Assembly (NCBI RefSeq): GCF_028807635.1
Contig: NZ_JARBAX010000001.1
Coordinates: 633,001-697,000, forward strand
Reading direction: 5' to 3'
Source: Streptomyces spiramyceticus
GTDB taxonomy: Bacteria; Actinomycetota; Actinomycetes; Streptomycetales; Streptomycetaceae
Length of the DNA: 64,000 nt
The position numbers and the translations under genes are program-made. The notes beneath the pieces were generated by a model. It was not told the origin of the DNA, searched no databases, and saw only the letters and a list, made by a program, of their open reading frames with translations. Shown here piece by piece: positions 1-64,000 of this stretch (within the stretch, counting starts at the first letter, position 1; each line of letters opens with the position of its first letter).

Positions 1-147
1 GGGAGGTACTACATGACCGACATCACCGAGCCCTTCGTCCTCCAGGACGGGCATCTGCTGGTCCCGCAGGGCCCGGGGATCGGGGTTTCGCCCGTCCCCG
101 AACGGCTCGCCGAAGTCACCGTGTCCACGGAGTGGATAGGCCGGTGA
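1..147 (+). CDS. Enolase-superfamily enzyme, C-terminal fragment (gene starts before the window)
   Basis: Frame 1 is open from the first base to TGA at 145-147 and gives the last 48 residues. The segments GPGIGVSPVPERL and TDITEPF resemble the C-terminal end of mandelate racemase/muconate-lactonizing enzymes, including actinobacterial o-succinylbenzoate synthases and dipeptide epimerases, where a Gly-rich GPGIGV loop near the C-terminus closes the barrel. The catalytic lysines lie upstream and are not visible, so the substrate cannot be assigned. The stop overlaps the GTG of the next small frame (GTGA). Confidence 0.6.
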   Translation, partial: GRYYMTDITEPFVLQDGHLLVPQGPGIGVSPVPERLAEVTVSTEWIGR

Positions 148-245
148 GCGAAGTCGACGAGGCGGGCGGTGCGACGCCCGCCGACGACCGCTTGACCGGC
201 ACTGCCGCCGCCGCCCGGATCCCGGTCGACATTCCCGGTTCATGA
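144..245 (+). CDS. Possible 33-residue coupling peptide between the enolase-type gene and the PucR gene
   Basis: A GTG at 144 overlaps the preceding stop (GTGA), and the frame ends in TGA at 243-245, overlapping the ATG of the PucR gene (ATGA). GGAG at 128-131 lies about 12 bases before the GTG. The peptide begins MSEVDEAGG, is acidic and Ala/Gly-rich, and matches no family I know. The PucR ATG has no Shine-Dalgarno sequence of its own, so translation through this frame would explain its initiation by coupling. It could also be chance. Confidence 0.4.
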   Translation: MSEVDEAGGATPADDRLTGTAAAARIPVDIPGS

Positions 246-1825
246 CGGCGCCGCCGAGGTCCGTACTTGGCCGCATCCTCACCGACCTCGGGTCGACTTT
301 GGTCGAGGTCGTGGCGGGCGAGCCGGACCCGACGCGGCCCGTCGGCGGCGTACTCATCCACGACCCCCAGGACGAACCGACCCGGCTGCCCGACGCGGTG
401 GTCCTGGGCGTCGGGGTCTACGGCGCCGACCAGGTGGCCGCGCTGGTCGAGCGGGCGGCGGGTCTCGGGGCGGCGGCCGTGATCGTACGGTCCCCCGTCG
501 CGGTGGACGGCGCGGTGAAGGACGCCGTCACCCGTACCGGCATCCCGGTCCTCGGCCTGACGCCGGGCGCGTCGTGGGCCCCAGTCGCCACGCTGCTGCG
601 GTCGCTGCTCGCCGTGGACGGGACGGGCGAGGCGGACGACCCGGGCGAGCCGCTCGCCGGGGATCTGTTCGCCCTGGCCAACGCGGTCGCCGCGCTGCTC
701 GACGGCCCGGTGACCGTGGAGGACCGCAACGGCCGGGTGCTGGCCTTCTCCAGCCGGCAGGAGGAGGGCGACGAGGCCAGGATCGCCACGATCCTGGAGC
801 GGCAGGTGCCGGGCGAGAAGCTCCGCATCCTGGAAGAACGCGGCGCCTTCCACGCCCTCTACCGGAGCGACCGGCCGGTCTATGTGGAGGGCGTCGCGGA
901 GAAGCCCCGGGTGGCGATCGCCGTGCGGGCCGGCGGGGAAATCCTGGGCTCCATCTGGGTCGTGGTCCGCGAGCCGCTCACCGAGGACCGGGAGCGGTCC
1001 CTCGCCGAGGCGGCGAAGGTGGCCGCCTTGCATCTGCTGCGCCGAAGGGCGGGGGAAGACGTCGAGCACCGGCTCCAGGCCGACCTGCTCGCGACGGTTC
1101 TGGAGGGCGGTGCGGGGGCGCCGGACGCGGCGGTACGGCTGGGGCTCTCGGATCAGCCCGCGTGCGTTCTGGCGCTGGCGGTGACCGGCGGTTCGTCCGC
1201 CCCCGACCGCGTGGCGGTCGGCCACCGCGTCTCCAAAGCCCTGGCGCTGCACCTCGCCGCCATCCACCCGCGAACGGCCACGGCCTCGCTCGGCGGCGTC
1301 GCGTACGCGATCCTGCCGACCGCCTCCGACGAGCCCGCGCTACGGGTGGCGGAAGCGTTTCTCGGCCGGATCGGCACGCGCGTCCCCGCGGTCATCGGCA
1401 TCGGCAGGCTGGCGATGCGGCCGGCCGAACTGCGCAGGTCGCGCTCGGACGCGGACCGGGCGCTGCGGGTGCTGCGCGACGGACGCTCCCCGCTCAGGGC
1501 CGCGCGGCTGTCGGACGTGTACGTCGCTTCCCTGCTGGTCGAGCTGGGCGACCGGATGGCGGCGGAGGACGACCTTCCCGACGGTCCCGTCGTACGCCTG
1601 CGCGCCTACGACGCCGAACACAACACGGCGCTCACGGAGACGCTGGCGGCCTGGCTGAGCACGTTCGGGGACGTGATCGCGGCGTCTGCCGCGGTGCACG
1701 TCCACCCGAACACGTTCCGGTACCGCCTGAAGCGGCTGGCAGAGGTGGCGAGCCTCGACCTCACGGACCCGGAGGCACGATTCGAAGCGATGCTGCAATT
1801 GCGGCTGGGGCCGGGGCCGCGGTAG
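242..1825 (+). CDS. PucR-family transcriptional regulator
   Basis: The 527-residue protein has an N-terminal PucR sensory domain (about residues 10-125), a middle GGDEF-like/CdaR-type region, and a C-terminal PucR HTH_30 domain at about 475-520 containing HVHPNTFRYRLKRL, the family's signature helix-turn-helix. PucR proteins control purine or amino-acid catabolism and usually regulate a neighbouring operon. Here the upstream neighbour is an enolase-superfamily enzyme, probably co-transcribed. The start at 242 has no obvious ribosome site but overlaps the preceding small frame by ATGA. Full family length, with no defects seen. The effector is unknown. Confidence 0.88.
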   Translation: MTAPPRSVLGRILTDLGSTLVEVVAGEPDPTRPVGGVLIHDPQDEPTRLPDAVVLGVGVYGADQVAALVERAAGLGAAAVIVRSPVAVDGAVKDAVTRTGIPVLGLTPGASWAPVATLLRSLLAVDGTGEADDPGEPLAGDLFALANAVAALLDGPVTVEDRNGRVLAFSSRQEEGDEARIATILERQVPGEKLRILEERGAFHALYRSDRPVYVEGVAEKPRVAIAVRAGGEILGSIWVVVREPLTEDRERSLAEAAKVAALHLLRRRAGEDVEHRLQADLLATVLEGGAGAPDAAVRLGLSDQPACVLALAVTGGSSAPDRVAVGHRVSKALALHLAAIHPRTATASLGGVAYAILPTASDEPALRVAEAFLGRIGTRVPAVIGIGRLAMRPAELRRSRSDADRALRVLRDGRSPLRAARLSDVYVASLLVELGDRMAAEDDLPDGPVVRLRAYDAEHNTALTETLAAWLSTFGDVIAASAAVHVHPNTFRYRLKRLAEVASLDLTDPEARFEAMLQLRLGPGPR

Positions 1826-1989
1826 CCGGGGGAGGAGTCGCGGCCGGAGGCACGACCGGTGCCGCATCCGAATCGCCGTACGGCCGCACGGCGGAGATCA
1901 CCTACCCCTCCGGCACTCACTTCAGCGTGATCGCGAGGCCCGTGACCACGGGGTGAGCGGGTCGGGGGCTCGGTTAGCCTGAGGGCACA

Positions 1990-3147
1990 ATGAACCATTT
2001 GACGACGTCACTGGGCGAGTTCGCCCTCGCCCGTTTCCCCGAGGACCCCCGCGACAGGCTTCGCGCCTGGGACGCAGCCGACGAGTATCTGCTGCGGCAT
2101 CTGGAGGGAACGGGCGACGGTCCGGCGACCGACCTGTCCGGCACCGTCGTCGTGGTGGGCGACCGTTGGGGCGCGCTGGCCACCGCGCTCGCCGGGTCCC
2201 GCCCCGTGCAGATCACCGACTCGTACCTCACCCAGCGGGCGACCGGGGCGAACCTGGAGCGCAACGGCATCGACGCCTCGGCGGTGCGGCTCCTGTCGAC
2301 GCGGGAGACGCCGCCGGACCGGATCGACGTACTGCTGATCCGCGTACCGAAGAGCCTCGCGCTGCTGGAGGACCAGCTGCACCGCCTCGCGCCGCGCATC
2401 CACGCGGACACCGTCGTCGTCGGTACGGGCATGGTCAAGGAGATCCACACCTCCACGCTGAGGCTGTTCGAGCGGATCCTCGGCCCGACGAGGACCTCAC
2501 TGGCGGCGAAGAAGGCGCGTCTCATCTTCTGTACGCCGGACCCCGGGCTCCCCCGGGGCGGCAACCCGTGGCCGCACAGCTATGCGCTGCCCGCCGACGT
2601 CGGGGTGGTGTCCGGGCGGATCGTCACGAACCACGCGGGCGTCTTCTGCGCCGAGCGTCTCGACATCGGTACGAGGTTCTTCCTGCGCCACCTCCCGCAG
2701 CGCCGGGGCGCCGAGCGGGTCGTGGATCTGGGCTGCGGCAACGGCGTGGTCGGTACGGCGGCGGCGCTGGCCAACCCGGAGGCGGAGACGCTGTTCGTCG
2801 ACGAGTCGTTCCAGGCGGTGGCGTCGGCGGAGGCCACGTTCCGGGCGAATGCCGGGGCGGACGCCAAGGCGGAATTCCTGGTCGGGGACGGCCTGTCGGG
2901 CGTACCGGCGGGGTCGGTGGATCTCGTACTGAACAATCCGCCGTTCCACAGCCACCAGGCGACGACCGACGCGACGTCCCGGCGGATGTTCACCGGCGCG
3001 CGGGCGGCGCTGCGTCCCGGTGGCGAGCTGTGGGTCGTGGGCAACCGGCACCTGGGCTATCACGTGACGCTGCGCCGGATCTTCGGCAACAGCGAGCTGG
3101 TGGCGAGCGACCCGAAGTTCGTAGTGCTGCGAGCGGTCAAGCGCTGA
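1990..3147 (+). CDS. Class I SAM-dependent rRNA methyltransferase, RsmC/RlmG type
   Basis: The 385-residue protein has the two-lobed layout of the RsmC/RlmG guanine-N2 methyltransferases: a degenerate N-terminal methyltransferase-like half and a catalytic C-terminal half. SAM motif I, VDLGCGNGVVG, lies at about 243-253, and the catalytic NPPF motif followed by H is at about 314-318 (LNNPPFHSHQ). The family methylates guanine in 16S or 23S rRNA; which base cannot be told from sequence. ATG 1990 follows GAGGGC. About 160 bases separate it from the PucR gene, and no terminator was recognised there. Confidence 0.85.
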   Translation: MNHLTTSLGEFALARFPEDPRDRLRAWDAADEYLLRHLEGTGDGPATDLSGTVVVVGDRWGALATALAGSRPVQITDSYLTQRATGANLERNGIDASAVRLLSTRETPPDRIDVLLIRVPKSLALLEDQLHRLAPRIHADTVVVGTGMVKEIHTSTLRLFERILGPTRTSLAAKKARLIFCTPDPGLPRGGNPWPHSYALPADVGVVSGRIVTNHAGVFCAERLDIGTRFFLRHLPQRRGAERVVDLGCGNGVVGTAAALANPEAETLFVDESFQAVASAEATFRANAGADAKAEFLVGDGLSGVPAGSVDLVLNNPPFHSHQATTDATSRRMFTGARAALRPGGELWVVGNRHLGYHVTLRRIFGNSELVASDPKFVVLRAVKR

Positions 3148-3163
3148 CGTCGGATCCCACCGC

Positions 3164-3739
3164 TCAGATCCCCGCTTCGAGGCAGAGACTCCACCGCCCC
3201 GGCTGCCCGCTGAGCCGCACGGTCGAAAGGGGCCGGACGTCCACGTTCCAGTACGCGGACGGCGGCGCCTTGAGGGAGTACACCAGCGCGGCCCGTACGA
3301 CGGCGGGCTCGGCGACCGCGACGACGGCGCTCCCGTCGTCGGCGGGCCGGGTGTCCAGCCAGCGGCCTATGCGCGAGATGAAGGCCAGCAGGGACTCGCC
3401 GCCGTGCGGGGTGGAGCGGGGGTCGGAGAGCCAGAGGTCGACGGCGTCCGGCTCGTACGCCGCGACCTCGCCGAGCGTACGGCCGCGCCAGCGACCCATG
3501 TCGCAGTCGCGCAGCGCAGGCTGGACGAGGGGCCAGAGGCCGAGGGCCTCGCCGGTGGCACGGCTGCGGGCGCTGGGCGAGCAATAGCGCAGGTCGGCCG
3601 CGGCGAGCGGCACGAGGGTGTGCGCGACGAGCTGCACCTCCTCCCAGCCGGTCCGGTCGAGCGGCCGGTCGTCCTCGAAGCGCTCCGCAAGCCGCGCGGA
3701 ACTGCGGGCGGCGGCGACGAGGGTGACCCGAATGTTCAT
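3164..3739 (-). CDS. Histidine-phosphatase-fold protein lacking the catalytic RHG motif
   Basis: This 191-residue protein keeps the phosphoglycerate-mutase/histidine-phosphatase layout (an N-terminal beta strand, then RYCSPSARSRATGEALG, then a GGESLLAF segment), but the N-terminal catalytic motif reads VAAARSSAR where active enzymes have RHGE. The second histidine region reads VAVAEPAVVRAAL rather than HGxxIR. Both catalytic histidines are therefore missing. ATG 3739 (MNIRVTLVAAARSS) is chosen over the ATG 36 bases upstream because the fold begins there. Such degenerate members are annotated as histidine phosphatases in streptomycetes. It is convergent with the methyltransferase gene, 16 bases apart. 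Confidence 0.7.
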   Translation of the reverse strand: MNIRVTLVAAARSSARLAERFEDDRPLDRTGWEEVQLVAHTLVPLAAADLRYCSPSARSRATGEALGLWPLVQPALRDCDMGRWRGRTLGEVAAYEPDAVDLWLSDPRSTPHGGESLLAFISRIGRWLDTRPADDGSAVVAVAEPAVVRAALVYSLKAPPSAYWNVDVRPLSTVRLSGQPGRWSLCLEAGI

Positions 3740-3790
3740 GGCGGCGATCGTGGATCGGAAAGCGCGGCAGGTCAAGGCTTTGCCGACCTG

Positions 3791-4010
3791 CGGCGCTTTT
3801 CCCCTACCCGCCCCGTCCGGACACCGGGTGTCCGCCCCAGACCCCGCTCCTCAAACTCCCCCAAGGACTTCGTCCAGGGGGACCCTCAGGGGCCGAGATT
3901 TTTCGGCCGGGCCGGAAATCCAGCCCGTCCGGCGTTTGAGGACCACGCCCGAAGGGCGTCCGGCGAACTGGGGCTCCGCCCCAGACCCAGGCGGGTAGGG
4001 GAACGCGCCG
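3791..4010. repeat. MITE-like element with 21/22-bp terminal inverted repeats
   Basis: The ends 3791-3812 and 3990-4010 are inverted copies sharing CGGCGC and TTCCCCTACCCGCC, with one base of length difference. The interior (about 177 bp) holds GCCCCAGACCC near both ends, the hairpin CTCCCCCAAGGACTTCG then CCAGGGGGAC, and GTCCGGCGTTTGAGGA, a word I recognise from dispersed Streptomyces repeats. It contains no credible gene and fills the gap between the phosphatase-like and MocR genes. Confidence 0.65.
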
Positions 4011-4061
4011 CAGGCACCCGCGCACCGCACCACCCGCACCGCACCACACACCGCAACCGCC

Positions 4062-5507
4062 CTACCTCCCCAGCAACCCCTCCCCCGCGCCGCGCAGCCT
4101 CCGCACCCCCTCCGCGATCTCCGCCACCCCCGCAACCCCCGCAAAGCTCAGCCGGACATACCCCGCCGTCGGCTCCGCGCTGAAGTACGCGCGGCCCGGG
4201 GCGATTGCCACCCCCGCCCGGAGCGCGGCCGAGACCACCGCGCCCTCGTCCGCCCCGTCCGGCAGCCGCAGCCACAGGTGGTAGCCGCCCGCCGGCACAT
4301 GCGGCAGAGCAAGCTCCGGCAGGTTCAGCCGCAGCGCGGCAGTCATCGCGTCGCGCCGCGCCCTCAACTCCGCCGCCACGCTCCGCAGATGGCGCGGCCA
4401 CGCCGGCGAACCGACCAGTTCGACGGCAGCCTCCTGCAGAGGCCTCGGCACGAAGAAGCTCTCGACCACCTGAATCGCACGCAGCCGCTCCAGCACAGGC
4501 CCCCGCGCGGCGAGCGCAGACACCCGGAAGCTGGGCGAAGTGGCCTTGGTCAGCGAGCAGACGTGCACCACCACACCGTCGTGATCATCAGTGGCGAGCG
4601 GCCTCGGCAGCGGCCCCGCATCGTCGTGCACCAGGCGCCGTACGAAGTCGTCCTCGACGACGAACGCCCCGGCCTCCCGGGCGATCCGCAGCACCTCCGG
4701 CCGGCGCTCGGCGGAGAGCACCGCGCCGGTCGGGTTCTGGAAGAGCGGCTGGCAGACGAAGACCCGGGCGCCGGTGGCCTTGAAGGCCGCCGCGAGGAGG
4801 TCCGTACGTACGCCGTCCGAGTCCACCGGTACCGGTACCGGCCGCAGCCCCGCCGCCCGCGCGATCGCCAGCATGCCGGGGTACGTCGGCGACTCGACCA
4901 GCACCGGTGCGCCGGGCGGAGCGAGCGCGCGCAGCGTGGTGGTCAGCGCACTCTGACCGCCCGCTGCGATCAGCACTTCGGCGGCCGTCACGGCGCCGCC
5001 GATCCCACGGGCGAACCATTCCCGCAGCTCGGGGACCCCGTCGACGGGCGGCCGCCCCCAGGCGCCGGGCCGCCGCCCCGCGCGGGCGAGAGCTGCGGCC
5101 ATGGCCCGCTCGGGCTGGAGGGAGGCGTGGAGGTAGCCGCTGTTGAACTCGATGACGCCGGGCGGCTGTGCGGCCAGCGTGACGAGGACCCCCGACGCGT
5201 CGACCGAGCGCGGTACGAGCTCGATGGCTCCGTCGGCGCTGAGCGACACCTCCTGCCAGGACGTGTCACCGGGCGCGGCATCGGCGGCGTCCGTACGCGG
5301 CTGCGCCCGGAAGGCACCGGCGCCGGGCCGGGTGACGACCAGGCCCTCGGCGGCGAGCTGGGCGAGTGCGCGGGAGACCGTCACCGGGCTCACCCGGTAG
5401 CGCTCGACAAGTACCCGGCTCGACGGCAGCTTTCCACCCGGTGAGTAGCGGTTGAGTTCTTGCCGGAGGGATTTCGCCAGTTCGGCCACACTGCTACGCT
5501 CGTACAT
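4062..5507 (-). CDS. MocR/PdxR-type GntR regulator with aminotransferase domain
   Basis: The 481-residue protein has an N-terminal GntR winged helix (about 1-75, with PSSRVLVERYRVSPVTVSRAL) fused to a fold-type I PLP aminotransferase-like domain. The PLP lysine lies in SLTKATSPSFR, and the segments FQNPTG and EDDF match the family. MocR proteins sense PLP or an amino-acid adduct and usually control a divergent gene, here the DMT exporter. The start ATG at 5507-5505 shares bases with the exporter's ATG at 5506-5508, so at least one of the two mRNAs must be leaderless or start elsewhere. TATTCT lies 8 bases upstream of this ATG as a possible -10. Confidence 0.88.
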   Translation of the reverse strand: MYERSSVAELAKSLRQELNRYSPGGKLPSSRVLVERYRVSPVTVSRALAQLAAEGLVVTRPGAGAFRAQPRTDAADAAPGDTSWQEVSLSADGAIELVPRSVDASGVLVTLAAQPPGVIEFNSGYLHASLQPERAMAAALARAGRRPGAWGRPPVDGVPELREWFARGIGGAVTAAEVLIAAGGQSALTTTLRALAPPGAPVLVESPTYPGMLAIARAAGLRPVPVPVDSDGVRTDLLAAAFKATGARVFVCQPLFQNPTGAVLSAERRPEVLRIAREAGAFVVEDDFVRRLVHDDAGPLPRPLATDDHDGVVVHVCSLTKATSPSFRVSALAARGPVLERLRAIQVVESFFVPRPLQEAAVELVGSPAWPRHLRSVAAELRARRDAMTAALRLNLPELALPHVPAGGYHLWLRLPDGADEGAVVSAALRAGVAIAPGRAYFSAEPTAGYVRLSFAGVAGVAEIAEGVRRLRGAGEGLLGR

Positions 5508-6465
5508 GACAGCACAGAATAGCGCTACCGACGGAATCACAGTAGCGGTCAACGGCAGCCCGGCCACCGGGGCCCGCAGCGACAGCCCGGCTACCGGCAC
5601 CCGCAGCGGCAGCCGCGCCGGCACCCTCCTCGCCGCACTGGGCGTCACCGCCTTCTCCCTCACGTTTCCCGCCACGGCCTGGGGCCTCGAAGGCTTCGGC
5701 CCCTGGTCGCTCGTCGCCGTACGCAGCGTCCTCGCCGCCGTCATAGCCGGCGCAGCCCTGATCGCCCTGCGCGTCCCGCTGCCCGCCCGCCGTCACTGGG
5801 CCGGTCTCGCGGTGGTCGGCGGCGGGGTGGTGCTCGGCTTCCCGATGCTGACGACGCTCGCCCTCCAGACCTCGACGACCTCGCACGCCGCCGTGGTGGT
5901 CGGCCTGTTGCCCCTGACGACCGCCGCCCTCTCGGCGCTGCGCACCGGGGCCAGGCCGTCCCGCGCCTTCTGGCTGGCGGCCCTGGCCGGCGCCGCCGTC
6001 GTCATCGCCTTCACCGTGCAGCAGAGCGGCGGTGCGCTGTCGACAGGCGACCTGTATCTCTTCGGTGCGCTGCTGGTGTGCGCGGCGGGCTACACCGAGG
6101 GCGGCAGGCTGGCCCGTGAGATGCCCGGCTGGCAGGTCATCGGCTGGGCACTGATCTTCTGCCTGCCGCTCGCCGTACCCGCGGCGGCCGTTGCGCTCAC
6201 CTTCGAGCCGGTGCACCTCACGGCGCACAGCGTCGCGGGACTCCTGTGGGTCGCCGCGGGCTCGCAGTTCCTCGGCCTGGTGGTCTGGTACCGCGGCATG
6301 GCCGAGATCGGCGTGTCCAAGGCGAGCCAGCTCCAGCTCGCCCAACCGCTGCTGACCCTGTTCTGGTCGGTCGCCCTGCTCGGCGAGCACCTCTCCCCCG
6401 CCGCCCCGCTCGCCGCCGTCGGCGTGCTGGTCTGCATCGCGGTCACCCAGCGGGCACGGGCCTGA
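5506..6465 (+). CDS. EamA/DMT-superfamily exporter
   Basis: The 319-residue protein has about ten hydrophobic segments in two repeated five-helix EamA halves (about 40-165 and 185-315); the first half contains TAWGLEGFGPWSLVAVRS. DMT exporters move metabolites such as amino acids or drugs outward. Pairing with a divergent MocR regulator suggests an amine or amino-acid substrate under its control. TACGCT six to eleven bases before ATG 5506 could be a -10 for a leaderless transcript, and no Shine-Dalgarno is visible. An alternative start 54 bases upstream would put its coding sequence inside the regulator. Confidence 0.88.
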   Translation: MTAQNSATDGITVAVNGSPATGARSDSPATGTRSGSRAGTLLAALGVTAFSLTFPATAWGLEGFGPWSLVAVRSVLAAVIAGAALIALRVPLPARRHWAGLAVVGGGVVLGFPMLTTLALQTSTTSHAAVVVGLLPLTTAALSALRTGARPSRAFWLAALAGAAVVIAFTVQQSGGALSTGDLYLFGALLVCAAGYTEGGRLAREMPGWQVIGWALIFCLPLAVPAAAVALTFEPVHLTAHSVAGLLWVAAGSQFLGLVVWYRGMAEIGVSKASQLQLAQPLLTLFWSVALLGEHLSPAAPLAAVGVLVCIAVTQRARA

Positions 6466-6564
6466 ACGCGCGCGGACCTGAACGGCTGAACAGGACAGGC
6501 CCAACTCCCATCCCCGGTCTTAGACTGGCCTTATCCAGAGACGGCCTCGAGAAGGGCACTCCCG

Positions 6565-6759
6565 ATGCAAGCAAGCGTGGGCGACCAGCTGCTGGTGCAC
6601 GGCAGGACCGTGGGTCACGAGGACAAGGTCGCAAAGATCGTCGAGGTGATGGGCGCCGAGGGCAACCCGCCGTTCCGTGTCCGCTTCGACGACGGACACG
6701 AGGCGGTGGTGTCGCCGGGTCCGGACGCTGTCGTACAGCACAAGGGCCCGACAAAGTAA
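6565..6759 (+). CDS. DUF1918 small protein
   Basis: This 64-residue protein (begins MQASVGDQLLVHGR) matches the actinobacterial DUF1918 family, an SH3-like small beta fold of about 58-65 residues with a conserved GDxxxVHG start and FRVRFDDGHE near the middle. The function is unknown. GAGAAGGG sits about 7 bases before the ATG. It stands alone, convergent with the next gene. Confidence 0.85.
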   Translation: MQASVGDQLLVHGRTVGHEDKVAKIVEVMGAEGNPPFRVRFDDGHEAVVSPGPDAVVQHKGPTK

Positions 6760-6798
6760 GCACCGAGCACGAGCACCGAGCACCTTCTGCAATAAGAG

Positions 6799-8034
6799 TC
6801 AGCGGGGCGGTTTAGCCCTGTCCGGGTAGTGGTCCGCCACTACCCGGCCCATTGCCCCGATGCGGTCCGCCGCGACCTCCTTCGCCGAGAAGAAGACATG
6901 GCCGCGCACCTCGGCGTAGTTCTTGGCGAGCGTGAGATGGCGTGAGAGTTCCGCCGGATCCTGCCAGGCGGCGGGCTGGGCCGGGTCGCCGGCCTTGTAG
7001 AGGGCCTCGCCGATGTACAGGTCGACGCCTGTGTCGCGTGCGACGTCCGACCACCAGGGCAGCAGCTTGGCGTAGTCGGCGGCTGCGAGGCCGATGTTCC
7101 AGTACAGCTGGGGCACGACGTAGTCGAGCCAGCCCTCCTTGACCCATTTCCTGGTGTCGGCGTACAGATCGTCGTACGTCTGCGCACCGGCCCGGGTCGG
7201 CGAGCCCAGCGGGTCGGTCGAAGCATTGCGCCACACCCCGAAGGGGCTGATCCCGAAGCGCACATCTTTCTTGACCTGCTTGATCCGGGTGGCCATCTCG
7301 CTGACCAGACGGTCGGTGTTGTCGCGCCGCCAGGCTGCCCGGTCCGGGAATCCCGCTCCGTAGCGGGCGTACGCCTCGTTGTCGGCGAAGGTCTGGCCCG
7401 CCACCGGATACGGGTAGAAGTAGTCGTCCCAGTGCACGGCGTCGATGTCGTAGCGGCTCACCGCGTCAAGCATCGCGTCCTGGACGAAGCGCCTGACCTC
7501 GGGCAGCCCCGGGTTGTAGTAGAGCTTCCCGCCATACGGCAGCACCCAGTCGGGATGCACGCGCGCGGGGTGGTCGGCCACCAGCTTCGAGGGATCCGTG
7601 TGAGTCGCCACCCGGTACGGGTTGAACCAGGCGTGCAGTTCAAGACCGCGCTCGTGCGCCTCCCGCACCGCCGTCCCGAGCGGATCCCAGCCGGGGTCCT
7701 TGCCCTGGACGCCGGTGAGGTACTGGGACCACGGCTCGTACGGCGAGGGCCACAGGGCGTCTGCCGTCGGCCGCACCTGGAGGACCACCACGTTCAGCCT
7801 GCGCCGTACCGCGGTGTCCAAATGAGCCAGGAGCTCGGTCCGCTGCTGGTCGGCGGTGAGGCCCGGCCTGGACGGCCAGTCACGGTTGACGACGCTCGCC
7901 AGCCACATGCCGCGGAACTCGCGCTTCGGGTCGCGGCGACGCCCGGCGGCCGCCGCTGCGTCTCCCGAAACCGCGAGCACGGACAGTGCCCCGGCCGCGC
8001 CCATCAATAGCCCTCTTCGCCCGATATACCCCAT
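6799..8034 (-). CDS. Secreted family-10-type glycosyl hydrolase-like protein (GHL10/DUF187)
   Basis: This 411-residue protein has a Tat-like signal (IGRRGLLMGAAGALSVLAV, residues 4-22) followed by a GHL10 TIM-barrel domain with FRGMWLASVVNRDWPS, ELHAWFNPYR, DAVHWDDYFYPYP and FGISPFGVWRN, all landmarks of the family. The function in actinobacteria is unproved; peptidoglycan or polysaccharide hydrolysis is usually proposed. ATG 8034 is chosen because GAGGG precedes it and the signal begins there; an upstream in-frame start would add 16 residues. It lies divergent from the fadB-like gene. Confidence 0.85.
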   Translation of the reverse strand: MGYIGRRGLLMGAAGALSVLAVSGDAAAAAGRRRDPKREFRGMWLASVVNRDWPSRPGLTADQQRTELLAHLDTAVRRRLNVVVLQVRPTADALWPSPYEPWSQYLTGVQGKDPGWDPLGTAVREAHERGLELHAWFNPYRVATHTDPSKLVADHPARVHPDWVLPYGGKLYYNPGLPEVRRFVQDAMLDAVSRYDIDAVHWDDYFYPYPVAGQTFADNEAYARYGAGFPDRAAWRRDNTDRLVSEMATRIKQVKKDVRFGISPFGVWRNASTDPLGSPTRAGAQTYDDLYADTRKWVKEGWLDYVVPQLYWNIGLAAADYAKLLPWWSDVARDTGVDLYIGEALYKAGDPAQPAAWQDPAELSRHLTLAKNYAEVRGHVFFSAKEVAADRIGAMGRVVADHYPDRAKPPR

Positions 8035-8194
8035 GCTTTGTCCCTCGGTCGGTGTGTACGTCCCGTCGTGCCCGCAGAGCATTCCCGCCCCGGCCCCTCA
8101 CGCACACGTAGGTCCGGAGTAACGTCGGGGGCCGAGGCGGGCACCGTAACCACACGGTATGCCTGCCGAACTGTTGATCAGCGAAAGGCACGAT

Positions 8195-9067
8195 GTGACG
8201 GACTCCATGGCGGATGTGCAACGCGTCGGAGTGGTGGGCTGCGGCCAGATGGGCGCAGGCATTGCCGAGGTGTGTGCCCGCAGCGGCCTCGAAGTGAAGG
8301 TTGCGGAGACCACGGGCGAGGCCCTGGAGATCGGCCGCACCCGGCTCTACAACTCCCTCTCGAAGGCCGCCGAACGCGGCAAGATCACCGACGAGGAGCG
8401 CGACGCCACGCTCGCCCGCCTCAGCTTCACGACCGACCTCGGGGAGTTCGCCGACCGCGACCTCGTCATCGAGGCCGTCGTCGAGAACGAGGCGATCAAG
8501 ACCGAGATCTTCCAGGTCCTCGACCAGGTGGTGACCCGGCCTGACGCGATCCTCGCCTCCAACACCTCCTCGATCCCCCTGGTGAAGCTGGCCGTCGCCA
8601 CCTCCCGCCCGGACCAGGTCATCGGCATCCACTTCTTCAACCCGGCCCCGGTGCAGAAGCTCGTCGAGCTGATCCCGGCGCTGACCACCTCCGAGGAGAC
8701 GGTCAAGCGCGCCGAGGCCGTCGTGCAGAACGTGCTCGACAAGCACGCGATCCGCGCGCAGGACCGCTCGGGCTTCGTGGTCAACGCGCTCCTCATCCCG
8801 TATCTGCTCTCGGCGATCCGGATGTTCGAGTCGGGCATCGCGAGCCGCGAGGACATCGACAACGGCATGGAGCTGGGCTGCGCCCACCCCATGGGCCCGC
8901 TCAAGCTCGCGGACCTCATCGGCCTCGACACGGTCGCCTCGGTCGCCGACTCGATGTACGCGGAGTTCAAGGAGCCGCTGTACGCCGCGCCCCCGCTGCT
9001 GCAGCGCATGGTGGACGCGGGCAGGCTCGGACGTAAGACGGGCTCCGGGTTCTACCCGTACTCCTGA
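8195..9067 (+). CDS. 3-hydroxybutyryl-CoA dehydrogenase
   Basis: The protein (290 residues from GTG 8195) has an N-terminal Rossmann domain with VGVVGCGQMGAGIAEV, then NTSSIPL and HFFNPAPVQKLVEL, and a C-terminal helical 3HCDH domain with GFVVNALLIPYL and a final GRKTGSGFYPY. It oxidises or reduces 3-hydroxyacyl-CoA with NAD(P) in butyrate, polyhydroxybutyrate or fatty-acid metabolism and supplies C4 units for polyketides in streptomycetes. GTG 8195 is preferred because GAAAGG lies 6-7 bases upstream. The ATG at 8159 and an internal ATG are alternatives. It appears monocistronic. Confidence 0.9.
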   Translation: MTDSMADVQRVGVVGCGQMGAGIAEVCARSGLEVKVAETTGEALEIGRTRLYNSLSKAAERGKITDEERDATLARLSFTTDLGEFADRDLVIEAVVENEAIKTEIFQVLDQVVTRPDAILASNTSSIPLVKLAVATSRPDQVIGIHFFNPAPVQKLVELIPALTTSEETVKRAEAVVQNVLDKHAIRAQDRSGFVVNALLIPYLLSAIRMFESGIASREDIDNGMELGCAHPMGPLKLADLIGLDTVASVADSMYAEFKEPLYAAPPLLQRMVDAGRLGRKTGSGFYPYS

Positions 9068-9196
9068 TTCGCACGGAGTGTGCGGGGCGTACACGCATAT
9101 GCCCCGCACACACGCTCCCACCATGGGCACAGGGCGAGTTGACTCTGCGTCACATGCACGAGGACGCCGGACGGCCTTGTTGAAAAGGAGCGGATC

Positions 9197-9454
9197 GTGA
9201 GTATCGACCCCGATCAGACCGTGGTCGTAGAAGAAGTCGCCGAGTTACGGCGCCACCTGGACGTCGGTCTCGTGAAGATCGACGGCCGGCTGGCGCTGCT
9301 GGCCCAGCGGAGCGGTCAGGCCGACAACGACCTGACCGGCCTGGCCGCACGCGTGACGGCGCTGGAGCACACCCGCTGGCCGCTGCCCACCGTGGCGGCG
9401 CTGAGCGCGGTCGGAGCTCTGACGGTGACTGTCTGGCAGGCACTCGGCCACTAG
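9197..9454 (+). CDS. Small C-terminally anchored coiled-coil protein with a TTA codon
   Basis: This 85-residue protein has a charged, heptad-like N-terminal region (about 10-56) and one hydrophobic segment at the C-terminus (WPLPTVAALSAVGALTV, about 60-80), so it is probably a tail-anchored membrane protein. AAAAGGAG at 9183-9190 precedes GTG 9197 at good spacing. Leu17 is encoded by TTA at 9245-9247, the codon read in Streptomyces only by the bldA tRNA, so its synthesis is probably tied to development. The function is unknown. Confidence 0.75.
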   Translation: MSIDPDQTVVVEEVAELRRHLDVGLVKIDGRLALLAQRSGQADNDLTGLAARVTALEHTRWPLPTVAALSAVGALTVTVWQALGH

Positions 9455-9483
9455 GGGGACACCCCTGGGGGCTGCCCCTCTAG
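9452..9483. terminator. Probable bidirectional terminator between convergent genes
   Basis: The interval begins and ends with CTAG and holds two small G/C hairpins (AGGGG/CCCCT and GGGG/CCCC with a CTG loop). It separates the stop of the tail-anchored protein from the stop of the convergent Nudix gene. Confidence 0.4.
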
Positions 9484-10010
9484 CCGAGGCGCAGATGGTG
9501 CAGCATCAGCAGTCCGGCCGCCATATTGGCGGCAGGGACTTCCCCGCGGGCCACCATGTCGGGGACCAGCTTGAGCGGGACCCACTCGCGCCGCGAGGAC
9601 TCGAAGTCGTCCTCGGGATGGCCGGTGTACGTCGCGTCCTCGGCCCAGTAGAGGTGGTGCCGGGCGTCGGTGAGGCCGTTCGACGGCTCGACGGTGAGCA
9701 GATGGCGGAGCGGACCGGGCCGCCAGCCGGTCTCCTCCTCCATCTCCCGCGCCGCCGCGTCCCGTACGTCCTCACCGTCCTCGACGACACCCGCCGCGAG
9801 TTCCCAGCCCCAGCTGTCGGTGATGAAGCGGTGCCGCCACAGCAGCAGCACCTCGTTCGCTTCGTTGACCACCGTCGCCACGGCCACGGGGCGCAGCCGG
9901 ATGACGAAGTGGTCGAGGTGCCGGCCGTCGGGGAGTTCGACATCCGCGAGGTTGACCCGGAACCAGCGGTTTTTGTACACACTTTGTTCGCTTAAGTTCG
10001 TCCACTGCAC
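9480..10010 (-). CDS. Nudix hydrolase (ADP-ribose pyrophosphatase-like) with a TTA codon
   Basis: The protein (176 residues from GTG 10010) carries a complete Nudix box, G-x5-E-x7-REMEEETGW, in GVVEDGEDVRDAAAREMEEE at about 83-106. The preceding beta-strands (NRWFRVNLADVELPDG) look like the ADP-ribose/ADP-sugar pyrophosphatase subgroup. GGAAGG lies about 12 bases before GTG 10010; the longer open frame upstream lacks family similarity. Codon 6 (plus positions 9993-9995) is TTA, so translation should depend on the bldA tRNA. The adjacent regulator gene ends 65 bases upstream on the same strand, so they may be co-transcribed. Confidence 0.82.
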   Translation of the reverse strand: MQWTNLSEQSVYKNRWFRVNLADVELPDGRHLDHFVIRLRPVAVATVVNEANEVLLLWRHRFITDSWGWELAAGVVEDGEDVRDAAAREMEEETGWRPGPLRHLLTVEPSNGLTDARHHLYWAEDATYTGHPEDDFESSRREWVPLKLVPDMVARGEVPAANMAAGLLMLHHLRLG

Positions 10011-10075
10011 TGTTCTGCCACCTTCCGACAAGTCGATGGCAACATCGCAGCAGGAGCACGGTCGCAGGGGAACGG

Positions 10076-11416
10076 TCACAGGGGAACGCGCAGCGCCCCG
10101 TCGATCAGTTCGGCCGCCTCTTCGGCACCGGCGCACCCGCTCCCCACCAGGTGCTCGCGCACCGCCCGCAGGCGGTCGCGCAGCCGCTGCGACTCCATCC
10201 CCCGGGCCCGCTCGGCCATCTCCGTGGCGATCTCCACGGCCCGGTCGGCCTTGCCCTGGCGCAGCTCGATGTGGGTGAGCATGGCGAGCCGGTGGACGCG
10301 CCCCCGGTCGTGCGCCGGACTGCCCACCGCCGCGTCCGCGTGCTCCCGCGCGGCCGGCAGGTCACCGAGGCTGAGCAGTGCCTCGGCCACCTGTACGTTC
10401 ACCAGGCCCGGCTGTACGTACCCGGTCTCGTCCGGCTCGCTCCCCGGCCTGATGCACTCGGCTTCCGCCTCCGCACGCCGGATGCACGACAACGCCCCCT
10501 TGCCGTCGCCGAGATGGGCGTACGCCTTGGCCTGCATCGCATGCAGGTCGGCGGCCAGCGCCGGGGTGGTCTGGCTGCCCGCGGTGCGCAGGGCCGCCTC
10601 CGCGAAGGCCACCGCCTGCCGGTATTCGGCCATGAACAGCGACTGGTTGACGAGCAGCGCGATGATGTACGCGCCAAGTCCCCTGTCTCCGCTGGCCTTC
10701 GCGAGCCGCAGGGCCTGGTGGAAGTAGCGCTGGGCGAGCCCCTGGGCGTCCGAGTCGTACGCACAGATGCCGGCCACCGCCACGAGACCGCCCGTGGCGC
10801 GGTGCAGATGGCGTCCCATGGCGTTGGAGTAACTGCCGCGCAGCAGCGGGGCGGTCTCGGTGTTGAGGAAGCACACGATCCGCGACCTGGTCGCGACGCC
10901 GCCCGCCTTGCGGTACATCAGCTCGTAGTGCGCCCTGGCGGCGCGCAGCATCTGTATGTCGGCGACGCTGACCCGCGTCTGGCCCTTGCGCGAGACGTCC
11001 GAGTCCTCCGGCGGGTTCTCCCACTCCCATACGGGCATCACGGCAGGCGTGCCGGTGACGGCGGGTGCGCCGAGGACGTGCGGGCGCTGCTGTTCGTCGG
11101 AACGCCACAGCGCGGTGGCCCGCTCCACGAATCCGGTCAGCGGCGATCCGTGCTGCATGACCGTTTTGCCTGGCACCCCGAAGCCGATGTCGTCCAGCGT
11201 TATGGGGCGGTGCAGGCGGGCGGCGAGGACCTCACAGATCAGGTCGGGCACCTGGCCGCGCGGACGCTGGCCCTTCAACCACCGGGCCACGGCGGTGTGT
11301 TCGTACCGCAGCGCGAGTCCTCTCGCGCTGCCCGCCTGGTTCACATGGGCGGCGAGACCGGCGTTGGAGATCCCCGCCTCGTCGAGCAGGGCATCGAGCA
11401 GAGTGTTCGGCTGCAT
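10076..11416 (-). CDS. TPR-containing regulator of the Streptomyces NsdA/NsdB-like group
   Basis: This 446-residue protein has an N-terminal helix-turn-helix-like region (MQPNTLLDALLDEAG, then YEHTAVARWLKGQRPRGQ) followed by tetratricopeptide-like helical pairs (for example RYFHQALRLAKASGDRGLGAY and LHAMQAKAYAHLGDGKGAL). I recognise it as a conserved Streptomyces protein encoded beside pheST and related to the differentiation regulators NsdA/NsdB. The exact function is not established. ATG 11416 is chosen because the conserved region starts there. A perfect 17-bp palindrome lies 52 bases upstream. Confidence 0.72.
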   Translation of the reverse strand: MQPNTLLDALLDEAGISNAGLAAHVNQAGSARGLALRYEHTAVARWLKGQRPRGQVPDLICEVLAARLHRPITLDDIGFGVPGKTVMQHGSPLTGFVERATALWRSDEQQRPHVLGAPAVTGTPAVMPVWEWENPPEDSDVSRKGQTRVSVADIQMLRAARAHYELMYRKAGGVATRSRIVCFLNTETAPLLRGSYSNAMGRHLHRATGGLVAVAGICAYDSDAQGLAQRYFHQALRLAKASGDRGLGAYIIALLVNQSLFMAEYRQAVAFAEAALRTAGSQTTPALAADLHAMQAKAYAHLGDGKGALSCIRRAEAEAECIRPGSEPDETGYVQPGLVNVQVAEALLSLGDLPAAREHADAAVGSPAHDRGRVHRLAMLTHIELRQGKADRAVEIATEMAERARGMESQRLRDRLRAVREHLVGSGCAGAEEAAELIDGALRVPL

Positions 11417-11467
11417 GGCCTCTCCGGTGGCTCGGTGGGCGCCGTACGTCAGGGTAGTGGAGCTGCT

Positions 11468-11484
11468 TTCACACGGGGTGTGAA
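11468..11484. promoter_or_regulatory. Candidate operator: perfect 17-bp palindrome
   Basis: TTCACAC at 11468-11474 and its exact complement GTGTGAA at 11478-11484 flank GGG, 52 bases upstream of the TPR regulator's ATG. Position and symmetry suggest a protein-binding site, perhaps autoregulatory. The rest of the 272-base gap (11417-11688) shows no gene. Confidence 0.45.
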
Positions 11485-11688
11485 CCAAGTGCCCGCACTC
11501 GTACCCCGCGTGCTCTCCCGCGCCACACGATGCGCGCGCTTAACTGAAGCGCCTCTCACAGGAGGCGGCCGGGCCGCCGGCTCCCCCTCGTACAGTGCGG
11601 CGGCCCGATCCCGCACCGTCCGTCCTGTTGGTCTGCCCGACACTCCGCAGCAGGACGGACGGAGTCGCGGCCGGAACGACGACACCGG

Positions 11689-12777
11689 TCACCGATTGGA
11701 GGGTTCCGCGCGGGAGCGGCGCAGCGCCGGGTCACCGGGCTGCGCCGGAACCCGCCTGCGGTCGTTGCGCAGCACGAGCAGGGCGACGTCGTCGGCGAGC
11801 CGCCCGCCCGTGTGGCGCAGCAGCGCCGTGTGAACGCGCTGCACCACGACGGCCGGTGAGACCGGCGAGCCGAGCGCGGCGGCCTCGGTGAGCGCCCGCT
11901 GCAGGCTGAAGAAGTGCCCGTCTGCGTTCCTGGCGTCCTCGGCGCCGTCGGTGTGCAGCACCAGCGCCTCGCCGGGAAGCAGGCGCGTACACCGGTGTGC
12001 GGACAGGTCGGCGGGGAGCGGAAAGGGGCCCAGCGGCGGCAGCGGGTCGCCGCCCGCGAGCGGCTCGGCTGTCCTGCGCAGCCGGTAGGGCCACGGGTGC
12101 CCGCAGTTGAGCGCGAGCACCTCTCCGTCCTCGTGGATCTCCAGCAGGAGTACGGTGACGAATTCCTCGGCCAGCGGATTGTCCGGGTCCGCGCCGTTCA
12201 CCGCCGGGTGCTCGGACCTCGACCTGTCCCGCAGATGCCGTTGCAGCGCCCGTTCCAGCCGCCGCATGACGTTCTCCAGGGTGTCCTCGTCGTGCGCCGC
12301 GTCCCGGAAGCTGCCGAGGATCGCGGCCACCGCCCCGATGGCGGCCAGCCCGTGGCCCCGTACGTCGCCGATGACGACGCGTACCCCGTGCAGGGTGGCC
12401 ACGGCCTCGTACAGATCACCGCCGACCGTCGCACCACGGCTGGCGGACAGCTGCCCCGCGGCCAGGGCGAGCCCGTCGAGCCGGGGTGGCAGCGGGCGCA
12501 GCAGCACCTGCTCGGCGGCGCGCGCGACCTCGCGGATCCGGCGCAGCTCCCGCACCGGGCCGAGCCGGACGCCGGTGAGCAGATACGCGACCAGCGCGAG
12601 GAAGGCCGCGCAGGTCACGAAGCGGGGTGCCATCCCGTCGTGGGAGGAGAACGGGCAGGCCAGCTCCCAGGCGGTGGCGGCGACGAGCCAGACGGTGGGG
12701 AGGCCGAAAACGAAGGCACGCCGGGTGTACGGAACACCCGCGCATCCACCCCGTCGGGTCGTCTTGGTACGGATCAT
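11689..12777 (-). CDS. Membrane-anchored PP2C-type (SpoIIE) phosphatase
   Basis: The 362-residue protein has two hydrophobic segments near the N-terminus (AFVFGLPTVWLVAATAWEL and FVTCAAFLALVAYLL, about 20-65), then a SpoIIE/RsbU phosphatase domain with VGGDLYEA, VVIGDVRGHGLAA, LNCGHPWPYRL, LVLHTDGAEDARN and GRLADDVALLVL. The Asp residues in GGD, GDVRGHG and TDGAEDA coordinate the metal. Such phosphatases dephosphorylate anti-sigma-factor antagonists. No PAS or GAF sensor domain is present, so any sensing would be by the membrane part. Confidence 0.9.
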   Translation of the reverse strand: MIRTKTTRRGGCAGVPYTRRAFVFGLPTVWLVAATAWELACPFSSHDGMAPRFVTCAAFLALVAYLLTGVRLGPVRELRRIREVARAAEQVLLRPLPPRLDGLALAAGQLSASRGATVGGDLYEAVATLHGVRVVIGDVRGHGLAAIGAVAAILGSFRDAAHDEDTLENVMRRLERALQRHLRDRSRSEHPAVNGADPDNPLAEEFVTVLLLEIHEDGEVLALNCGHPWPYRLRRTAEPLAGGDPLPPLGPFPLPADLSAHRCTRLLPGEALVLHTDGAEDARNADGHFFSLQRALTEAAALGSPVSPAVVVQRVHTALLRHTGGRLADDVALLVLRNDRRRVPAQPGDPALRRSRAEPSNR

Positions 12778-12890
12778 CGCGACGGCCCCCTAGGCCCTGG
12801 CCCCTGTACAACACTGGCCCTCACGGCCGGAATGATTGTGTCGACCGTCCGTACCTGTTTGCGTACATCGCCCGCAATCTCACCCGAATG

Positions 12891-12930
12891 AGTGAGGGGC
12901 GCGTCCGTAACTCCGGACGCGCCCCTCACT
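12891..12930 (-). terminator. pheT terminator hairpin
   Basis: A perfect 17-bp stem (12891-12907 with 12914-12930; inner arm GGGGCGCGTCCG) around a 6-base loop begins 15 bases beyond the pheT stop. There is no long U-tract, which is usual in Streptomyces. Confidence 0.8.
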
Positions 12931-12945
12931 CTGCTTGACCAGGCG

Positions 12946-15513
12946 TTACGCCCCGCGCAGCACCGCTCCCGTGCGCTCGGCGGCGAGCGCGACGGCGGCG
13001 TCGCGGGCGGCGGATGCCTCGTCGACGGTCAGCGTGCGGTCGGGTGCGCGGAAGCGCAGCGCGTACGCGAGGGACTTCTTGCCCTCGCCGAGCTGCTCGC
13101 CGGTGAATACGTCGAACAACCGCAGCGATTCGAGGAGTTCACCGGCGCCTTCGCGCAGCGCGGACTCGACGTCCGCCGAAGGAACATCGGCGGGTACGAC
13201 GAGCGCGACGTCCTGGGTCGCCACCGGGAAGGTGGAGATCCGCGGCGCCCGCACCACGCCGTCGCCGGCCTGCTCCAGTACGTCGATCTCGACCTCCATG
13301 GCGCAGGTGCGCTCGGGCAGGTGGAGCTCCTTGACGACGCGCGGGTGCAGCTCACCGGCGTGCCCGACGAGGGTCTCCTCGCCGTTGACCGTGACGAACA
13401 GCGCGGCGCAGCGGCCCGGGTGCCACGGGGCGTGCTGGTCGTTGCGCACGGTCAGCTCGACGCCGGCCTCGCGGGCGAGCGTACGAGCAGCCTCGACGGC
13501 GTCCGCCCAGTCGGCCGGGCGGCCCTTCCCCCACCAGCCGGCCTGCTCGCGGGCGCCCGCGAGGACGACGGCGGCGCGGCGCGGCTGACGCGGCAGCGTG
13601 GAGTTGAGACCGGCGATCTCCTCGTCGGTCGGGCGGCGGTCGACGGGGAGGCGCGCGGCCTTGTGCTCCTCGCCGGTCAGTGGGGTCTCCCCTGCTCGAA
13701 CGGAGTTGAGAGCTTGGGGAAGGAAGACGAGGCCGGTCTCGAAGAGCGCCAGGTCGTGCGAGCCGCGGCCGTCGTTGCGGCGCAGCGCGCCGAGGAGGCC
13801 GGGCAGCAGCGTGGTGCGCAGCGCCGGCTCCTCGTCGGAGATCGGGTTGACCAGCTTGACCGTACGACGGCGGGCGTCGTCGGCGTCCAGACCGAACTGG
13901 TCGAGCACGGCCTCGCCGATGAACGGGTAGTTCAGTGCCTCGACGTAACCGGCACCGGCCAGCGCACGGCCGATGCGGCGGTACAGCCGCTGCCGGTCGG
14001 TGAGCCCGCGGCCCGAGGGCGGCGTCGGCAGGGTCGACGGCAGGTTCTCGTAGCCTTCGAGCCGGATGACCTCTTCGGCCAGGTCGTTCGGGAAGGCCAG
14101 GTCGGGGCGCCAGGACGGCACGGTGACGATGAGATCGTCCTGCCCGTACACGTCGCAGCCGACCTCCTGCAGGCGGCGTACGACGGTCTCGCGGCCGTAG
14201 TCGACGCCTGCCACGCGGTCCGGGTGGTCCGCGGGCATGGCGATCGTGCGCGGCGCGGAGGGCGCGACGACCTCGGTGACGCCCGCCTCTGCCGTGCCGC
14301 CGGCGAGCAGCACCAGCAGGTCGACGGTCCGCTGGGCGGCCGCGGACGCGGCCTGCGGGTCGGTGCCGCGTTCGAAGCGCTTGGACGCCTCGGAGGACAG
14401 CTTGTGGCGACGTGCGGTACGGGCGATGGACAGCGCGTCGAAGTGCGCCGCCTCGATGACGATCTCCGTGGTGCCCTTGACGGCGCCGGTCTCGGGGTCC
14501 GTCTCCGAGTCGGCGATCTCGGTGTTGGCGCCGCCCATGACGCCTGCGAGGCCGATGGGCCCGCGGTCGTCGGTGATGACGAGGTCCTCGGAGTCGAGGG
14601 CGCGGTGGGCGCCGTCGAGGGTGACGAAGTGCTCGCCCGGCTCGGCCCGGCGGACACCGATCGCACCTTCGATGCGGGAGCGGTCGTACGCGTGCAGGGG
14701 CTGGCCGAGCTCCAGCATCACGTAGTTCGTGATGTCGACCGCGAGGGAGATCGGACGCATCCCGGCCTTCTGCAGCCGACGCCGCAGCCAGATCGGGGAG
14801 TGGGCCTCGGGGTCGAGCCCGACGACCGTACGGGCGGTGAAGCGGTCGCAGCCCTGCGGGTCGGCGATGTTCACCGGGTAGCCGTACGAGTTCGGCGCGG
14901 GCACGTCGAGCAGCGCCGGGTCTCGCAGCGGCAGCCCGTACGCGGTGGCGGTCTCGCGGGCGACGCCGCGGATCGACAGGGCGTAGCCGCGGTCGGGCGT
15001 GACGGCGATGTCGAGCACCTCGTCGACCAGCTCCAGGAGCTCGATGGCGTCGGTGCCGACCTCGTACTCGGGCGGCAGCACGATGATGCCGTGCGTGCCG
15101 TCGTCGCCCATGCCCAGCTCGTCGCCGGAGCAGATCATGCCGTGGGAGGTCTTGCCGTACGTCTCGCGCGCGGCGATCGCGAAGTCGCCGGGCAGGACGG
15201 CGCCCGGGAGGACCACGACGACCTTGTCGCCGACGGCGAAGTTGCTGGCGCCGCAGACGATCTCCTGCGGCTCACCGGTGCCGTTGGCGGTGCCGACGTC
15301 GACGGTGCAGAAGCGGATGGGCTTCTTGAACTCCGTCAGTTCCTCGATGGTGAGGACCTTGCCGACGACCAGCGGGCCCTTGAGGCCGGCGCCGAGCTGC
15401 TCGACCGTCTCGACCTCCAGGCCCGCGGAAACGAGCTTGGCCTGTACGTCACGGCCGGTCTCGGTGGCGGGGAGATCGACGTACTCCCGCAGCCAGGAAA
15501 GCGGGACCCGCAT
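12946..15513 (-). CDS. pheT: Phenylalanyl-tRNA synthetase beta subunit
   Basis: This 855-residue protein shows the full bacterial PheT architecture: N-terminal B1 domain ([13 protein letters not shown]), tRNA-binding OB fold (about 40-150, [16 protein letters not shown]), B3/B4 editing domain ([16 protein letters not shown]), B5 domain, core domain, and the C-terminal anticodon-binding fold ending in the AA(R)[15 protein letters not shown] region. With PheS it charges tRNA-Phe. Its ATG overlaps the pheS stop by one base (TGATG). A 45-base in-frame segment at 13678-13722 ([15 protein letters not shown]) looks like a dispersed repeat inserted after GLVF; TGEE and [12 protein letters not shown] continue after it. 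Confidence 0.98.
13678..13722. repeat. Dispersed Streptomyces repeat inserted in frame within pheT
   Basis: The 45 bases read on the minus strand CTTCCCCAAGCTCTCAAC, then TCCGTTCGAGCAGGGGAG, then ACCCCACTG. I recognise these words from interspersed repeats scattered through Streptomyces genomes. The length is a multiple of three, so pheT stays open. Imperfect inverted ends (CCCCAAGCTC and GAGCAGGGG) fit a mobile miniature element. Confidence 0.6.
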
Positions 15514-16652
15514 CAGATCTCCATCCCGAAGGGCCGAGTGAACCGGACGTCACCCTCGACCATGTCTCGCATGTCTTCAACGTTGTGGCGGAACATCAGC
15601 ATCCGCTCGATGCCGAACCCGAAGGCGAATCCGCTGTACTTCTCGGGGTCGACGCCGCAGGCGGTGAGCACCTTCGGGTTGACCATGCCGCAGCCGCCCA
15701 GCTCGATCCAGCCCTCGCTGCCGCAGGTGCGGCAGGGACGGTCCGGGTTGCCGACGGACTCGCCGCGGCAGACGTAGCAGACCATGTCCATCTCGGCGGA
15801 CGGCTCGGTGAACGGGAAGTAGTTCGGGCGCAGCCGGGTCTTCATGCCCTCGCCGAAGAGTGCCTCGACCATGTGGTCGAGGGTGCCCTTCAGGTCGGCC
15901 ATGGTGAGGCCCTCGTCGACGGCGAGCAGCTCGATCTGGTGGAAGACCGGGGTGTGCGTGGCGTCCAGCTCGTCGGTGCGGTAGACGCGCCCGGGGCAGA
16001 CGACGTACACGGGCGGTTCCCGGTCGAGCAGGGCGCGGGCCTGGACCGGCGAGGTGTGCGTGCGCAGTACGACGCCGGACTCGTCGCCCGTGGTGGGCTT
16101 GCCGTCGGGGGTGGCGCCCTGGACGAAGAAGGTGTCCTGCATCTGGCGCGCGGGGTGGTCGGGCACGAAGTTCAGGGCGTCGAAGTTGAACCACTCCGCC
16201 TCGACCTCGGGGCCCTCCGCGACCTCGTAGCCCATGGCGACGAAGACGTCCGAGACGCGCTCCATGAAGCTGGTCAGCGGGTGGCGGGCGCCGGCCGGGG
16301 TGCGGTCGTAGGGCAGCGTGACATCCACCGCTTCCTCGACCAGGACCCGCTCGTCGCGCTCGGCCTCCAGCACCGTCTGGCGGGCGGCGAGGGCCTTGTT
16401 CACGGCGCCGCGCGCCATGCCCACAAGCTTGCCGGCCGAGGCCTTGGCCTGCGGGGGCAGCGCGCCGATCTCCCGGTTCGCGAGGGCCAGCGGCGAGGTG
16501 CCTCCGGTGTGCGCGGTCTTCGCGTGGGCGAGCGCGTCGAGGTCGCCTGCGGCGGCGAAGGCGGCGAGCGCCTCGTCCCGCATGCGCTCGATCTCTTCCG
16601 GTTTCAGCGCCTCGACCTCAACAGGGTCGTACGACTTATTGGGTGCGGACAT
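15513..16652 (-). CDS. pheS: Phenylalanyl-tRNA synthetase alpha subunit
   Basis: The protein (379 residues from ATG 16652) has an N-terminal coiled-coil tRNA-binding region ([19 protein letters not shown]) and a class II catalytic core with motif 1 around [14 protein letters not shown], motif 2 ([19 protein letters not shown]) and motif 3 ([15 protein letters not shown]). A small zinc-like CYVCRG...CRTCG segment appears in the insertion typical of actinobacteria. ATG 16652 follows GGGAAGAG closely; the in-frame start 48 bases upstream is less family-like. It is cotranscribed with pheT. Confidence 0.97.
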
Positions 16653-16766
16653 CTCTTCCCGTACTTCCGATTGGCTGGTGGCGCGGCCCCGCTCGACCAC
16701 TGAGGACGCAAAGGTGCCAAAGGTCGAGTCTAAAGGCCGTGAGGGGTGAAGAAGCCCGTGGGCTGC

Positions 16767-17897
16767 TCAGGCCAGGTAGGCCGGGGCGCCGACGGGCAGA
16801 ATAAACCGGAACTCGGCGCCGCCGCCGGGTCCGCGGCCGACGGTGATCGATCCCCCGTGCGCCTCGACGATGCCCTTGACGATGTACAGCCCCAGGCCGG
16901 TTCCGCCGCGCTTGCTGCCCCGCCAGAAGCGGGTGAAGACGCGGCCCATCGAGTCCTCGGGGATACCGGGGCCTTCGTCGGTCACGGTGACGGCCGTTCC
17001 CTTCGCTGGATTCTCGGCGTTCTTGGTCTGGGCGGATGCCACCTCGATGGTGACGGTTCCCTCGCCGTGCCGCACCGCATTTTCCAGCAGGTTGCCCAGC
17101 ACCTGGTCGATCTTGTCCGGGTCTGCCCAGAGATCGGGCAGCGGCTGCTGGATACGGACCAGGAAGCGGTCCGGGGCCTGCCCGTTGGAGGTGTGTGCGT
17201 GGATGTGCCGTCCGACGGCCGCCGGTATGTCCACGGGCTGGCGGCGCACTTCGAGGCGCCCCGAGTCGATGCGGGAGATGTCGAGGAGCTCGGCGATGAG
17301 CCGGGTGACGCGGTTGGCGTCGGCGTCGACGGTCTCCAGCATCAGCCGCTTCTGATCGTCGGTGAACCGCTCCCATTTGGCGAGCAGCGTCGCCGTGAAC
17401 CCCTTGACGGAGGTCAGCGGGGAGCGCAGCTCGTGAGCGACGGTGGCGATCAGCTCGGCGTGGCTGCGCTCGGTGCGGCGCCTGGCCTCGGTGCCGCGGA
17501 TGGTGACGACGACCCGGCGTACGGGCCCGGTCGGCTCGCGGCGTACGTACCGTGCGGAGACGAGCACCTCGCGGCCGCCGGGCAGCAGCAGATTGCGTTC
17601 GGGCTGGCCGACGCGGATGGCGAGTCCGCCGTACGGATCGGTCAGCGTCCACCAGCGGCGGCCTTCGAGGTCTTCGAGCGGCAGCGCGAGCTCCAGGGGC
17701 CTGCCGAGTGCGGCGTCCTTGGCGATGGCGGTGATCCGGGCGGCTGCGGCGTTGAAGCAGATGACGCGGCCGTTCTCGTCGGCGACGGCGAGGCCGTCGG
17801 GGAGATCGTCGGGATCGATCCCGCAGCAGTCCGATCCGCCGGACCGACTCTCCGTGGAACCGCCCACCTGTGACGGACCGCTCGTGCCGACAGACAT
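16767..17897 (-). CDS. PAS-domain sensor histidine kinase
   Basis: This 376-residue soluble protein has a PAS domain (about 28-130, LPDGLAVADENGRVICFN), a HisKA dimerisation domain with the phospho-acceptor in LIATVAHELRSPLTSVKG (about 146-163), and an HATPase domain with N-box NLLENAVRHG, G1 VTDEGPGIP and G2 GGTGLGLYIVKGI. No transmembrane segment and no adjacent response regulator is present, so it is an orphan cytoplasmic kinase. It sits just upstream of pheST on the same strand and is a conserved neighbour in Streptomyces. GTG/ATG alternatives near 17897 do not change the domains. Confidence 0.92.
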   Translation of the reverse strand: MSVGTSGPSQVGGSTESRSGGSDCCGIDPDDLPDGLAVADENGRVICFNAAAARITAIAKDAALGRPLELALPLEDLEGRRWWTLTDPYGGLAIRVGQPERNLLLPGGREVLVSARYVRREPTGPVRRVVVTIRGTEARRRTERSHAELIATVAHELRSPLTSVKGFTATLLAKWERFTDDQKRLMLETVDADANRVTRLIAELLDISRIDSGRLEVRRQPVDIPAAVGRHIHAHTSNGQAPDRFLVRIQQPLPDLWADPDKIDQVLGNLLENAVRHGEGTVTIEVASAQTKNAENPAKGTAVTVTDEGPGIPEDSMGRVFTRFWRGSKRGGTGLGLYIVKGIVEAHGGSITVGRGPGGGAEFRFILPVGAPAYLA

Positions 17898-17921
17898 CCC
17901 CGTATCCCACCTCTCGGACTA

Positions 17922-18024
17922 GCGGTGGGGGTACCTCCCTGCTCAGGGGCCGCTCCCTGCTCGACCGAAGCCGAGACCGTGGTACGCGAAGGGGAAGCCG
18001 AGAGCTTTGGGGGAGGGCCCCCGA
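17922..18024. repeat. Dispersed intergenic repeat related to the pheT insertion
   Basis: The kinase-trmH gap contains GGTGGGGGTACCTCCCTGCTC, a second copy of CTCCCTGCTCGA, GAAGCCGAGA twice, and CTTTGGGGGAGGGCCCCCGAG at the end. These words belong to a repeat family I recognise as scattered in Streptomyces, sharing the TGCTCGA core and the GAGAGCTTGGGG end with the pheT insertion. The final GGGGG/CCCCC hairpin could also terminate the trmH transcript. Confidence 0.5.
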
Positions 18025-18037
18025 GCCCGCCACACTA

Positions 18038-18892
18038 CTAGCTGGAGGTGACGCTGCGGCACCCTCCGGAAGCACGCTGCGCACGCGCGGACGCGTAGAG
18101 GCACACTGCGGCGGCGGTGGCGAGGTTGAGGCTTTCCGCCTTGCCGTGGATCGGAACGCGCACCACGGCGTCCGCGAGCGCGCGGGTCTCCTCCGGCAGG
18201 CCCCAGGCCTCGTTGCCGAATACCCAGGCGGAGGGGCCGCCCATGGTGCCCGCGTCGAGCTCGTCGTCGAGGTCGTCGTCGCCCGCGCCGTCGGCTGCGA
18301 GGATGCGTACGCCTACGCCCTTCAGCCCGCTGACGGCCTGCTCGACGGGGACGCCGACGGCGACCGGCAGGTGGAAGAGCGAGCCGACGGACGCCCGGAC
18401 GGACTTGGGGTTGTACAGGTCGACGGAGGCGTCGGTGAGGACGACCGCGTCGGCTCCGGCGGCGTCGGCGCAGCGCAGCACCGTGCCGGCGTTCCCGGGG
18501 TCGCGGACGTGCGCGAGGACGGCGACGAGCCTGGGCTTCGCGGCGAGGATCTCTTCGAACGGCGAGTCCAGGAAGCGGCAGACGCCGACGATGCCCTGCG
18601 GGGTGACGGTCTGCGAGACCTCGGCGAGCACCTCGTCGGGCGCGAGGTGGACGCGGGCGCCGGCTGCGCGGGCGGCGTCGACGATGTCCGCGTACCGCTC
18701 GGCGGCGTCGACGGTGGCGAACAGCTCGATCAGGGTCGGTTCGCCGTCGCTGCGGTGCTCGACCGCCTCACGGACGGCCTGCGGCCCCTCGGCGATGAAC
18801 CGGCGCTCCTTGCCGCGGAAACTGCGCTTGGCCAGCCGCTTGGCGGCGGTGACGCGCGGGGATCGCGGGGAGATCAGCTCGGGGGTGCCCAT
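18038..18892 (-). CDS. TrmH/SpoU-family 2'-O-ribose RNA methyltransferase
   Basis: The 284-residue protein begins with an RNA-binding substrate domain (SPRSPRVTAAKRLAKRSFRGK, FIAEGPQAVREA) and ends with the SPOUT knot: motif 1 LAHVRDPGNAGTVLRCADA (about 130-150), motif 2 WVFGNEAWGLPEE and motif 3 IPIHG/KAESLNLATAAAVCLY (here VPIHGKAESLNLA). It methylates ribose in 23S rRNA or tRNA; the target base is not predictable. It lies downstream of rplT on the same strand, a conserved neighbour in streptomycetes. The tail after CLYASARAQR is variable. Confidence 0.93.
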   Translation of the reverse strand: MGTPELISPRSPRVTAAKRLAKRSFRGKERRFIAEGPQAVREAVEHRSDGEPTLIELFATVDAAERYADIVDAARAAGARVHLAPDEVLAEVSQTVTPQGIVGVCRFLDSPFEEILAAKPRLVAVLAHVRDPGNAGTVLRCADAAGADAVVLTDASVDLYNPKSVRASVGSLFHLPVAVGVPVEQAVSGLKGVGVRILAADGAGDDDLDDELDAGTMGGPSAWVFGNEAWGLPEETRALADAVVRVPIHGKAESLNLATAAAVCLYASARAQRASGGCRSVTSS

Positions 18893-18978
18893 GGTGTCGG
18901 CGGCTCACTTCTCTGCGTACGGCGAAAGGGGTCGAGCACATGGTCGTGCAGCACGTGATGGAACACATGGTGGTGCAC
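18874..18978 (-). CDS. Possible 34-residue histidine-rich leader peptide before trmH-like gene
   Basis: A GTG at 18978 opens a frame reading (M)HHHVFHHVLHDHVLDPF, which ends inside the start of the methyltransferase gene (18874). Nine or so histidines cluster in the first 14 residues. The DNA has repeated ACCATGTG/ATCACGTG words. There is no clear ribosome site, because the rplT terminator lies just upstream. It may be a metal-linked leader peptide or simply repeat DNA. Confidence 0.25.
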   Translation of the reverse strand: MHHHVFHHVLHDHVLDPFRRTQRSEPPTPWAPPS

Positions 18979-18984
18979 AACGCA

Positions 18985-19019
18985 CCGGACCCGCAGGCGG
19001 CGAAGGCCTGCGGGTCCGG
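18985..19019 (-). terminator. rplT operon terminator hairpin
   Basis: A perfect 14-bp stem (CCGGACCCGCAGGC, 18985-18998, with 19006-19019) with a 7-base loop lies 24 bases past the rplT stop, ending the infC-rpmI-rplT transcript. Confidence 0.8.
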
Positions 19020-19043
19020 TCGGGAAGACGGTGTTGCCTGAGA

Positions 19044-19430
19044 TCAGGCAGCGGTCTTCGGAGCGTTGACGTCGCTCGGGAGCGCCTTCTGAGCGACCTC
19101 GACGAGCGCGGCGAACGCGTTGCGGTCGTTGACGGCCAGCTCGGCGAGGATCTTGCGGTCCACCTCGATGTTGGCGGCCTTCAGACCCTGGATGAGGCGG
19201 TTGTACGTCATGCCGTTCTCGCGGGCAGCGGCGTTGATGCGCTGGATCCACAGCTGACGGAAGTCGCCCTTGCGCTTCTTGCGGTCGTTGTAGTTGTAGA
19301 CCAGGGAGTGGGTGACCTGCTCCTTGGCCTTGCGGTACAGACGCGAGCGCTGACCGCGGTAGCCCTTGGCCGCCTCGAGAATTGCCCGGCGCTTCTTGTG
19401 GGCGTTGACTGCCCGCTTGACGCGTGCCAC
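19044..19430 (-). CDS. rplT: 50S ribosomal protein L20
   Basis: The 128-residue protein begins [19 protein letters not shown] and contains [16 protein letters not shown] and [14 protein letters not shown], diagnostic for L20, which binds 23S rRNA and is needed for early 50S assembly. It is the last gene of infC-rpmI-rplT. The length is slightly above the usual 117-120 because of a C-terminal DVNAPKTAA tail common in actinobacteria. Confidence 0.98.
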
Positions 19431-19532
19431 TTGTTAACTCCTTGTAGCGGGGCCGTGGTGGTACTCACACGACCCGGAAGTGAATTGGTCTCGGTCTTCG
19501 ACGTCGCGCCCCGGTCACCCGGAGCCGCGACA

Positions 19533-19727
19533 TCACTTGCCGAGAAGCTTCTTGATCTTCGGGGCGTCGGCCGGGGACACGACGACCGCACCCGTCAGGG
19601 AGCGGGTCTTCTTCGACGACTTGTGCTCGAGCAGGTGGCGCTTACCGGCGCGCTCGCGCATGACCTTGCCGGAGCCCGTGAGCTTGAAACGCTTGCTGGC
19701 ACCGCTGTGCGACTTGTTCTTCGGCAT
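19533..19727 (-). CDS. rpmI: 50S ribosomal protein L35
   Basis: The 64-residue protein [20 protein letters not shown], ending KIKKLLGK, is a full-length L35. It sits between infC and rplT in the conserved operon. GGAG lies before the ATG at 19727. Confidence 0.98.
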
Positions 19728-19849
19728 CGCGCCGTTCTCTCCTCGTCAGTGACGCTCCCCCGGTGCGAGCACCGGACTGCGGGAGCGTCAGATCTTTGGT
19801 GTGGGTTTCCGGGCGGGACCCGGGGCCGCCTGGGTGGCAGCCCCGTGCA

Positions 19850-20515
19850 TCACGCCTCGGAAGGGGTCTCGGACTGTGCCTCGGCCGGAGCCTCGGCAAC
19901 CTCGGTGACCTCGTCCGTCGACACGGTGTCGTCGGTCGCGTAGCCCTGGCGCTCGGCCTTGCGGGCCGCCTGGGCCTCGCGAGCCTCGGCCATGGCCTCG
20001 GTCTTCTTCTTGTGCGGGCCGAGAACCATGATCATGTTCCGGCCGTCCTGCTTGGGATTCGACTCGATAAAGCCAAGGTCCTCGACGTCCGACGCCAGAC
20101 GCTGCAGCAGTCGGAAGCCAAGCTCGGGGCGGGACTGCTCACGACCACGGAACATGATCGTGATCTTGACCTTGTCGCCCTGCTTGAGGAACCGAACGAC
20201 GTGACCCTTCTTGGTGTCATAGTCGTGCGGGTCGATCTTCGGCCGGAGCTTCATCTCCTTGATGACCGTGTGCGCCTGGTTCTTGCGCGCTTCACGGGCC
20301 TTCATGGCCGACTCGTACTTGAACTTCCCGTAGTCCATGAGCTTGCACACGGGCGGACGGGCTGTCGCCGCGACCTCGACCAGGTCGAGGTCGTACTCCT
20401 GTGCAAGCTCCAGGGCTTTGGCAAGCGGCACAATGCCGACCTGCTCGCCGCTGGGTCCGACAAGTCGCACCTCGGGAACGCGAATCCGGTCGTTGATGCG
20501 GGGCTCGGCGCTGAT
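19850..20515 (-). CDS. infC: Translation initiation factor IF-3, with an AUC start codon
   Basis: The conserved IF-3 N-terminus [21 protein letters not shown] is encoded from ATC at 20515-20513. The in-frame codon four positions upstream is TGA, and no ATG or GTG occurs between it and the conserved sequence, so ATC is the only sensible start; GAGGAGGA sits 4-5 bases before it. The protein (221 residues) has the N-domain, basic linker ([19 protein letters not shown]) and C-domain ([19 protein letters not shown]), plus an acidic tail of about 30 residues. IF-3 rejects non-AUG starts, so AUA/AUU/AUC starts allow autoregulation, as known for E. coli infC. Confidence 0.95.
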
Positions 20516-20760
20516 GGATCCTCCTCAGTAGCACCACACGACTGTCTGGCAGGCAGCCGCGTAACGTCTGTTTCCTGGGACCAACCGTGGGGAGCCATGA
20601 AAAATGCCCCGGACGGGACACAGGCGGGGCTCCTGGAAATACCGGAGCACACCACGTATCAACCGCGGGGCGCATCGGACGGTTCCATCGTCCGTACGGA
20701 ACGATGGGGACCGTCTGACCGGTGACCCGCCGTCCGCGAGGACAGCCAGGTGGGAGATCG
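20516..20760 (-). promoter_or_regulatory. Structured infC leader with candidate attenuator
   Basis: The 400-base gap between infC and DUF1844 (20516-20917) contains no gene. The infC leader includes a hairpin with GCCCCG/CGGGGC arms (20606-20630) followed on the minus strand by ATTTTT (20605-20600), one of the few U-tract terminators in this G+C-rich window, and a long stem at 20685-20707 (CCATCGT/ACGATGG with inner CCG/CGG). A terminator about 90 bases before the start codon fits attenuation control, as known for the infC leader of Bacillus. The ligand or protein is not deduced. Confidence 0.6.
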
Positions 20761-20917
20761 GAGCCTCCACTTGTGGGCCGGGCACACACGTGTCCGGCCG
20801 GTCGTTACACAAGGCTATCAGCTCTGCCGGGGAGCGGCGAACGCACGGGCGGGGCGGTGGGCGGGCCCCGCAGGCCGGGGGACCGGGTGCCGCGGGCCGG
20901 GGCATATCGTGTGCGTC

Positions 20918-21280
20918 ATGAGTGACGCGACCTCCCCCAATGAATCCCCCGACTTCGACGCCATGACGCGTGACATCGCGGAAGTCCCCGCAGTCGAGGT
21001 GATCGTCACGGTCGCGGTCAACCTGATGAGTGCGGCCGCCGTGAAGCTCGGGTTGACTGAGGACGGCGACGAGCACAAGGACCTCGACGAGGCACGGAAG
21101 CTGGTGCACGCACTGGCCGGTCTGCTGGACGCCAGCGCGACGGAGGTCAGCTCCTTCCACGCGGCGCCGCTGCGCGACGGCCTGAAGTCACTGCAGTTGG
21201 CCTTCCGTGAGGCGTCGACCGTGCCGGACGAGGTGGGCCAGGGTCCCGGCGAGAAGTACACCGGTCCGGTTTACGGCTGA
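20918..21280 (+). CDS. DUF1844 protein
   Basis: The 120-residue acidic protein (begins MSDATSPNESPDFDAMTRD) carries the DUF1844 core IAEVPAVEVIVTVAVNLMSAAAVKLGL and a Gly-rich C-terminus. The function is unknown, and the gene is widely conserved beside infC in actinobacteria. TATCGT at 20905-20910 ends 7 bases before ATG 20918 and there is no Shine-Dalgarno, so the mRNA may be leaderless. It is divergent from infC. Confidence 0.85.
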   Translation: MSDATSPNESPDFDAMTRDIAEVPAVEVIVTVAVNLMSAAAVKLGLTEDGDEHKDLDEARKLVHALAGLLDASATEVSSFHAAPLRDGLKSLQLAFREASTVPDEVGQGPGEKYTGPVYG

Positions 21281-21289
21281 TTCAGCGAC

Positions 21290-22039
21290 TTACGGCTGAT
21301 CCAGCGACTTTCCCCGTACGAACAAGGGCTCGCCCGGAGGCGTGGCATCGGCCGGCAGCAGTGCCAGGTCGAGACCGCGCACAAGGCGGGCCCTCAGTGT
21401 TTCGTCGGCGGCGAGAGCCCCTGCGACGCGGCGGGCCGCATCGGCAGGCTCCGCGCCGGGAGCAAGAACCAGCGCGAGAGTGCCGTCGGCCTGACCGGGG
21501 CCAAGGTGGGCGCGGAGCACCGTGGGCTCTGCGGCGACGGCGGCTCGTACCGCCTCGGTGACGGCCGGGTCGTCGAGCGGCGCCGCACTGGTGCGGCCCT
21601 CGGCGGCGGCGAGCAGCGCGGACCCCGTGAGCTGGAACGGGACGGGACCGGCCAGGTCGAGGACGAGCGTGTCCGCCTTCTCGTGCGCCACGGCCTGGAG
21701 CGCCTGGTGCAGGGGTACGGCGACGGGGCGGGCCTCGGGATTCCAGAGCGCCAGCGAGGCGATCGAGGTGAAGGCGGGCAGGGCGCGGCGGTCGCCCGCC
21801 TGGAGGGTCGGCACGGCCATGTCGCTGGTCTTCTCGCGGCGCAGGCCGTTCTCGTCAGTCTCGACCTCGCCGAGTACGGCGACGACGGGGACCAACAGCC
21901 GGGCGCCCTTGAGTGCCCGGAGGACCTGCGGTTCGGCCGACCGGTCCGTTGACCAGGCGGCGAGGGCCGCGGTCAGCTGCGGGTCGGCGGTGCCGTCGTC
22001 GTCGGAGAAACCGGGGTCCGGGATGTTCTTTAGCGCCAC
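21290..22039 (-). CDS. SseB-family protein
   Basis: This 249-residue protein has an N-terminal SseB domain (LKGARLLVPVVAVLGEVETDENGLRREKTSDMAVPTL, then ALPAFTSIASLALWNPEARPV) and a C-terminal SseB-type repeat-like half. The family is common in actinobacteria with no proven function; Pfam named it after the Salmonella protein with little similarity. It is convergent with DUF1844, 9 bases apart. Confidence 0.82.
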   Translation of the reverse strand: MALKNIPDPGFSDDDGTADPQLTAALAAWSTDRSAEPQVLRALKGARLLVPVVAVLGEVETDENGLRREKTSDMAVPTLQAGDRRALPAFTSIASLALWNPEARPVAVPLHQALQAVAHEKADTLVLDLAGPVPFQLTGSALLAAAEGRTSAAPLDDPAVTEAVRAAVAAEPTVLRAHLGPGQADGTLALVLAPGAEPADAARRVAGALAADETLRARLVRGLDLALLPADATPPGEPLFVRGKSLDQP

Positions 22040-22134
22040 GCGCCGAGCCTAGCCGCCGGGCGGTGAGGGTTTTCTCACCGGGGTTTAACCTCCGGCACAG
22101 CCGACGCCAAGTTTGCGTTCCTAGCGTCCGGCGC

Positions 22135-23106
22135 ATGCCTCGACAGAGAGCATCCTTGCTGACGGCCACGATTCTGGTGGCTTGTACGGTCGCCGCGAAC
22201 ACGAACCTCGTGGACCGGAAGCCGCCGGATCCGGTGTCGGCGGCGGCGTCTGCATCAGAGTCGGAGCCGGAGTCGGACTACTTGCCCCAGACAGAGCGGA
22301 TGACTGTGGAGCCCGAAGAAGAGCCCCGGGTGGCGCCCGTGGACGAGCCAGTGGACGAGCCGGTGGAGGAGCCGGTCGAGGAGCCCGCGGTGGATCTCGA
22401 TGCGGTGCTGGCCAGGGCTGTCGGTCCGGTCGCGGCGGCCACAGACGCGTCGGTGGCGGTCGGCGTACTCGACCTGGAGAGCGGCAACGCGGCGGCCTAC
22501 GGCAAAGACGCCTACGACACCGCGAGCATCGTCAAGGTCGACATCCTGGCGGCGCTGCTGCTGCGGGCGCAAGACGCGGGGCGGGGACTTACCGCGCAGG
22601 AGCAGGCGCACGCCAGGAACATGATCGTGAACAGCGACAACACGTCGGCGACCGCCCTGTGGAACGCGATCGGCGGGAGCGGGGGCCTCGATGCCGCGAA
22701 TGCACGGCTGGGGCTCACCTCCACCCAAGGCGGCCACGGCGAGCGGTGGGGGCTGACGCAGACCACGGCGAAGGATCAACTCGCCCTGCTGAAGGCCGTG
22801 TTCGGCGATGAGTCGGAACTGAGCGAGGACTCGCGTACGTACGTCCAAGGCCTGATGAAGCGGATAGCCGCTGGTCAGGACTGGGGTGTTTCTGCGGCCG
22901 GGGACGGCTGGGCACTCAAGAACGGGTGGCTGCCGCGCAGCGCCACCGGTCTGTGGGACATCAACAGCATCGGGCGGGTGACGGTGGACGGACGGGTCTG
23001 GCTGATCGCCGTCCTGTCGGACGGCCACACCACCAAGGAGGCGGGCATCGCGCTCGTCGAAGACGTGGCGCGTACGGCCGTCAAGGCTGTCGGCGGGGCG
23101 CGCTGA
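22135..23106 (+). CDS. Secreted class A beta-lactamase-fold serine hydrolase
   Basis: This 323-residue protein has a signal-like N-terminus (SLLTATILVACTVAANTN), an acidic linker with DEPVDEPVEEPVEEP repeats (about 64-82), then a beta-lactamase fold: SxxK in TASIVKVD (Ser about 132), SDN in IVNSDNTSATALWN, and KNG rather than KTG in GWALKNGWLP. Such proteins are common in Streptomyces and may be peptidases or inactive lactamases. ATG 22135 starts the signal. Its end overlaps the convergent S8 protease gene by 26 bases. Confidence 0.8.
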   Translation: MPRQRASLLTATILVACTVAANTNLVDRKPPDPVSAAASASESEPESDYLPQTERMTVEPEEEPRVAPVDEPVDEPVEEPVEEPAVDLDAVLARAVGPVAAATDASVAVGVLDLESGNAAAYGKDAYDTASIVKVDILAALLLRAQDAGRGLTAQEQAHARNMIVNSDNTSATALWNAIGGSGGLDAANARLGLTSTQGGHGERWGLTQTTAKDQLALLKAVFGDESELSEDSRTYVQGLMKRIAAGQDWGVSAAGDGWALKNGWLPRSATGLWDINSIGRVTVDGRVWLIAVLSDGHTTKEAGIALVEDVARTAVKAVGGAR

Positions 23107-24286
23107 CCCGGGCGCCCCTCCAGAGGGCCACGGCGCCGGCCAGCAGGATGACGCCGAGGCCTCCGGCGACCGGGGCGAGCCAGCCGGCCGGTTCGCCGTC
23201 CGCGCGCTTCGGGTCCGGTCCGGTGCCGAAGTATTTCTTGCCGTACGCCGCCGAGCTCGGGCGCAGGCCCGCCGGGCGCAGCTTGCCGCCCGCCTTGACC
23301 GCGGCCGCCGGGTCCACGAAGCCGTAGCCGCGCGAGTCGTCGCGGCCGCCGTCGGGGGCGTTGCGGGCGGTGTCCATGAGGAGCTTCTTGACCTGGGCGG
23401 GGGTCAGGCCGGGGTGCGCGGAGCGTACGAGGGCGGCCGCGCCGGAGACGAAGGCGGAGGCTGCGCTGGTGCCCCAGCCCTCGTAGTACCGGCGGTCCGG
23501 GTCCGCGATGATCACGTCCACGCCGGGGGCGGAGACGGTGGCGTACCAGCGGCGGGTGGAGAAGGCGGCGTGCGTGCCGAACTCGTCGACGGCCGTCACC
23601 GCGATCACGCCGGGGTAGGCGGCGGGGTACGAGATGTGGTCGCCCTTTTCTCCGCCGTTGCCGGCCGATGCGACGACGACGGCGCCTTTGGAGAGGGCGT
23701 ACTGGACGGCGGCGTCCTCGGCGGGCTCGGGGTGGGCGGACTTGCTGTCGTCGCCGAGGGAGAGGTTGATGACGTCCGCGCCGTTGTCGGCGGCCCAGCG
23801 GATGCCGTCGGCGAGGGCGTTGCCGCGGGTGGTGCGGGCCTTCTTGCGGGCCGCGTCGCCGCCTTCGAGGATGACGCGTACGGGGAGGATCTTCGCCTCG
23901 GGCGCGATGCCGAGTACGCCGTCGCCGCGGCCGGGGCCGTGCCCGTGACCGGCGATGATGCCGGCCATCGCGGTGCCGTGGCGGGCCCAGGCGCGGTCGC
24001 CCTTCTTGGCGCCGAAGCCGATGAGGTCCTTGCCGGGGAGCACCTGTCCTTCGAGGTCGGGGTGTGACCCGTCCACGCCGGTGTCGAGTACGGCGACGGT
24101 GATGCCCTCGCCCTTGGTCGTACGCCACACCTGCTCGGTATGCATCGCGTCGAGCCCCCACTGCTGTGGCCGGATGGCGTCGGCGCGGGCGGTGGCGGCG
24201 GGCAACAGGAGGAGAGCCGTGGCCGCGAGGGTGGCGACGGCTCGGGTGGGGGTACGGCCGGGGGTGCCGGTGGGGCGGCGGGTCAT
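23081..24286 (-). CDS. Mycosin-like S8 serine protease (type VII secretion-associated type)
   Basis: This 401-residue protein has a signal peptide (TRAVATLAATALLLLPAATARA, about 15-36), a subtilisin domain with catalytic Asp in VAVLDTGVDGSHPDLEG (about 67), His in RHGTAMAGIIAGHG (about 102) and Ser in GTSAASAFVSGAAALVRS (about 272), and a C-terminal transmembrane anchor (VAGGLGVILLAGAVALW) followed by Arg residues. This is the mycosin layout, with the protease outside the membrane. ATG 24286 overlaps the stop of the preceding proline-rich membrane protein gene (24283-24285), so they are translationally coupled. No ESX genes lie in the window. Confidence 0.88.
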   Translation of the reverse strand: MTRRPTGTPGRTPTRAVATLAATALLLLPAATARADAIRPQQWGLDAMHTEQVWRTTKGEGITVAVLDTGVDGSHPDLEGQVLPGKDLIGFGAKKGDRAWARHGTAMAGIIAGHGHGPGRGDGVLGIAPEAKILPVRVILEGGDAARKKARTTRGNALADGIRWAADNGADVINLSLGDDSKSAHPEPAEDAAVQYALSKGAVVVASAGNGGEKGDHISYPAAYPGVIAVTAVDEFGTHAAFSTRRWYATVSAPGVDVIIADPDRRYYEGWGTSAASAFVSGAAALVRSAHPGLTPAQVKKLLMDTARNAPDGGRDDSRGYGFVDPAAAVKAGGKLRPAGLRPSSAAYGKKYFGTGPDPKRADGEPAGWLAPVAGGLGVILLAGAVALWRGARVSAPRRQP

Positions 24287-25965
24287 TGGGGCTTCTCCGT
24301 GGCCGCGGGGCCTGCGGCCGTCTTGCGCAGGGTGCGCTCGACGCGGTCGGCGACACCCTTCGCCTCGTGGCCGAGGCCGGACTGGGCGGGGGCGGTCGTC
24401 GCACCCTCGGCGGTGGCCTCGCCTGCGGGCTGCGGGTCGGGGACAGTGCGGCCGTCGGCGAAGCCGGAGACGGCGTACACGACGACGGGGACGTCGGTGA
24501 GCACGCTCACCGTCCAGCTCGCGCGCTGCCGGTCGCCGAAGCCCGCTGCCACAGTGCCCTTGGCGGGGTAGGTGCGGGGCATCAGGTCCGCGCGCTCGGC
24601 GAGGCCCTCGCGGGTGAAACGGGTGCGCAGGGCCTCCATGGCCGGGGCGTCGGCCTCGGTGAACACCATCCCGACGGTGATGACGCTGCTGCTGGTCGCG
24701 TCGGTGTAGGTGGCGCGGAGGAGGCGCACGCAGCCGACCGGTTCGAGTGCCTTGTGCAGCAGCGGATCGAGGGCTTTGGTGCAGCCGCTGTCGGGGGCGA
24801 CGGCGACACGCGTCCATACCCGGTCGGCGCCGCCCGGTCCCGCTCCGTCGCCGGTCAGCGTGCGCGGGAAGAGCGTGTCGACGGCGGCGCTGTGCCAGAG
24901 GCCGCGTGCCTCGGCGTATCCGCTGGGGGTGGTGGCCTCCGCGTCGGGGGCCCCGGTCAGCCAGCTCCCGGTGACGGCGCCGCCGATGAGCCCGATCCCG
25001 AGTACGAGACAGGCGGCGGCGCCCACGACGCGGGCGGGGCGGCGGGTGCGGACTGGGCGCAGCCGCGTGGTGGTCTCGACGGGCGTCTCCGGCGGGGGCC
25101 AGTGCTGCTGCCGCTGCGCGGCGAAGGCGGCGGGGGGCCGGGGTGCGCCGGGCCGGGGCGTCATGTCGACGGCGCCGACGGGCCGACGGCGCCCGGAGCT
25201 CGCCGGGGGGCCTGCGGGAGGGCCTGCCGGAGGCGGCGGAACCTCGGCGGGGAGGGGGCCGGGACCGGGGGCGACCAAGCGGCGTACGGGGATGGGGCGC
25301 AGCCGCGCGGTGGTCTCAACGGCCGGCACGCCGGCCGCTCCCGGAGCGGAGGACCTCTGCGCCGCGGAACCGGTGCCCGAAGGCCCGGCCGCGGTACCGG
25401 TGCCCGAAGGCCCGGCCGCAGAACCGCCGTCGCGCGGATCGGACGCCGCCGCGAACGGCTGCGCGGCGGAACCCGGCACCGGGGCCACGGGGCCGCTGGG
25501 CTGCTGCTGCGATGCGGACGGCGAAGCCGCCGGGGCGGAACCGGTGGCCGAAGGCCGCGCCGGGGTACCGGCGGCGTCTCGCGGGTTGGACACCGGTGCC
25601 CTGAACGGCTGCGCGGCGGAACCCGGCACCGGGGCCACGGGGCCGCTGGGCTGCTGCTGCTGCTGCGATGCGGACACGGGAGCCACCGGACCGGCCAGTT
25701 GCTGCGGTGGGGAAACGGGGGTCGCTGGGCCGTTGGGGCGCTGCTGCGACGCCAATGCCGGAGTCGTTTGCTCGGCCGGCGTCTGCTGCGGGGCAGTGGG
25801 CGGGGCGGGCGGTGGCCCCGGGGGCGTTGCCTGGGCAGGGGGTGGGACCGGGGGTGCGGCTGGGGGTGGTGTTTTCGGGCGTGGGGGCGTGGGGGCTGCT
25901 CTCCATGCCTGAGGGAGCGGGGGTGTCTGCGGGTGGGGCAGGGCACCGTGCGCTTCGGTGCTCAT
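24283..25965 (-). CDS. Proline-rich one-pass membrane protein coupled to the S8 protease
   Basis: This 560-residue protein has about 300 residues of Pro/Ala/Gln-rich low-complexity cytoplasmic sequence, including two copies of QPSGPVAPVPGSAAQPF and two VETT(A/T)RLRP motifs next to arginine clusters. One transmembrane segment follows (VVGAAACLVLGIGLIGGAVTG, about 310-332), then an extracellular domain of about 225 residues containing SGCTKALDPLLHKALEPVGC, with paired Cys, and RATYTDATSSSVITVGMVF. I recognise no named family for the outer domain. Its stop overlaps the protease ATG, so the two probably work together at the cell surface. ATG 25965 starts MSTEAHG. Confidence 0.75.
   Translation of the reverse strand: MSTEAHGALPHPQTPPLPQAWRAAPTPPRPKTPPPAAPPVPPPAQATPPGPPPAPPTAPQQTPAEQTTPALASQQRPNGPATPVSPPQQLAGPVAPVSASQQQQQPSGPVAPVPGSAAQPFRAPVSNPRDAAGTPARPSATGSAPAASPSASQQQPSGPVAPVPGSAAQPFAAASDPRDGGSAAGPSGTGTAAGPSGTGSAAQRSSAPGAAGVPAVETTARLRPIPVRRLVAPGPGPLPAEVPPPPAGPPAGPPASSGRRRPVGAVDMTPRPGAPRPPAAFAAQRQQHWPPPETPVETTTRLRPVRTRRPARVVGAAACLVLGIGLIGGAVTGSWLTGAPDAEATTPSGYAEARGLWHSAAVDTLFPRTLTGDGAGPGGADRVWTRVAVAPDSGCTKALDPLLHKALEPVGCVRLLRATYTDATSSSVITVGMVFTEADAPAMEALRTRFTREGLAERADLMPRTYPAKGTVAAGFGDRQRASWTVSVLTDVPVVVYAVSGFADGRTVPDPQPAGEATAEGATTAPAQSGLGHEAKGVADRVERTLRKTAAGPAATEKPQ
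25453..25660. repeat. 58-bp exact direct repeat inside the proline-rich gene
   Basis: Positions 25453-25510 and 25603-25660 are identical (start GAACGGCTGCGCGGCGGAAC) and exactly 150 bp apart, keeping the frame. They encode the duplicated QPSGPVAPVPGSAAQPF segment. A CTG run of different length follows each copy, so the region is prone to length change. Confidence 0.9.
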
Positions 25966-26155
25966 CCGCCCCCCACTACTCGTGATTCTGCTCGTCCCGG
26001 ACCTGTTCTCCGGGGTGCCCGACAGCCCTCCGGGGCAGGTCCGTTCGTACTCTACGGGCTGTCGCGAGCCCCGCGGGAACCAGCCCGCAGGCTCGTGGGG
26101 ATCTGACCGGATGATCCCCCTACCCAGCGGTAAACCACTCTGGCAAGCTCTGGCC

Positions 26156-27358
26156 ATGACACCGCGCGCTGCCGACCGGGCCAGGTACGACCGGGCCACT
26201 GCCCATCTCGACGCTCCCGTCGCCGTCGTCGATCTGGAGGCCTTCGACGACAACGCCGCCGATCTGGTCCGCCGGGCGGCGGGCAAGCCGATCCGGGTGG
26301 CGAGCAAGTCCGTACGCTGCCGGGCGCTGCTGGAGCGGGTGCTGGCGCGGGACGGATTCGCAGGCGTCATGTCGTTCACGCTGGCGGAGTCGCTGTGGCT
26401 CGCGCGGTCGGGGTTCGAGGATGTGCTGCTCGCGTATCCGTCGGCGGACCGTGGCGGGTTCGCAGAGCTCGCCGGGGACCCGAAGCTCGCCGCCGCCGTG
26501 ACCGTGATGGTCGACGACCCGGCGCAGCTGGAGCTGATCGACCGCGCCCGCGACGGCGGCCGGGAGGAGATACGGGTCTGCCTGGAGCTGGACACGTCGC
26601 TGCAGCTGCTCGGCGGCCGCATACGGATCGGCGCGCGCCGGTCCCCCCTGCGCGAGCCCGCCCAACTTGCCGAGCTCGCCCGCTCGGTGGCCCGCCGGCC
26701 CGGGTTCCGGCTGGTCGGCATCATGGCGTACGAAGGCCACGTCGCCGGGGTCGGCGACGCCGTCGCGGGGCGGCCCGTGCGCTCCCGCGCCATCCGGCTG
26801 ATGCAGAACGCCGCCCGCAAGGAGCTGGCCGCCCGGCGTGCGGCTGTCGTGCGGGCGGTGCGGAGCGTGGCGCCGGACCTCGAATTCGTCAACGGCGGCG
26901 GTACCGGCAGCGTCCAGCACACGGCCGCCGAGCACGCGGTGACCGAGATCGCTGCCGGGTCCGGGCTCTACCTTCCCCGGCTCTTCGACAACTACTCGTC
27001 GTTCACGGGCCGCCCCGCCGCCCTCTTCGCACAGCCCGTCGTCCGCAGGCCGGGCGTGGGAGTGGTGACGGTGCTCGGTGGTGGATACCCCGCTTCCGGT
27101 GCCGCCGGTCCCGACCGGGTGCCCGTCCCCTACCTCCCGGAGGGGCTGCGGTACGACCCCCAGGAGGGGGCCGGTGAGGTGCAGACGCCGCTGCTCGGGT
27201 CCCCCGCCGACGATCTCCTGATCGGAGACAAGGTGTGGTTCCGGCACGCGAAGGCGGGCGAGATGTGCGAGCGGTTCGACGAGCTGCAGCTGGTGGAGGG
27301 CGACCGGGTGACGGCCACCGTCCCGACGTACCGCGGTGAGGGCCGTACGTTCCTCTAG
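26156..27358 (+). CDS. PLP-dependent amino acid aldolase/deaminase, alanine racemase-like fold
   Basis: The 400-residue protein has an N-terminal alanine-racemase-type TIM barrel with the PLP lysine in IRVASKSVRCRALLERVL (about 48), conserved in D-threonine aldolase and D-serine dehydratase-like proteins, and a C-terminal beta domain with GGGTGSVQHTAAE and WFRHAKAGEMCERF, where the His-Cys motif resembles D-serine dehydratase metal binding. It probably cleaves or deaminates a D-hydroxy amino acid; the substrate is not known. ATG 26156 starts the fold (MTPRAADRARYDR). It stands alone. Confidence 0.85.
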   Translation: MTPRAADRARYDRATAHLDAPVAVVDLEAFDDNAADLVRRAAGKPIRVASKSVRCRALLERVLARDGFAGVMSFTLAESLWLARSGFEDVLLAYPSADRGGFAELAGDPKLAAAVTVMVDDPAQLELIDRARDGGREEIRVCLELDTSLQLLGGRIRIGARRSPLREPAQLAELARSVARRPGFRLVGIMAYEGHVAGVGDAVAGRPVRSRAIRLMQNAARKELAARRAAVVRAVRSVAPDLEFVNGGGTGSVQHTAAEHAVTEIAAGSGLYLPRLFDNYSSFTGRPAALFAQPVVRRPGVGVVTVLGGGYPASGAAGPDRVPVPYLPEGLRYDPQEGAGEVQTPLLGSPADDLLIGDKVWFRHAKAGEMCERFDELQLVEGDRVTATVPTYRGEGRTFL

Positions 27359-27393
27359 ACGCCGTACGTTCCTCCAGTCAGCGTGCGCCCCCG

Positions 27394-27427
27394 GGTCCCG
27401 TCCCCCGGCGTTCCGGGGGACGGGACC
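27394..27427. terminator. Bidirectional terminator, perfect 15-bp stem
   Basis: GGTCCCGTCCCCCGG at 27394-27408 pairs exactly with 27413-27427 around CGTT, between the convergent aldolase/deaminase and SDR genes. Confidence 0.85.
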
Positions 27428-27442
27428 TCGGGTCGGACACCT

Positions 27443-28255
27443 CTAGAGAGGGGTGACGTACGCCCCGGCGATCCCTCCGTCGACCAGGAAATCGGTCGCG
27501 TTGATGAACGACGAGTCGTCGCTGGCCAGGAACGCCACCGCGGCGGCGATCTCCTCCGCCTCCGCGAAACGGCCGCCCGGGATGTGCACGAGGCGCCGCG
27601 CGGCCCGCTCCGGGTCGCTCGCGAACAGCTCCCGCAGCAGCGGGGTGTTGACCGGCCCCGGGCAGAGCGCGTTGACGCGGATGCCCTCGCGGGCGAACTG
27701 CACACCCAGCTCGCGGGACATCGCGAGGACGCCGCCCTTGGACGCGGTGTACGAGATCTGGGAGGTGGCCGCGCCCATGATCGCCACGAAGGACGCGGTG
27801 TTGATGATGGAGCCGCGGCCCTGGCGCTGCATGTAGGGGATGGCGGCCTTGCAGCAGAGATAGACGGAGGTGAGGTTCACGTCCTGGACGCGCTTCCACG
27901 CATCGAGGCCCGTGGTCAGGATCGAGTCGTCGTCGGGCGGCGAGATGCCCGCGTTGTTGAAGGCGATGTCGACCGAGCCATACGTGTCGTACGCCGTCTT
28001 GAAGAGCGCGTCGACCTGCTCGGCGTCGGTGACGTCGACCCGTACGAACCTGCCTCCGACCTCTTCGGCCGCGGCCTTGCCCGCGGTCTCGTCGATGTCG
28101 CCGCAGACGACGTTCGCGCCCTCGGAGGCGAGACGGCGGGCGGTGGCAAGGCCGATGCCGCTGCCGGCGCCGGTGATGACGGCGGTACGGCCGACCAGGC
28201 GGTGGCAGACTACGGCGTCGGTCCGGGCGGTCTCGGTCCGGTCAGTCTCGGTCAT
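27443..28255 (-). CDS. Short-chain dehydrogenase/reductase in the ethanolamine/polyamine cluster
   Basis: The 270-residue classical SDR has the cofactor motif TGAGSGIGLATA (about 28-39), NNAGIS, the catalytic pair in SYTASKGG, and the C-terminal NALCPGPVNTPLL. It begins 4 bases after the stop of the aldehyde dehydrogenase gene in the same operon (glutamine synthetase-like, aldehyde dehydrogenase, SDR). It probably reduces or oxidises a small carbonyl or alcohol of the pathway; the true substrate is not shown. ATG 28255 is chosen; a longer frame upstream overlaps the dehydrogenase. Confidence 0.88.
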   Translation of the reverse strand: MTETDRTETARTDAVVCHRLVGRTAVITGAGSGIGLATARRLASEGANVVCGDIDETAGKAAAEEVGGRFVRVDVTDAEQVDALFKTAYDTYGSVDIAFNNAGISPPDDDSILTTGLDAWKRVQDVNLTSVYLCCKAAIPYMQRQGRGSIINTASFVAIMGAATSQISYTASKGGVLAMSRELGVQFAREGIRVNALCPGPVNTPLLRELFASDPERAARRLVHIPGGRFAEAEEIAAAVAFLASDDSSFINATDFLVDGGIAGAYVTPL

Positions 28256-28259
28256 GGTC

Positions 28260-29648
28260 TCAGGCCTCCGTGCTGATGAAGATGTTCTTGGTTTCGGTGA
28301 AAGCGGTGAGGGCGTCGGGGCCCAGTTCGCGTCCCAGGCCGGACTGCTTGTAGCCACCGAACGGGGTCGAATAGCGCACGCTGCTGTGGGAGTTGACGGA
28401 CAGATTGCCTGCCCGTACCGCCTGGGAAACGCGCAGGGCGCGGCCCACGTCACGGGTCCAGATGGAGCCCGCGAGCCCGTACTCGGTGGCGTTGGCGAGA
28501 CGGATCGCGTCCGCCTCGTCGTCGAAGGGGATGACGACGGCGACGGGGCCGAAGACCTCCTCCGTCGCGACGGCCGAGCCAGGATCGACGCCGACGAGTA
28601 CGGTCGGCGGGAACCAGAAGCCGGGGCCCTCGGGGGCGCTGCCCCGGAGGGCCGTCACGCCCTCGGGGACGTACGAACGTACGCGCTCCAGCTGGGACTT
28701 GGAGATCAGCGGTCCCATCTGCGTCTTGCCGTCCAGCGGGTCGCCGACCACCACGGCCTCGATCGCGGGGGCGAGGAGCTCCACGAAGCGGTCGTACACG
28801 GTGCGCTGGACGAGGATGCGCGTACGGGCGCAGCAGTCCTGGCCCGAGTTGTCCAGGAAGGACATGGGGGTGGCGGTGACGGCGGCCTCGATGTCGGCGT
28901 CGGCGAAGACGATGTTGGGGCTCTTGCCGCCGAGTTCGAGGGTCACGCGCTTCACGCGGTCGGCGCACTTGGCCATGATCTGCTTGCCGACGCGCGTGGA
29001 GCCGGTGAAGACGATCTTCGCCACGCCGGGGTGCTCGACGAGTGCGTTGCCCGCGACGTCGCCCGCTCCCGGAAGTACCTGGAAGAGGCCTTCGGGAAGC
29101 CCGGCTTCGAGGGCGAGTTCCGCGAGGCGCAGGGCGGTCAGCGGTGTGGTCTCGGCGGGTTTGAGGACGACGGCGTTGCCCGCGGCGAGCGCGGGAGCCG
29201 TGCCCCAGGCTGCGATCGGCATCGGGAAGTTCCACGGCGCGATCACGCCGATGACGCCGAGGGGTTCGAGGACGGTGACGTCGAGGCCGCCCGCGACGGG
29301 GATCTGGCGGCCGCTGAGCCGTTCCACTCCCCCGGCGGCGAAGTCGAGGAGATCGCTGACGTTGCCCGCCTCCCAGCGGGCGTTTCCGAGGGTGTGGCCG
29401 GCCTCGCGGACCTCCAGCCGGGCCAGTTCTTCGGCGTGCTCGTCGACGACGGCGGCGAAGCGGCGCAGCAGGCGGGCGCGGTCGGCGGGGGCTGCTGCCG
29501 CCCACTCACGCTGCGCTCCGGCCGCTCGTACGACCGCCGCGTCGACATCGGCGACGGTCGAGGCCGCGACGGTGGCGACGACCTCTTCCGTAGCCGGGTT
29601 GAGGACCAGGTGCTCAAAGGGCTGCTCAAGGGACAAGGTCGGCCTCAC
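28260..29648 (-). CDS. Aldehyde dehydrogenase of the glnA4-type operon
   Basis: The 462-residue NAD(P)-dependent aldehyde dehydrogenase shows PWNFPMPIAAWG, FTGSTRVGKQI, the catalytic Glu in LELGGKSPNIV (about 234) and the catalytic Cys in DNSGQDCCARTRI (about 269). GTG 29648 overlaps the upstream glutamine synthetase stop (GTGA), so the two are coupled. In the GlnA4 pathway an oxidation of gamma-glutamyl-ethanolamide-derived aldehyde is expected; this enzyme is the natural candidate. Confidence 0.93.
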   Translation of the reverse strand: MRPTLSLEQPFEHLVLNPATEEVVATVAASTVADVDAAVVRAAGAQREWAAAAPADRARLLRRFAAVVDEHAEELARLEVREAGHTLGNARWEAGNVSDLLDFAAGGVERLSGRQIPVAGGLDVTVLEPLGVIGVIAPWNFPMPIAAWGTAPALAAGNAVVLKPAETTPLTALRLAELALEAGLPEGLFQVLPGAGDVAGNALVEHPGVAKIVFTGSTRVGKQIMAKCADRVKRVTLELGGKSPNIVFADADIEAAVTATPMSFLDNSGQDCCARTRILVQRTVYDRFVELLAPAIEAVVVGDPLDGKTQMGPLISKSQLERVRSYVPEGVTALRGSAPEGPGFWFPPTVLVGVDPGSAVATEEVFGPVAVVIPFDDEADAIRLANATEYGLAGSIWTRDVGRALRVSQAVRAGNLSVNSHSSVRYSTPFGGYKQSGLGRELGPDALTAFTETKNIFISTEA

Positions 29649-31009
29649 ATGCGTTCGAAGGAGCGGCGGAGCTCCCAGTCGGTCACCGCGGAGTCGAAGG
29701 CGTCCAGCTCGACCCTCGCCATGTTGCGGTAGTGCGCGACGACTTCGTCGCCGAAGGCCGCCTTGGCGATGGGGCTGTTCTCCCAGAGCTCGGCGGCCTC
29801 GCGGAGAGTGGTGGGTACGTGCTCGTAGTCGCCGGTGTAGGCGTTGCCCGTACAGACCTCGGGCAGTTCCAGCTTGTGCTCGATGCCGTACAGGCCGGCG
29901 GCGACCAGGCCCGCGACGGCGAGGTGCGGATTGACGTCGCCGCCCGGCAGCCGGTTCTCGAAGCGCATGGAGCGGCCGTGGCCGACGACGCGCAGGGAGC
30001 AGGTGCGGTTGTCGATGCCCCAGGCGACGGCGGTCGGGGCGAAGGAGCCAGGCCGGAAGCGCTTGTACGAGTTGATGTTCGGGGCGTAGAGCAGGGAGAA
30101 GTCACGCAGCGCGGCCAGCTGACCCGCGAGGAAGTGCCGCATCACAGGGGACATGCCGTCGGGGGCGTCGCCCGCCATGGCGTTGTTCCCGTCCGCATCC
30201 TGGAGGGACAGGTGGATGTGGCAGGAGTTGCCTTCGCGCTCGTTGTACTTCGCCATGAAGGTGAGCGAGACGCCCTCCTGGGAGGCGATCTCCTTGGCCC
30301 CGGTCTTGTAGATGGCGTGCTGGTCGCAGGTGACCAGGGCCTCGTCGTACTTGAAGACGATCTCGTGCTGGCCGGGATTGCACTCGCCCTTGGCCGACTC
30401 GACGGTCAGGCCGGCCGCCGTCATGTCGTTGCGGATGCGGCGCAGGAGGGGCTCGATGCGGCCGGTGCCGAGGACCGAGTAGTCGATGTTGTACTGGTTC
30501 GCGGGTACGAGGTCCTTGTAGCCGCGGTCCCAGGCCTGCTCGTAGGTGTCCTTGAAGACGATGAATTCGAGCTCTGTGCCGACATGCGCGGTGTAGCCGT
30601 GCTCGGCGAGGCGCTCCAGCTGGCGGCGCAGGATCTGCCGGGGCGCGGCGACGACGGGTGAGCCGTCGTTCCAGGCGAGGTCGGCGATGAGCATGGCCGT
30701 GCCGTCGTTCCAGGGGACGCGGCGCAGCGTGGAGAGGTCGGCGTGCATGGCGAAGTCGCCGTAGCCGCGGTCCCAGGAGGACATCTCGTATCCGTCGACG
30801 GTGTTCATCTCGGTGTCGACGGCGAGCAGGTAGTTGCAGCCTTCGGTGCCGTGGTCCAGGACGTCGTCGAGGAAGAACTGGGCGGCGAACCGCTTGCCCT
30901 GGAGGCGACCCTGCATGTCGGGGAAGGCCAGGACGACTGTGTCTATGTCGCCACTCGCAACCAGGGCACGGAGCTCCTGGATCGCGAGAGGGGGTGTGCG
31001 GTCTGCCAC
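29645..31009 (-). CDS. glnA4: Glutamine synthetase-family gamma-glutamyl ligase (GlnA4-like)
   Basis: The 454-residue protein has the glutamine synthetase fold with ATP/metal motifs ESAKGECNPGQHEIVFKY, HIHLSL, and RFRPGSFAPTAVAWGIDNRTCSLRVVG. It lacks the adenylylation motif of true GlnA. Its context (aldehyde dehydrogenase, SDR, FadR-type regulator, APC permease, C26 hydrolase) is that of S. coelicolor GlnA4, shown to be gamma-glutamylethanolamide synthetase. GTG 31009 follows AGGAGG. The regulator is divergent, 76 bases away. Confidence 0.85.
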   Translation of the reverse strand: MADRTPPLAIQELRALVASGDIDTVVLAFPDMQGRLQGKRFAAQFFLDDVLDHGTEGCNYLLAVDTEMNTVDGYEMSSWDRGYGDFAMHADLSTLRRVPWNDGTAMLIADLAWNDGSPVVAAPRQILRRQLERLAEHGYTAHVGTELEFIVFKDTYEQAWDRGYKDLVPANQYNIDYSVLGTGRIEPLLRRIRNDMTAAGLTVESAKGECNPGQHEIVFKYDEALVTCDQHAIYKTGAKEIASQEGVSLTFMAKYNEREGNSCHIHLSLQDADGNNAMAGDAPDGMSPVMRHFLAGQLAALRDFSLLYAPNINSYKRFRPGSFAPTAVAWGIDNRTCSLRVVGHGRSMRFENRLPGGDVNPHLAVAGLVAAGLYGIEHKLELPEVCTGNAYTGDYEHVPTTLREAAELWENSPIAKAAFGDEVVAHYRNMARVELDAFDSAVTDWELRRSFERM

Positions 31010-31085
31010 GGAAATTTCCTCCTTGGGTCAGCCGGAAGCCATAAGGTATTGCTGAAGACCATTGCTTGGGAAGGGGAAACCGCAA

Positions 31086-31877
31086 GTGGCGAGTGAAATC
31101 GATGCTGCGGACTCGGCGGACCGGGCGGACCCGGCGCCTCTGACGAACCCGATGAACCCGACGAACCCTGCGGACAGCCTGGCGCCCGTACTGCGGCCGG
31201 TGCGGGCGGGGAACGGATTCGAGGAGGCACTGGAACAGATCCTCCAGATCCTGCGCCTCGGCCTGGTGCCGGTCGGCGAACGGCTGCCCGCCGAGCGGGA
31301 GCTGGCCGACCGGCTGCGGATCAGCCGGGTCACGCTGCGCGAAGTCCTGAAGGTCCTCCAGGACCAGGGGCTCGTCGACAGCCGGCGCGGCAGGTACGGC
31401 GGTACGTTCGTGCTGCCGCGCCCCGACGCCTCCGGGGAGGGCGAGCTGCGCCGGCGCGTCGAGTCCGTCGACGTCGAGGACACGCTGCGCTTCCGTGAAG
31501 TGCTGGAAGTCGGCGCGGCCGGGCTGTGCGCGGCGCACGGGCTGACCGACGACGGCGCACAGCGGCTGCGGGCAGCCCTCGCGGCGACGCACGACGCGCC
31601 GCTGGCCGACTACCGCAGGCTCGACACGCTGCTGCATCTCACGCTCGCCGAGCTGTCCGGATCGCCGACACTGACCGCGCAGTACGCCGCCGTACGGGCG
31701 ACGGTGAACGGCCTCCTGGACTGCATCCCGCTGCTCGTACGCAACCTGGAGCACTCCCAGCAGCAGCACATCGCGCTGGTCGAGGCGGTGCTCGACGGCG
31801 ACGCGGACGGTGCGCGCGAGGTGATGCGGGAGCACTGCTCGGGCACGGCCGCCCTGCTGCGGGGCTTCCTCACGTGA
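31086..31877 (+). CDS. FadR-family (GntR/FCD) regulator of the glnA4 cluster
   Basis: The 263-residue protein has a disordered N-terminus with NPMNPTNPAD repeats (residues 1-30), a GntR winged helix with LPAERELADRLRISRVTLREVLKVL (about 70-100), and a C-terminal FCD ligand-binding domain (RFREVLEVGAAGLCAAHG, HLTLAELSGSPTL, HIALVEAVLDGDA) with metal-type histidines. It is divergent from the ligase gene, so it probably represses it. GTG 31086 has GGGG about ten bases upstream; a TTG at 31062 is an alternative. Confidence 0.88.
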   Translation: MASEIDAADSADRADPAPLTNPMNPTNPADSLAPVLRPVRAGNGFEEALEQILQILRLGLVPVGERLPAERELADRLRISRVTLREVLKVLQDQGLVDSRRGRYGGTFVLPRPDASGEGELRRRVESVDVEDTLRFREVLEVGAAGLCAAHGLTDDGAQRLRAALAATHDAPLADYRRLDTLLHLTLAELSGSPTLTAQYAAVRATVNGLLDCIPLLVRNLEHSQQQHIALVEAVLDGDADGAREVMREHCSGTAALLRGFLT

Positions 31878-31965
31878 CGGAGCGGATGAGGAGAACCGTT
31901 ACAACGGCTTAACGCACGGGTCTTGCGCTGGGACCGACCCGACCACAAAGGTATGGCCACCCACC

Positions 31966-31991
31966 ATTAACCCGAGGCATTAACCCGAGGC
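31966..31991. repeat. 13-bp tandem duplication before the permease
   Basis: ATTAACCCGAGGC occurs twice in immediate succession (31966-31978 and 31979-31991) just before the ribosome site GGAG and ATG 32003. It could be a duplicated operator half-site. Confidence 0.6.
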
Positions 31992-32002
31992 AGGAGCGGC
32001 TC

Positions 32003-33484
32003 ATGGCCGACAGCACCGACGCGATCACCCCACCACCCGCACCGGGGTCCACCGACACCGCAGCCTCCCCCGACGCCGACGCCGCCTATCTCCAGCGGCG
32101 CACCCTGCGCCGCGGCAGCGCCGGCTGGCTGCTGCTCACCGGACTCGGCGTCGCGTACGTCGTCTCCGGAGACTTCTCGGGCTGGAACATCGGCCTCGCC
32201 GAGGGCGGCTTCGGCGGCCTCGCCATCGCCACCCTGCTCATGGGCGTGATGTACGCCTGCCTGGTCTTCGCACTCGCCGAGCTGTCCGCCATCCTGCCCA
32301 CGGCGGGCGGCGGCTACGGCTTCGCCCGGCGCGCGCTCGGCACCTGGGGCGGCTTCCTCACCGGCACCGCCATCCTCATCGAGTACATCCTGGCGCCCGC
32401 CGCCATCTCCATCTTCATCGGCGAGTACGTCGAATCGCTCGGCCTGTTCGGGCTCACCGCGGGCTGGCCGGTCATCCTCGCCTGCTTCGCCGTCTTCATC
32501 GGCATCCACCTGTGGGGCGTCGGCGAGGCGCTGCGCTTCAGCCTCGTCGTGACCGCCATCGCGGTGGCCGCGCTGCTGATCTTCGCGGTCGGCGCATTCA
32601 CCGAGTTCAGCGCGGACGGCCTCAACGACATCCCCGTCGACAAGGACGCCTTCGGCGCCAACTCCTGGCTGCCGTTCGGCCTGCTGGGCATCTGGGCCGC
32701 GTTCCCGTTCGGCATGTGGTTCTTCCTCGGCGTCGAAGGGGTGCCGCTGGCCGCCGAGGAGGCCAAGGACCCGGTGCGTTCGATGCCGCGCGCCCTGTCC
32801 ATCTCGATGGCCGTCCTCGCACTGCTCGCCCTGATCACCTTCTTCGCCGCCACCGGCGCACGCGGCTCGGCCGCCGTCCAGGACGTGGGCAATCCGCTGG
32901 TCGTGGCGCTCCAGGGGGACGGCGATCCGACGCCGCTCAGCCGGTTCGTCAACTACGCGGGCCTGGCGGGCCTCGTCGCCTCCTTCTTCTCGCTCATCTA
33001 CGCCGGCTCCCGGCAGCTGTTCGCGCTCTCCCGGGCCGGCTATCTGCCCCGCTTCCTGTCGCTGACCAGCCGCCGCAAGGCCCCGTATCTCGGGCTGCTG
33101 ATCCCCGGTGCGATCGGCTTCGCGCTGGCGGCGGGGACCGGCAACGGCGCTCGGATGCTGAACATCGCGGTCTTCGGAGCCACCATCTCGTACGCCCTGA
33201 TGGCGCTCTCCCACATCGTGCTGCGGCGCCGCGAGCCCGGGCTGCACCGCCCCTACCGGACGCCCGGCGGCGTCCTCACCTCGTCCGTGGCCTTCGTGCT
33301 GGCGCTGTCCGCGCTGGTGGCGACGTTCCTGGTGGACAAGGACGCGGCATTCACGGCGCTCGGCGTCTACGTCGTCGCTCTCGCCTACTTCGCCCTCTAC
33401 AGTCGGCACCGGCTCGTCGCCTCGGCTCCCGAAGAGGAGTTCGCCGCGCTGGCCGAGGCCGAGGCCGAACTCGAACGCAGCTGA
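32003..33484 (+). CDS. APC-family amino acid/amine permease
   Basis: The 493-residue protein has about 12 transmembrane segments and APC hallmarks: GDFSGWNIGLAEGGFGG at helix 1 and GGGYGFARRALG at the next loop. It resembles ethanolamine and polyamine permeases (EutP/EAT-like), which fits the ligase cluster. ATG 32003 follows AGGAGCGG. A C-terminal tail rich in Glu (EEEFAALAEAEAELE) lies in the cytoplasm. Confidence 0.88.
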   Translation: MADSTDAITPPPAPGSTDTAASPDADAAYLQRRTLRRGSAGWLLLTGLGVAYVVSGDFSGWNIGLAEGGFGGLAIATLLMGVMYACLVFALAELSAILPTAGGGYGFARRALGTWGGFLTGTAILIEYILAPAAISIFIGEYVESLGLFGLTAGWPVILACFAVFIGIHLWGVGEALRFSLVVTAIAVAALLIFAVGAFTEFSADGLNDIPVDKDAFGANSWLPFGLLGIWAAFPFGMWFFLGVEGVPLAAEEAKDPVRSMPRALSISMAVLALLALITFFAATGARGSAAVQDVGNPLVVALQGDGDPTPLSRFVNYAGLAGLVASFFSLIYAGSRQLFALSRAGYLPRFLSLTSRRKAPYLGLLIPGAIGFALAAGTGNGARMLNIAVFGATISYALMALSHIVLRRREPGLHRPYRTPGGVLTSSVAFVLALSALVATFLVDKDAAFTALGVYVVALAYFALYSRHRLVASAPEEEFAALAEAEAELERS

Positions 33485-33502
33485 CTCGAACCCGACCCTG
33501 AT

Positions 33503-33527
33503 CTGACCTGACCTGACCTGACCTGAC
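33503..33527. repeat. (CTGAC)x5 tandem repeat
   Basis: Five perfect CTGAC units lie between the permease stop and the ribosome site of the C26 hydrolase gene. Five-base units are prone to slippage, and length change would alter the spacing between the two genes. Confidence 0.85.
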
Positions 33528-33537
33528 CGGAGGATCT

Positions 33538-34254
33538 GTGTCCAAGCCGCTCATCGGCATCAGTACCTACCTGGAGCGCGCCAAGTGGGGGGTCTGGGAG
33601 ATGCCCGCCGCGCTGCTACCGGCCGGTTATCCGCGTCTCGTACGGGCGGCGGGCGGGCTGGCGGCGATGCTGCCGCCGGACGCGCCGTCGTCCGCCGCCG
33701 ATGTGGTCGCCCGCGTCGACGGGCTGGTCGTCGCGGGCGGGGCCGATGTCGAGCCCGTACGGTACGGAGCCGAGCCCCACCCGCGCACCGGGCCGCCCGC
33801 GCGGGAACGGGACGCCTGGGAACTGGCCCTGATCGAGGCGGCGTTGGCTTCCGGTACGCCGCTGCTCGGCATCTGCCGCGGCATGCAGCTGCTGAACGTC
33901 GCTCTCGGCGGCACACTCGTCCAGCACCTGGACGGCCACACCGGCGGTGTCGGCGTACTCGGCGAGCACGCGGTGAAGCCGGTGCCGGGCACGCGCTACG
34001 CGTCGATCGTGCCGGAGGAGGACGGCGTACCGACGTACCACCACCAGGCGGCCGACCGGCTGGGCGAGGGCCTGGTGGTATCGGCGTACGCGGCGGACGG
34101 GACGCCCGAGGCCGTCGAACTGCCCGGCGAACACTGGGTGCTGGGCGTCCAGTGGCACCCCGAGATGGGCGAGGACCTGCGGGTGATGGAGGCCCTGGTG
34201 GCGGCGGCCGCCGCCGGGCTGCCTGCGCACCGTGAGCCGCAGCTCCAGACCTGA
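33538..34254 (+). CDS. Gamma-glutamyl hydrolase-type class I amidotransferase (peptidase C26, PuuD-like)
   Basis: The 238-residue protein has a class I glutamine-amidotransferase fold with the catalytic Cys in LLGICRGMQLLNVALGG (about 117), and His/Glu in VLGVQWHPEMGE (about 205-210). PuuD-type enzymes hydrolyse gamma-glutamyl amides, the last step of putrescine and similar pathways, so it suits release of glutamate after the GlnA4-type step. GTG 33538 follows GGAGGA. Confidence 0.88.
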   Translation: MSKPLIGISTYLERAKWGVWEMPAALLPAGYPRLVRAAGGLAAMLPPDAPSSAADVVARVDGLVVAGGADVEPVRYGAEPHPRTGPPARERDAWELALIEAALASGTPLLGICRGMQLLNVALGGTLVQHLDGHTGGVGVLGEHAVKPVPGTRYASIVPEEDGVPTYHHQAADRLGEGLVVSAYAADGTPEAVELPGEHWVLGVQWHPEMGEDLRVMEALVAAAAAGLPAHREPQLQT

Positions 34255-34268
34255 GCTGCGCCGCGGAC

Positions 34269-34607
34269 TCAGATACGGCCGGCCAGCAGGCGGGTGAGCG
34301 GCCCCCTGCTGCGCTGTTCGACCCTGCGGCCGGCCACGAAGGAGGCGGCGCCGAGGGCTACGGCGCCCGCACCGGCGCCCGCTATGGCGGCTTTGCGCGC
34401 GTTGAGCAGCACCCAGGCGGTGGACGCGGTCGCAGCGACCTTCCCGGAAGCGGCCTCCAACGCCTGGCGGCCCGCCTCGACTCCCTTGATTCCGGCGCCC
34501 TTTGCCGAGTCGGCCGCGTCAGCGGCGCGGCCGGTGGCTTCGGTGGCGGAGGTGCGGGCGGCTGTGGCGTTGGTCTTGGGCTTGGTGTTCTTGCTCTGTT
34601 CAGTCAT
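34269..34607 (-). CDS. Small Ala/Thr-rich membrane-associated protein
   Basis: The 112-residue protein has a disordered Lys/Thr/Ala N-terminus (about 1-35), an amphipathic helix region, and one Ala/Gly-rich hydrophobic stretch (ARKAAIAGAGAGAVALGAASFVAG, first 20 residues quoted elsewhere as a helix) near 70-95. It resembles phasin-like or stress-linked actinobacterial proteins only in composition. The function is unknown. ATG 34607 is preceded by GAACAGAGC. It is convergent with the C26 hydrolase gene. Confidence 0.6.
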   Translation of the reverse strand: MTEQSKNTKPKTNATAARTSATEATGRAADAADSAKGAGIKGVEAGRQALEAASGKVAATASTAWVLLNARKAAIAGAGAGAVALGAASFVAGRRVEQRSRGPLTRLLAGRI

Positions 34608-34644
34608 GGCCCCCGGGTATCCGCTCGCGGCCATGACAAACGGC

Positions 34645-34722
34645 CGTGAGGACGGGCCGTGAGGAATGGGCGTGAGGGACGGGCGTGAGGGACGGGCGTG
34701 AGGGACGGCCATGAGGGACGGC
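34645..34722. repeat. Six tandem copies of a 13-bp unit
   Basis: The unit is CGTGAGGGACGGG with small variations, at 34645, 34658, 34671, 34684, 34697 and 34710. It fills the gap between the membrane-associated protein gene and the LysR gene, both on the minus strand. No gene is visible here. Confidence 0.9.
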
Positions 34723-34747
34723 CGCGACAAGGGGCCATTCCAAGTGG

Positions 34748-35716
34748 TCAGGCTCTCTCCGGCGCCGGGCGCGTGAGCGACAGCAGGTCGCGGGCCGGTC
34801 CCGTGGGGCGCGGCCCCGTCGGCCACACGGCGCGCAGGTCGCGGCGCAGCCGGACGCCTTCGACGGGGATCTCGACGAGGCGGCGCGAGCCCAGTTCCTC
34901 CCCCACCGCGAGCTCGCTGAGCACGCTGGGGCCTGCGCCGCTGACCGCAGCCGCCTTCACCGCGGTCGTGGAGGCGAGTTCGAGCAGCGGGTCGGCGAGG
35001 CCGCCGTACCCGGCGAGCGCGGCGTCCAGGACCTGGCGGGTGCCGGAGCCCTGTTCGCGCAGGATGAGCGGGGCTCCGGCCAGTTCCCCGGCGCCGACCG
35101 GCTTGCGGCGGCGTGCCCAGGGGTGGGTCGGGGCCGCGACCACGACGAGGCGGTCGTGGCCGATGACGACGCCGTCGAGCCCCTCCGGTACGGCGAGACC
35201 CTCGACGAAGCCCAGGTCGGCCTCGCCCGCCAGCAGCCGCTGCGCGACCACGGCGGAGTTGCCGGCGAGCAGCGACACCGCTGTGCCGGGGCGTTGACCG
35301 CGCAGGGCGATGAGCCACCCGGGCAGGAGGTACTCGGCGATCGTCATGCTGGCGGCGACCCGCAGCCGGGAGTCCCGCCGACCGCGCAGCGCCTGCGCAC
35401 CCGCGTCGAACGCCTCGGCCGCTTCCACCACGCGCCGCGCCCAGTCGGTGACGAGCGCACCCGCTTCGGTGAGCTGGGAGCCGCGGTGCGAGCGGTCGAC
35501 GAGGGCGACCCCGAGCTGCCGCTCCATGCTGCGGATCCGGCTGCTGGCGGCGGGTTGCGTGATCCCGAGCTCGCGCGCGGCCCGGCCGAGACTGCCGAGC
35601 CGGGCAACGGCGAGCAGCAACTCCATGGCCCCGAGATCCGGCACGCGCTGCGCGAGCGGCGCCCTGTCGCCATGGACGGGGTGGCCGGAACCGGAAGCAG
35701 AAGCGGACTGCGTCAT
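34748..35716 (-). CDS. LysR-family regulator divergent from a TDT exporter
   Basis: The 322-residue protein has an N-terminal winged helix (LLLAVARLGSLGRAARELGITQPAASSRIRSME, about 33-65) and a LysR substrate domain (SLLAGNSAVVAQRLLAGEADLGFVEG, PLILREQGSGTRQVLD). Its relatives include CysL-like regulators. The gene is divergent from the TDT-family exporter across a 70-base gap containing an inverted repeat, so it most likely controls it. Confidence 0.92.
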   Translation of the reverse strand: MTQSASASGSGHPVHGDRAPLAQRVPDLGAMELLLAVARLGSLGRAARELGITQPAASSRIRSMERQLGVALVDRSHRGSQLTEAGALVTDWARRVVEAAEAFDAGAQALRGRRDSRLRVAASMTIAEYLLPGWLIALRGQRPGTAVSLLAGNSAVVAQRLLAGEADLGFVEGLAVPEGLDGVVIGHDRLVVVAAPTHPWARRRKPVGAGELAGAPLILREQGSGTRQVLDAALAGYGGLADPLLELASTTAVKAAAVSGAGPSVLSELAVGEELGSRRLVEIPVEGVRLRRDLRAVWPTGPRPTGPARDLLSLTRPAPERA

Positions 35717-35724
35717 AAGGTCAG

Positions 35725-35744
35725 TTTATGGCCCCATACATAAA
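35725..35744. promoter_or_regulatory. Candidate LysR operator
   Basis: TTTATG (35725-35730) and CATAAA (35739-35744) are exact inverted arms around GCCCCATA. This is an A+T-rich palindrome of LysR T-N11-A type, just upstream of the LysR gene and 42 bases before the exporter gene. Confidence 0.6.
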
Positions 35745-35786
35745 TCATCCCTGGTGGGGGCTCCGGCTTACGCGGAAGGTGGGCGT

Positions 35787-36926
35787 ATGGCCACCTGTGC
35801 GCAGCCCCGCCCCCTCCTTGTCGGCCCCCGGCTCCCCGCGCTGCGCCATCTCGGGCCCAACTGGTACGCCACGGTCATGGGCACCGCCATCGTCGCCAAT
35901 GCCGGCGTCACCGTACCCCTCGCCCTCCCCGGGCTGCGCCCCGCTTGCACCGTAGTGTGGGCGCTGTCCGCCGTGCTGCTCTGCGCGCTGCTGCTCGCCC
36001 GCGCGGGCCACTGGGCGTACCACCGAGATCAGGCGGGCGCGCATCTCCTCGACCCGGCGGTCGCCCCCTTCTACGGCTGTGTCGCGATGGCGCTGCTCTC
36101 GGTCGGCAGTGGCACGGTGGCGGTCGGCCGGGACGTCATCGGGCCGGAAGCCGCCCTGGCGGGCGGTGCGGTGCTGTGGTGCGTCGGGACGGTCATCGGG
36201 CTGGCGTGCGCGGTCGCGATCCCGTATCTCATGGTCGTACGGCATCGGGTCGAGCCGGGCAGTGCTTCTCCCGTGTGGCTGCTGGCCGTCGTCGCGCCGA
36301 TGGTGTCGGCCGCGATCGGGCCGCAGCTGATACCGCATCTGCCCGGCGGCCAGTGGCAGGAGTCGATGCTGCTCGCCTGCTACGCGATGTTCGGCGTCAG
36401 CCTGCTCGCCACCCTGGTGATGCTGCCGCTCATATTCGCCCGGCTCGTCCACCGGGGCCCGCTGCCGCTCGCGCTGACGCCGACCCTCTTTCTCGTCCTC
36501 GGACCGCTCGGCCAGTCGGCGACCGCGGTCAACACGCTGGCTGATGTGGCGCCCGACGCGATCGGAGCGCCGTACGCGAGCGGACTCGGCGCGTTCGCCG
36601 TCCTCTACGGCGTGCCCGTGATGGGCTTCGCGCTGCTGTGGCTGGCGCTCGCCGCGGCGATGGTGGTCCGCGCGGCCAGGGACGGGATGCCGTTCGCCAT
36701 GACGTGGTGGGCGTTCACCTTCCCCGTCGGTACGTGCGTCACGGGCGCCGCCGGCCTCGCGCGCCACACCGGGCTCGACGCCTTCAGCGCCCTCGCCGGC
36801 GCCCTGTACGCCGTGCTGGTGGTCGCCTGGGCGGTCGCCGGATTCCGTACGCTGCGAGGCCTGGTCAGCGGAGCGCTGCTCGCAGCACCCCGGGTGCCTC
36901 GGCCAGTGACGGCCCGTACCAGGTGA
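35787..36926 (+). CDS. TDT/TehA-family transporter (C4-dicarboxylate or sulfite type)
   Basis: The 379-residue protein has about ten transmembrane segments and the TDT signature near the N-terminus (LGPNWYATVMGTAIVANAG), followed by MVVRHRVEP and FTFPVGTCVTGAAGLARHTG. TehA/Mae1/SSU1 proteins export malate, sulfite or tellurite-related anions. A LysR partner favours sulfite or dicarboxylate. ATG 35787 follows GGAAGGTGGG. The last 62 bases overlap the convergent metal-receptor gene, an unusual tail-to-tail overlap. Confidence 0.88.
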   Translation: MATCAQPRPLLVGPRLPALRHLGPNWYATVMGTAIVANAGVTVPLALPGLRPACTVVWALSAVLLCALLLARAGHWAYHRDQAGAHLLDPAVAPFYGCVAMALLSVGSGTVAVGRDVIGPEAALAGGAVLWCVGTVIGLACAVAIPYLMVVRHRVEPGSASPVWLLAVVAPMVSAAIGPQLIPHLPGGQWQESMLLACYAMFGVSLLATLVMLPLIFARLVHRGPLPLALTPTLFLVLGPLGQSATAVNTLADVAPDAIGAPYASGLGAFAVLYGVPVMGFALLWLALAAAMVVRAARDGMPFAMTWWAFTFPVGTCVTGAAGLARHTGLDAFSALAGALYAVLVVAWAVAGFRTLRGLVSGALLAAPRVPRPVTARTR

Positions 36927-37572
36927 GGTGGCGGCCGCTGACGAGTGCGACGGGCAGCCCGGGGAAGGCCTCGGGGCCGTCGTCGGCCGTGAAGAGGTAC
37001 GGCTCGTCGGGGAGGACCACCAGATCGGCCCCGGCCTCGCGCAGCTCGTCGACCGGGATGCGCGGATAACGCTCGGCGTGCCCTGCGTAGAGGTTGTCGA
37101 CGCCGAGCCGGGCCAGCAGGTCCCCGGCGAAGGTGTCGCGGCCCAGCACCATCCAGGGCCTGCGCCAGATGGGCACGACCGCCTTCAGCCGGGGGCCCGG
37201 CCGCTCGCCGCCCCACGCTTCCTCCGCCGCGTCGAGCCAGGCCGGGCGGGCGCTCAGCCCACAGCCCTCGACCAGAACCCGTTCCAGCTCGGCGAAGGCC
37301 TCGGGCAGGTCCCGGATCACCGTGACCATGACTGTGAGTCCAGCCTGCCGCAGGGCGGCGAGGTCGGGTTCGCGGTTCTCCTCCTCGTTGGCGACGACCA
37401 GGTCGGGCCGCAGCCGGACGATGGCCTCCACGTCGGGGTTCTTGGTGCCCCGGATCCGTACGACGTCGAGATCAGCCGGGTGGCTGCACCAGTCGGTCGC
37501 CCCGACGAGCAGCCCCGGCGCGCTGACGGCGATCGCCTCGGTCAGGGACGGCACGAGCGAGACGACGCGCAA
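36865..37572 (-). CDS. Helical-backbone metal/cobalamin receptor-type protein
   Basis: The protein (about 235 residues) has the BtuF/FhuD-like fold: RVVSLVPSLTEAIAV at the start, WCSHPADL, GTKNPDVEAIVRLRPDLVV, ADLVVLPDEPYLFTADD. No signal peptide or lipobox is present, so it is probably cytoplasmic rather than an ABC binding protein. No ATG fits; TTG 37572, 13 bases after the XRE gene's stop, is the likely start, coupled to that gene. The ligand is unknown. Confidence 0.78.
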   Translation of the reverse strand: MRVVSLVPSLTEAIAVSAPGLLVGATDWCSHPADLDVVRIRGTKNPDVEAIVRLRPDLVVANEEENREPDLAALRQAGLTVMVTVIRDLPEAFAELERVLVEGCGLSARPAWLDAAEEAWGGERPGPRLKAVVPIWRRPWMVLGRDTFAGDLLARLGVDNLYAGHAERYPRIPVDELREAGADLVVLPDEPYLFTADDGPEAFPGLPVALVSGRHLTWYGPSLAEAPGVLRAALR

Positions 37573-37585
37573 GGCGGGCCCGTTC

Positions 37586-38167
37586 TCAGGCTTCGTGGCC
37601 GACGCTGCCGGAGGCTTCGTGGCCGACGGTGCCGGCCGCCGCGACGACGAGAATCCGGGTGCCGGGCACGGTGGCCCGCCACCGGTGGCGTACACCGCCG
37701 GACAGGAACAGCGTGTCGCCGCGCTCCAGCCGGTACGCACGCCCTTCGGCCTCGACCTCGGCCGCGCCGTCCGCGATGTACATCAGTTCGTCACCGTGGT
37801 GCTGGAACTCGCGTCCGGTGTCCTGTTCCCCGGTGTACTCGGTGGCGCGCAGCTGATGCCGCCCGCGCACCACGCACCGCACGCCCGTCGCGTCGCCGTC
37901 ACGGGCGCCGTCTTCCTCCGTGGCCCGTACGACGTCCACCGTGCGGCCGGAGTCGGCGGCCGCGATCAGCTCGGCCGCGGTCGTCTCCAGGGCCTCGGCG
38001 ACGCGCTCCAGGGAGCGCGTGCTGGGCCGGGCCCGCTCGTTCTCGATCTGGCTGAGGAAGGGCACCGAGAGTCCGCTGCGGGCCGCGACCGTGGCGAGGG
38101 TGAGCGCCATGGACTTGCGACGCCTGCGGACGGCCGTACCGACCCGGAGTGCTTCCTTGTCGTCCAT
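37586..38167 (-). CDS. XRE-family regulator with cupin domain
   Basis: The 193-residue protein has an N-terminal HTH_XRE (TLATVAARSGLSVPFLSQIENERARPS, about 23-50) and a C-terminal cupin_2 domain (QHHGDELMYIADGAAEVEAEG, LERGDTLFLSGGVRHRWRA). Such regulators respond to small molecules bound in the cupin barrel. The C-terminus is a repeat-derived GTVGHEASGSVGHEA produced by a 24-bp tandem duplication. It forms an operon with the metal-receptor gene. Confidence 0.9.
   Translation of the reverse strand: MDDKEALRVGTAVRRRRKSMALTLATVAARSGLSVPFLSQIENERARPSTRSLERVAEALETTAAELIAAADSGRTVDVVRATEEDGARDGDATGVRCVVRGRHQLRATEYTGEQDTGREFQHHGDELMYIADGAAEVEAEGRAYRLERGDTLFLSGGVRHRWRATVPGTRILVVAAAGTVGHEASGSVGHEA
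37588..37635. repeat. 24-bp tandem duplication at the XRE gene 3' end
   Basis: 37588-37611 and 37612-37635 differ by one base (AGGCTTCGTGGCCGACG, then C or G, TGCCGG). The duplication adds eight codons (SGSVGHEA-type) to the regulator. Confidence 0.9.
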
Positions 38168-38530
38168 CGCTCCGCCTCCCTCCGTGTCTCGTGGTCCTCA
38201 GACGGCTGTGTGCAGCCTACGCAGCTTCACACGACGGTTTCGTACATACGTCAGGGAAGGTCCCCTCGTCTGTTCAGCCGGACAACATGAGGAGCGTACG
38301 GGCCGCAGTGTGTCCCAGTACAGCAGCTGCGCCGCCCCGCGGGCGCGGCGTCCGCGCGTATGCGCAGGTCATTGGCGTGCGGACGGCGCAGCTGGGGCGG
38401 ACAGTGGTGGGGCAGCTGCAGCGACAGCCGTAGCCCTTCAGGACCTCGCCCTGACTCGGTCCGGAGGTCGATCCGGCCTCGGCCTGGCCGGAGCCCCGGC
38501 GGCTTTCACGGCGTACGGCATGATCGGGGT
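38168..38530. other. 363-base gap between XRE gene and exonuclease gene
   Basis: No confident gene is seen. A plus-strand frame at 38287-38433 (begins MRSVRAAVCPSTAAAPPRG, 48 residues, ends VVGQLQRQP) has GGAG-like bases absent before its ATG and no family match. The first 100 bases probably hold the XRE promoter (A+T-richer, TTTCGTACATACG) and the last 100 the exonuclease promoter. Confidence 0.4.
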
Positions 38531-39451
38531 GTGACGCGACGCCTGATGCTCCTCGACACCGCTTCCCTCTACTTCCGCGCGTATTTCGGAGTCCCGGATT
38601 CCGTGCGGGCGCCGGACGGTACGCCCGTCAATGCCGTCCGCGGGCTGCTGGACTTCATCGCCCGGCTCGTCCAGGACCACCACCCCGACGACCTCGTCGC
38701 CTGCATGGACGCCGACTGGCGCCCGCACTGGCGGGTCGAGCTGATCCCCTCGTACAAGGCGCACCGCGTCGCGGAGTTCACCGCGACGGGCCCGGACGAG
38801 GAGGAAATCCCGGACACGCTCTCGCCGCAGGTGCCGATCATCGAGGACGTGCTCGATGCGCTCGGGATCGCCCGGGTCGGCGTCGAGCCGTACGAGGCCG
38901 ACGATGTGATCGGCACGCTCGTGAGCCGCGCCACCGGCCCCGTCGACATCGTCACGGGCGACCGCGACCTTTACCAGCTGGTCGACGACGCCCGCGCAAT
39001 TCGCGTGCTGTACCCGCTCAAGGGTGTCGGCACGCTCCAGGTCACCGACGAGGCGTGGCTCCGCGAGAGATACGCCGTGGACGGCCCGGGGTACGTCGAC
39101 CTGGCGCTGCTGCGCGGCGACCCGAGCGACGGGCTGCCCGGCGTCCCCGGCATCGGCGAGAAGACGGCGGCGAAGCTGCTCGCCACGTACGGCGACCTGG
39201 CCGGGATCATGGCCGCTGTCGGCGACCCGGCGTCGAAGCTGACGCCTTCGCAGCGCAAGCGGCTCGACGAGGCGCGGGACTACATCGCGGTCGCACCGAA
39301 GGTCGTGCGCGTCGCCTCCGACGTACCCCTGCCGGACTTCGACCCCGCACTGCCCACCGAGCCGCGCGACCCGGCGTCGCTGGACGAACTGGCGGCACAG
39401 TGGGGCCTCGGCGGAGCACTGCAGCGATTGCTCACCACTCTGCAGGACTAG
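38531..39451 (+). CDS. 5'-3' exonuclease (FEN/PolA exonuclease-like domain)
   Basis: The 306-residue protein has the PolA 5'-3' exonuclease fold: LLDTASLYFRAYFGVPD, acidic DADWRPHWR, EPYEADDVIGTLV, VTGDRDLYQLVD, and the helix-hairpin-helix DGLPGVPGIGEKTAAKLL. It has no polymerase domain. It is a free-standing structure-specific nuclease, widespread in actinobacteria and usable for DNA repair or replication. GTG 38531 (MTRRLMLLDTAS) is the likely start; ATG 38546 is possible. Confidence 0.9.
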   Translation: MTRRLMLLDTASLYFRAYFGVPDSVRAPDGTPVNAVRGLLDFIARLVQDHHPDDLVACMDADWRPHWRVELIPSYKAHRVAEFTATGPDEEEIPDTLSPQVPIIEDVLDALGIARVGVEPYEADDVIGTLVSRATGPVDIVTGDRDLYQLVDDARAIRVLYPLKGVGTLQVTDEAWLRERYAVDGPGYVDLALLRGDPSDGLPGVPGIGEKTAAKLLATYGDLAGIMAAVGDPASKLTPSQRKRLDEARDYIAVAPKVVRVASDVPLPDFDPALPTEPRDPASLDELAAQWGLGGALQRLLTTLQD

Positions 39452-39459
39452 ACTGTTAA

Positions 39460-39475
39460 CTTAGGTAAGCCTAAG
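39460..39475. promoter_or_regulatory. Probable iron box (DmdR1/IdeR-type)
   Basis: CTTAGG (39460-39465) and CCTAAG (39470-39475) flank TAAG, giving TTAGGTAAGCCTAA, close to the TTAGGTTAGGCTCACCTAA consensus of the DtxR-family iron repressors of Streptomyces. It lies 42 bases before the siderophore-interacting protein gene. Confidence 0.75.
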
Positions 39476-39516
39476 CAGCACATGCCTATGCAACACGACA
39501 GTCAGGGGAGAGCGCC

Positions 39517-40359
39517 GTGGCAGAACGACCGGCCCGCAAGGCACCGAAGGCCCGCGAGGCTCAGGTGATGCGCACCGAACGGATCACTCCGCACATGGTG
39601 CGCATCGTCCTGGGCGGTGACGGCCTGGACGGCTTCGTGGCGGACGAGTTCACCGACCACTACATCAAGGTGCTTTTCCCGGCCGCGGGCGTGACCTACC
39701 CGGAGCCGTTCGACATGGCCCGCATCCGGGAGGAGTTCCCGGCGGAGCAGTGGCCGGTTACCCGGACGTACACCGTGCGCAACTGGGACGCCGTGCAGCG
39801 CGAGCTGACCGTCGACTTCGTGGTGCACGGCGACGAGGGCCTGGCGGGACCGTGGGCGGCCGGCGTCCAGCCGGGCGAGACGATGCGCTTCCTCGGCCCG
39901 GGCGGCGGCTATGCGCCGGACCCGGCGGCCGACTGGCACCTGCTGGTCGGCGACGAGAGTGCGCTGCCCGCGATCGCCGCGTCGGTGGAGCGCATGCCGG
40001 CGGGGGCCCTCGTACACGCCTTCGTCGAGGTGGCGGGCCCCGAGGAGGAGCAGAAGACCGTCACACCGGACGGTGTCGCGATCACCTGGCTGCACCGGGG
40101 CGACCGCCCGGTGGGCGAGGCGTTGATCGCCGCCGTGCGCGGCCTGGAGTTCCCGGCCGGGGACGTACACGCCTTCGTCCACGGCGAGGCCGGCTTCGTG
40201 AAGGACCTCCGCCGCCATCTGCGGATGGACCGGGGAATCGCGCGCGAGCGCCTCTCGATCTCCGGCTACTGGCGCCTCGGCCAGGACGACGACGCGTGGC
40301 GCGCGGTGAAGCGCGAGTGGAACGAGCAGGTGGAGCGCGAACAGGAGCCGGCCGCCTGA
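39517..40359 (+). CDS. Siderophore-interacting protein (ferric-siderophore reductase, SIP family)
   Basis: The 280-residue flavoprotein has an FAD-binding domain with RTYTVRNWD (about 86-94), VVHGDEGLAGPWAAG and FLGPGGGYAPDP, and a C-terminal NAD(P)H-binding SIP domain (HLLVGDESALPAIAA, HAFVHGEAGFVKDLRRHL, SGYWRLGQDDDAW). It reduces ferric siderophores in the cytoplasm to release iron. GTG 39517 follows GGGGAG. The iron box just upstream implies repression by DmdR1 when iron is plentiful. Confidence 0.93.
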   Translation: MAERPARKAPKAREAQVMRTERITPHMVRIVLGGDGLDGFVADEFTDHYIKVLFPAAGVTYPEPFDMARIREEFPAEQWPVTRTYTVRNWDAVQRELTVDFVVHGDEGLAGPWAAGVQPGETMRFLGPGGGYAPDPAADWHLLVGDESALPAIAASVERMPAGALVHAFVEVAGPEEEQKTVTPDGVAITWLHRGDRPVGEALIAAVRGLEFPAGDVHAFVHGEAGFVKDLRRHLRMDRGIARERLSISGYWRLGQDDDAWRAVKREWNEQVEREQEPAA

Positions 40360-40375
40360 CAGTCCGGTCCAAGCA

Positions 40376-40723
40376 CCGGACCCGGTGGTCCACGGTGCTC
40401 GCGCCGGACTGGCACCCGGACCACGCGACCAAGTTCAACGGCGCGGTGTGGCCGTGCCTGGGCTCTGCCCTGTGGGCACTGCGCACAACCGGCCGCTTCG
40501 AGGAAGCGCTGTGCGCCGTGATCGACCTCGGCGGGGACACGGACACCGTGGCCGCGGTCACCGGCGGCCTCGCTGGGGCGGTGTACGGGGTGTCGGCCGT
40601 CCCTGAGCGGTGGACCGGGCCACTCCACTCCCCGGATTCGGGGGCCGGGTCCTCCGTACGCCCGAACTCGCCGGCCTCGCGGAGCGACTGGAGCAAGCCG
40701 GGCCGCACGACCGGCACGCGTGA
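40376..40723 (+). pseudogene. ADP-ribosylglycohydrolase remnant (5'-truncated, frameshifted)
   Basis: The frame from about 40396 encodes DWHPDHATKFNGAVWPCLGS, ALWALRTTGRFEEAL and the metal-binding LGGDTDTVAAVTGGLAGAVYG, diagnostic for the C-terminal part of ADP-ribosylglycohydrolases. Near 40635 homology passes to another frame reading PGFGGRVLRTPELAGLAERL, ending with TGA at 40721-40723. The N-terminal two thirds are absent. The remnant lies between siderophore and TetR genes, and its stop abuts the TetR stop. Confidence 0.8.
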
Positions 40724-41407
40724 TCAGGCGGCCGGGGACACCGGGCGCTCCGTGATGCCGGCGATGCGCAGGGCCGCGTCCGCCGTGGCCGTCGCGAAGG
40801 CGTCGGACGGGCGGTCCGGGTCGCAGCGGTGGATCAGGATCGCGCCCTCGATGAGGCCGAAGACCAGGTCGGTACGGAGCGCGAGTTCGCCCTCGTCCAG
40901 TGCTCCGCAGGCTTCCGTCGAGGCCAGCAGCTGCCCGTAGGCGTCCTTCAGACCGGCCCGTGCCCGGTGGAAGCCGGCGAACGTCCGCGTGCGTACCTCG
41001 GGCAGCAGATAGAGCGCACCCAGGTTGTACGGCCCGGCGCACAGCAGCTCGACGTCGGACCGGCAGAGCTGCCAGAGCCGGGCCTCGGCCGATGCCGTGT
41101 CGTCGGCGAGCAGCCGCAGTGCGAGTGCCAGGGAGGGCGTGACGGTGGACTCCAGGAGGTCGGCGAGGAGCTCCTCCTTGCCCGCGACGTAGTGGTACAT
41201 CGTCGCCTGTCGCATTCCCGCCCGCTCGGCGACGGCGCGGGTGGTCGTCGCCGCGTATCCGTGGGTGGTGAACAACTCCGCTGCCGCCGTGAGGAGTTCC
41301 TCACGGGGTGAAATCCCGCTGTCCGGCCGCTGATCGGCGCGCGGCCTTCCGACCCGCCTCACTGTGGTGCTCATGGCGCTGATCGTCGCATATCCGTCCA
41401 CCGCCAT
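40724..41407 (-). CDS. TetR-family regulator coupled to the P450 gene
   Basis: This 227-residue protein has a TetR helix-turn-helix (LLTAAAELFTTHGYAATTTRAVAERAGMRQATMYHYVAGK, about 38-77) and a variable ligand-binding domain. ATG 41407 shares a base with the P450 stop (TAATG), so the genes are coupled. ATG 41374 (MSTTVRRVGRPRADQ) is an alternative start preferred by the family's usual length. It may control the P450 operon. Confidence 0.87.
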   Translation of the reverse strand: MAVDGYATISAMSTTVRRVGRPRADQRPDSGISPREELLTAAAELFTTHGYAATTTRAVAERAGMRQATMYHYVAGKEELLADLLESTVTPSLALALRLLADDTASAEARLWQLCRSDVELLCAGPYNLGALYLLPEVRTRTFAGFHRARAGLKDAYGQLLASTEACGALDEGELALRTDLVFGLIEGAILIHRCDPDRPSDAFATATADAALRIAGITERPVSPAA

Positions 41408-42777
41408 TACCGCGCCCGGACGGTCGCCAGCACCTCCCTGTCCGGCTGAAGCGTGAGCGCAGGCACGGGCCGTATCTCACCGGGGTCGACGTCCAGCTCG
41501 AACCGCCGTGCCAGGACGGCCAGTACGAGCACCGACTCGACCATGGCGAACCGCGCCCCGAGGCACACGCGAGGCCCGCCACCGAACGGGAACCACGCGT
41601 ACTCCGGCATCTCGTCGCCGCCTTCGGCGTCCCACCGCCCGGGCCGGAACTCCTCCGGCTGCGGGAACCACCGGGCGTCGCGCTGAGTGACCCACTGGCT
41701 GCTCCACACCCGGGTCCCGGGTGTCAGCGGCAGCCCACCGATCTGCGCTCCCTCCTTGGCCACCCCTGTGATCAGCCAGATCGTCGGATACAGCCGCAGT
41801 GTCTCCTTCACCACTGCCTGCGTATAGGTGAGTCGCGCATAGTCCTCGAAGCCCGGTTCGCGGTCGCCGAGCACCCGGTCCAGTTCCCCGGCGAGAGCTT
41901 CCCGCACCCATGGGTTGCGGGCGAGCAGGTACCAGGCCCACACCAGGGTGCTGCTGGTCGTCTCGTGTCCTCCGATGTAGAGGGTGACGGTCTCGTCGCG
42001 TATCTCCTCGTCCGAGAGCCGTGCTCCGGTCTCGTCCTGCGCGGTGAGCAGCCGGCTCAGCAAGTCGGGGCGCTCCCTGTCGCCCTGCCTGTGCCGGGCG
42101 ACGACCCGGGCGACCTCGGCGTCGATGACCGCTGCGGCCCGTCTGATCCTGGACCGGCCCCGCGTCGGCACCCAGTCCGGCAGCAGCGCCCCGATACCGC
42201 TGAACTCCGCGCCTATCTCCCGCTGCGCGACATCCATCGCCCTGCCGATCGCTTCGGCGTCGGCGTCGGTGTCCGCACCGAAAATGGTGCGGACGGCGAT
42301 CCGCTGCGTAAGGGCAGCCATCTCCCGCTTGATGTCGACCCGTTCACCGTCCGACCACCGGTCGGCGAGCTCCACCGCGCACTCCGCCATCGTCGAGGCG
42401 TAGGACCGCACCTGCTTCGGCCGCACGGACGGCTGCACCAGCGACCTCTTGCGCCGCCAGTCCGGTCCACGGGCCACGACCACCCCATTGCCCATCACCG
42501 TGCGGAACGCGATCCCCAGCTCCGGCTGGTCGAAGGTCCGCTCCGTCTCGGTCAGCAGCTCACCGATGTGCCGCGGGTCGGCGAGGAACAGCGACGGCTT
42601 GGGTCCGAACCGCCAGCGCACCAGGTCCCCGTGCTCCCGCAGCCGCTCGAAGAAGGCGAGCGGATCCTTCCCGAACTGAGGCAGATTCCCGAGGAACGGC
42701 ACCCCGCGCGGACCTGCCACAGTGGTCCCCCGCCCCTGTCGCTGTGCCTCGACGGCCGCACCGGTGTCCGTGGTCAT
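41407..42777 (-). CDS. Cytochrome P450
   Basis: The 456-residue monooxygenase has the I-helix YIGGHETTSSTLVWAW (about 275-290), ExxR in KETLRLYP, the PERF-like EFRPGRW, and the heme-binding FPFGGGPRVCLGARFA (Cys about 413). No transmembrane anchor and no fused redox domain are present. The sequence resembles CYP4-like bacterial P450s, and the substrate is unknown. S. coelicolor, by recall, has the cvn9 conservon (rarABCDE) beside the helicase gene here; its other genes are absent from this window. ATG 42777 (MTTDTG) is chosen. Confidence 0.93.
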   Translation of the reverse strand: MTTDTGAAVEAQRQGRGTTVAGPRGVPFLGNLPQFGKDPLAFFERLREHGDLVRWRFGPKPSLFLADPRHIGELLTETERTFDQPELGIAFRTVMGNGVVVARGPDWRRKRSLVQPSVRPKQVRSYASTMAECAVELADRWSDGERVDIKREMAALTQRIAVRTIFGADTDADAEAIGRAMDVAQREIGAEFSGIGALLPDWVPTRGRSRIRRAAAVIDAEVARVVARHRQGDRERPDLLSRLLTAQDETGARLSDEEIRDETVTLYIGGHETTSSTLVWAWYLLARNPWVREALAGELDRVLGDREPGFEDYARLTYTQAVVKETLRLYPTIWLITGVAKEGAQIGGLPLTPGTRVWSSQWVTQRDARWFPQPEEFRPGRWDAEGGDEMPEYAWFPFGGGPRVCLGARFAMVESVLVLAVLARRFELDVDPGEIRPVPALTLQPDREVLATVRAR

Positions 42778-43002
42778 GACGGGTCCCCCCTGCTCAGGTG
42801 GCGCGCTCCGAGTCGTGCGCTGCGCCTGACCCCATGGAAGCGCACAGGTCCGACACTGCACCACCCCTGTGGATAACCCCCAAAGGCCTGTCACACGAGC
42901 GCCATTGACCCCACATGCACCACCCCCACACACAGTGCGCCGCCCCCGCGAGGGGAGCGACGCACTGGTAAAGCCCGGTTACTACGTACGGGCGTACGCC
43001 GG

Positions 43003-45828
43003 TCAGCCCACCGACGAGTACGCCACAACGCCCCGCAGTACCGCATCCATCGCCTTGCGCGCGTTCTTCGCGACCGTACTGCCGCCGGGCGTGGACGGCG
43101 CGGCCGCCGCGATCTGCCCCAGTACGTCGATGACCTGCTTGCACCAGCGGACGAAGTCGCCGGCCGGCATCTCGGCCTCGCGCAGCACCTCGTCGAGCCC
43201 CTTGCCCGAGGCCCACATGAACACCGCCCAGGCGAAGCCGAGATCGGGCTCGCGCTGCCCGACACCCTCCGCCTGGTTGATCTTGAAATCCTCCTCCAGG
43301 GCATCGAGCCTGCCCCAGATGTGGACCATCTCGCCCAGCGCGGCCTTGGCCGGCCCCGTGGGCAGCTTCGGCGCGACCGCGTCGTCGGACTGCCGCGCCT
43401 CGAACACCAACGCCGAGACGCAGGCGGCCAGTTCGGCCGGGCTGAGCCCTTCCCACACACCCGCGCGCAGGCACTCGGACGCCAGCAGGTCGAGCTCGCC
43501 GTACAGCCGGGCGAGCCGCTTGCCGTGTTCGGTGGCCTCGTCCCCGCGCAGATAGTCGAGCTCGGTCAGCAGCGCGTAAATCCGGTCGAAGGTACGGGCG
43601 ATGGTGTTCGTCCGCCCCTCGATGCGCCGTTCCAGCTGCTTCGTGTCGCGCTGCAGCCGGTGGTAGCGCTCGGCCCAGCGGGCGTGGTCCTCGCGCTCGT
43701 CACAGCCGTGGCACGGGTGCGCCCGCAACTCGGCGCGCAGCCGGGAGATTTCACGATCGTCGGCCGCGGCCGCCCGCTGCTTGCGGTGCCGCTCGGGCGC
43801 GATGTGCCCCGCCTTGGTCCGCAGCGCGGAGGCCAGGTCGCGACGCGACTGCGGGCTGCGCGCATTGAACGACTTGGGGACGCGCATCCGCTCCAGTGCC
43901 TCGACCGGCACCGGGAAGTCGATCGACGCGAGCCGCTTGACCTGCCGCTCGGCGGTGAGCACCAGGGGCCGCGGGCCGTCGTGCTGATCGAAGCCCCGGT
44001 GCCCGTTGGCACGCCCGGCCGGCAGCCCCGGGTCGAGCACCAGCGCAAGCCCGGCGAACTTGCCGGTGGGTACGTGGATGACATCGCCGGGCTTGAGCTT
44101 CTCCAGCGACGCTGCCGCCGCGGCCCGGCGCTGGACCGCGCCCTGCTTGGCCAGTTCGGTCTCGCGGTCCTTGAGCTCGCGGCGCAGCCGCGCGTACTCC
44201 TCGAAATCCCCGAGGTGGCAGGTCATGCCCTCCCGGTATCCCGCGATCCCCTCTTCGTTCTTCTGGACCTGCCTGGAGATTCCGACGACCGACTTGTCGG
44301 CCTGGAACTGCGCGAAGGAGGTTTCGAGCAGCTCACGCGACCTGTGCCGCCCGAACTGCTGCACCAGGTTCACCGCCATGTTGTACGACGGTTTGAAGCT
44401 GGACCGCAGCGGATACGTACGCGTCCCGGCCAGTCCCGCGAGCGCGCCCGGGTCCATGCCGCGCTGCCACAGCACGACCGCGTGGCCCTCGATGTCGATG
44501 CCACGCCGCCCGGCCCGGCCGGTCAGCTGGGTGTACTCGCCGGGTGTGATGTCGGCATGCTGCTCGCCGTTCCACTTGACGAGCTTCTCCAGGACCACGG
44601 AGCGGGCAGGCATGTTGATGCCGAGCGCCAGCGTCTCGGTCGCGAAGACGGCCTTGACCAGTCCCCGGACGAAAAGCTCTTCGACGACCTCCTTGAAGGT
44701 CGGGAGCATGCCCGCGTGGTGCGCGGCAATGCCCCGCTCCAGGCCTTCGAGCCATTCGTAGTACCCGAGGACATGCAGGTCCTCGCCGGGAATCGACGCC
44801 GTCCGCTCCTCGACGATCTCGCGCACCAGCCGGCGCGCGTCCTCGTCGTTGAGCCGCAGTCCCGCGTACAGACACTGCTGTACGGCGGCCTCGCAGCCGG
44901 CCCGGCTGAAGATGAAGGTGATCGCGGGCAGCAGTCCCGCGTTGTCGAGCCGCTCGATGACCTCGGGCCGCGAAGGCGTCCAGATACGCGTGCGCTCTCT
45001 GCGCTCCCGCTCCCGGTCGGCCTCCCGCATGTTCCTGCCGCGGCGGCGATCGCGCGACTGGTGCGGGCTGCCGCTCTCCATCCGCGCCATGCGCACCAGG
45101 TCGGGGTTGACCTCGCGCCTGCCGCCCCTGCCGTCGTCGGACTCCTCGAAGAGGTCGTGCATCTTGCGTCCGGCGAACACGTGCTGCCACAGCGGCACGG
45201 GCCGGTGCTCGGAGACGATCACCTCGGTGTCGCCGCGGACGGTGTCCAGCCAGTCGCCGAACTCCTCCGCGTTGGACACGGTCGCCGACAGTGATACCAG
45301 CGTCACCGATTCGGGGAGGTGGATGATCACCTCTTCCCAGACAGCGCCCCGGAAACGGTCGGAGAGGTAGTGCACCTCGTCCATCACGACGTAGCCGAGC
45401 CCGATCAGGGCCTGCGATCCCGCGTACAGCATGTTCCGCAGGACTTCGGTGGTCATGACAATGACCGGGGCATCGCCGTTGACACTGTTGTCACCGGTGA
45501 GCAGGCCGACCTTGCCGGCGCCGTAGCGTTTGACGAGGTCCTGGTACTTCTGGTTGGACAGCGCCTTGATCGGCGTGGTGTAGAAGCACTTGCGGCCCTC
45601 GGCGAGGGCGAGGTGCACGGCGAACTCGCCGACGATCGTCTTGCCCGACCCGGTCGGGGCAGCGACGAGCACGCCCTTTCCGGCCTCAAGGGCCTGGCAT
45701 GCCTCGACCTGGTAGGGGTCCAGCTCGAAGTCGTACAGCTCGCGGAAGGGCGCGAGCGCGGTGGCCTGCTCGGCGGCACGGGTCCGGGCGGCGGCGTATC
45801 GCTCAGCTGGGGAAAGGTCCTCTGTCAT
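43003..45828 (-). CDS. helY: Ski2-like DEVH-box RNA/DNA helicase (HelY)
   Basis: The 941-residue protein has RecA1 with Walker A APTGSGKT (about 55), DEVH (about 148), SAT in SLSATVSN, RecA2 with FSRAGCEAAV and QLTGRAGRRGID, and a long C-terminal Ski2/DOB1-type region (DSHCT domain, ending about 935). It follows tatC in the order pafA-pafB-pafC-tatA-tatC-helY known in M. tuberculosis. It probably unwinds structured RNA. ATG 45828 (MTEDLSPAERYA) is used; a start 33 bases upstream is possible. The stop lies 225 bases before the P450 gene. Confidence 0.95.
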   Translation of the reverse strand: MTEDLSPAERYAAARTRAAEQATALAPFRELYDFELDPYQVEACQALEAGKGVLVAAPTGSGKTIVGEFAVHLALAEGRKCFYTTPIKALSNQKYQDLVKRYGAGKVGLLTGDNSVNGDAPVIVMTTEVLRNMLYAGSQALIGLGYVVMDEVHYLSDRFRGAVWEEVIIHLPESVTLVSLSATVSNAEEFGDWLDTVRGDTEVIVSEHRPVPLWQHVFAGRKMHDLFEESDDGRGGRREVNPDLVRMARMESGSPHQSRDRRRGRNMREADRERERRERTRIWTPSRPEVIERLDNAGLLPAITFIFSRAGCEAAVQQCLYAGLRLNDEDARRLVREIVEERTASIPGEDLHVLGYYEWLEGLERGIAAHHAGMLPTFKEVVEELFVRGLVKAVFATETLALGINMPARSVVLEKLVKWNGEQHADITPGEYTQLTGRAGRRGIDIEGHAVVLWQRGMDPGALAGLAGTRTYPLRSSFKPSYNMAVNLVQQFGRHRSRELLETSFAQFQADKSVVGISRQVQKNEEGIAGYREGMTCHLGDFEEYARLRRELKDRETELAKQGAVQRRAAAAASLEKLKPGDVIHVPTGKFAGLALVLDPGLPAGRANGHRGFDQHDGPRPLVLTAERQVKRLASIDFPVPVEALERMRVPKSFNARSPQSRRDLASALRTKAGHIAPERHRKQRAAAADDREISRLRAELRAHPCHGCDEREDHARWAERYHRLQRDTKQLERRIEGRTNTIARTFDRIYALLTELDYLRGDEATEHGKRLARLYGELDLLASECLRAGVWEGLSPAELAACVSALVFEARQSDDAVAPKLPTGPAKAALGEMVHIWGRLDALEEDFKINQAEGVGQREPDLGFAWAVFMWASGKGLDEVLREAEMPAGDFVRWCKQVIDVLGQIAAAAPSTPGGSTVAKNARKAMDAVLRGVVAYSSVG

Positions 45829-45913
45829 CTTGTCTTCGAGCCTACCCGTCACGTCTGACACTCAGCCCGATCTTTATTTCACCGGACAAGAACCCCGGCC
45901 GGACCCCAGAAGG

Positions 45914-46870
45914 TCAGGTGATGTCGTCGTAACCGTTCAGCTGCTTCGGCGCCGGCCTGGACCCGCTGCTCTCGCTGCCGGCCTGCTCGGGCAGCGCGGC
46001 ACGCGATGCGGAGACGGTCTCGATCTCGCCGATCGCCTCGGGCGTGAGGTCGAGCGCGGACGCCTCGTCGTCGTCCAGCTCCGCGTCGGGGTTGTTCCGC
46101 TCCCGGCGCTTGTCGTTCAGCAGCGAGAACCCGACCGCCAGGAAGTAAAGGACGGTGATGGGCCCGGCCAGGGCCAGCATGCCGATCGGGTCGGTCGTGG
46201 GCGTGATGATCGCGCCGAAGACGAAGACGCCCATGATCACACCCCGCCACCAGCGGAGCATGCGGCGGCCGCTGAGGACGCCCGTGAGGTTGAGCATCAC
46301 CAGCACCAGCGGCAGTTCGAAGGCGAGGCCGAAGACGAGCACCATCCGCAGGGTGAAGTCGAGCACGTCACCCAGGGACAGGATGTTCGCGGAGCCCGCC
46401 GGCGTCAGGCTGATGAGCACCTTCACGCTGATGGGAAGGATGAGGTACGCGAGATAGGCGCCGGCCGAGAACAGCGGCACCGCGGCCCCGACGAAGGCGT
46501 ACGTGTACTTCTTCTCGGTCTTGTGCAGCCCGGGCGCCACGAAGGCCCAGAGCTGGTACAGCCACACAGGGCTCGCGAGGACGAGACCGGCGGTGAGGCT
46601 GACCTGGATCGTCACGCTGAAGGGAGCCATCAGCGTGTTGAAGGAGACAATCGCGCAGTTACCGCCGTCGCTCGTTTCGCCCTGACCGCACTTGGGCACC
46701 GACTGCGTCAGGAAGGTCATGAGCTCCTCGCTGTACACGAGGGCCACAATCGTGACCGCCATGATCGCGAGCAGACCCTTAGCAAGCCGGTTGCGCAGCT
46801 CACGCAGGTGCTCCACGAGAGGCATACGCCCCTCGGGGTCCTTCTCCAGTTTGGGGGCAGACTTGAGCAA
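45914..46870 (-). CDS. tatC: Twin-arginine translocase subunit TatC
   Basis: The 318-residue protein has the six TatC transmembrane segments, the N-terminal MPLVEHLRELRNRLAKGL signature, ALFSAGAYLAYLILP-type helices and LVLVMLNLTGVLSGR. TatC is the twin-arginine receptor; it recruits TatA to export folded proteins. The cytoplasmic C-terminal tail is long (about 60 residues). The start at 46870 is TTG, 65 bases after tatA. Its partner tatA lies just upstream. Confidence 0.97.
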   Translation of the reverse strand: MLKSAPKLEKDPEGRMPLVEHLRELRNRLAKGLLAIMAVTIVALVYSEELMTFLTQSVPKCGQGETSDGGNCAIVSFNTLMAPFSVTIQVSLTAGLVLASPVWLYQLWAFVAPGLHKTEKKYTYAFVGAAVPLFSAGAYLAYLILPISVKVLISLTPAGSANILSLGDVLDFTLRMVLVFGLAFELPLVLVMLNLTGVLSGRRMLRWWRGVIMGVFVFGAIITPTTDPIGMLALAGPITVLYFLAVGFSLLNDKRRERNNPDAELDDDEASALDLTPEAIGEIETVSASRAALPEQAGSESSGSRPAPKQLNGYDDIT

Positions 46871-46935
46871 CCCACGTCCTCATCTCGTGCGGCAGGCGGT
46901 CACCGTTCTTCGCGGTGCCTGCGGCGGCCCAGGTG

Positions 46936-47235
46936 TCAGCGCTTGGTCGTGTCGGTCGGCTCGGCAACGGGGCGCGAGCTCGTCACGTCACCCGGAGCTG
47001 CCTTGATCGTGCGCGGCGCGGGTGTGGCCTGGTCCTGGGCGACGCCCGTCACGTGCGGCGGCGGGTCGGCGGGAGCGCTCTGGTCGTCGTCCTTCTTCAT
47101 CGCCTTGGCCTCGCTCTTGAGGATGCGGGCCGACTTGCCCAGCGAACGAGCCATGTCCGGAAGCTTCTTGGCACCGAACAGCAGGATGATGATGACGAGG
47201 ATGAGAATGATCTCGGTGGGGCCGAGCCTACCCAT
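46936..47235 (-). CDS. tatA: Twin-arginine translocase subunit TatA
   Basis: The 99-residue protein MGRLGPTEIILILVIIILLF has one transmembrane helix, the FGAKKLPDMARSLGKSARI hinge and amphipathic helix, and a Pro/Thr-rich acidic tail. It forms the translocation pore. It is in the pafB-pafC-tatA-tatC operon on the minus strand. Confidence 0.97.
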   Translation of the reverse strand: MGRLGPTEIILILVIIILLFGAKKLPDMARSLGKSARILKSEAKAMKKDDDQSAPADPPPHVTGVAQDQATPAPRTIKAAPGDVTSSRPVAEPTDTTKR

Positions 47236-47446
47236 AGCTTTTTACCTTCTTCACCGAGGCGACAGGGAGTCTGATGGCCCGACCGGCCGGACATTTGTCC
47301 GGTCGCCGCGCTCGCAGCGATCGTAACCCGTAGGAGTAAACGCAGGGCAATGCCCGTGCGTACACCGGATTGCGGCCCGCGCCTCGCTCCAGAGACCGCT
47401 TTCAGCAGCGTACCGTCCGGACGGCTCGCGGCGGAGGCCGCGCTTC

Positions 47447-47644
47447 CTACCGCAACGCTTCGCCAGTGCGCGCCAGGTCTTCCGCCGCGCGCTCCAGGTT
47501 CTCCGCGGCCTGGTTGATCTCCCGTGAGGTGTGCGCGACTTGGCGTCCGAGGCGCTGGACTTCAGTGAAAACCCTGACCGCCAGGACGCCGAGTACGGCG
47601 AGACCACAGAAACCCAGAGCAATTGCGAGCATCGGCCAGAGCAT
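47447..47644 (-). CDS. Small membrane protein with coiled coil (DUF948-like)
   Basis: The 65-residue protein has one N-terminal transmembrane segment (MLAIALGFCGLAVLGVLAVRVF) and a coiled-coil-like tail (REINQAAENLERAAEDLART). Similar small genes lie before tatA in actinobacteria. The function is unknown. ATG 47644 (MLWPMLAIAL) follows TCTAGGCTC, a weak ribosome site. Confidence 0.7.
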   Translation of the reverse strand: MLWPMLAIALGFCGLAVLGVLAVRVFTEVQRLGRQVAHTSREINQAAENLERAAEDLARTGEALR

Positions 47645-47661
47645 GCGCAGAGCCTAGACGG

Positions 47662-47925
47662 TCAGACGGTGGAGTGGAGGCGCAGCGTCCGCACGCCGCC
47701 GCCTGTGAGCAGTTCAACGATCCGCTCGCCTGCCGGCTTGCGCACCGCCGCCTCGCACTCGGGGCAGGTGAAGGAGTAGAAGGTCGTACGGCGGCTGGCG
47801 CCGATCGCCAACCGCAGCGCCCCCGCGGACAGTTCGAAGCGGGCGCCGCAGTCCGGGCAGGCCGCTTTGAAGAGGACCGGGCCCACTTGAGTGGGAATAC
47901 CGGGCAATAGCGACATATCCATCAA
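47662..47925 (-). CDS. Zinc-ribbon small protein beside PafC
   Basis: The 87-residue protein has two CxxC knuckles (ACPDCGARFEL and FTCPECEAAVRKP) 30 residues apart, a rubredoxin-like zinc ribbon, between LF/KA and GERIVELL segments. It starts 5 bases after the pafC stop, so it is cotranscribed. The function is unknown; ATG 47925 or the ATG two codons later may be used. Confidence 0.75.
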   Translation of the reverse strand: MMDMSLLPGIPTQVGPVLFKAACPDCGARFELSAGALRLAIGASRRTTFYSFTCPECEAAVRKPAGERIVELLTGGGVRTLRLHSTV

Positions 47926-47930
47926 TCTCC

Positions 47931-48899
47931 TTACGCCTGGCTCTCGTACGCCTCAAGGGCCTCGCGGGCCGCCTCACGCGCGCTGACCGCAAGATCCCGT
48001 GGCGACACGATGTGCCCGTCCCCGCCGAGCCGCAGGGCGAGCCGCCGCAGCGAGGCCGGATCGGGCGTGCGCAGCGTGATCCGCAGGCCGCCGTCGGGCA
48101 GCTCCTCGGCACTGTCGTGCGGGTAGTACTCGGCGACCCAGCGGCCACCGGGGCCGACCTCCACCACGACCTCGGGATCGTCCGCCGAGGGCTGGACCAG
48201 TCCCTCCGACAGATCCCGCAGCTCGATCTCCGGCGGTGAGGACGGCTCGTCGAGCAGCTTGATCTCGGCGACCCGGTCCAGGCGGAACGTACGCCGCGCC
48301 TCGGAGAGCCTGCACCAGGCCTCCATGTACGTATGGCCGACCGCGAACAGCCGGATCGGGTCGACCTCGCGCTCGGTCAGCTCGTCACGCGCCGGGGAGT
48401 AGTACCGCAGCCACAGCCTGCGCCGCTCCGAGATCGCCCGGTCGACGTCGGCGAAGACACCGCCCTCGGACTCGAAGGTCACCGAGAGCCGGGAGCTGGC
48501 ACCCGCCACCTCGCCCGCCGCGGCCTCCAGCTTGGCCGTGGCCCGCAGGAGCGCCTGCCGGTCGCCCTCGCGCAGGCCGGGGAGGGTGGAAACGGCCCGG
48601 GCGGCTACGAGCAGCGCGGTGGCCTCGTCGGCGGCGAGCCGCAGCGGCGCCGCTGTGCTCGTGCCGGAGGCATCCGCATTGCGCCACCAGATCCTGTCCC
48701 CGTCGGTGTCGATGTCGAGGAGGTCGCCGCCGCGGAAGCTCGTACCGCACATGGGCAGGACGTCGAGGTCGGAGATCAGCTCGTCCTCGGTGATCCCGAA
48801 GGCCCGGGCGACATCACTGACGTGCGCGCCGGGGCGCTCGCGCAGATACGTCACCAGGGAGAGCATCCGCCGGGTCTGGTCGATCGCGTTCGTGGCCAT
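47931..48899 (-). CDS. pafC: WYL-domain regulator PafC
   Basis: The 322-residue protein has an N-terminal winged helix (GAHVSDVARAFGITEDELISDLDVL, about 19-45), a WYL domain (SERRRLWLRYYSPARDELTEREVDPIRLF, about 157-185) and a C-terminal WCX-like extension. PafBC in mycobacteria is a transcriptional activator of the RecA/LexA-independent DNA-damage response. It begins 24 bases after pafB, consistent with coexpression and heterodimer formation. Confidence 0.93.
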   Translation of the reverse strand: MATNAIDQTRRMLSLVTYLRERPGAHVSDVARAFGITEDELISDLDVLPMCGTSFRGGDLLDIDTDGDRIWWRNADASGTSTAAPLRLAADEATALLVAARAVSTLPGLREGDRQALLRATAKLEAAAGEVAGASSRLSVTFESEGGVFADVDRAISERRRLWLRYYSPARDELTEREVDPIRLFAVGHTYMEAWCRLSEARRTFRLDRVAEIKLLDEPSSPPEIELRDLSEGLVQPSADDPEVVVEVGPGGRWVAEYYPHDSAEELPDGGLRITLRTPDPASLRRLALRLGGDGHIVSPRDLAVSAREAAREALEAYESQA

Positions 48900-48923
48900 G
48901 AAGGCTGCTTCCTCGAGTCCTTC

Positions 48924-49880
48924 TCAGTCCTTGGCCACGGCGCGCAGCCGGTCCACGACGTCCGCCCGCAGATCAGCGGGCTCCAGTACGACGATCTCGG
49001 GGCCGAGCTCGACGAGCCAGGCGTCGAGCCCGTGCCCGTACGGAATCGCCAGCTCGTCCCAGCCATCGCCCAGGTCCCGTACGGCCGTGGCCCTGGCCCG
49101 AAGCGGATAGCCGGAGCCCTGGCGCAGCTTGATCAGGGCGCTGCGGGTCGCGGTCTCGCCGGCCCAGCTCTCCACGGTCTCGCGTACGGTCACGACGTCC
49201 GGCACCTCGGCCGTGAAGGAACCGGTGCGGGAGCGGACCTTGCCGGTGATCCGGGAGAGCCGGAAGACGCGCTCGGCGCCCCGGTCCCGGTCCCAGCCCG
49301 CGAGATACCAGTGGCCGCGCCAGCACTCCAGCGTCCATGGCTCGACCTGCCGGGTCTCGGGACGGGCGGCGTTTCCCTTGCGATAGTCGAAGACGACGGG
49401 GCGGCGGTCGCGGCAGGCCAGCATCAGCGGCTCGAACGCCGTCTCGTGCACGGGGATCCGGGGTTCGAGGGCGCTCTGGTGACCTTCGAACGGGTCCTCC
49501 GCCTCCGGCATCCCGGCGGCGCGCAGTTTCTGCAGGGCGCCGCTGGCGGCTCCGGCGAGGCGGGCCTGCTGCCAGACCTTGGCGGCGAGGCCGAGGGCGG
49601 CGGCCTCCTCGGCGTCCAGAGTGATGGCGGGGAGCCGGTTGCTGTCACGGCGGGCCAGATAGCCGGCGTCGCCGTCGAGGTTTTCGACGGTTTCGATGAC
49701 CAGACCGAGTTCGCGCAGATCATCCTTGTCGCGCTCGAACATCCGGTTGAAGGAATCGTCGCTGCCGGCTTCCAGGTAGGCCTCAATGGACCCCCGGAGT
49801 TCCCGCTTGCTGAGCGGGCGCCGGGTCCCGAGCAGGCAAAGCGCCAGATTCATCAACCGTTCGGCCTTGGCAATCGCCAT
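48924..49880 (-). CDS. pafB: WYL-domain regulator PafB
   Basis: The 318-residue protein has a winged helix (KAERLMNLALCLLGTRRPLSKRELRGSIEAYLE, about 5-35), a WYL domain (DRRPVVFDYRKGNAARPETRQVEPWTL, about 155-180) and a C-terminal WCX part. It pairs with PafC to control the DNA-damage regulon. ATG 49880 (MAIAKAERL) follows GAGAGGG; the frame extends two codons further upstream. Confidence 0.93.
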   Translation of the reverse strand: MAIAKAERLMNLALCLLGTRRPLSKRELRGSIEAYLEAGSDDSFNRMFERDKDDLRELGLVIETVENLDGDAGYLARRDSNRLPAITLDAEEAAALGLAAKVWQQARLAGAASGALQKLRAAGMPEAEDPFEGHQSALEPRIPVHETAFEPLMLACRDRRPVVFDYRKGNAARPETRQVEPWTLECWRGHWYLAGWDRDRGAERVFRLSRITGKVRSRTGSFTAEVPDVVTVRETVESWAGETATRSALIKLRQGSGYPLRARATAVRDLGDGWDELAIPYGHGLDAWLVELGPEIVVLEPADLRADVVDRLRAVAKD

Positions 49881-49943
49881 CGGCACCCTCTCTCTTGCTC
49901 TACGACCCTTGACCGTACCGCCCGGGGGTGTCGCGGCAAAAGC

Positions 49944-49975
49944 CGAGGGCCCATGCCGTTCGGCACGGGCCCTCG
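49944..49975 (-). terminator. Terminator between the FKBP gene and pafB
   Basis: CGAGGGCCC (49944-49952) and GGGCCCTCG (49967-49975) pair around an inner GCC/GGC stem. The hairpin lies 22 bases past the FKBP stop and before pafB, so pafBC needs its own promoter here. Confidence 0.75.
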
Positions 49976-49996
49976 TACTGTGCTGCTGGAGCCGGA

Positions 49997-50371
49997 TCAG
50001 ACCGCGACGAGGTCGCAGACGAAGATCAGCGTCTCGCCCGGGGCGATGACGCCGCCACCGGCGCCACGGTCGCCGTACGCGAGGTGCGCGGGGATGGTCA
50101 GCCGGCGACGGCCGCCGACCTTCATGCCCTGCACGCCCTCGTCCCAGCCGGAGATGACCTGGCCGGCGCCGAGCTTGAACTCCAGCGGGTTGCCGCGGTT
50201 CCAGGACGCGTCGAACTCCTCGCCCGTGGAGAAGGCCACACCCACGTAGTGGACCTTGACGAAGTCGCCGGCCTTGGCCACCGCGCCGTCGCCCTCCCAG
50301 ATGTCCTCGATCTCCAGATCCTTCGGCGGCTCGCCACCCGGGAAGTCGACCTCGGGCTTCTCGATGCTCAC
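49997..50371 (-). CDS. FKBP-type peptidyl-prolyl isomerase (cytoplasmic)
   Basis: The 124-residue single FKBP domain shows KVHYVGVAFSTGEEFDASWN, FKLGAGQVISGWDEG, MKVGGRRRLTIPAHLAYGDR and LIFVCDLVAV, matching active FKBPs (Tyr, Phe, Asp, Trp, Tyr positions kept). No signal peptide is visible. It catalyses proline cis-trans isomerisation. It lies between the lipoprotein FKBP and pafB, a conserved order in Streptomyces. Confidence 0.95.
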   Translation of the reverse strand: MSIEKPEVDFPGGEPPKDLEIEDIWEGDGAVAKAGDFVKVHYVGVAFSTGEEFDASWNRGNPLEFKLGAGQVISGWDEGVQGMKVGGRRRLTIPAHLAYGDRGAGGGVIAPGETLIFVCDLVAV

Positions 50372-50422
50372 TGAAATGCTCCTCTTAACTACGAACTGGG
50401 CAACCTGGACAGTCTCGCATCC

Positions 50423-51367
50423 TTACATCACGGCGAGGATGTCCACCTGGAAGACCAGCGTCGAGTTGGCGGGGATGGCGTCCTGCTTCTTGTCACCGAA
50501 AGCCTGGTCCGGCGGGATGACGAGGAGGACGCGGCTGCCGACCTTCTTGCCGATCAGACCGTCCTTGAGACCCTTGACCGTGACCTGCGGCAGCGCGAAC
50601 TGCTGGGTCGTGCCCTGGGCGTACGTACTATCGAACAGCTTGGCGCCCTTCCAGATCAGGCCCTGGTAGGCGACGGTCACGGTGTCGGTGTCTTTCACCT
50701 TCGCGCCGTCGCTCTCCAGCACGTAGGAGGAGACGAGCTTCTTCGGCGGGTCGGACTTCTCCGGCACCGTGACCTTCGGCGCCTTGCCGTCGGCATTCGT
50801 GCCGACCTTGGGCAGATCGATGTTGTCCTGCGCGACCTCGGTGCCCTTGGCGGAGACGGGGATGCTCTTGGCCTTCACGATGTCCATCACGAAGACGAGC
50901 GTGGCGTTGGGCTTGATCGACGGTTGCTGGCCCTGCGCGCCGTAGCCGAGTTCCGGCGGGATCGACACCTGCAGGCGGCTGCCGACCTTCTGGCCGTCCA
51001 GTGCCTTCTGCCAGCCCGGGATGACACCGCCGCCACCGATGGTCACCGGATACGGCTCACCTCGGTCGAAACTGTTGTCGAACGGCTTGTCGGAGTCCCA
51101 GGCCTGTCCGAGGTAGTCGACCTGGGCCTGGTCGCCCTTCTTGAGCTTCTGGCCCTTGCCCTCGCTGACGACATTGACCTTGAGTTCCTTGGGCGGATCG
51201 CCCTCGCCCTTGGCCAGGGTGGGCTTCTCGCCGAACTTGGCGCCCGCGGTGATCGCCGGCAGTCCATTCTTTGACGAGGTGGAGTCGGAGCCCTTGTCAT
51301 CATTGCCGCACGCCGCTGTCGAGAGCAGCAGCAGGGGGACGACAAGTAGGCCGGCAAGTCGGCGCAC
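50423..51367 (-). CDS. Two-domain FKBP lipoprotein isomerase
   Basis: The 314-residue lipoprotein has a signal with lipobox LSTAAC (Cys 20), then two FKBP domains (about 75-165: VDYLGQAWDSDKPFDNSFDRGEPY, LGYGAQGQ; and about 215-314: VAYQGLIWKGAKLFDSTY, LLVIPPDQAFGD). It probably assists folding of exported proteins at the cell surface. An adjacent truncated paralogue (51789-52052) lies upstream across the pafA fragment. Confidence 0.93.
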   Translation of the reverse strand: MRRLAGLLVVPLLLLSTAACGNDDKGSDSTSSKNGLPAITAGAKFGEKPTLAKGEGDPPKELKVNVVSEGKGQKLKKGDQAQVDYLGQAWDSDKPFDNSFDRGEPYPVTIGGGGVIPGWQKALDGQKVGSRLQVSIPPELGYGAQGQQPSIKPNATLVFVMDIVKAKSIPVSAKGTEVAQDNIDLPKVGTNADGKAPKVTVPEKSDPPKKLVSSYVLESDGAKVKDTDTVTVAYQGLIWKGAKLFDSTYAQGTTQQFALPQVTVKGLKDGLIGKKVGSRVLLVIPPDQAFGDKKQDAIPANSTLVFQVDILAVM

Positions 51368-51418
51368 GTGTTCCTCAGATCTCAGACGGCACAGTAGTCG
51401 CCCGCCACTCTAAGGCGT

Positions 51419-51457
51419 GGCTCGGGCCCCGCACGAGGAACGTGCGAGGCCCGAGCC
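51419..51457 (-). terminator. Terminator after the pafA fragment
   Basis: GGCTCGGGCC (51419-51428) pairs with GGCCCGAGCC (51448-51457), with an inner CGCAC/GTGCG stem. It lies 52 bases past the duplicated pafA stop and before the FKBP lipoprotein gene. The intact pafA has a hairpin of different sequence at 53905-53953. Confidence 0.75.
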
Positions 51458-51508
51458 GCGTTCCCGCAGAGACCGGAGAGATCCGGAACCGACAGCTCAC
51501 ATACCGGA

Positions 51509-51790
51509 TCACATACCGGCGATGAGTTTCTCCACCCGGTCATCCACCGACCGGAAGGGGTCTTTGCACAAGACGGTGCGCTGCGCCTGGTCGTTGAGCT
51601 TCAGGTGCACCCAGTCGACGGTGAAGTCCCGCCGCTGCTCCTGAGCTCTACGGATGAAGTCGCCGCGCAGCCGCGCCCTGGTGGTCTGCGGCGGCACCGA
51701 CTTGCCCTCGAAGATGTTCGAGGACCTGTTCGACCGTGCCCGTACGAATGCCGCGGCGGTCCACGAAGTCGACAGCCTTTTCGTAGTACT
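51509..51790 (-). pseudogene. pafA 3' fragment with internal deletion
   Basis: Bases 51509-51715 align with intact pafA 53971-54177 (six mismatches), and 51716-51790 align with pafA 54417-54491 (four mismatches); the 239 bases between (54178-54416) are missing, a frameshifting deletion. The first part encodes the last 62 PafA residues with no amino-acid change. No start codon or promoter exists for it. It ends precisely where the truncated FKBP gene's TAG begins. Confidence 0.92.
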
Positions 51791-52052
51791 AACAAACGGA
51801 ATAGTCCATCCGGACGAAGTCGCCCTTCTTGATCTCCGGCCCGCTGCCCTGGGAGACGGTCTTGACTACGGTCTTGTCAGCAGGCTTTGAGTTCTTGGAC
51901 ACGGAGACCTCGGCCTTGTCCCCGAACCTCCCCTTGACCTCGGCCACACCCGCTGCCGAGTCGTTGGGCGAATCGGACCCACACGCGCCGGTGAACAGCA
52001 GGGCGGGCACGGCCAGCAGGGAGGCGATACGTCGCTTGGTGTTGCAGTTCAT
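51789..52052 (-). pseudogene. Truncated FKBP-type lipoprotein fused to the pafA fragment
   Basis: An 87-residue frame has a signal and lipobox (LLAVPALLFTGAC, Cys 24) and the N-terminal linker of an FKBP lipoprotein ([31 protein letters not shown]). It stops at TAG (51791-51789) on the junction with pafA sequence, so the FKBP domain is lost. It differs strongly from the intact FKBP lipoprotein nearby, suggesting an old paralogue. It could still yield a small lipoprotein. Confidence 0.8.
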
Positions 52053-52144
52053 CAGTCCGACTGGGAGTCGAGGCCATGGGAAATGGCGGGCACTCTACGG
52101 TGTGCCGTCGGCTCAGCCATCGATCATTCACGTCAAAGAATGGT

Positions 52145-52168
52145 CCGGCCCCGCACTGGCGGGGCCGG
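52145..52168 (-). terminator. Hairpin terminator of the lipoprotein gene
   Basis: CCGGCCCCGC (52145-52154) pairs perfectly with GCGGGGCCGG (52159-52168) around ACTG, 77 bases beyond the lipoprotein stop. Confidence 0.7.
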
Positions 52169-52244
52169 GGGCGGACCACGGTTCACGAGCCGCCCGCAGT
52201 CGGTCGTATGAGACCGGTACGAGCGGGAAATGCGGGATGGATCG

Positions 52245-52907
52245 TCAGGAAGAGGCCTTCAGCGAGCGGAGCTTGACCTTGAATTCCGCCTTGCTCAGCC
52301 GACTGGCCGGACTGTCGTCCGCCGTGCCGGAGGCGTAGGTCGCGTCCACGAGATACGTGCCCGACTCCAGGTACACGAAGTGCGGCGTGACGGCCGCGGT
52401 GGACTCCGAGTCCACCGCTTCCTGACTGCCGGCGAAGACGAGAAGCTTGTGGCCCTTGGCGAAGGTGCCCTTGGCCGGAGCCTCCTCGGTCACGTACTTC
52501 ACACCGTCCGCGACGCCGCCCATGGAGCGCAACACGATTTCTGAACCGGCCTTCAGACCGCCCTTGTGGACCCTGTCCACGCGCACGACGATCGGGGTGT
52601 AGACGGCCTCGAACGTGGACCCATCGTCGAGCTTGTCGATCACATGCACATCGGGGCGTCGCGAGACGACGGCCCCCTCGAACACGTTGTCGTTCAGCGG
52701 GAACGCAACCGCGGCAGTGGGGTTGCTGTCCACCTTGTAGGAGTGTCCTTCGATGACCCGGGCCGCGGAGGCTTTCCCAGAATCGACCTTCGGGGCGGCG
52801 GCCCCGGTCGAATTACCCGCTCCGGAGCACGCAGAGATACTCAGGGCCACGACCGCGAGAACCGTCGCTGCACCCACGTGGGCCCGCAAGCGCCTCACAT
52901 CATTCAT
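52245..52907 (-). CDS. Lipoprotein of unknown function in the pafA duplication interval
   Basis: The 220-residue protein has a signal with lipobox ISAC (Cys 27, VVALSISACSGAGNS) and a beta-rich C-terminal domain (TPIVVRVDRVHKGGLKAGSEIVLRSMGG, HKLLVFAGSQ, PHFVYLESGTYLVD) that resembles small OB- or cystatin-like secreted domains only in pattern. I recognise no family. ATG 52907 follows GGGGGAGACG. The metalloprotease gene lies 15 bases upstream on the same strand, so they are probably cotranscribed. Confidence 0.7.
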   Translation of the reverse strand: MNDVRRLRAHVGAATVLAVVALSISACSGAGNSTGAAAPKVDSGKASAARVIEGHSYKVDSNPTAAVAFPLNDNVFEGAVVSRRPDVHVIDKLDDGSTFEAVYTPIVVRVDRVHKGGLKAGSEIVLRSMGGVADGVKYVTEEAPAKGTFAKGHKLLVFAGSQEAVDSESTAAVTPHFVYLESGTYLVDATYASGTADDSPASRLSKAEFKVKLRSLKASS

Positions 52908-52922
52908 ATTCGTCTCCCCCGC

Positions 52923-53573
52923 TCAGTAAAGGGCCTTGACGCCAGCAACATCGTCACTGTTGAGCTTGCGTCGGGTACCAGTGATGATGGTGGTCATGAC
53001 CGATTTCTTCTCGGCCGCGGTGTAGGGCGTGTGATCGGAGCAGTGGTCCGGCCACGGGTGTGCGAGGCCAGTGAAGTGGCCTACCTCGTGCACGACGACG
53101 GTCTGAACGTCGGCTCTTTTGGCATTGATGTTCTGGCTGCCATTCACCCATGTGAACCTGTTGGAAAGGATGAGCGCTCCACCCGTGTGTCGACCGCGGC
53201 TGACGTTCGTCAAGGCCACGCCGGGCGAAACTCCCATGAGCTGGCTGTAGCTGTGGGACGCGCGGAAGGCGTAGACCTGCCATCCGCTCGTGTATGTGGG
53301 AGCGGCATAGCGCAGCCCGGAGCCACTGCGGTTCCACTGAGTCAGGCCGCCCTTGAGGCCGTTCCTGAGGTTGCGCGGGAAGTTAGCCTTCGCGGCCAGC
53401 TGCTTGGTTCCGGAAGTCTTCCACTTCACCATCCCGGTTCTGCAGTAGGCCGACGCAGGTGATGCCGCGATTCCTACGAGGCCTGTGGCGAGTACGGTCC
53501 CGGCCACGCCGAGAACGAGCGCTTTCCGTCCCCCCTTAACTACAGGTCGAACGGGTATTCGAGTGGTTCGCAT
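52923..53573 (-). CDS. Secreted matrixin-like zinc metalloprotease
   Basis: The 216-residue protein has a signal peptide (KALVLGVAGTVLATGLVGIAASPASA, about 16-41), then a short protease domain with the zincin motif VVHEVGHFTGLAHPW (HExxHxxGxxH, about 164-174) and a Met-turn-like SVMTTIITG about 25 residues later. This is the metzincin layout of matrixin/M10-like peptidases. Two Cys (about 44 and 184) may pair. It is likely active outside the cell. It lies in the pafA duplication interval. Confidence 0.85.
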   Translation of the reverse strand: MRTTRIPVRPVVKGGRKALVLGVAGTVLATGLVGIAASPASAYCRTGMVKWKTSGTKQLAAKANFPRNLRNGLKGGLTQWNRSGSGLRYAAPTYTSGWQVYAFRASHSYSQLMGVSPGVALTNVSRGRHTGGALILSNRFTWVNGSQNINAKRADVQTVVVHEVGHFTGLAHPWPDHCSDHTPYTAAEKKSVMTTIITGTRRKLNSDDVAGVKALY

Positions 53574-53970
53574 TGTTCCCCCTGCTCGGTCGGATCGATT
53601 CCCGTCCGTTCGACTACCTGAGACGTGAGGGCGAGTACCCCGAACCCCCCTACGAGGCAAGCGAACTGGCGGTGCGGCGACACTAACAACGACCCCCTTG
53701 GACCCAACTCGTCCGGCGCACCCCGACGGGAAAGTGCCGCGCGCCGATCCGCACGCCGAGCCGTGCGCCGTGCTAGAGATCCATAGTCCGGTTTGAGTCA
53801 TTAGTGCCTTTGAATCACAGCGCCTCCGTCGACCCCCTCGAGGAATGCGACATTCCGCCCATCCGCAGCACACTCACAGTGCGTGACATGTCTCTCACGC
53901 AAAAGGCCGCCCGGTGTGCGGGGACGGAAAGAGCCCCCGGACACCGGGCGGCCGCTGCCACCCCGTCGGC
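53574..53970. other. 397-base gap between metalloprotease gene and pafA
   Basis: No gene is seen. The gap holds the metalloprotease promoter region near 53600-53800, A+T-richer bases at 53800-53890, and the pafA terminator at 53905-53953. The gap ends at the pafA stop (53971). Confidence 0.6.
53905..53953 (-). terminator. pafA terminator
   Basis: GGCCGCCCGGTGT (53905-53917) pairs exactly with ACACCGGGCGGCC (53941-53953), with an inner GGGG/CCCC stem in the loop, 18 bases past the pafA stop. Confidence 0.8.
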
Positions 53971-55332
53971 TCACATACCGGCGATGAGTTTCTCCACCCG
54001 GTCGTCCACCGAACGGAAGGGGTCTTTGCACAACACCGTGCGCTGCGCCTGGTCGTTGAGCTTGAGGTGCACCCAGTCGACGGTGAAGTCCCGCCGCTGC
54101 TCCTGAGCTCTTCGGATGAAGTCGCCGCGCAGCCGCGCCCTGGTGGTCTGCGGCGGCACCGACTTGCCCTCGAAGATTTTCAAGTCGTTGCAGATACGGG
54201 CGGCTTGCCCCTTCTTCTCCAGCAGGTAGTAGAGCCCGCGCCGGCGGTGAATGTCGTGATACGCGAGGTCTATCTGCGCGACCCGGGGATGCGACATGGT
54301 CATGTTGTGCTTGGCCCGGTACCGCTCGATGAGCTTGTACTTCATGACCCAGTCGATCTCGGTGCCGATCCGGTCGAGGTCCTCGGCCTCGATCGCGTCG
54401 AGCGAACGGCCCCACAGTTCGAGGACCTGTTCGACGATGCCCGTACGGATACCGCGGCGGTCCACGAAGTCGACAGCCTTTTCGTAGTACTCGCGCTGTA
54501 CCTCTATGGCGGACGCCTCGCGCCCGCTGGCCAGGCGCACCTTGCGCTGCCCGGTGGTGTCGTGGCTGACCTCACGGATGGCCCTGATCGGGTTCTCCAG
54601 GGTGAGGTCGCGCATGACCGTGCCCGCCTCGATCATGCGCAGTACGAGGTCGGTGGCGCCGACCTTGAGCAGCATGGTCGTCTCGGACATGTTCGAGTCG
54701 CCGACGATGACGTGGAGCCTGCGGTAGCGCTCGGCGTCCGCGTGCGGTTCGTCGCGGGTGTTGATGATCGGCCGGGAGCGAGTGGTCGCGGAGCTGACGC
54801 CCTCCCAGATGTGCTCGGCGCGCTGGCTGACGCAGAAGACCGCGCCACGCGGGGTCTGCAGCACCTTGCCGGCGCCGCAGATCAGCTGGCGCGTGACGAG
54901 GAACGGGATGAGGATGTCCGCCAGCCGGGAGAACTCTCCGTGACGGGCCACCAGGTAATTCTCGTGGCAGCCGTATGAGTTTCCCGCAGAGTCGGTGTTG
55001 TTCTTGAAGAGATAGACGTCGCCCGCGATTCCCTCCTCGTGCAGGCGGCGTTCGGCGTCGACGAGCAGGCCTTCGAGAATGCGCTCGCCCGCTTTGTCGT
55101 GGGTGACGAGCTCGGTCACATTGTCGCATTCGGGGGTTGCGTATTCCGGATGCGATCCCACGTCGAGGTAGAGGCGGGCGCCGTTCCGCAGGAAGACATT
55201 GCTGCTGCGGCCCCATGACACAACACGGCGGAAGAGGTAGCGCGCCACTTCGTCAGGTGACAGTCGGCGCTGTCCCCTGAACGTGCACGTGACGCCGTAC
55301 TCGTTCTCCAGCCCGAAAATGCGGCGATCCAT
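53971..55332 (-). CDS. pafA: Pup-protein ligase PafA
   Basis: The 453-residue protein has the glutamine-synthetase-like ligase fold of Paf[14 protein letters not shown] (about 4-16), [68 protein letters not shown], and a C-terminal domain ending [10 protein letters not shown]. It uses ATP to link the Pup C-terminal Glu to substrate lysines. It is intact; its 3' end is duplicated 2,462 bases downstream. ATG 55332 overlaps nothing. Confidence 0.97.
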
Positions 55333-55341
55333 GACTGAACA

Positions 55342-56613
55342 TTACGCCTGATGGCCTGTCCTGAAACCGGGTTCGGCCGCACCGATTCGATCATTTTCGC
55401 AAGGGATTACGCCGGACCCGGGGGGAAGGGGAGCGGCATCGGGAATGGTGAGAACACGCTGGGTGGCCAACAGGACGAGCAGCGCGGCCACTCCCGCCCC
55501 CGCGGCGACGGCGAAGCTCGCGACGGTGCCGCCGTGCTCGACTGCCGGTCCCGCGGCGCCCGTTCCGACCGCCGCGCCCACGCCGAAGGTGGTGACCAGC
55601 CAGGAGAAGGCCTCCGTGACGGTGCCGCGCGGGGCATGCCTGTCGACCACGATGAAGGCGCAGGCGAGCGCAGGCGCCAGGAAGACTCCGGAGAGGGCGG
55701 CGAGCGCCGTCATGGCGGGTATCCCCGGGGTGAGCATCAGCGGCAGATAGCCGAGCGCGAGCAGGGCGACGATGACGCGGAGCCGCCGTTCGGGGACCCC
55801 TGCCCACTCGCGCGCGCCGTACACCATGCCGCCGGCCAGGGCGCCGAGCCCGAGCGCCGCCATCAGCCAGCCGTACACCGCTTCCCGGCCGTGGTCGTCG
55901 GCGTACGCGACTCCCGCGACGGTGATCGAGCCGAGCGCGAGGCCGACGAAGAAGAACGAGCCCAGGAGGGCCAGCAGGCCCTGCGAGCGCAGGGCGCCCA
56001 GCCAGTGGGCCTCACGGGGCGCCGAGCGCCAGGCCCGCGACGGCTCGGAGAGTACGACGGAGAGCGCACCCAGCACGCCTATCGCGTTGATGACGAGCAG
56101 TGCGGCGGCGGGCGACCAGAGCGACACGAGCAGGGTGACCAGCAACGGACCGACGGTGAACATCACCTCCTGCGCCACCGCGTCCAGAGCGTACGCCCGG
56201 TGCACCCGGTCCTCGCGGCCGAGCACGCTGGGCCACAGGGCCCGCAGGCCGCCTTCGAGCGGCGGGGTGAAGACACCGGCGACGGCCACGGCGGCGTACG
56301 CGAGCAGGAGAGGGTCGATGCCGGCGAGCGTGAGCAGGACCATGCCGAGGGCGGAGAGGACGGCGGAGGGAAGCTGAACGCGTGGCTGCCCGAACAGGTC
56401 CACCGCACGGCCCAGCAGCGGCTGCCCGACGGCGTTGCCGAGGCCGTACACCGCGGCGAGTCCGCCCGCCAGGGAGTAGCTGCCGCCCTCGGCGCGGGTG
56501 AAGAGCACGATGGCGATCGGCGCGGTGGCGTTGGGCAGCCGGCCGACCAGGGTGCCTGCGAGCAGGCGCGCGGCGTGCCGCGTCCTGAGGAGTTCCGCGT
56601 ATCCCGCGGCCAT
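55342..56613 (-). CDS. MFS transporter
   Basis: The 423-residue protein has about 12 transmembrane helices and MFS features such as GNAVGQPLLGRAVDLFGQPR in the first loop. It resembles drug or metabolite exporters without a clear substrate. ATG 56613 is used since the hydrophobic part begins MAAGYAELLRTRHAARL. It is divergent from a LacI regulator across an inverted repeat. The stop lies 9 bases before pafA. Confidence 0.87.
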   Translation of the reverse strand: MAAGYAELLRTRHAARLLAGTLVGRLPNATAPIAIVLFTRAEGGSYSLAGGLAAVYGLGNAVGQPLLGRAVDLFGQPRVQLPSAVLSALGMVLLTLAGIDPLLLAYAAVAVAGVFTPPLEGGLRALWPSVLGREDRVHRAYALDAVAQEVMFTVGPLLVTLLVSLWSPAAALLVINAIGVLGALSVVLSEPSRAWRSAPREAHWLGALRSQGLLALLGSFFFVGLALGSITVAGVAYADDHGREAVYGWLMAALGLGALAGGMVYGAREWAGVPERRLRVIVALLALGYLPLMLTPGIPAMTALAALSGVFLAPALACAFIVVDRHAPRGTVTEAFSWLVTTFGVGAAVGTGAAGPAVEHGGTVASFAVAAGAGVAALLVLLATQRVLTIPDAAPLPPGSGVIPCENDRIGAAEPGFRTGHQA

Positions 56614-56649
56614 GTCGTGCCCCTCTCCCCCGGCGCGCACCGAGGTTTT

Positions 56650-56674
56650 ACGTATAACGTCCTGCGTCATACGT
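56650..56674. promoter_or_regulatory. Candidate LacI operator between MFS and LacI genes
   Basis: Arms ACGTATAACG (56650-56659) and CGTCATACGT (56665-56674) are inverted, with perfect outer ACGTAT/ATACGT and one mismatch. It sits 37 bases from the MFS start and 61 from the LacI start. Confidence 0.6.
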
Positions 56675-56734
56675 ACCATGAGCGCAGTTCGCGGGTCTAC
56701 CTCGCGGAGAGTGAGCACCAATACGGAGGCACGA

Positions 56735-57778
56735 GTGAGCAGCCCGGACGACACACACGGGGGCGCCACTTCGGAGGTGGCCTCCGGGACGCCGACCAGC
56801 AGGGACGTGGCCCGGGCCGCCGGGGTCTCGCAGGCGACCGTGTCGCTCGTACTCGGCGACAAGTGGCGCGGGCGTGTCTCGGAGCGCACCGCAGGTCTGG
56901 TGCGAGAGGCCGCGCGGGAGCTGGGGTACCGGCCGAATCTCGCCGCCCGGAGCCTGCGGCTCGGCAGGACCAGGACGGCGCTGCTCGTCGTGCCGGCGCT
57001 CACCAACGAGTTCTTCGCCCGGGTCTACGCGGGCGCCGCCCGCACGGCCGCCGAGCACGATTTCGGCGTCGTGCTCTACCCCTCCCCCGACGGTACGGGC
57101 CCCGCCAGGGACCCCTTCGCGTCGGCGCGGGCCGCGCTGGACGGTGTCATCGCATCCTCCATGGCCGCCGGCGCCCTCGCCGCGATCCGGGGCGCGGGGC
57201 TGCCGCTCGTGATGCTCGACAGCGACCCGGCGGACCCGGGCGCCGCCGCGCACGTGAACCTCGACATCGCGGACGGGATGCGGCAGGTGACGGAGCATCT
57301 GCTCGGGCTCGGCCACCGCCGGTTCGTCCATCTCGCCTCGGCCGTGGACTCCTGGACCTTCGACGTACGGGCCGGGGCGCTCCGCGAGGCGCTGCGCGCG
57401 GCCCCGGACGCGGAGGTACGCACCGTGCCCGCGCCCCTCGACGTACACAGCGCGAGGGAGGCCGCCGAACTGGCACTCACCGGTCCCGGGCCCCGGCCGA
57501 CCGCGCTCGTCTGCGACGACGACATCCTCGCCGCGGGCGCCTGCAAGGCGGTACGGCGGCTCGGCCTGCGGGTGCCCGAGGACGTCTCGGTCACCGGCTT
57601 CGACGACCTCGCGCTCGCGACGGCCGTGGAGCCCGAGCTCACCACCGTGCGGCTGCCCGCCGAGCAGGTCGGCGAGCGGGGCATGGCGGCGCTGCTGGCC
57701 GTCCTGGACGGCCGCGAGCCCGAGGGCGGAGACCTCCCGGTGGAGCTGGTCGTCCGCGGTTCCACCGCCCGCGCCTGA
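56735..57778 (+). CDS. LacI-family regulator
   Basis: The 347-residue protein has a LacI helix-turn-helix (TSRDVARAAGVSQATVSLVLGDKWRGRVSERTAGLV, about 22-57; the hinge is slightly altered) and a periplasmic-binding-like effector domain (ALLVVPALTNEFFARVYAG, VTEHLLGLGHRRFVHLAS, PTALVCDDDILAAGACKAV, VSVTGFDDLALATAVEPELTTV). GTG 56735 follows ACGGAGG. It probably represses the divergent MFS gene. Confidence 0.92.
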   Translation: MSSPDDTHGGATSEVASGTPTSRDVARAAGVSQATVSLVLGDKWRGRVSERTAGLVREAARELGYRPNLAARSLRLGRTRTALLVVPALTNEFFARVYAGAARTAAEHDFGVVLYPSPDGTGPARDPFASARAALDGVIASSMAAGALAAIRGAGLPLVMLDSDPADPGAAAHVNLDIADGMRQVTEHLLGLGHRRFVHLASAVDSWTFDVRAGALREALRAAPDAEVRTVPAPLDVHSAREAAELALTGPGPRPTALVCDDDILAAGACKAVRRLGLRVPEDVSVTGFDDLALATAVEPELTTVRLPAEQVGERGMAALLAVLDGREPEGGDLPVELVVRGSTARA

Positions 57779-57834
57779 CATGGCTGTGCCCCGGCCGGCT
57801 GAGCGGTCCGGGGCACAGGACGAGCGGTGCGGCG

Positions 57835-58581
57835 TTACTCCTCGGTGTCCGAAGGCGCTTCGGTCGGCGCGGCCGCGTCGCCGTCCGCCTCAAGCAGGCG
57901 GGACAGCTGACGGCCGACGATGCGCTTGAACTTCCGCTGCTGCGGCCTCGTACGGTCCAGGACCGCGACCTCGAGCCGCTCGGCGGGGATCTCCCGCTCG
58001 CTGCCGTTGGTGTCCCGCGAGAGGGCCTGCACGGCGAGCTTGAGCGCCTCTGCCAGCGTCATACCGTCGCGGTGGCGCTGGTCGAGGAAGCTGCTGATCT
58101 GTTCCGCGTTGCCGCCGACCGCGACCGAGCCGTGCTCGTCGACGATCGACCCGTCGTGCGGCAGCCGGTAGATCTGGTCGCCCTCGGGCTCGGCCCCGAC
58201 CTCGGCGACGACCAGCTCCACCTCGTACGGCTTCTCGGCCGCACTGGAGAAGATGGTGCCCAGCGTCTGCGCGTAGACGTTGGCGAGCCCACGGGCCGTC
58301 ACGTCTTCGCGGTCATAGGTGTATCCACGGAGATCGGCATACCGGACGCCGCCGATACGCAGGTTCTCGTACTCGTTGTACTTGCCGGCGGCCGCGAAAC
58401 CGATCCGGTCGTAGATCTCGCTGAACTTGTGCAGCGCACGGGACGGGTTCTCGCCGACGAATACGATGCCGTCGGCGTACTGCAGCACGACAAGGCTGCG
58501 ACCGCGGGCGATGCCCTTCCGGGCGTATTCCGCCCGGTCGGCCATGGCCTGCTGGGGTGAGACATAGAACGGCGTCGACAC
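57835..58581 (-). CDS. prcA: 20S proteasome alpha subunit
   Basis: The 248-residue protein has the alpha-subunit N-terminus [48 protein letters not shown], and a C-terminal acidic tail. Alpha subunits gate the 20S core and dock Arc. GTG 58581 starts MSTPFY. The beta-subunit gene ends 35 bases upstream. Confidence 0.97.
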
Positions 58582-58616
58582 CGGCTATCCGTCCCTTTCT
58601 GTCAGTGGAGAATTCA

Positions 58617-59462
58617 TCAGAGAAGCGCGGCCCGGGGGCCGTCGGGCTGTTCCAGCCGGCGCTCGAGGATCGCTCGGGCGAGCTCGGAGGACTCCGCCTC
58701 GGTCAGCTTCCGGAAGCCGTCTTCGGTGATGACGGTGACAATCGGGTAGATACGGCGGGCCACGTCGGGGCCGCCGGTCGCCGAGTCGTCGTCGGCCGCG
58801 TCGTACAGCGCCTGGACCACCAGAGTGGTCGCCTGCTGCTCCGTCAGATCGTCACGGAAGAGCTTCTTCATCGACCCGCGGGCGAAAATCGAACCGGAAC
58901 CGGTGGCCGCGAAGCCGTGCTCCTCGGACCGGCCGCCCGTCACGTCGTACGAGAAGATGCGCCCCTTCTCGCGGTCGACGTCCCAGCCCGCGAAGAGCGG
59001 GACGACGGCCAGGCCCTGCATGGCCATGCCCAGGTTGCTGCGGATCATCGTGGAGAGCCGGTTGGCCTTGCCCTCCAGGGAGAGCTGGGCGCCCTCGACC
59101 TTCTCGAAGTGTTCGAGCTCCAGCTGGAAGAGCTTGACCATTTCCACGGCCAGGCCCGCGGTGCCCGCGATGCCCACGGCCGAGTACTCGTCGGCCGGGA
59201 AGACCTTCTCGATGTCGCGCTGAGCGATCATGTTGCCCATGGTGGCCCGCCGGTCACCGGCGAGCACCACGCCGCCGGGAAACGAGGCGGCGACGATGGT
59301 GGTGCCGTGCGGCGCCTCGATGACGCCCTTCACGGGCGGCAGGACGCGCTTTCCCGGCAGCATCTCGGGCAAATGGTCGCCCAGGAAGTCCATAAATGAC
59401 GACGAGCCGGGCGTCAGGAAGGCAGCCGGCAGACGCCCGGTGCTACGAGGGTTGGCTTCCAC
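58617..59462 (-). CDS. prcB: 20S proteasome beta subunit with propeptide
   Basis: The 281-residue proprotein (GTG 59462, [16 protein letters not shown]) has a 53-residue propeptide ending at HG, and the catalytic Thr 54 ([25 protein letters not shown]). Asp and Lys of the active-site set lie in [11 protein letters not shown] longer frame starting at 59495 adds 11 residues unlike the family. GGAAGGAAA precedes the GTG. Confidence 0.97.
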
Positions 59463-59609
59463 GCGTTTCCTTCCGGATAGGCGGCGGCCCGCCACTCGGG
59501 CCGGGCCGATCTTTCAAACTTGCACGGACCATACCCGTACACCCGCCGGTCATCCGTCCCGGTGCGGCCGGCCTCGGCCCACGGCCCCGGGACGGACAAC
59601 CGGGGGTGT

Positions 59610-59626
59610 CCCCAACGAAGTTGGGG
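59610..59626 (-). terminator. Hairpin immediately downstream of pup
   Basis: CCCCAAC (59610-59616) and GTTGGGG (59620-59626) pair around GAA, 5 bases past the pup stop. Its words also resemble the dispersed Streptomyces repeat family, so it could be a relic rather than a strict terminator. Confidence 0.5.
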
Positions 59627-59630
59627 GGAG

Positions 59631-59849
59631 TTACTCTCCGCCCTTTTGGACAAAGGAACGCACGAAGTCCTCGGCGTTCTCTTCGAGGACGTCGTCGATC
59701 TCGTCCAGTACGGAGTCGACATCGTCCGACAGCTTTTCCTGGCGCTCCTTGAGGTCCTCCGAAGCCTGCGCGTCCTGCGCCTGCTCCTCGGTCGCCTCGG
59801 TGGAACGTGTGGCCTTCTGCTGTCCGCCGTCAGTGTCCTTGGTCGCCAT
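59631..59849 (-). CDS. pup: Prokaryotic ubiquitin-like protein Pup, ending in GGE
   Basis: The 72-residue protein (MATKDTDGGQQKATRSTEAT) has the disordered helix-forming core DDVDSVLDEIDDVLEENAED and the C-terminus FVQKGGE. The last residue is Glu (GAG), so deamidation by Dop is not needed before ligation; Pups ending in Gln need it. ATG 59849 fits family size; the frame extends ten codons upstream. Order dop-pup-prcB-prcA is the classic actinobacterial one. Confidence 0.97.
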   Translation of the reverse strand: MATKDTDGGQQKATRSTEATEEQAQDAQASEDLKERQEKLSDDVDSVLDEIDDVLEENAEDFVRSFVQKGGE

Positions 59850-59969
59850 ATCCCTCACCCCGCTCGGTGTGACGTACAAGATCAGACCCTACAAGCAGGG
59901 TCCGACAAAGGCCCCGCAGTTTCCACAACGTCCGGGGCCCACCTCCATGATTCCCCGGCGCTGCCCCTT

Positions 59970-61481
59970 TCAGCCGCCCGAGAGCACGCGGACCAGGTCC
60001 TCCGCGGTCCGGCAGCGGTCAAGGAGCTCCTTGACGTGGTTACGTGTACCGCGCAACGGTTCCAGTGTGGGCACCCGCTGGAGCGAGTCGCGTCCCGGCA
60101 GGTCGAAGATGACCGAATCCCAGGAGGCCGCCGCGACGTCGTCGGCGTACTGCTCCAGGCAGCGGCCGCGGAAATACGCCCGGGTGTCCTCAGGAGGCTT
60201 CGTCTGGGCCTGTTCGACCCTGTTCTCGTCCAGCAGCCGCTTCATCTTGCCGCGGGCCACCAGACGGTTGTACAGGCCCTTCTCGGGGCGTACGTCGGCG
60301 TACTGCAGGTCGACCAGGTGGAGCCGCGCGGCGTCCCAGTCCAGGGTGTCGCGCCTGCGGTAGCCCTCCAGGAGCTCCCGCTTGGCGATCCAGTCCAGCT
60401 CCCCGGACAGGCTCATCGGATCGTTCTCCAGCCGGTTCAGGACGTCCTCCCAGCGGGTCAGGACGTCCTTCGTCTGGTCGTCGGCGTCGGCGCCGAACCG
60501 CTCCTCGACGTACTTGCGGGCCAGCTCGAAGTACTCCATCTGAAGCTGGACTGCGGTGAGTGTCCGGCCGCTGCGCAGCGTGATCAGCCGCTGCAGCGTC
60601 GGGTCGTGCGAGACCTGGTGCAGCGTGCGTACGGGCTGGTCGACCGCGAGGTCGACATTGATGAAGCCGTCCTCGATCATCGAGAGAACCAGGGCCGTCG
60701 TGCCCAGCTTCAGGTACGTCGAGATCTCGGAGAGGTTCGCGTCGCCGATGATGACGTGCAGCCTGCGGTATTTCTCGGCGTCGGAGTGGGGCTCGTCGCG
60801 GGTGTTGATGATGGGGCGCTTGAGCGTGGTTTCGAGGCCAACCTCGACCTCGAAATAGTCGGCCCGCTGGCTGAGCTGGAAGCCGTGCTCGTGGCCGTCC
60901 TGGCCGATTCCCACGCGCCCCGCGCCGGTCACGACCTGCCGGGACACGAAGAACGGCGTCAGGTGGCGGACGATGTCCGAGAACGGGGTCTCCCGCTTCA
61001 TCAGGTAGTTCTCGTGCGTGCCGTACGAGGCGCCCTTGTTGTCGGTGTTGTTCTTGTAGAGGTGGATCGGCTGCGCCCCGGGCAGCTGGGCGGCGCGCAT
61101 CGCGGCCTCCGCCATGATCCGCTCGCCGGCCTTGTCCCACAGGACCGCGTCCCGCGGATTGGTGACCTCCGGGGAGCTGTACTCGGGGTGCGCGTGGTCG
61201 ACGTACAACCGCGCGCCGTTCGTGAGGATGACATTGGCGAGGCCGATGTCCTCGTCGGTGAGCTGGCTGTTGTCGGCGGCTTCCCGGGCGAGGTCGAAGC
61301 CTCGCGCGTCCCGCAGCGGGTTCTCCTCCTCGAAGTCCCACCGGGCACGCCGCGCCCGGTGCATCGCCGCCGCGTAAGCGTTGACGATCTGAGATGAGGT
61401 GAGCATGGCATTGGCGTTCGGGTGGCCGGGGACGGAGATCCCGTACTCCGTCTCGATGCCCATTACTCGCCGTACGGTCAT
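59970..61481 (-). CDS. dop: Depupylase/deamidase Dop
   Basis: The 503-residue protein has the Dop/PafA fold: [81 protein letters not shown] and a C-terminal region ending DLVRVLSGG. The loop between about 37 and 77, present in Dop and absent from PafA, is there ([17 protein letters not shown]). Since Pup ends in Glu here, the enzyme should act mainly as a depupylase. Confidence 0.97.
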
Positions 61482-61684
61482 GCGGCCCTCCTTGCCCGGC
61501 GACGCCCCCGGACGGGGGCGGCACTCAAGTACCGCTGGTTCTCCGGTGCGTGTGCGGTGCCCGTCTCCGCACTGCGCGACCCGGCGGTACCGAAGAGCCT
61601 AGAACGCCTTTGCGCTGGTGGGGAGATCAATTCCGTCATTGCTCTGTGTGGTCGATGTGGTGGCCACCGTGCCGGAGAAAGCAA

Positions 61685-61720
61685 CCGGCTGCGGATGCCC
61701 GTGCGGGCACCCGCAGCCGG
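61685..61720 (-). terminator. arc terminator
   Basis: CCGGCTGCGG (61685-61694) and CCGCAGCCGG (61711-61720) pair, with an inner TGCCCG/CGGGCA stem and one A/C mismatch, 9 bases past the arc stop. Confidence 0.8.
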
Positions 61721-61728
61721 TCTGCGTT

Positions 61729-63495
61729 CTACAGGTACTGCCCGGTGTTTGCCACGGTGTCGATGGAGCGTCCGGTGTCCGCGCCCTGCTTTCCGGTGAC
61801 AAGGGTGCGGATGAATACAATCCGCTCGCCCTTCTTTCCGGAGATCCTGGCCCAGTCGTCCGGGTTCGTGGTGTTCGGCAGGTCCTCGTTCTCCTTGAAC
61901 TCGTCCACGCAAGCCTGGAGGAGGTGGGAGACCCTGAGGCCCTTCTGATTCTGGTCGAGGAAGGCCTTGATGGCCATTTTCTTGGCCCGGTCGACGATGT
62001 TCTGGATCATCGCGCCGGAATTGAAGTCCTTGAAGTACAGGACTTCCTTGTCGCCGTTGGCGTACGTGACCTCGAGGAAGCGGTTCTCCTCGGACTCCGC
62101 GTACATCTGCTCGACGACCGACTGGATCATGCCGTGCACCGCGGCGTCCTTGGAGCCGCTGTGCTCGGACAGGTCGTCCGCGTGGAGCGGCAGCGTGGAC
62201 GTGAGGTACTTCGCGAAGATGTCCTTCGCCGCCTCGGCGTCCGGACGCTCGATCTTGATCTTCACGTCGAGCCGGCCCGGCCGCAGGATCGCCGGGTCGA
62301 TCATGTCTTCGCGGTTGGAGGCGCCGATGACGATGACGTTTTCCAGGCCCTCCACGCCGTCGATCTCGGCGAGCAGCTGCGGAACGATGGTGTTCTCCAC
62401 GTCCGAGCTGACACCGGAGCCACGGGTGCGGAAGAGGGACTCCATCTCGTCGAAGAAGACGATGACGGGGGTACCCTCGCTCGCCTTCTCCCGGGCACGC
62501 TGGAAGACGAGGCGGATGTGCCGCTCGGTCTCACCGACGTACTTGTTGAGGAGCTCGGGGCCCTTGATGTTGAGGAAGTAGCTCTTCCCCGCGGGCTGGC
62601 CGGTCACCTCGGCGACCTTCTTGGCAAGGGAGTTGGCGACGGCCTTCGCGATCAGCGTCTTGCCGCAACCGGGCGGACCGTAGAGCAGGATGCCCTTCGG
62701 GGGCCGCAGTTCGTGCTCCTTGAAGAGGTCGGGGTAGAGGTACGGAAGCTCGACCGCATCGCGGATCAGCTCGATCTGGTTGCCCAGGCCGCCGATCTTG
62801 GTGTAGTCGACGTCCGGGACCTCTTCGAGGACGAGCTCCTCGACCTCGCTCTTGGGGATGATCTCGTAGACGTAGCCGGAGCGGGGTTCGAGCAGCAGGG
62901 AGTCGCCGGGGCGGATGGTCGCGTCCAGCAGCGGCTCGGCGAGCCGCACCACCCGTTCCTCGTCGGTGTGCCCGAGCACCAGGGCTCGCTCGCCGTCCTC
63001 AAGGATCTCCTTGAGGGTGACGATTTCCCCGGCACGCTCGAACTCCATGGCCTCGACCACATTGAGGGCCTCGTTGAGCATGACTTCCTGGCCACGCCTG
63101 AGCTCTTCGAGCTCCACGCTGGGGCTGACGTTCACCCGTAGCTTGCGGCCACCGGTGAAGATGTCGGCCGTGCCGTCCTCATTCGCCAAGAGGAAGACAC
63201 CGAAGCCGGCAGGCGGCTGCGCGAGCCGGTCGACTTCTTCCTTGAGGGCCACGATCTGGTCGCGGGCCTCGCGGAGCGTGTTGGCGAGCCGCTCGTTCTG
63301 AGCGGACACGCCTGCCAAGTTGGTCTGCAGCTCGACGATCCGCTCTTCGAGAATCCTCGTGTGACGCGGAGAGTCGGCGAGCTTGCGGCGCAGGACGGCG
63401 ATTTCCTGCTCGAGATAGGCAACCTGGCCGGCGGGGTCCTCAGACCCTCGCCCCGGCCGGATGCCGCGGTTGATGTCGTCGTCGTGGGCTGCCAC
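61729..63495 (-). CDS. arc: Proteasome-activating AAA ATPase Arc (Mpa)
   Basis: The 588-residue protein has an N-terminal coiled coil ([27 protein letters not shown], about 22-80) that captures Pup, two OB-type domains (about 95-235), an AAA domain with Walker A GPPGCGKT (about 272) and Walker [11 protein letters not shown] (about 343), and the C-terminal GQYL that docks on the 20S alpha ring. GTG 63495 ([11 protein letters not shown]) follows GGAGGTGAGG; a start six residues earlier is less likely. Confidence 0.97.
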
Positions 63496-63737
63496 GGTCC
63501 TCACCTCCTCCAAGGGGAGCTGGACGCTTCCTGACCCTACCTGGGCGGGTGCTGGTTGAAACCCCTAGATCACAAAGACGGTCGGGGTGTGTCCGATCTT
63601 CACCCTTGCGTACTCCCTCACCTCTGGGGAATACCCACCCATCAACATCGGAAAGCGGGCGGTTGTATCGTCGAAGCGTTCAACACCCGTCAGGGCTGGC
63701 TCCAATTGCTACACCCGCGCAGGAAACGGCAGGAGAA

Positions 63738-64000
63738 ATGACCGTGCAGCAGAAGGCTCACACCGTCGAAGGCGCGCAGACCGGCGACCCGCTCGAGGTG
63801 TGGATCGACCAGGACCTCTGCACCGGCGACGGAATCTGCGTGCAGTACGCCCCCGACGTCTTCGAGCTCGACATCGACGGCCTGGCGTACGTGAAGAGCG
63901 CCGACGACGAGCTGTTGCAGAGCCCCGGCGCCACAACGCCCGTACCGCTGCCCCTTCTCCGCGACGTTGTGGACTCGGCGAAGGAGTGCCCGGGCGACTG
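63738..64000 (+). CDS. Ferredoxin, 3Fe-4S type (3' end beyond the window)
   Basis: The first 87 residues show the actinobacterial 3Fe-4S ferredoxin pattern: VWIDQDLCTGDGICVQYAPDVFEL with a first cluster Cys pair, and AKECPGD near the end, the C-P motif of the last ligand. Such ferredoxins feed electrons to P450s. It is divergent from arc. GGCAGGAGAA precedes ATG 63738. The 242-base gap from arc holds both promoters. Confidence 0.88.
   Translation, partial: MTVQQKAHTVEGAQTGDPLEVWIDQDLCTGDGICVQYAPDVFELDIDGLAYVKSADDELLQSPGATTPVPLPLLRDVVDSAKECPGD

Follow-up and report, generated by a model that had tools for sequence, protein, structure and literature searches.

The window analysed here, a stretch of 64,000 nucleotides from Streptomyces spiramyceticus, carries an intact pafA gene and, on its 3' side in this order, genes for a matrixin-type metalloprotease and a lipoprotein, the stub of a second lipoprotein gene (FKBP-B), a remnant of pafA and a further FKBP lipoprotein gene (FKBP-A), with a small FKBP gene that I will call fkbC beyond them (Table 1). 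pafA is a housekeeping gene whose product, Pup ligase, tags proteins for the proteasome. The intact copy matches positions 1-441 of the 441 in PF03136 and so has the full Pup-ligase domain. Loci from other genomes are designated by L and a number, and protein sequences or clusters by P and a number.

Table 1. Features of the pafA-fkbC interval in the window, with the evidence for each.
Feature	Position	Strand	Evidence
fkbC (analyst's label), small FKBP PPIase after both versions of the interval	49997..50371	-	Pfam PF00254; gene order
FKBP-A lipoprotein PPIase of the common version, 314 aa	50423..51367	-	Pfam PF00254
Spacer after remnant, common-version type	51368..51508		51368-51504: 92% to L041 over 73%, 95% to L045 over 70%
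pafA remnant, 3' piece: codons 386-453 and stop	51509..51715	-	201/207 bases identical to 53971-54177
pafA remnant, 5' piece: codons ~281-306	51716..51790	-	71/75 bases identical to 54417-54491
Joint, FKBP-B codon ~86 to pafA codon ~281	51789..51795		Homology to L033 FKBP-B stops, homology to pafA starts
Truncated FKBP-B lipoprotein gene, 87-codon frame, protein start only	51789..52052	-	79% to Streptomyces sp. ISL-1 gene, residues 1-86
Cassette lipoprotein, 220 aa, no Pfam family	52245..52907	-	Start read by eye; source's name for relative P0152
Matrixin-type metalloprotease, 216 aa, contains HEVGHFTGLAH	52923..53573	-	Pfam PF00413, E 1.2e-8
Spacer after intact pafA, ISL-1 (rare-version) type	53574..53970		69% to L033 over 98%
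Intact pafA (Pup ligase, 453 aa)	53971..55332	-	Pfam PF03136, E 5.9e-167

The remnant comprises two pieces of pafA, 282 bp altogether, whose span begins near codon 281 and ends at the stop. A preliminary description of this DNA had recognized the longer piece, and alignment reproduces its count of identical bases, but the identity extends over 68 residues and the stop rather than the 62 residues claimed, and the duplication, itself real, is larger than the 207 bp described, the second piece having been overlooked. Between the two pieces 239 bp of the intact gene (54178-54416) are absent, a length that is not a multiple of three and that produces a frameshift. Frameshifted and retaining 282 of 1362 bp, the remnant is ruled out as a second working pafA. 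Neither aligned piece shows a small indel with respect to the intact gene, and there is no trustworthy microhomology at the joint between them (51715/51716). A query of 581 bases (51480-52060) found in the whole genome only itself and the two pieces of intact pafA (E <= 0.001), and chance likeness to pafA is excluded by the E-value of 2.2e-97 for a 218-base piece.

The FKBP-B stub lacks the FKBP domain and has no Pfam match at E <= 0.001. It is 57-67% identical to its counterparts in L034, L035, L039 and L155. No clear microhomology is seen where it meets the pafA remnant (about 51791). Insertion of a mobile element (transposon or integrase) was considered and rejected: a megablast search of a plasmid collection gave no match to 51480-53600, and Pfam identified no recombinase gene among the three frames of the insert that are plausible genes (matrixin, lipoprotein and FKBP-B stub).

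Two versions of the pafA-fkbC interval

Related loci carry the interval in two versions. In the common version pafA is followed by FKBP-A and fkbC; in the rare version the order is pafA-matrixin-lipoprotein-FKBP-B-fkbC. The common version is present in all four sister species sampled. The five other matrixin loci that were read all have the rare order, with an FKBP-B-type gene (the homology to FKBP-B was checked) and without FKBP-A. In each of the five the cassette lipoprotein sits between the matrixin and the FKBP gene, and homologues of the insert occupy the matching place, after pafA. The preliminary description had delimited the interval but said nothing of the truncated FKBP-B or of the occurrence of the cassette after pafA in other species.

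The window alone, among the loci read, has both versions together. A piece of pafA between pafA and the FKBP gene was found in none of 60 other loci (blastn, E <= 1e-5, a threshold that very short pieces could escape), and the 42 extra pafA pieces in other loci all lie within a pafA paralogue at locus ends. A query spanning the FKBP-B/pafA joint was compared with 391 other genomes. The best of the matches listed scored 337 bits over positions 18-243 of the query, as against 1049 for the window, and the joint lies at about position 312, outside the matched part; among the matches listed, then, the joint appears to be private to the window.

The spacers that follow the two copies of pafA differ in type, which is not the pattern of a tandem duplication. 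Directly after the stop of the intact gene stands a spacer of the ISL-1 type, which no other tested locus matches at E <= 1e-3, the rare-version loci L034/L040, L035 and L039 included. The spacer after the remnant resembles those of L041 and L045, both sister species. The two versions of pafA itself are too alike to place a crossover within them. Among the loci read, the nearest relatives of FKBP-A are those of the four sister species (86-87% DNA identity; the next is 82%), and both of its ends have the sister type, as has the spacer; the window's FKBP-A and fkbC are nevertheless further from the sister species than its pafB is. FKBP-A is a mosaic, and fkbC may be one as well, which blurs any division into "resident" and "incoming" DNA here.

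Divergence and relationship of the two pafA copies

Over the full 282 bp the remnant and the intact gene differ at 10 bases, which fall in codons 294, 295, 299, 407, 423, 432, 433, 440 and 443. Given these ten sites and the unlike flanks, an error of assembly is unlikely. That the differences are exclusively synonymous, as first described, is true of the 207-bp piece, where all six are silent third-position changes, but not of the whole: codon 299 reads ATC (Ile) in the intact gene but ACG (Thr) in the remnant, and it is the intact gene that changed, for Thr stands here in all four sister species. To polarize the ten differences, the states in the four sister species and in 56 more loci were consulted. 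The remnant-side changes are silent in five cases out of five (one of them, at codon 407, having changed in both copies), for which the probability under neutral decay is 0.0007-0.006 in a test that rests on five changes, or 0.003-0.016 if only the four clear remnant-side changes are considered. The uncorrected synonymous difference between the copies is 0.13, as compared to 0.25-0.39 between them and the sister species. A synonymous difference of this size with no nonsynonymous change on the remnant side does not look like the product of a decaying copy, and the five silent changes favor the earlier proposal that both copies diverged as functional pafA genes.

The relationship of the copies was examined in a tree of both window copies and the pafA genes of 60 loci, which were picked as best matches, not randomly (L040, from the same genome as L034, L108, with 101 bp, and L170, with no pafA within its stretch, were left out). 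The remnant and the intact gene emerge as sisters with support of 100/98. The preliminary description had expected the fragment to fall into a different clade from the intact gene; the tree goes against this and instead gives the grouping that was named there, as the first of two findings, as speaking against its view. A distant lineage as the source of either copy likewise finds no support in the tree. At nine sites the two copies share a state that none of the four sister species has. Seven of these states occur in few other loci (0-6 of 56), which makes it probable that they are derived; the shared state at codon 388 is the common one, and codon 287 is ambiguous. Trees constrained to hold just one of the copies with the four sister species also pass the AU test (p-AU 0.18 for the remnant, 0.20 for the intact copy), which makes the tree of 282 bp weak, and copies that are sisters do not in themselves show a foreign origin. 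The sister grouping, the shared states and the low synonymous difference between the copies nonetheless point to two source lineages that are close relatives.

Origin of the present arrangement

Taking the direct observations together (the anatomy, the alternative versions, the two types of flank and the silent-only divergence on the remnant side), the window probably bears a single illegitimate joint, at which two forms of the pafA-fkbC interval from closely related Streptomyces were brought together. DNA of the rare version, broken in FKBP-B, would have been joined end to end with DNA of the common version, broken in pafA, and homologous recombination in pafA or further upstream would have re-established the chromosome. 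The likeliest course is either that the donor fragment formed a circle, which a single crossover then integrated at pafA, or that recombination was one-sided (homology-facilitated illegitimate). Either would leave pafA intact and, beyond the genes for matrixin and lipoprotein, two dead pieces (the FKBP-B stub and the 3' end of pafA) ahead of the old FKBP-A; the 239-bp deletion in the remnant would have arisen at the same time or later. The FKBP-B/pafA joint was presumably made by end joining, and two Ku genes, present in this genome, could allow it. The placement of the crossover is presumptive. The all-silent changes of the remnant and the differing flanks argue that the two alleles evolved as genes and were then probably combined. 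The gene orders and flanks support the earlier view of the 2,462-bp interval as the footprint of a recombination, one in which alternative forms of the locus were combined. If the 207-bp repeats recombined, 2,462 bp would be looped out, with a predicted return to the common layout.

I take the rare version to be the incomer, because four of four sister species carry the common one. The reverse direction, a sub-case of the same explanation whose likelihood overlaps with it, has a lineage with the rare version receiving the 3' end of pafA, FKBP-A and fkbC, thereby breaking FKBP-B. The joint is symmetrical, and the distance of FKBP-A and fkbC from the sister species would fit; however, the gene order in those species and the sister type of the two ends of FKBP-A and of the spacer make this direction rather unlikely.

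It is improbable that more distant copies were homogenized by gene conversion after the exchange, a scenario that also overlaps with the preferred one. Conversion is plausible between repeats of 200 bp and would yield sister copies with different flanks, but the differences are scattered over both pieces, not gathered in one unconverted block, and the shared states would need to be products of conversion. Silent-only divergence and sister grouping would be accounted for jointly if two full pafA genes in tandem, the direct repeats expected from single-crossover integration, had both worked and gained silent changes before one was truncated. Such a history seems very improbable: it requires a long-lived redundant copy plus later deletions, and a second pafA adjoins the first in none of the 60 other loci read (the upstream paralogue aside). 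Local duplication of the 3' end of pafA within one genome, with decay of the copy and separate arrival of the matrixin and lipoprotein genes, would suit copies that are mutually nearest and share probably derived states, but it is very improbable, as the DNA 3' of each copy matches a different version of the locus, the aligned pieces have only silent remnant-side changes and no small indels, and counterparts of the FKBP-B stub joined to the remnant stand behind pafA in other loci.

Comparison with known systems

The mechanism proposed here for the joint is already known, and the locus is a clear new example of it, not a second working gene. In PMC3240628, one homologous and one illegitimate event, through homology-facilitated illegitimate recombination (HFIR) or a circularized linear fragment and a single crossover, insert a short segment. 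The likeness to the window is a single joint at which donor and recipient DNA share no homology; the case of the window, in Streptomyces, is read from sequence alone. In the window the 3' end of the recipient gene is duplicated, and this suits one-sided HFIR no better than integration by a single crossover. Passages in PMC5361080 on the type VI secretion system (T6SS) of Vibrio cholerae propose a conserved upstream stretch as the anchor for incoming modules, with displaced 3' parts remaining downstream. There the modules encode effector and immunity proteins and are displaced sequentially, whereas the window would record one event with a matrixin-lipoprotein-FKBP cassette beside pupylation genes. 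In Streptomyces populations, according to passages of PMC6722414, accessory genes are often transferred between conspecifics; the flux treated in those passages concerns indels and conjugative elements, whereas in the window a single small cassette would have been exchanged, the end of a core gene is duplicated and no recombinase gene was recognized in the insert. Literature searches on Streptomyces pafA/FKBP, matrixin, Pup ligase and HFIR gave no title on this locus among the matches listed.

The window offers a readable example of how a Streptomyces core-gene neighborhood can gain an alternative cassette: a single homologous anchor, a single blunt joint and a leftover duplicated 3' end. Polarizing the differences and comparing the flanks of each copy distinguishes exchange between lineages from local duplication, even where the copies are sisters. 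No bearing on proteasome function is shown, the working pafA being intact. Tentatively, the pafA-fkbC interval may be a standing exchange site in which cassettes for secreted proteins swap by recombination anchored in the conserved pafA, and the window an unresolved, reversible stage from which recombination between the pafA repeats could bring back the common form. The cassettes that might alternate at such a site are FKBP-A alone, FKBP-B alone and matrixin-lipoprotein-FKBP-B.

Affinities of the inserted genes

At E <= 1e-30 the cassette matrixin was found in 3 of 392 genomes of the genus, the window's own included, and the highest identity to another matrixin protein is 85%, over 78% of the query. 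The records searched yielded no donor in which the rare version is complete and pafA nearly identical, which is weak evidence, since records of the window's own genome or a very near one may be left out of them. In comparison with ISL-1, the lipoprotein gene and FKBP-B stub together have 52.5 synonymous differences in 236 sites, against 381 in 1014 for the flanking genes prcA, MFS, pafB and pafC (Fisher p 4.7e-6); p rises to 2.2e-4 when pafA and fkbC are added to the background. For the matrixin there is no departure from the background (p 0.73), and the value for fkbC makes plain that dS depends on the gene. These data therefore do not uphold an ISL-1-like lineage as the recent source of the cassette as a whole, and dS lends no support to recent transfer of the matrixin from such a lineage. 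Relatives of the cassette lipoprotein at E <= 1e-10 number 12 proteins, its own included, and the lipoprotein cluster P0153 consists of two member sequences.

Structure of the duplicated pafA region

The window occupies bases 633001-697000 of contig 1 in a two-contig genome of 7.08 Mb. The genes of the pafA region are listed in the table below in their order along the minus strand, moving away from the intact pafA. The names pafB, pafC and prcA are presumed from position and family, and fkbC is a label given here. The motif in the matrixin-type protein fits the zinc-binding pattern HExxHxxGxxH.

Table. Features of the pafA region, in order along the minus strand (positions within the window).
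Feature	Position	Strand	Remarks
Intact pafA	53971-55332	-	
Matrixin-type metalloprotease	52923-53573	-	PF00413; contains HEVGHFTGLAH
Cassette lipoprotein	52245-52907	-	220 residues; no Pfam family
FKBP-B stub	51789-52052	-	87 codons; residues 1-86 79% identical to the Streptomyces sp. ISL-1 FKBP lipoprotein gene (here FKBP-B)
pafA remnant, 75-base piece	51716-51790	-	71/75 to pafA 54417-54491; adjoins the 207-bp piece
pafA remnant, 207-bp piece	51509-51715	-	201/207 to the end of intact pafA
FKBP-A	50423-51367	-	two FKBP_C stretches
fkbC	49997-50371	-	small FKBP gene
pafB and pafC (so taken)		-	WYL-domain gene and neighbor

The remnant extends from about codon 281 of pafA to the stop, with an internal gap of 239 bp that shifts the reading frame. 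The near-identity and silent differences of the 207-bp piece noted in the preliminary description hold, all six differences being silent and in third positions, but the identical stretch is 68 residues plus the stop, not 62 residues. Homology to pafA ends at about 51791, where the 5' part of FKBP-B begins. No trustworthy microhomology was found at either joint (between the remnant pieces, or between FKBP-B and pafA).

Two versions of the locus

I read 60 related pafA loci. In 55 of them, pafA is followed after 113-767 bases by an FKBP lipoprotein gene and then by fkbC and pafB (the common version). The other five (L033, Streptomyces sp. ISL-1; L034, S. albiflavescens; L035, S. phaeofaciens; L039; L155) read pafA, matrixin, lipoprotein, FKBP-B-type gene, fkbC (the rare version), and the window's FKBP-B stub is 57-79% identical to the starts of their FKBP genes. 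FKBP-B-like genes also follow pafA without a matrixin, as in loci L089-L093. The matrixin protein is present in 3 of 392 genomes of the genus, the window's own included.

Among the loci read, the combination of the rare cassette with a downstream pafA end and the common FKBP-A is unique to the window. None of the 60 other loci has a pafA piece between pafA and the FKBP gene (blastn, E <= 1e-5); their 42 extra pafA pieces all lie at locus ends and represent a paralogue (about 27-42% identity) upstream of prcA, which I take to be dop. Among the matches listed from 391 other genomes, none crosses the joint, the best (337 bits) covering the pafA part only.

The matrixin and lipoprotein genes (52245-53573) occur together in all five other loci read, and 8 of 12 lipoprotein matches, counting the window's own, come from genomes whose longest contig is of equal length to that of a genome with a matrixin match. 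The pair may constitute a putative secreted protease and its partner. In genome G170 (L172:3500-16694), pafA and FKBP-A are some 13 kb apart, and the intervening DNA holds several open frames that look transposase-like on reading, so this spacer has received insertions elsewhere too.

Relationship of the two copies

The flanks are clearly nearest those of four sampled species (L041, L045, L152 and L153; pafB 92.0-93.5%, prcA 92.9-94.6%), the next nearest loci read reaching at most 87.7% and 90.9%, respectively. All four sister species have the common version. Downstream of the remnant, about 70% of the spacer aligns with those of L041 and L045, at 92-95% identity. The spacer downstream of the intact pafA shows a match to that of ISL-1 alone (69%) and to no other rare-version locus compared. 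Each copy is thus set in a different version of the locus. Comparisons of dS with ISL-1 gave a mixed outcome.

The expectation that the fragment would group with a different clade from the intact gene was not borne out: in a tree inferred from 62 sequences at the 282 shared columns, the two copies are sisters, with support of 100/98. Forcing the remnant alone to join the sister species costs 21.5 log-likelihood units (p-AU 0.18) and forcing the intact copy alone costs 16.1 (p-AU 0.20), neither being rejected. Nine states are common to both copies and missing from all four sister species. Seven of these, found in 0-6 of 56 other loci, are probably derived. The state at codon 287, present in 22 of 56, is ambiguous, and most loci (52 of 56) share that at codon 388, where the sister species are the ones that changed. 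Uncorrected synonymous difference is 0.13 between the copies; each of them differs from the sister species by 0.25-0.39.

Changes were polarized with the four sister species and the 56 other loci. Those on the remnant side (codons 295, 423, 433, 443, and 407, changed in both copies) are all silent. Those on the intact side fall at codons 294, 432, 440 and 407 and, with two bases changed (Thr to Ile), at codon 299; by this polarization the lone amino acid difference belongs to the working gene rather than to the remnant. At residue 299 (54436-54438), intact PafA has Ile and the four sister species all have Thr. If the remnant had mutated at random, 24-36% of its changes would be expected to be silent, depending on the mutation bias assumed, and the probability of silent changes only, in a test based on five changes, is then 0.0007-0.006 for five of five or 0.003-0.016 for four of four. 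These sequence comparisons support the view that the remnant diverged as a gene rather than as debris, and with it the earlier proposal that both copies once evolved as functional genes.

Probable origin of the arrangement

The present arrangement probably arose through a single illegitimate joint, from FKBP-B codon ~86 to pafA codon ~281, together with homologous recombination. A donor fragment would circularize and then integrate by a single crossover; because recipient sequence was duplicated and not lost, this route accounts for the arrangement at least as well as classical one-sided homology-facilitated illegitimate recombination (HFIR). PMC3240628 names the two routes as fates of linear DNA. 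With two Ku genes, the genome has a means of end joining. The process would be similar to one proposed for modules in V. cholerae, where, according to excerpts of PMC5361080, a conserved upstream stretch anchors incoming modules and displaced 3' parts remain.

The direction of exchange is judged from the four sister species. The sister relationship of the copies requires a donor pafA close to that of the recipient, and a near relative therefore probably already had the rare cassette; no donor was found among the relatives searched. The direct repeats are predicted to permit loop-out of 2,462 bp, restoring pafA-FKBP-A.

Other signs of exchange

FKBP-A is itself, by its sequence, a mosaic: residues 63-165 (the first FKBP domain) share 89 of 102 positions with a Streptomyces sp. 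NPDC020681 protein and 72 of 103 with every one of the four sister species; the rest of the gene is nearer the sister species. The same may be true of fkbC: its identity to the four sister species (87.6-90.2%) is exceeded by that to several other loci, which reaches 92.6%, suggesting a further small exchange.
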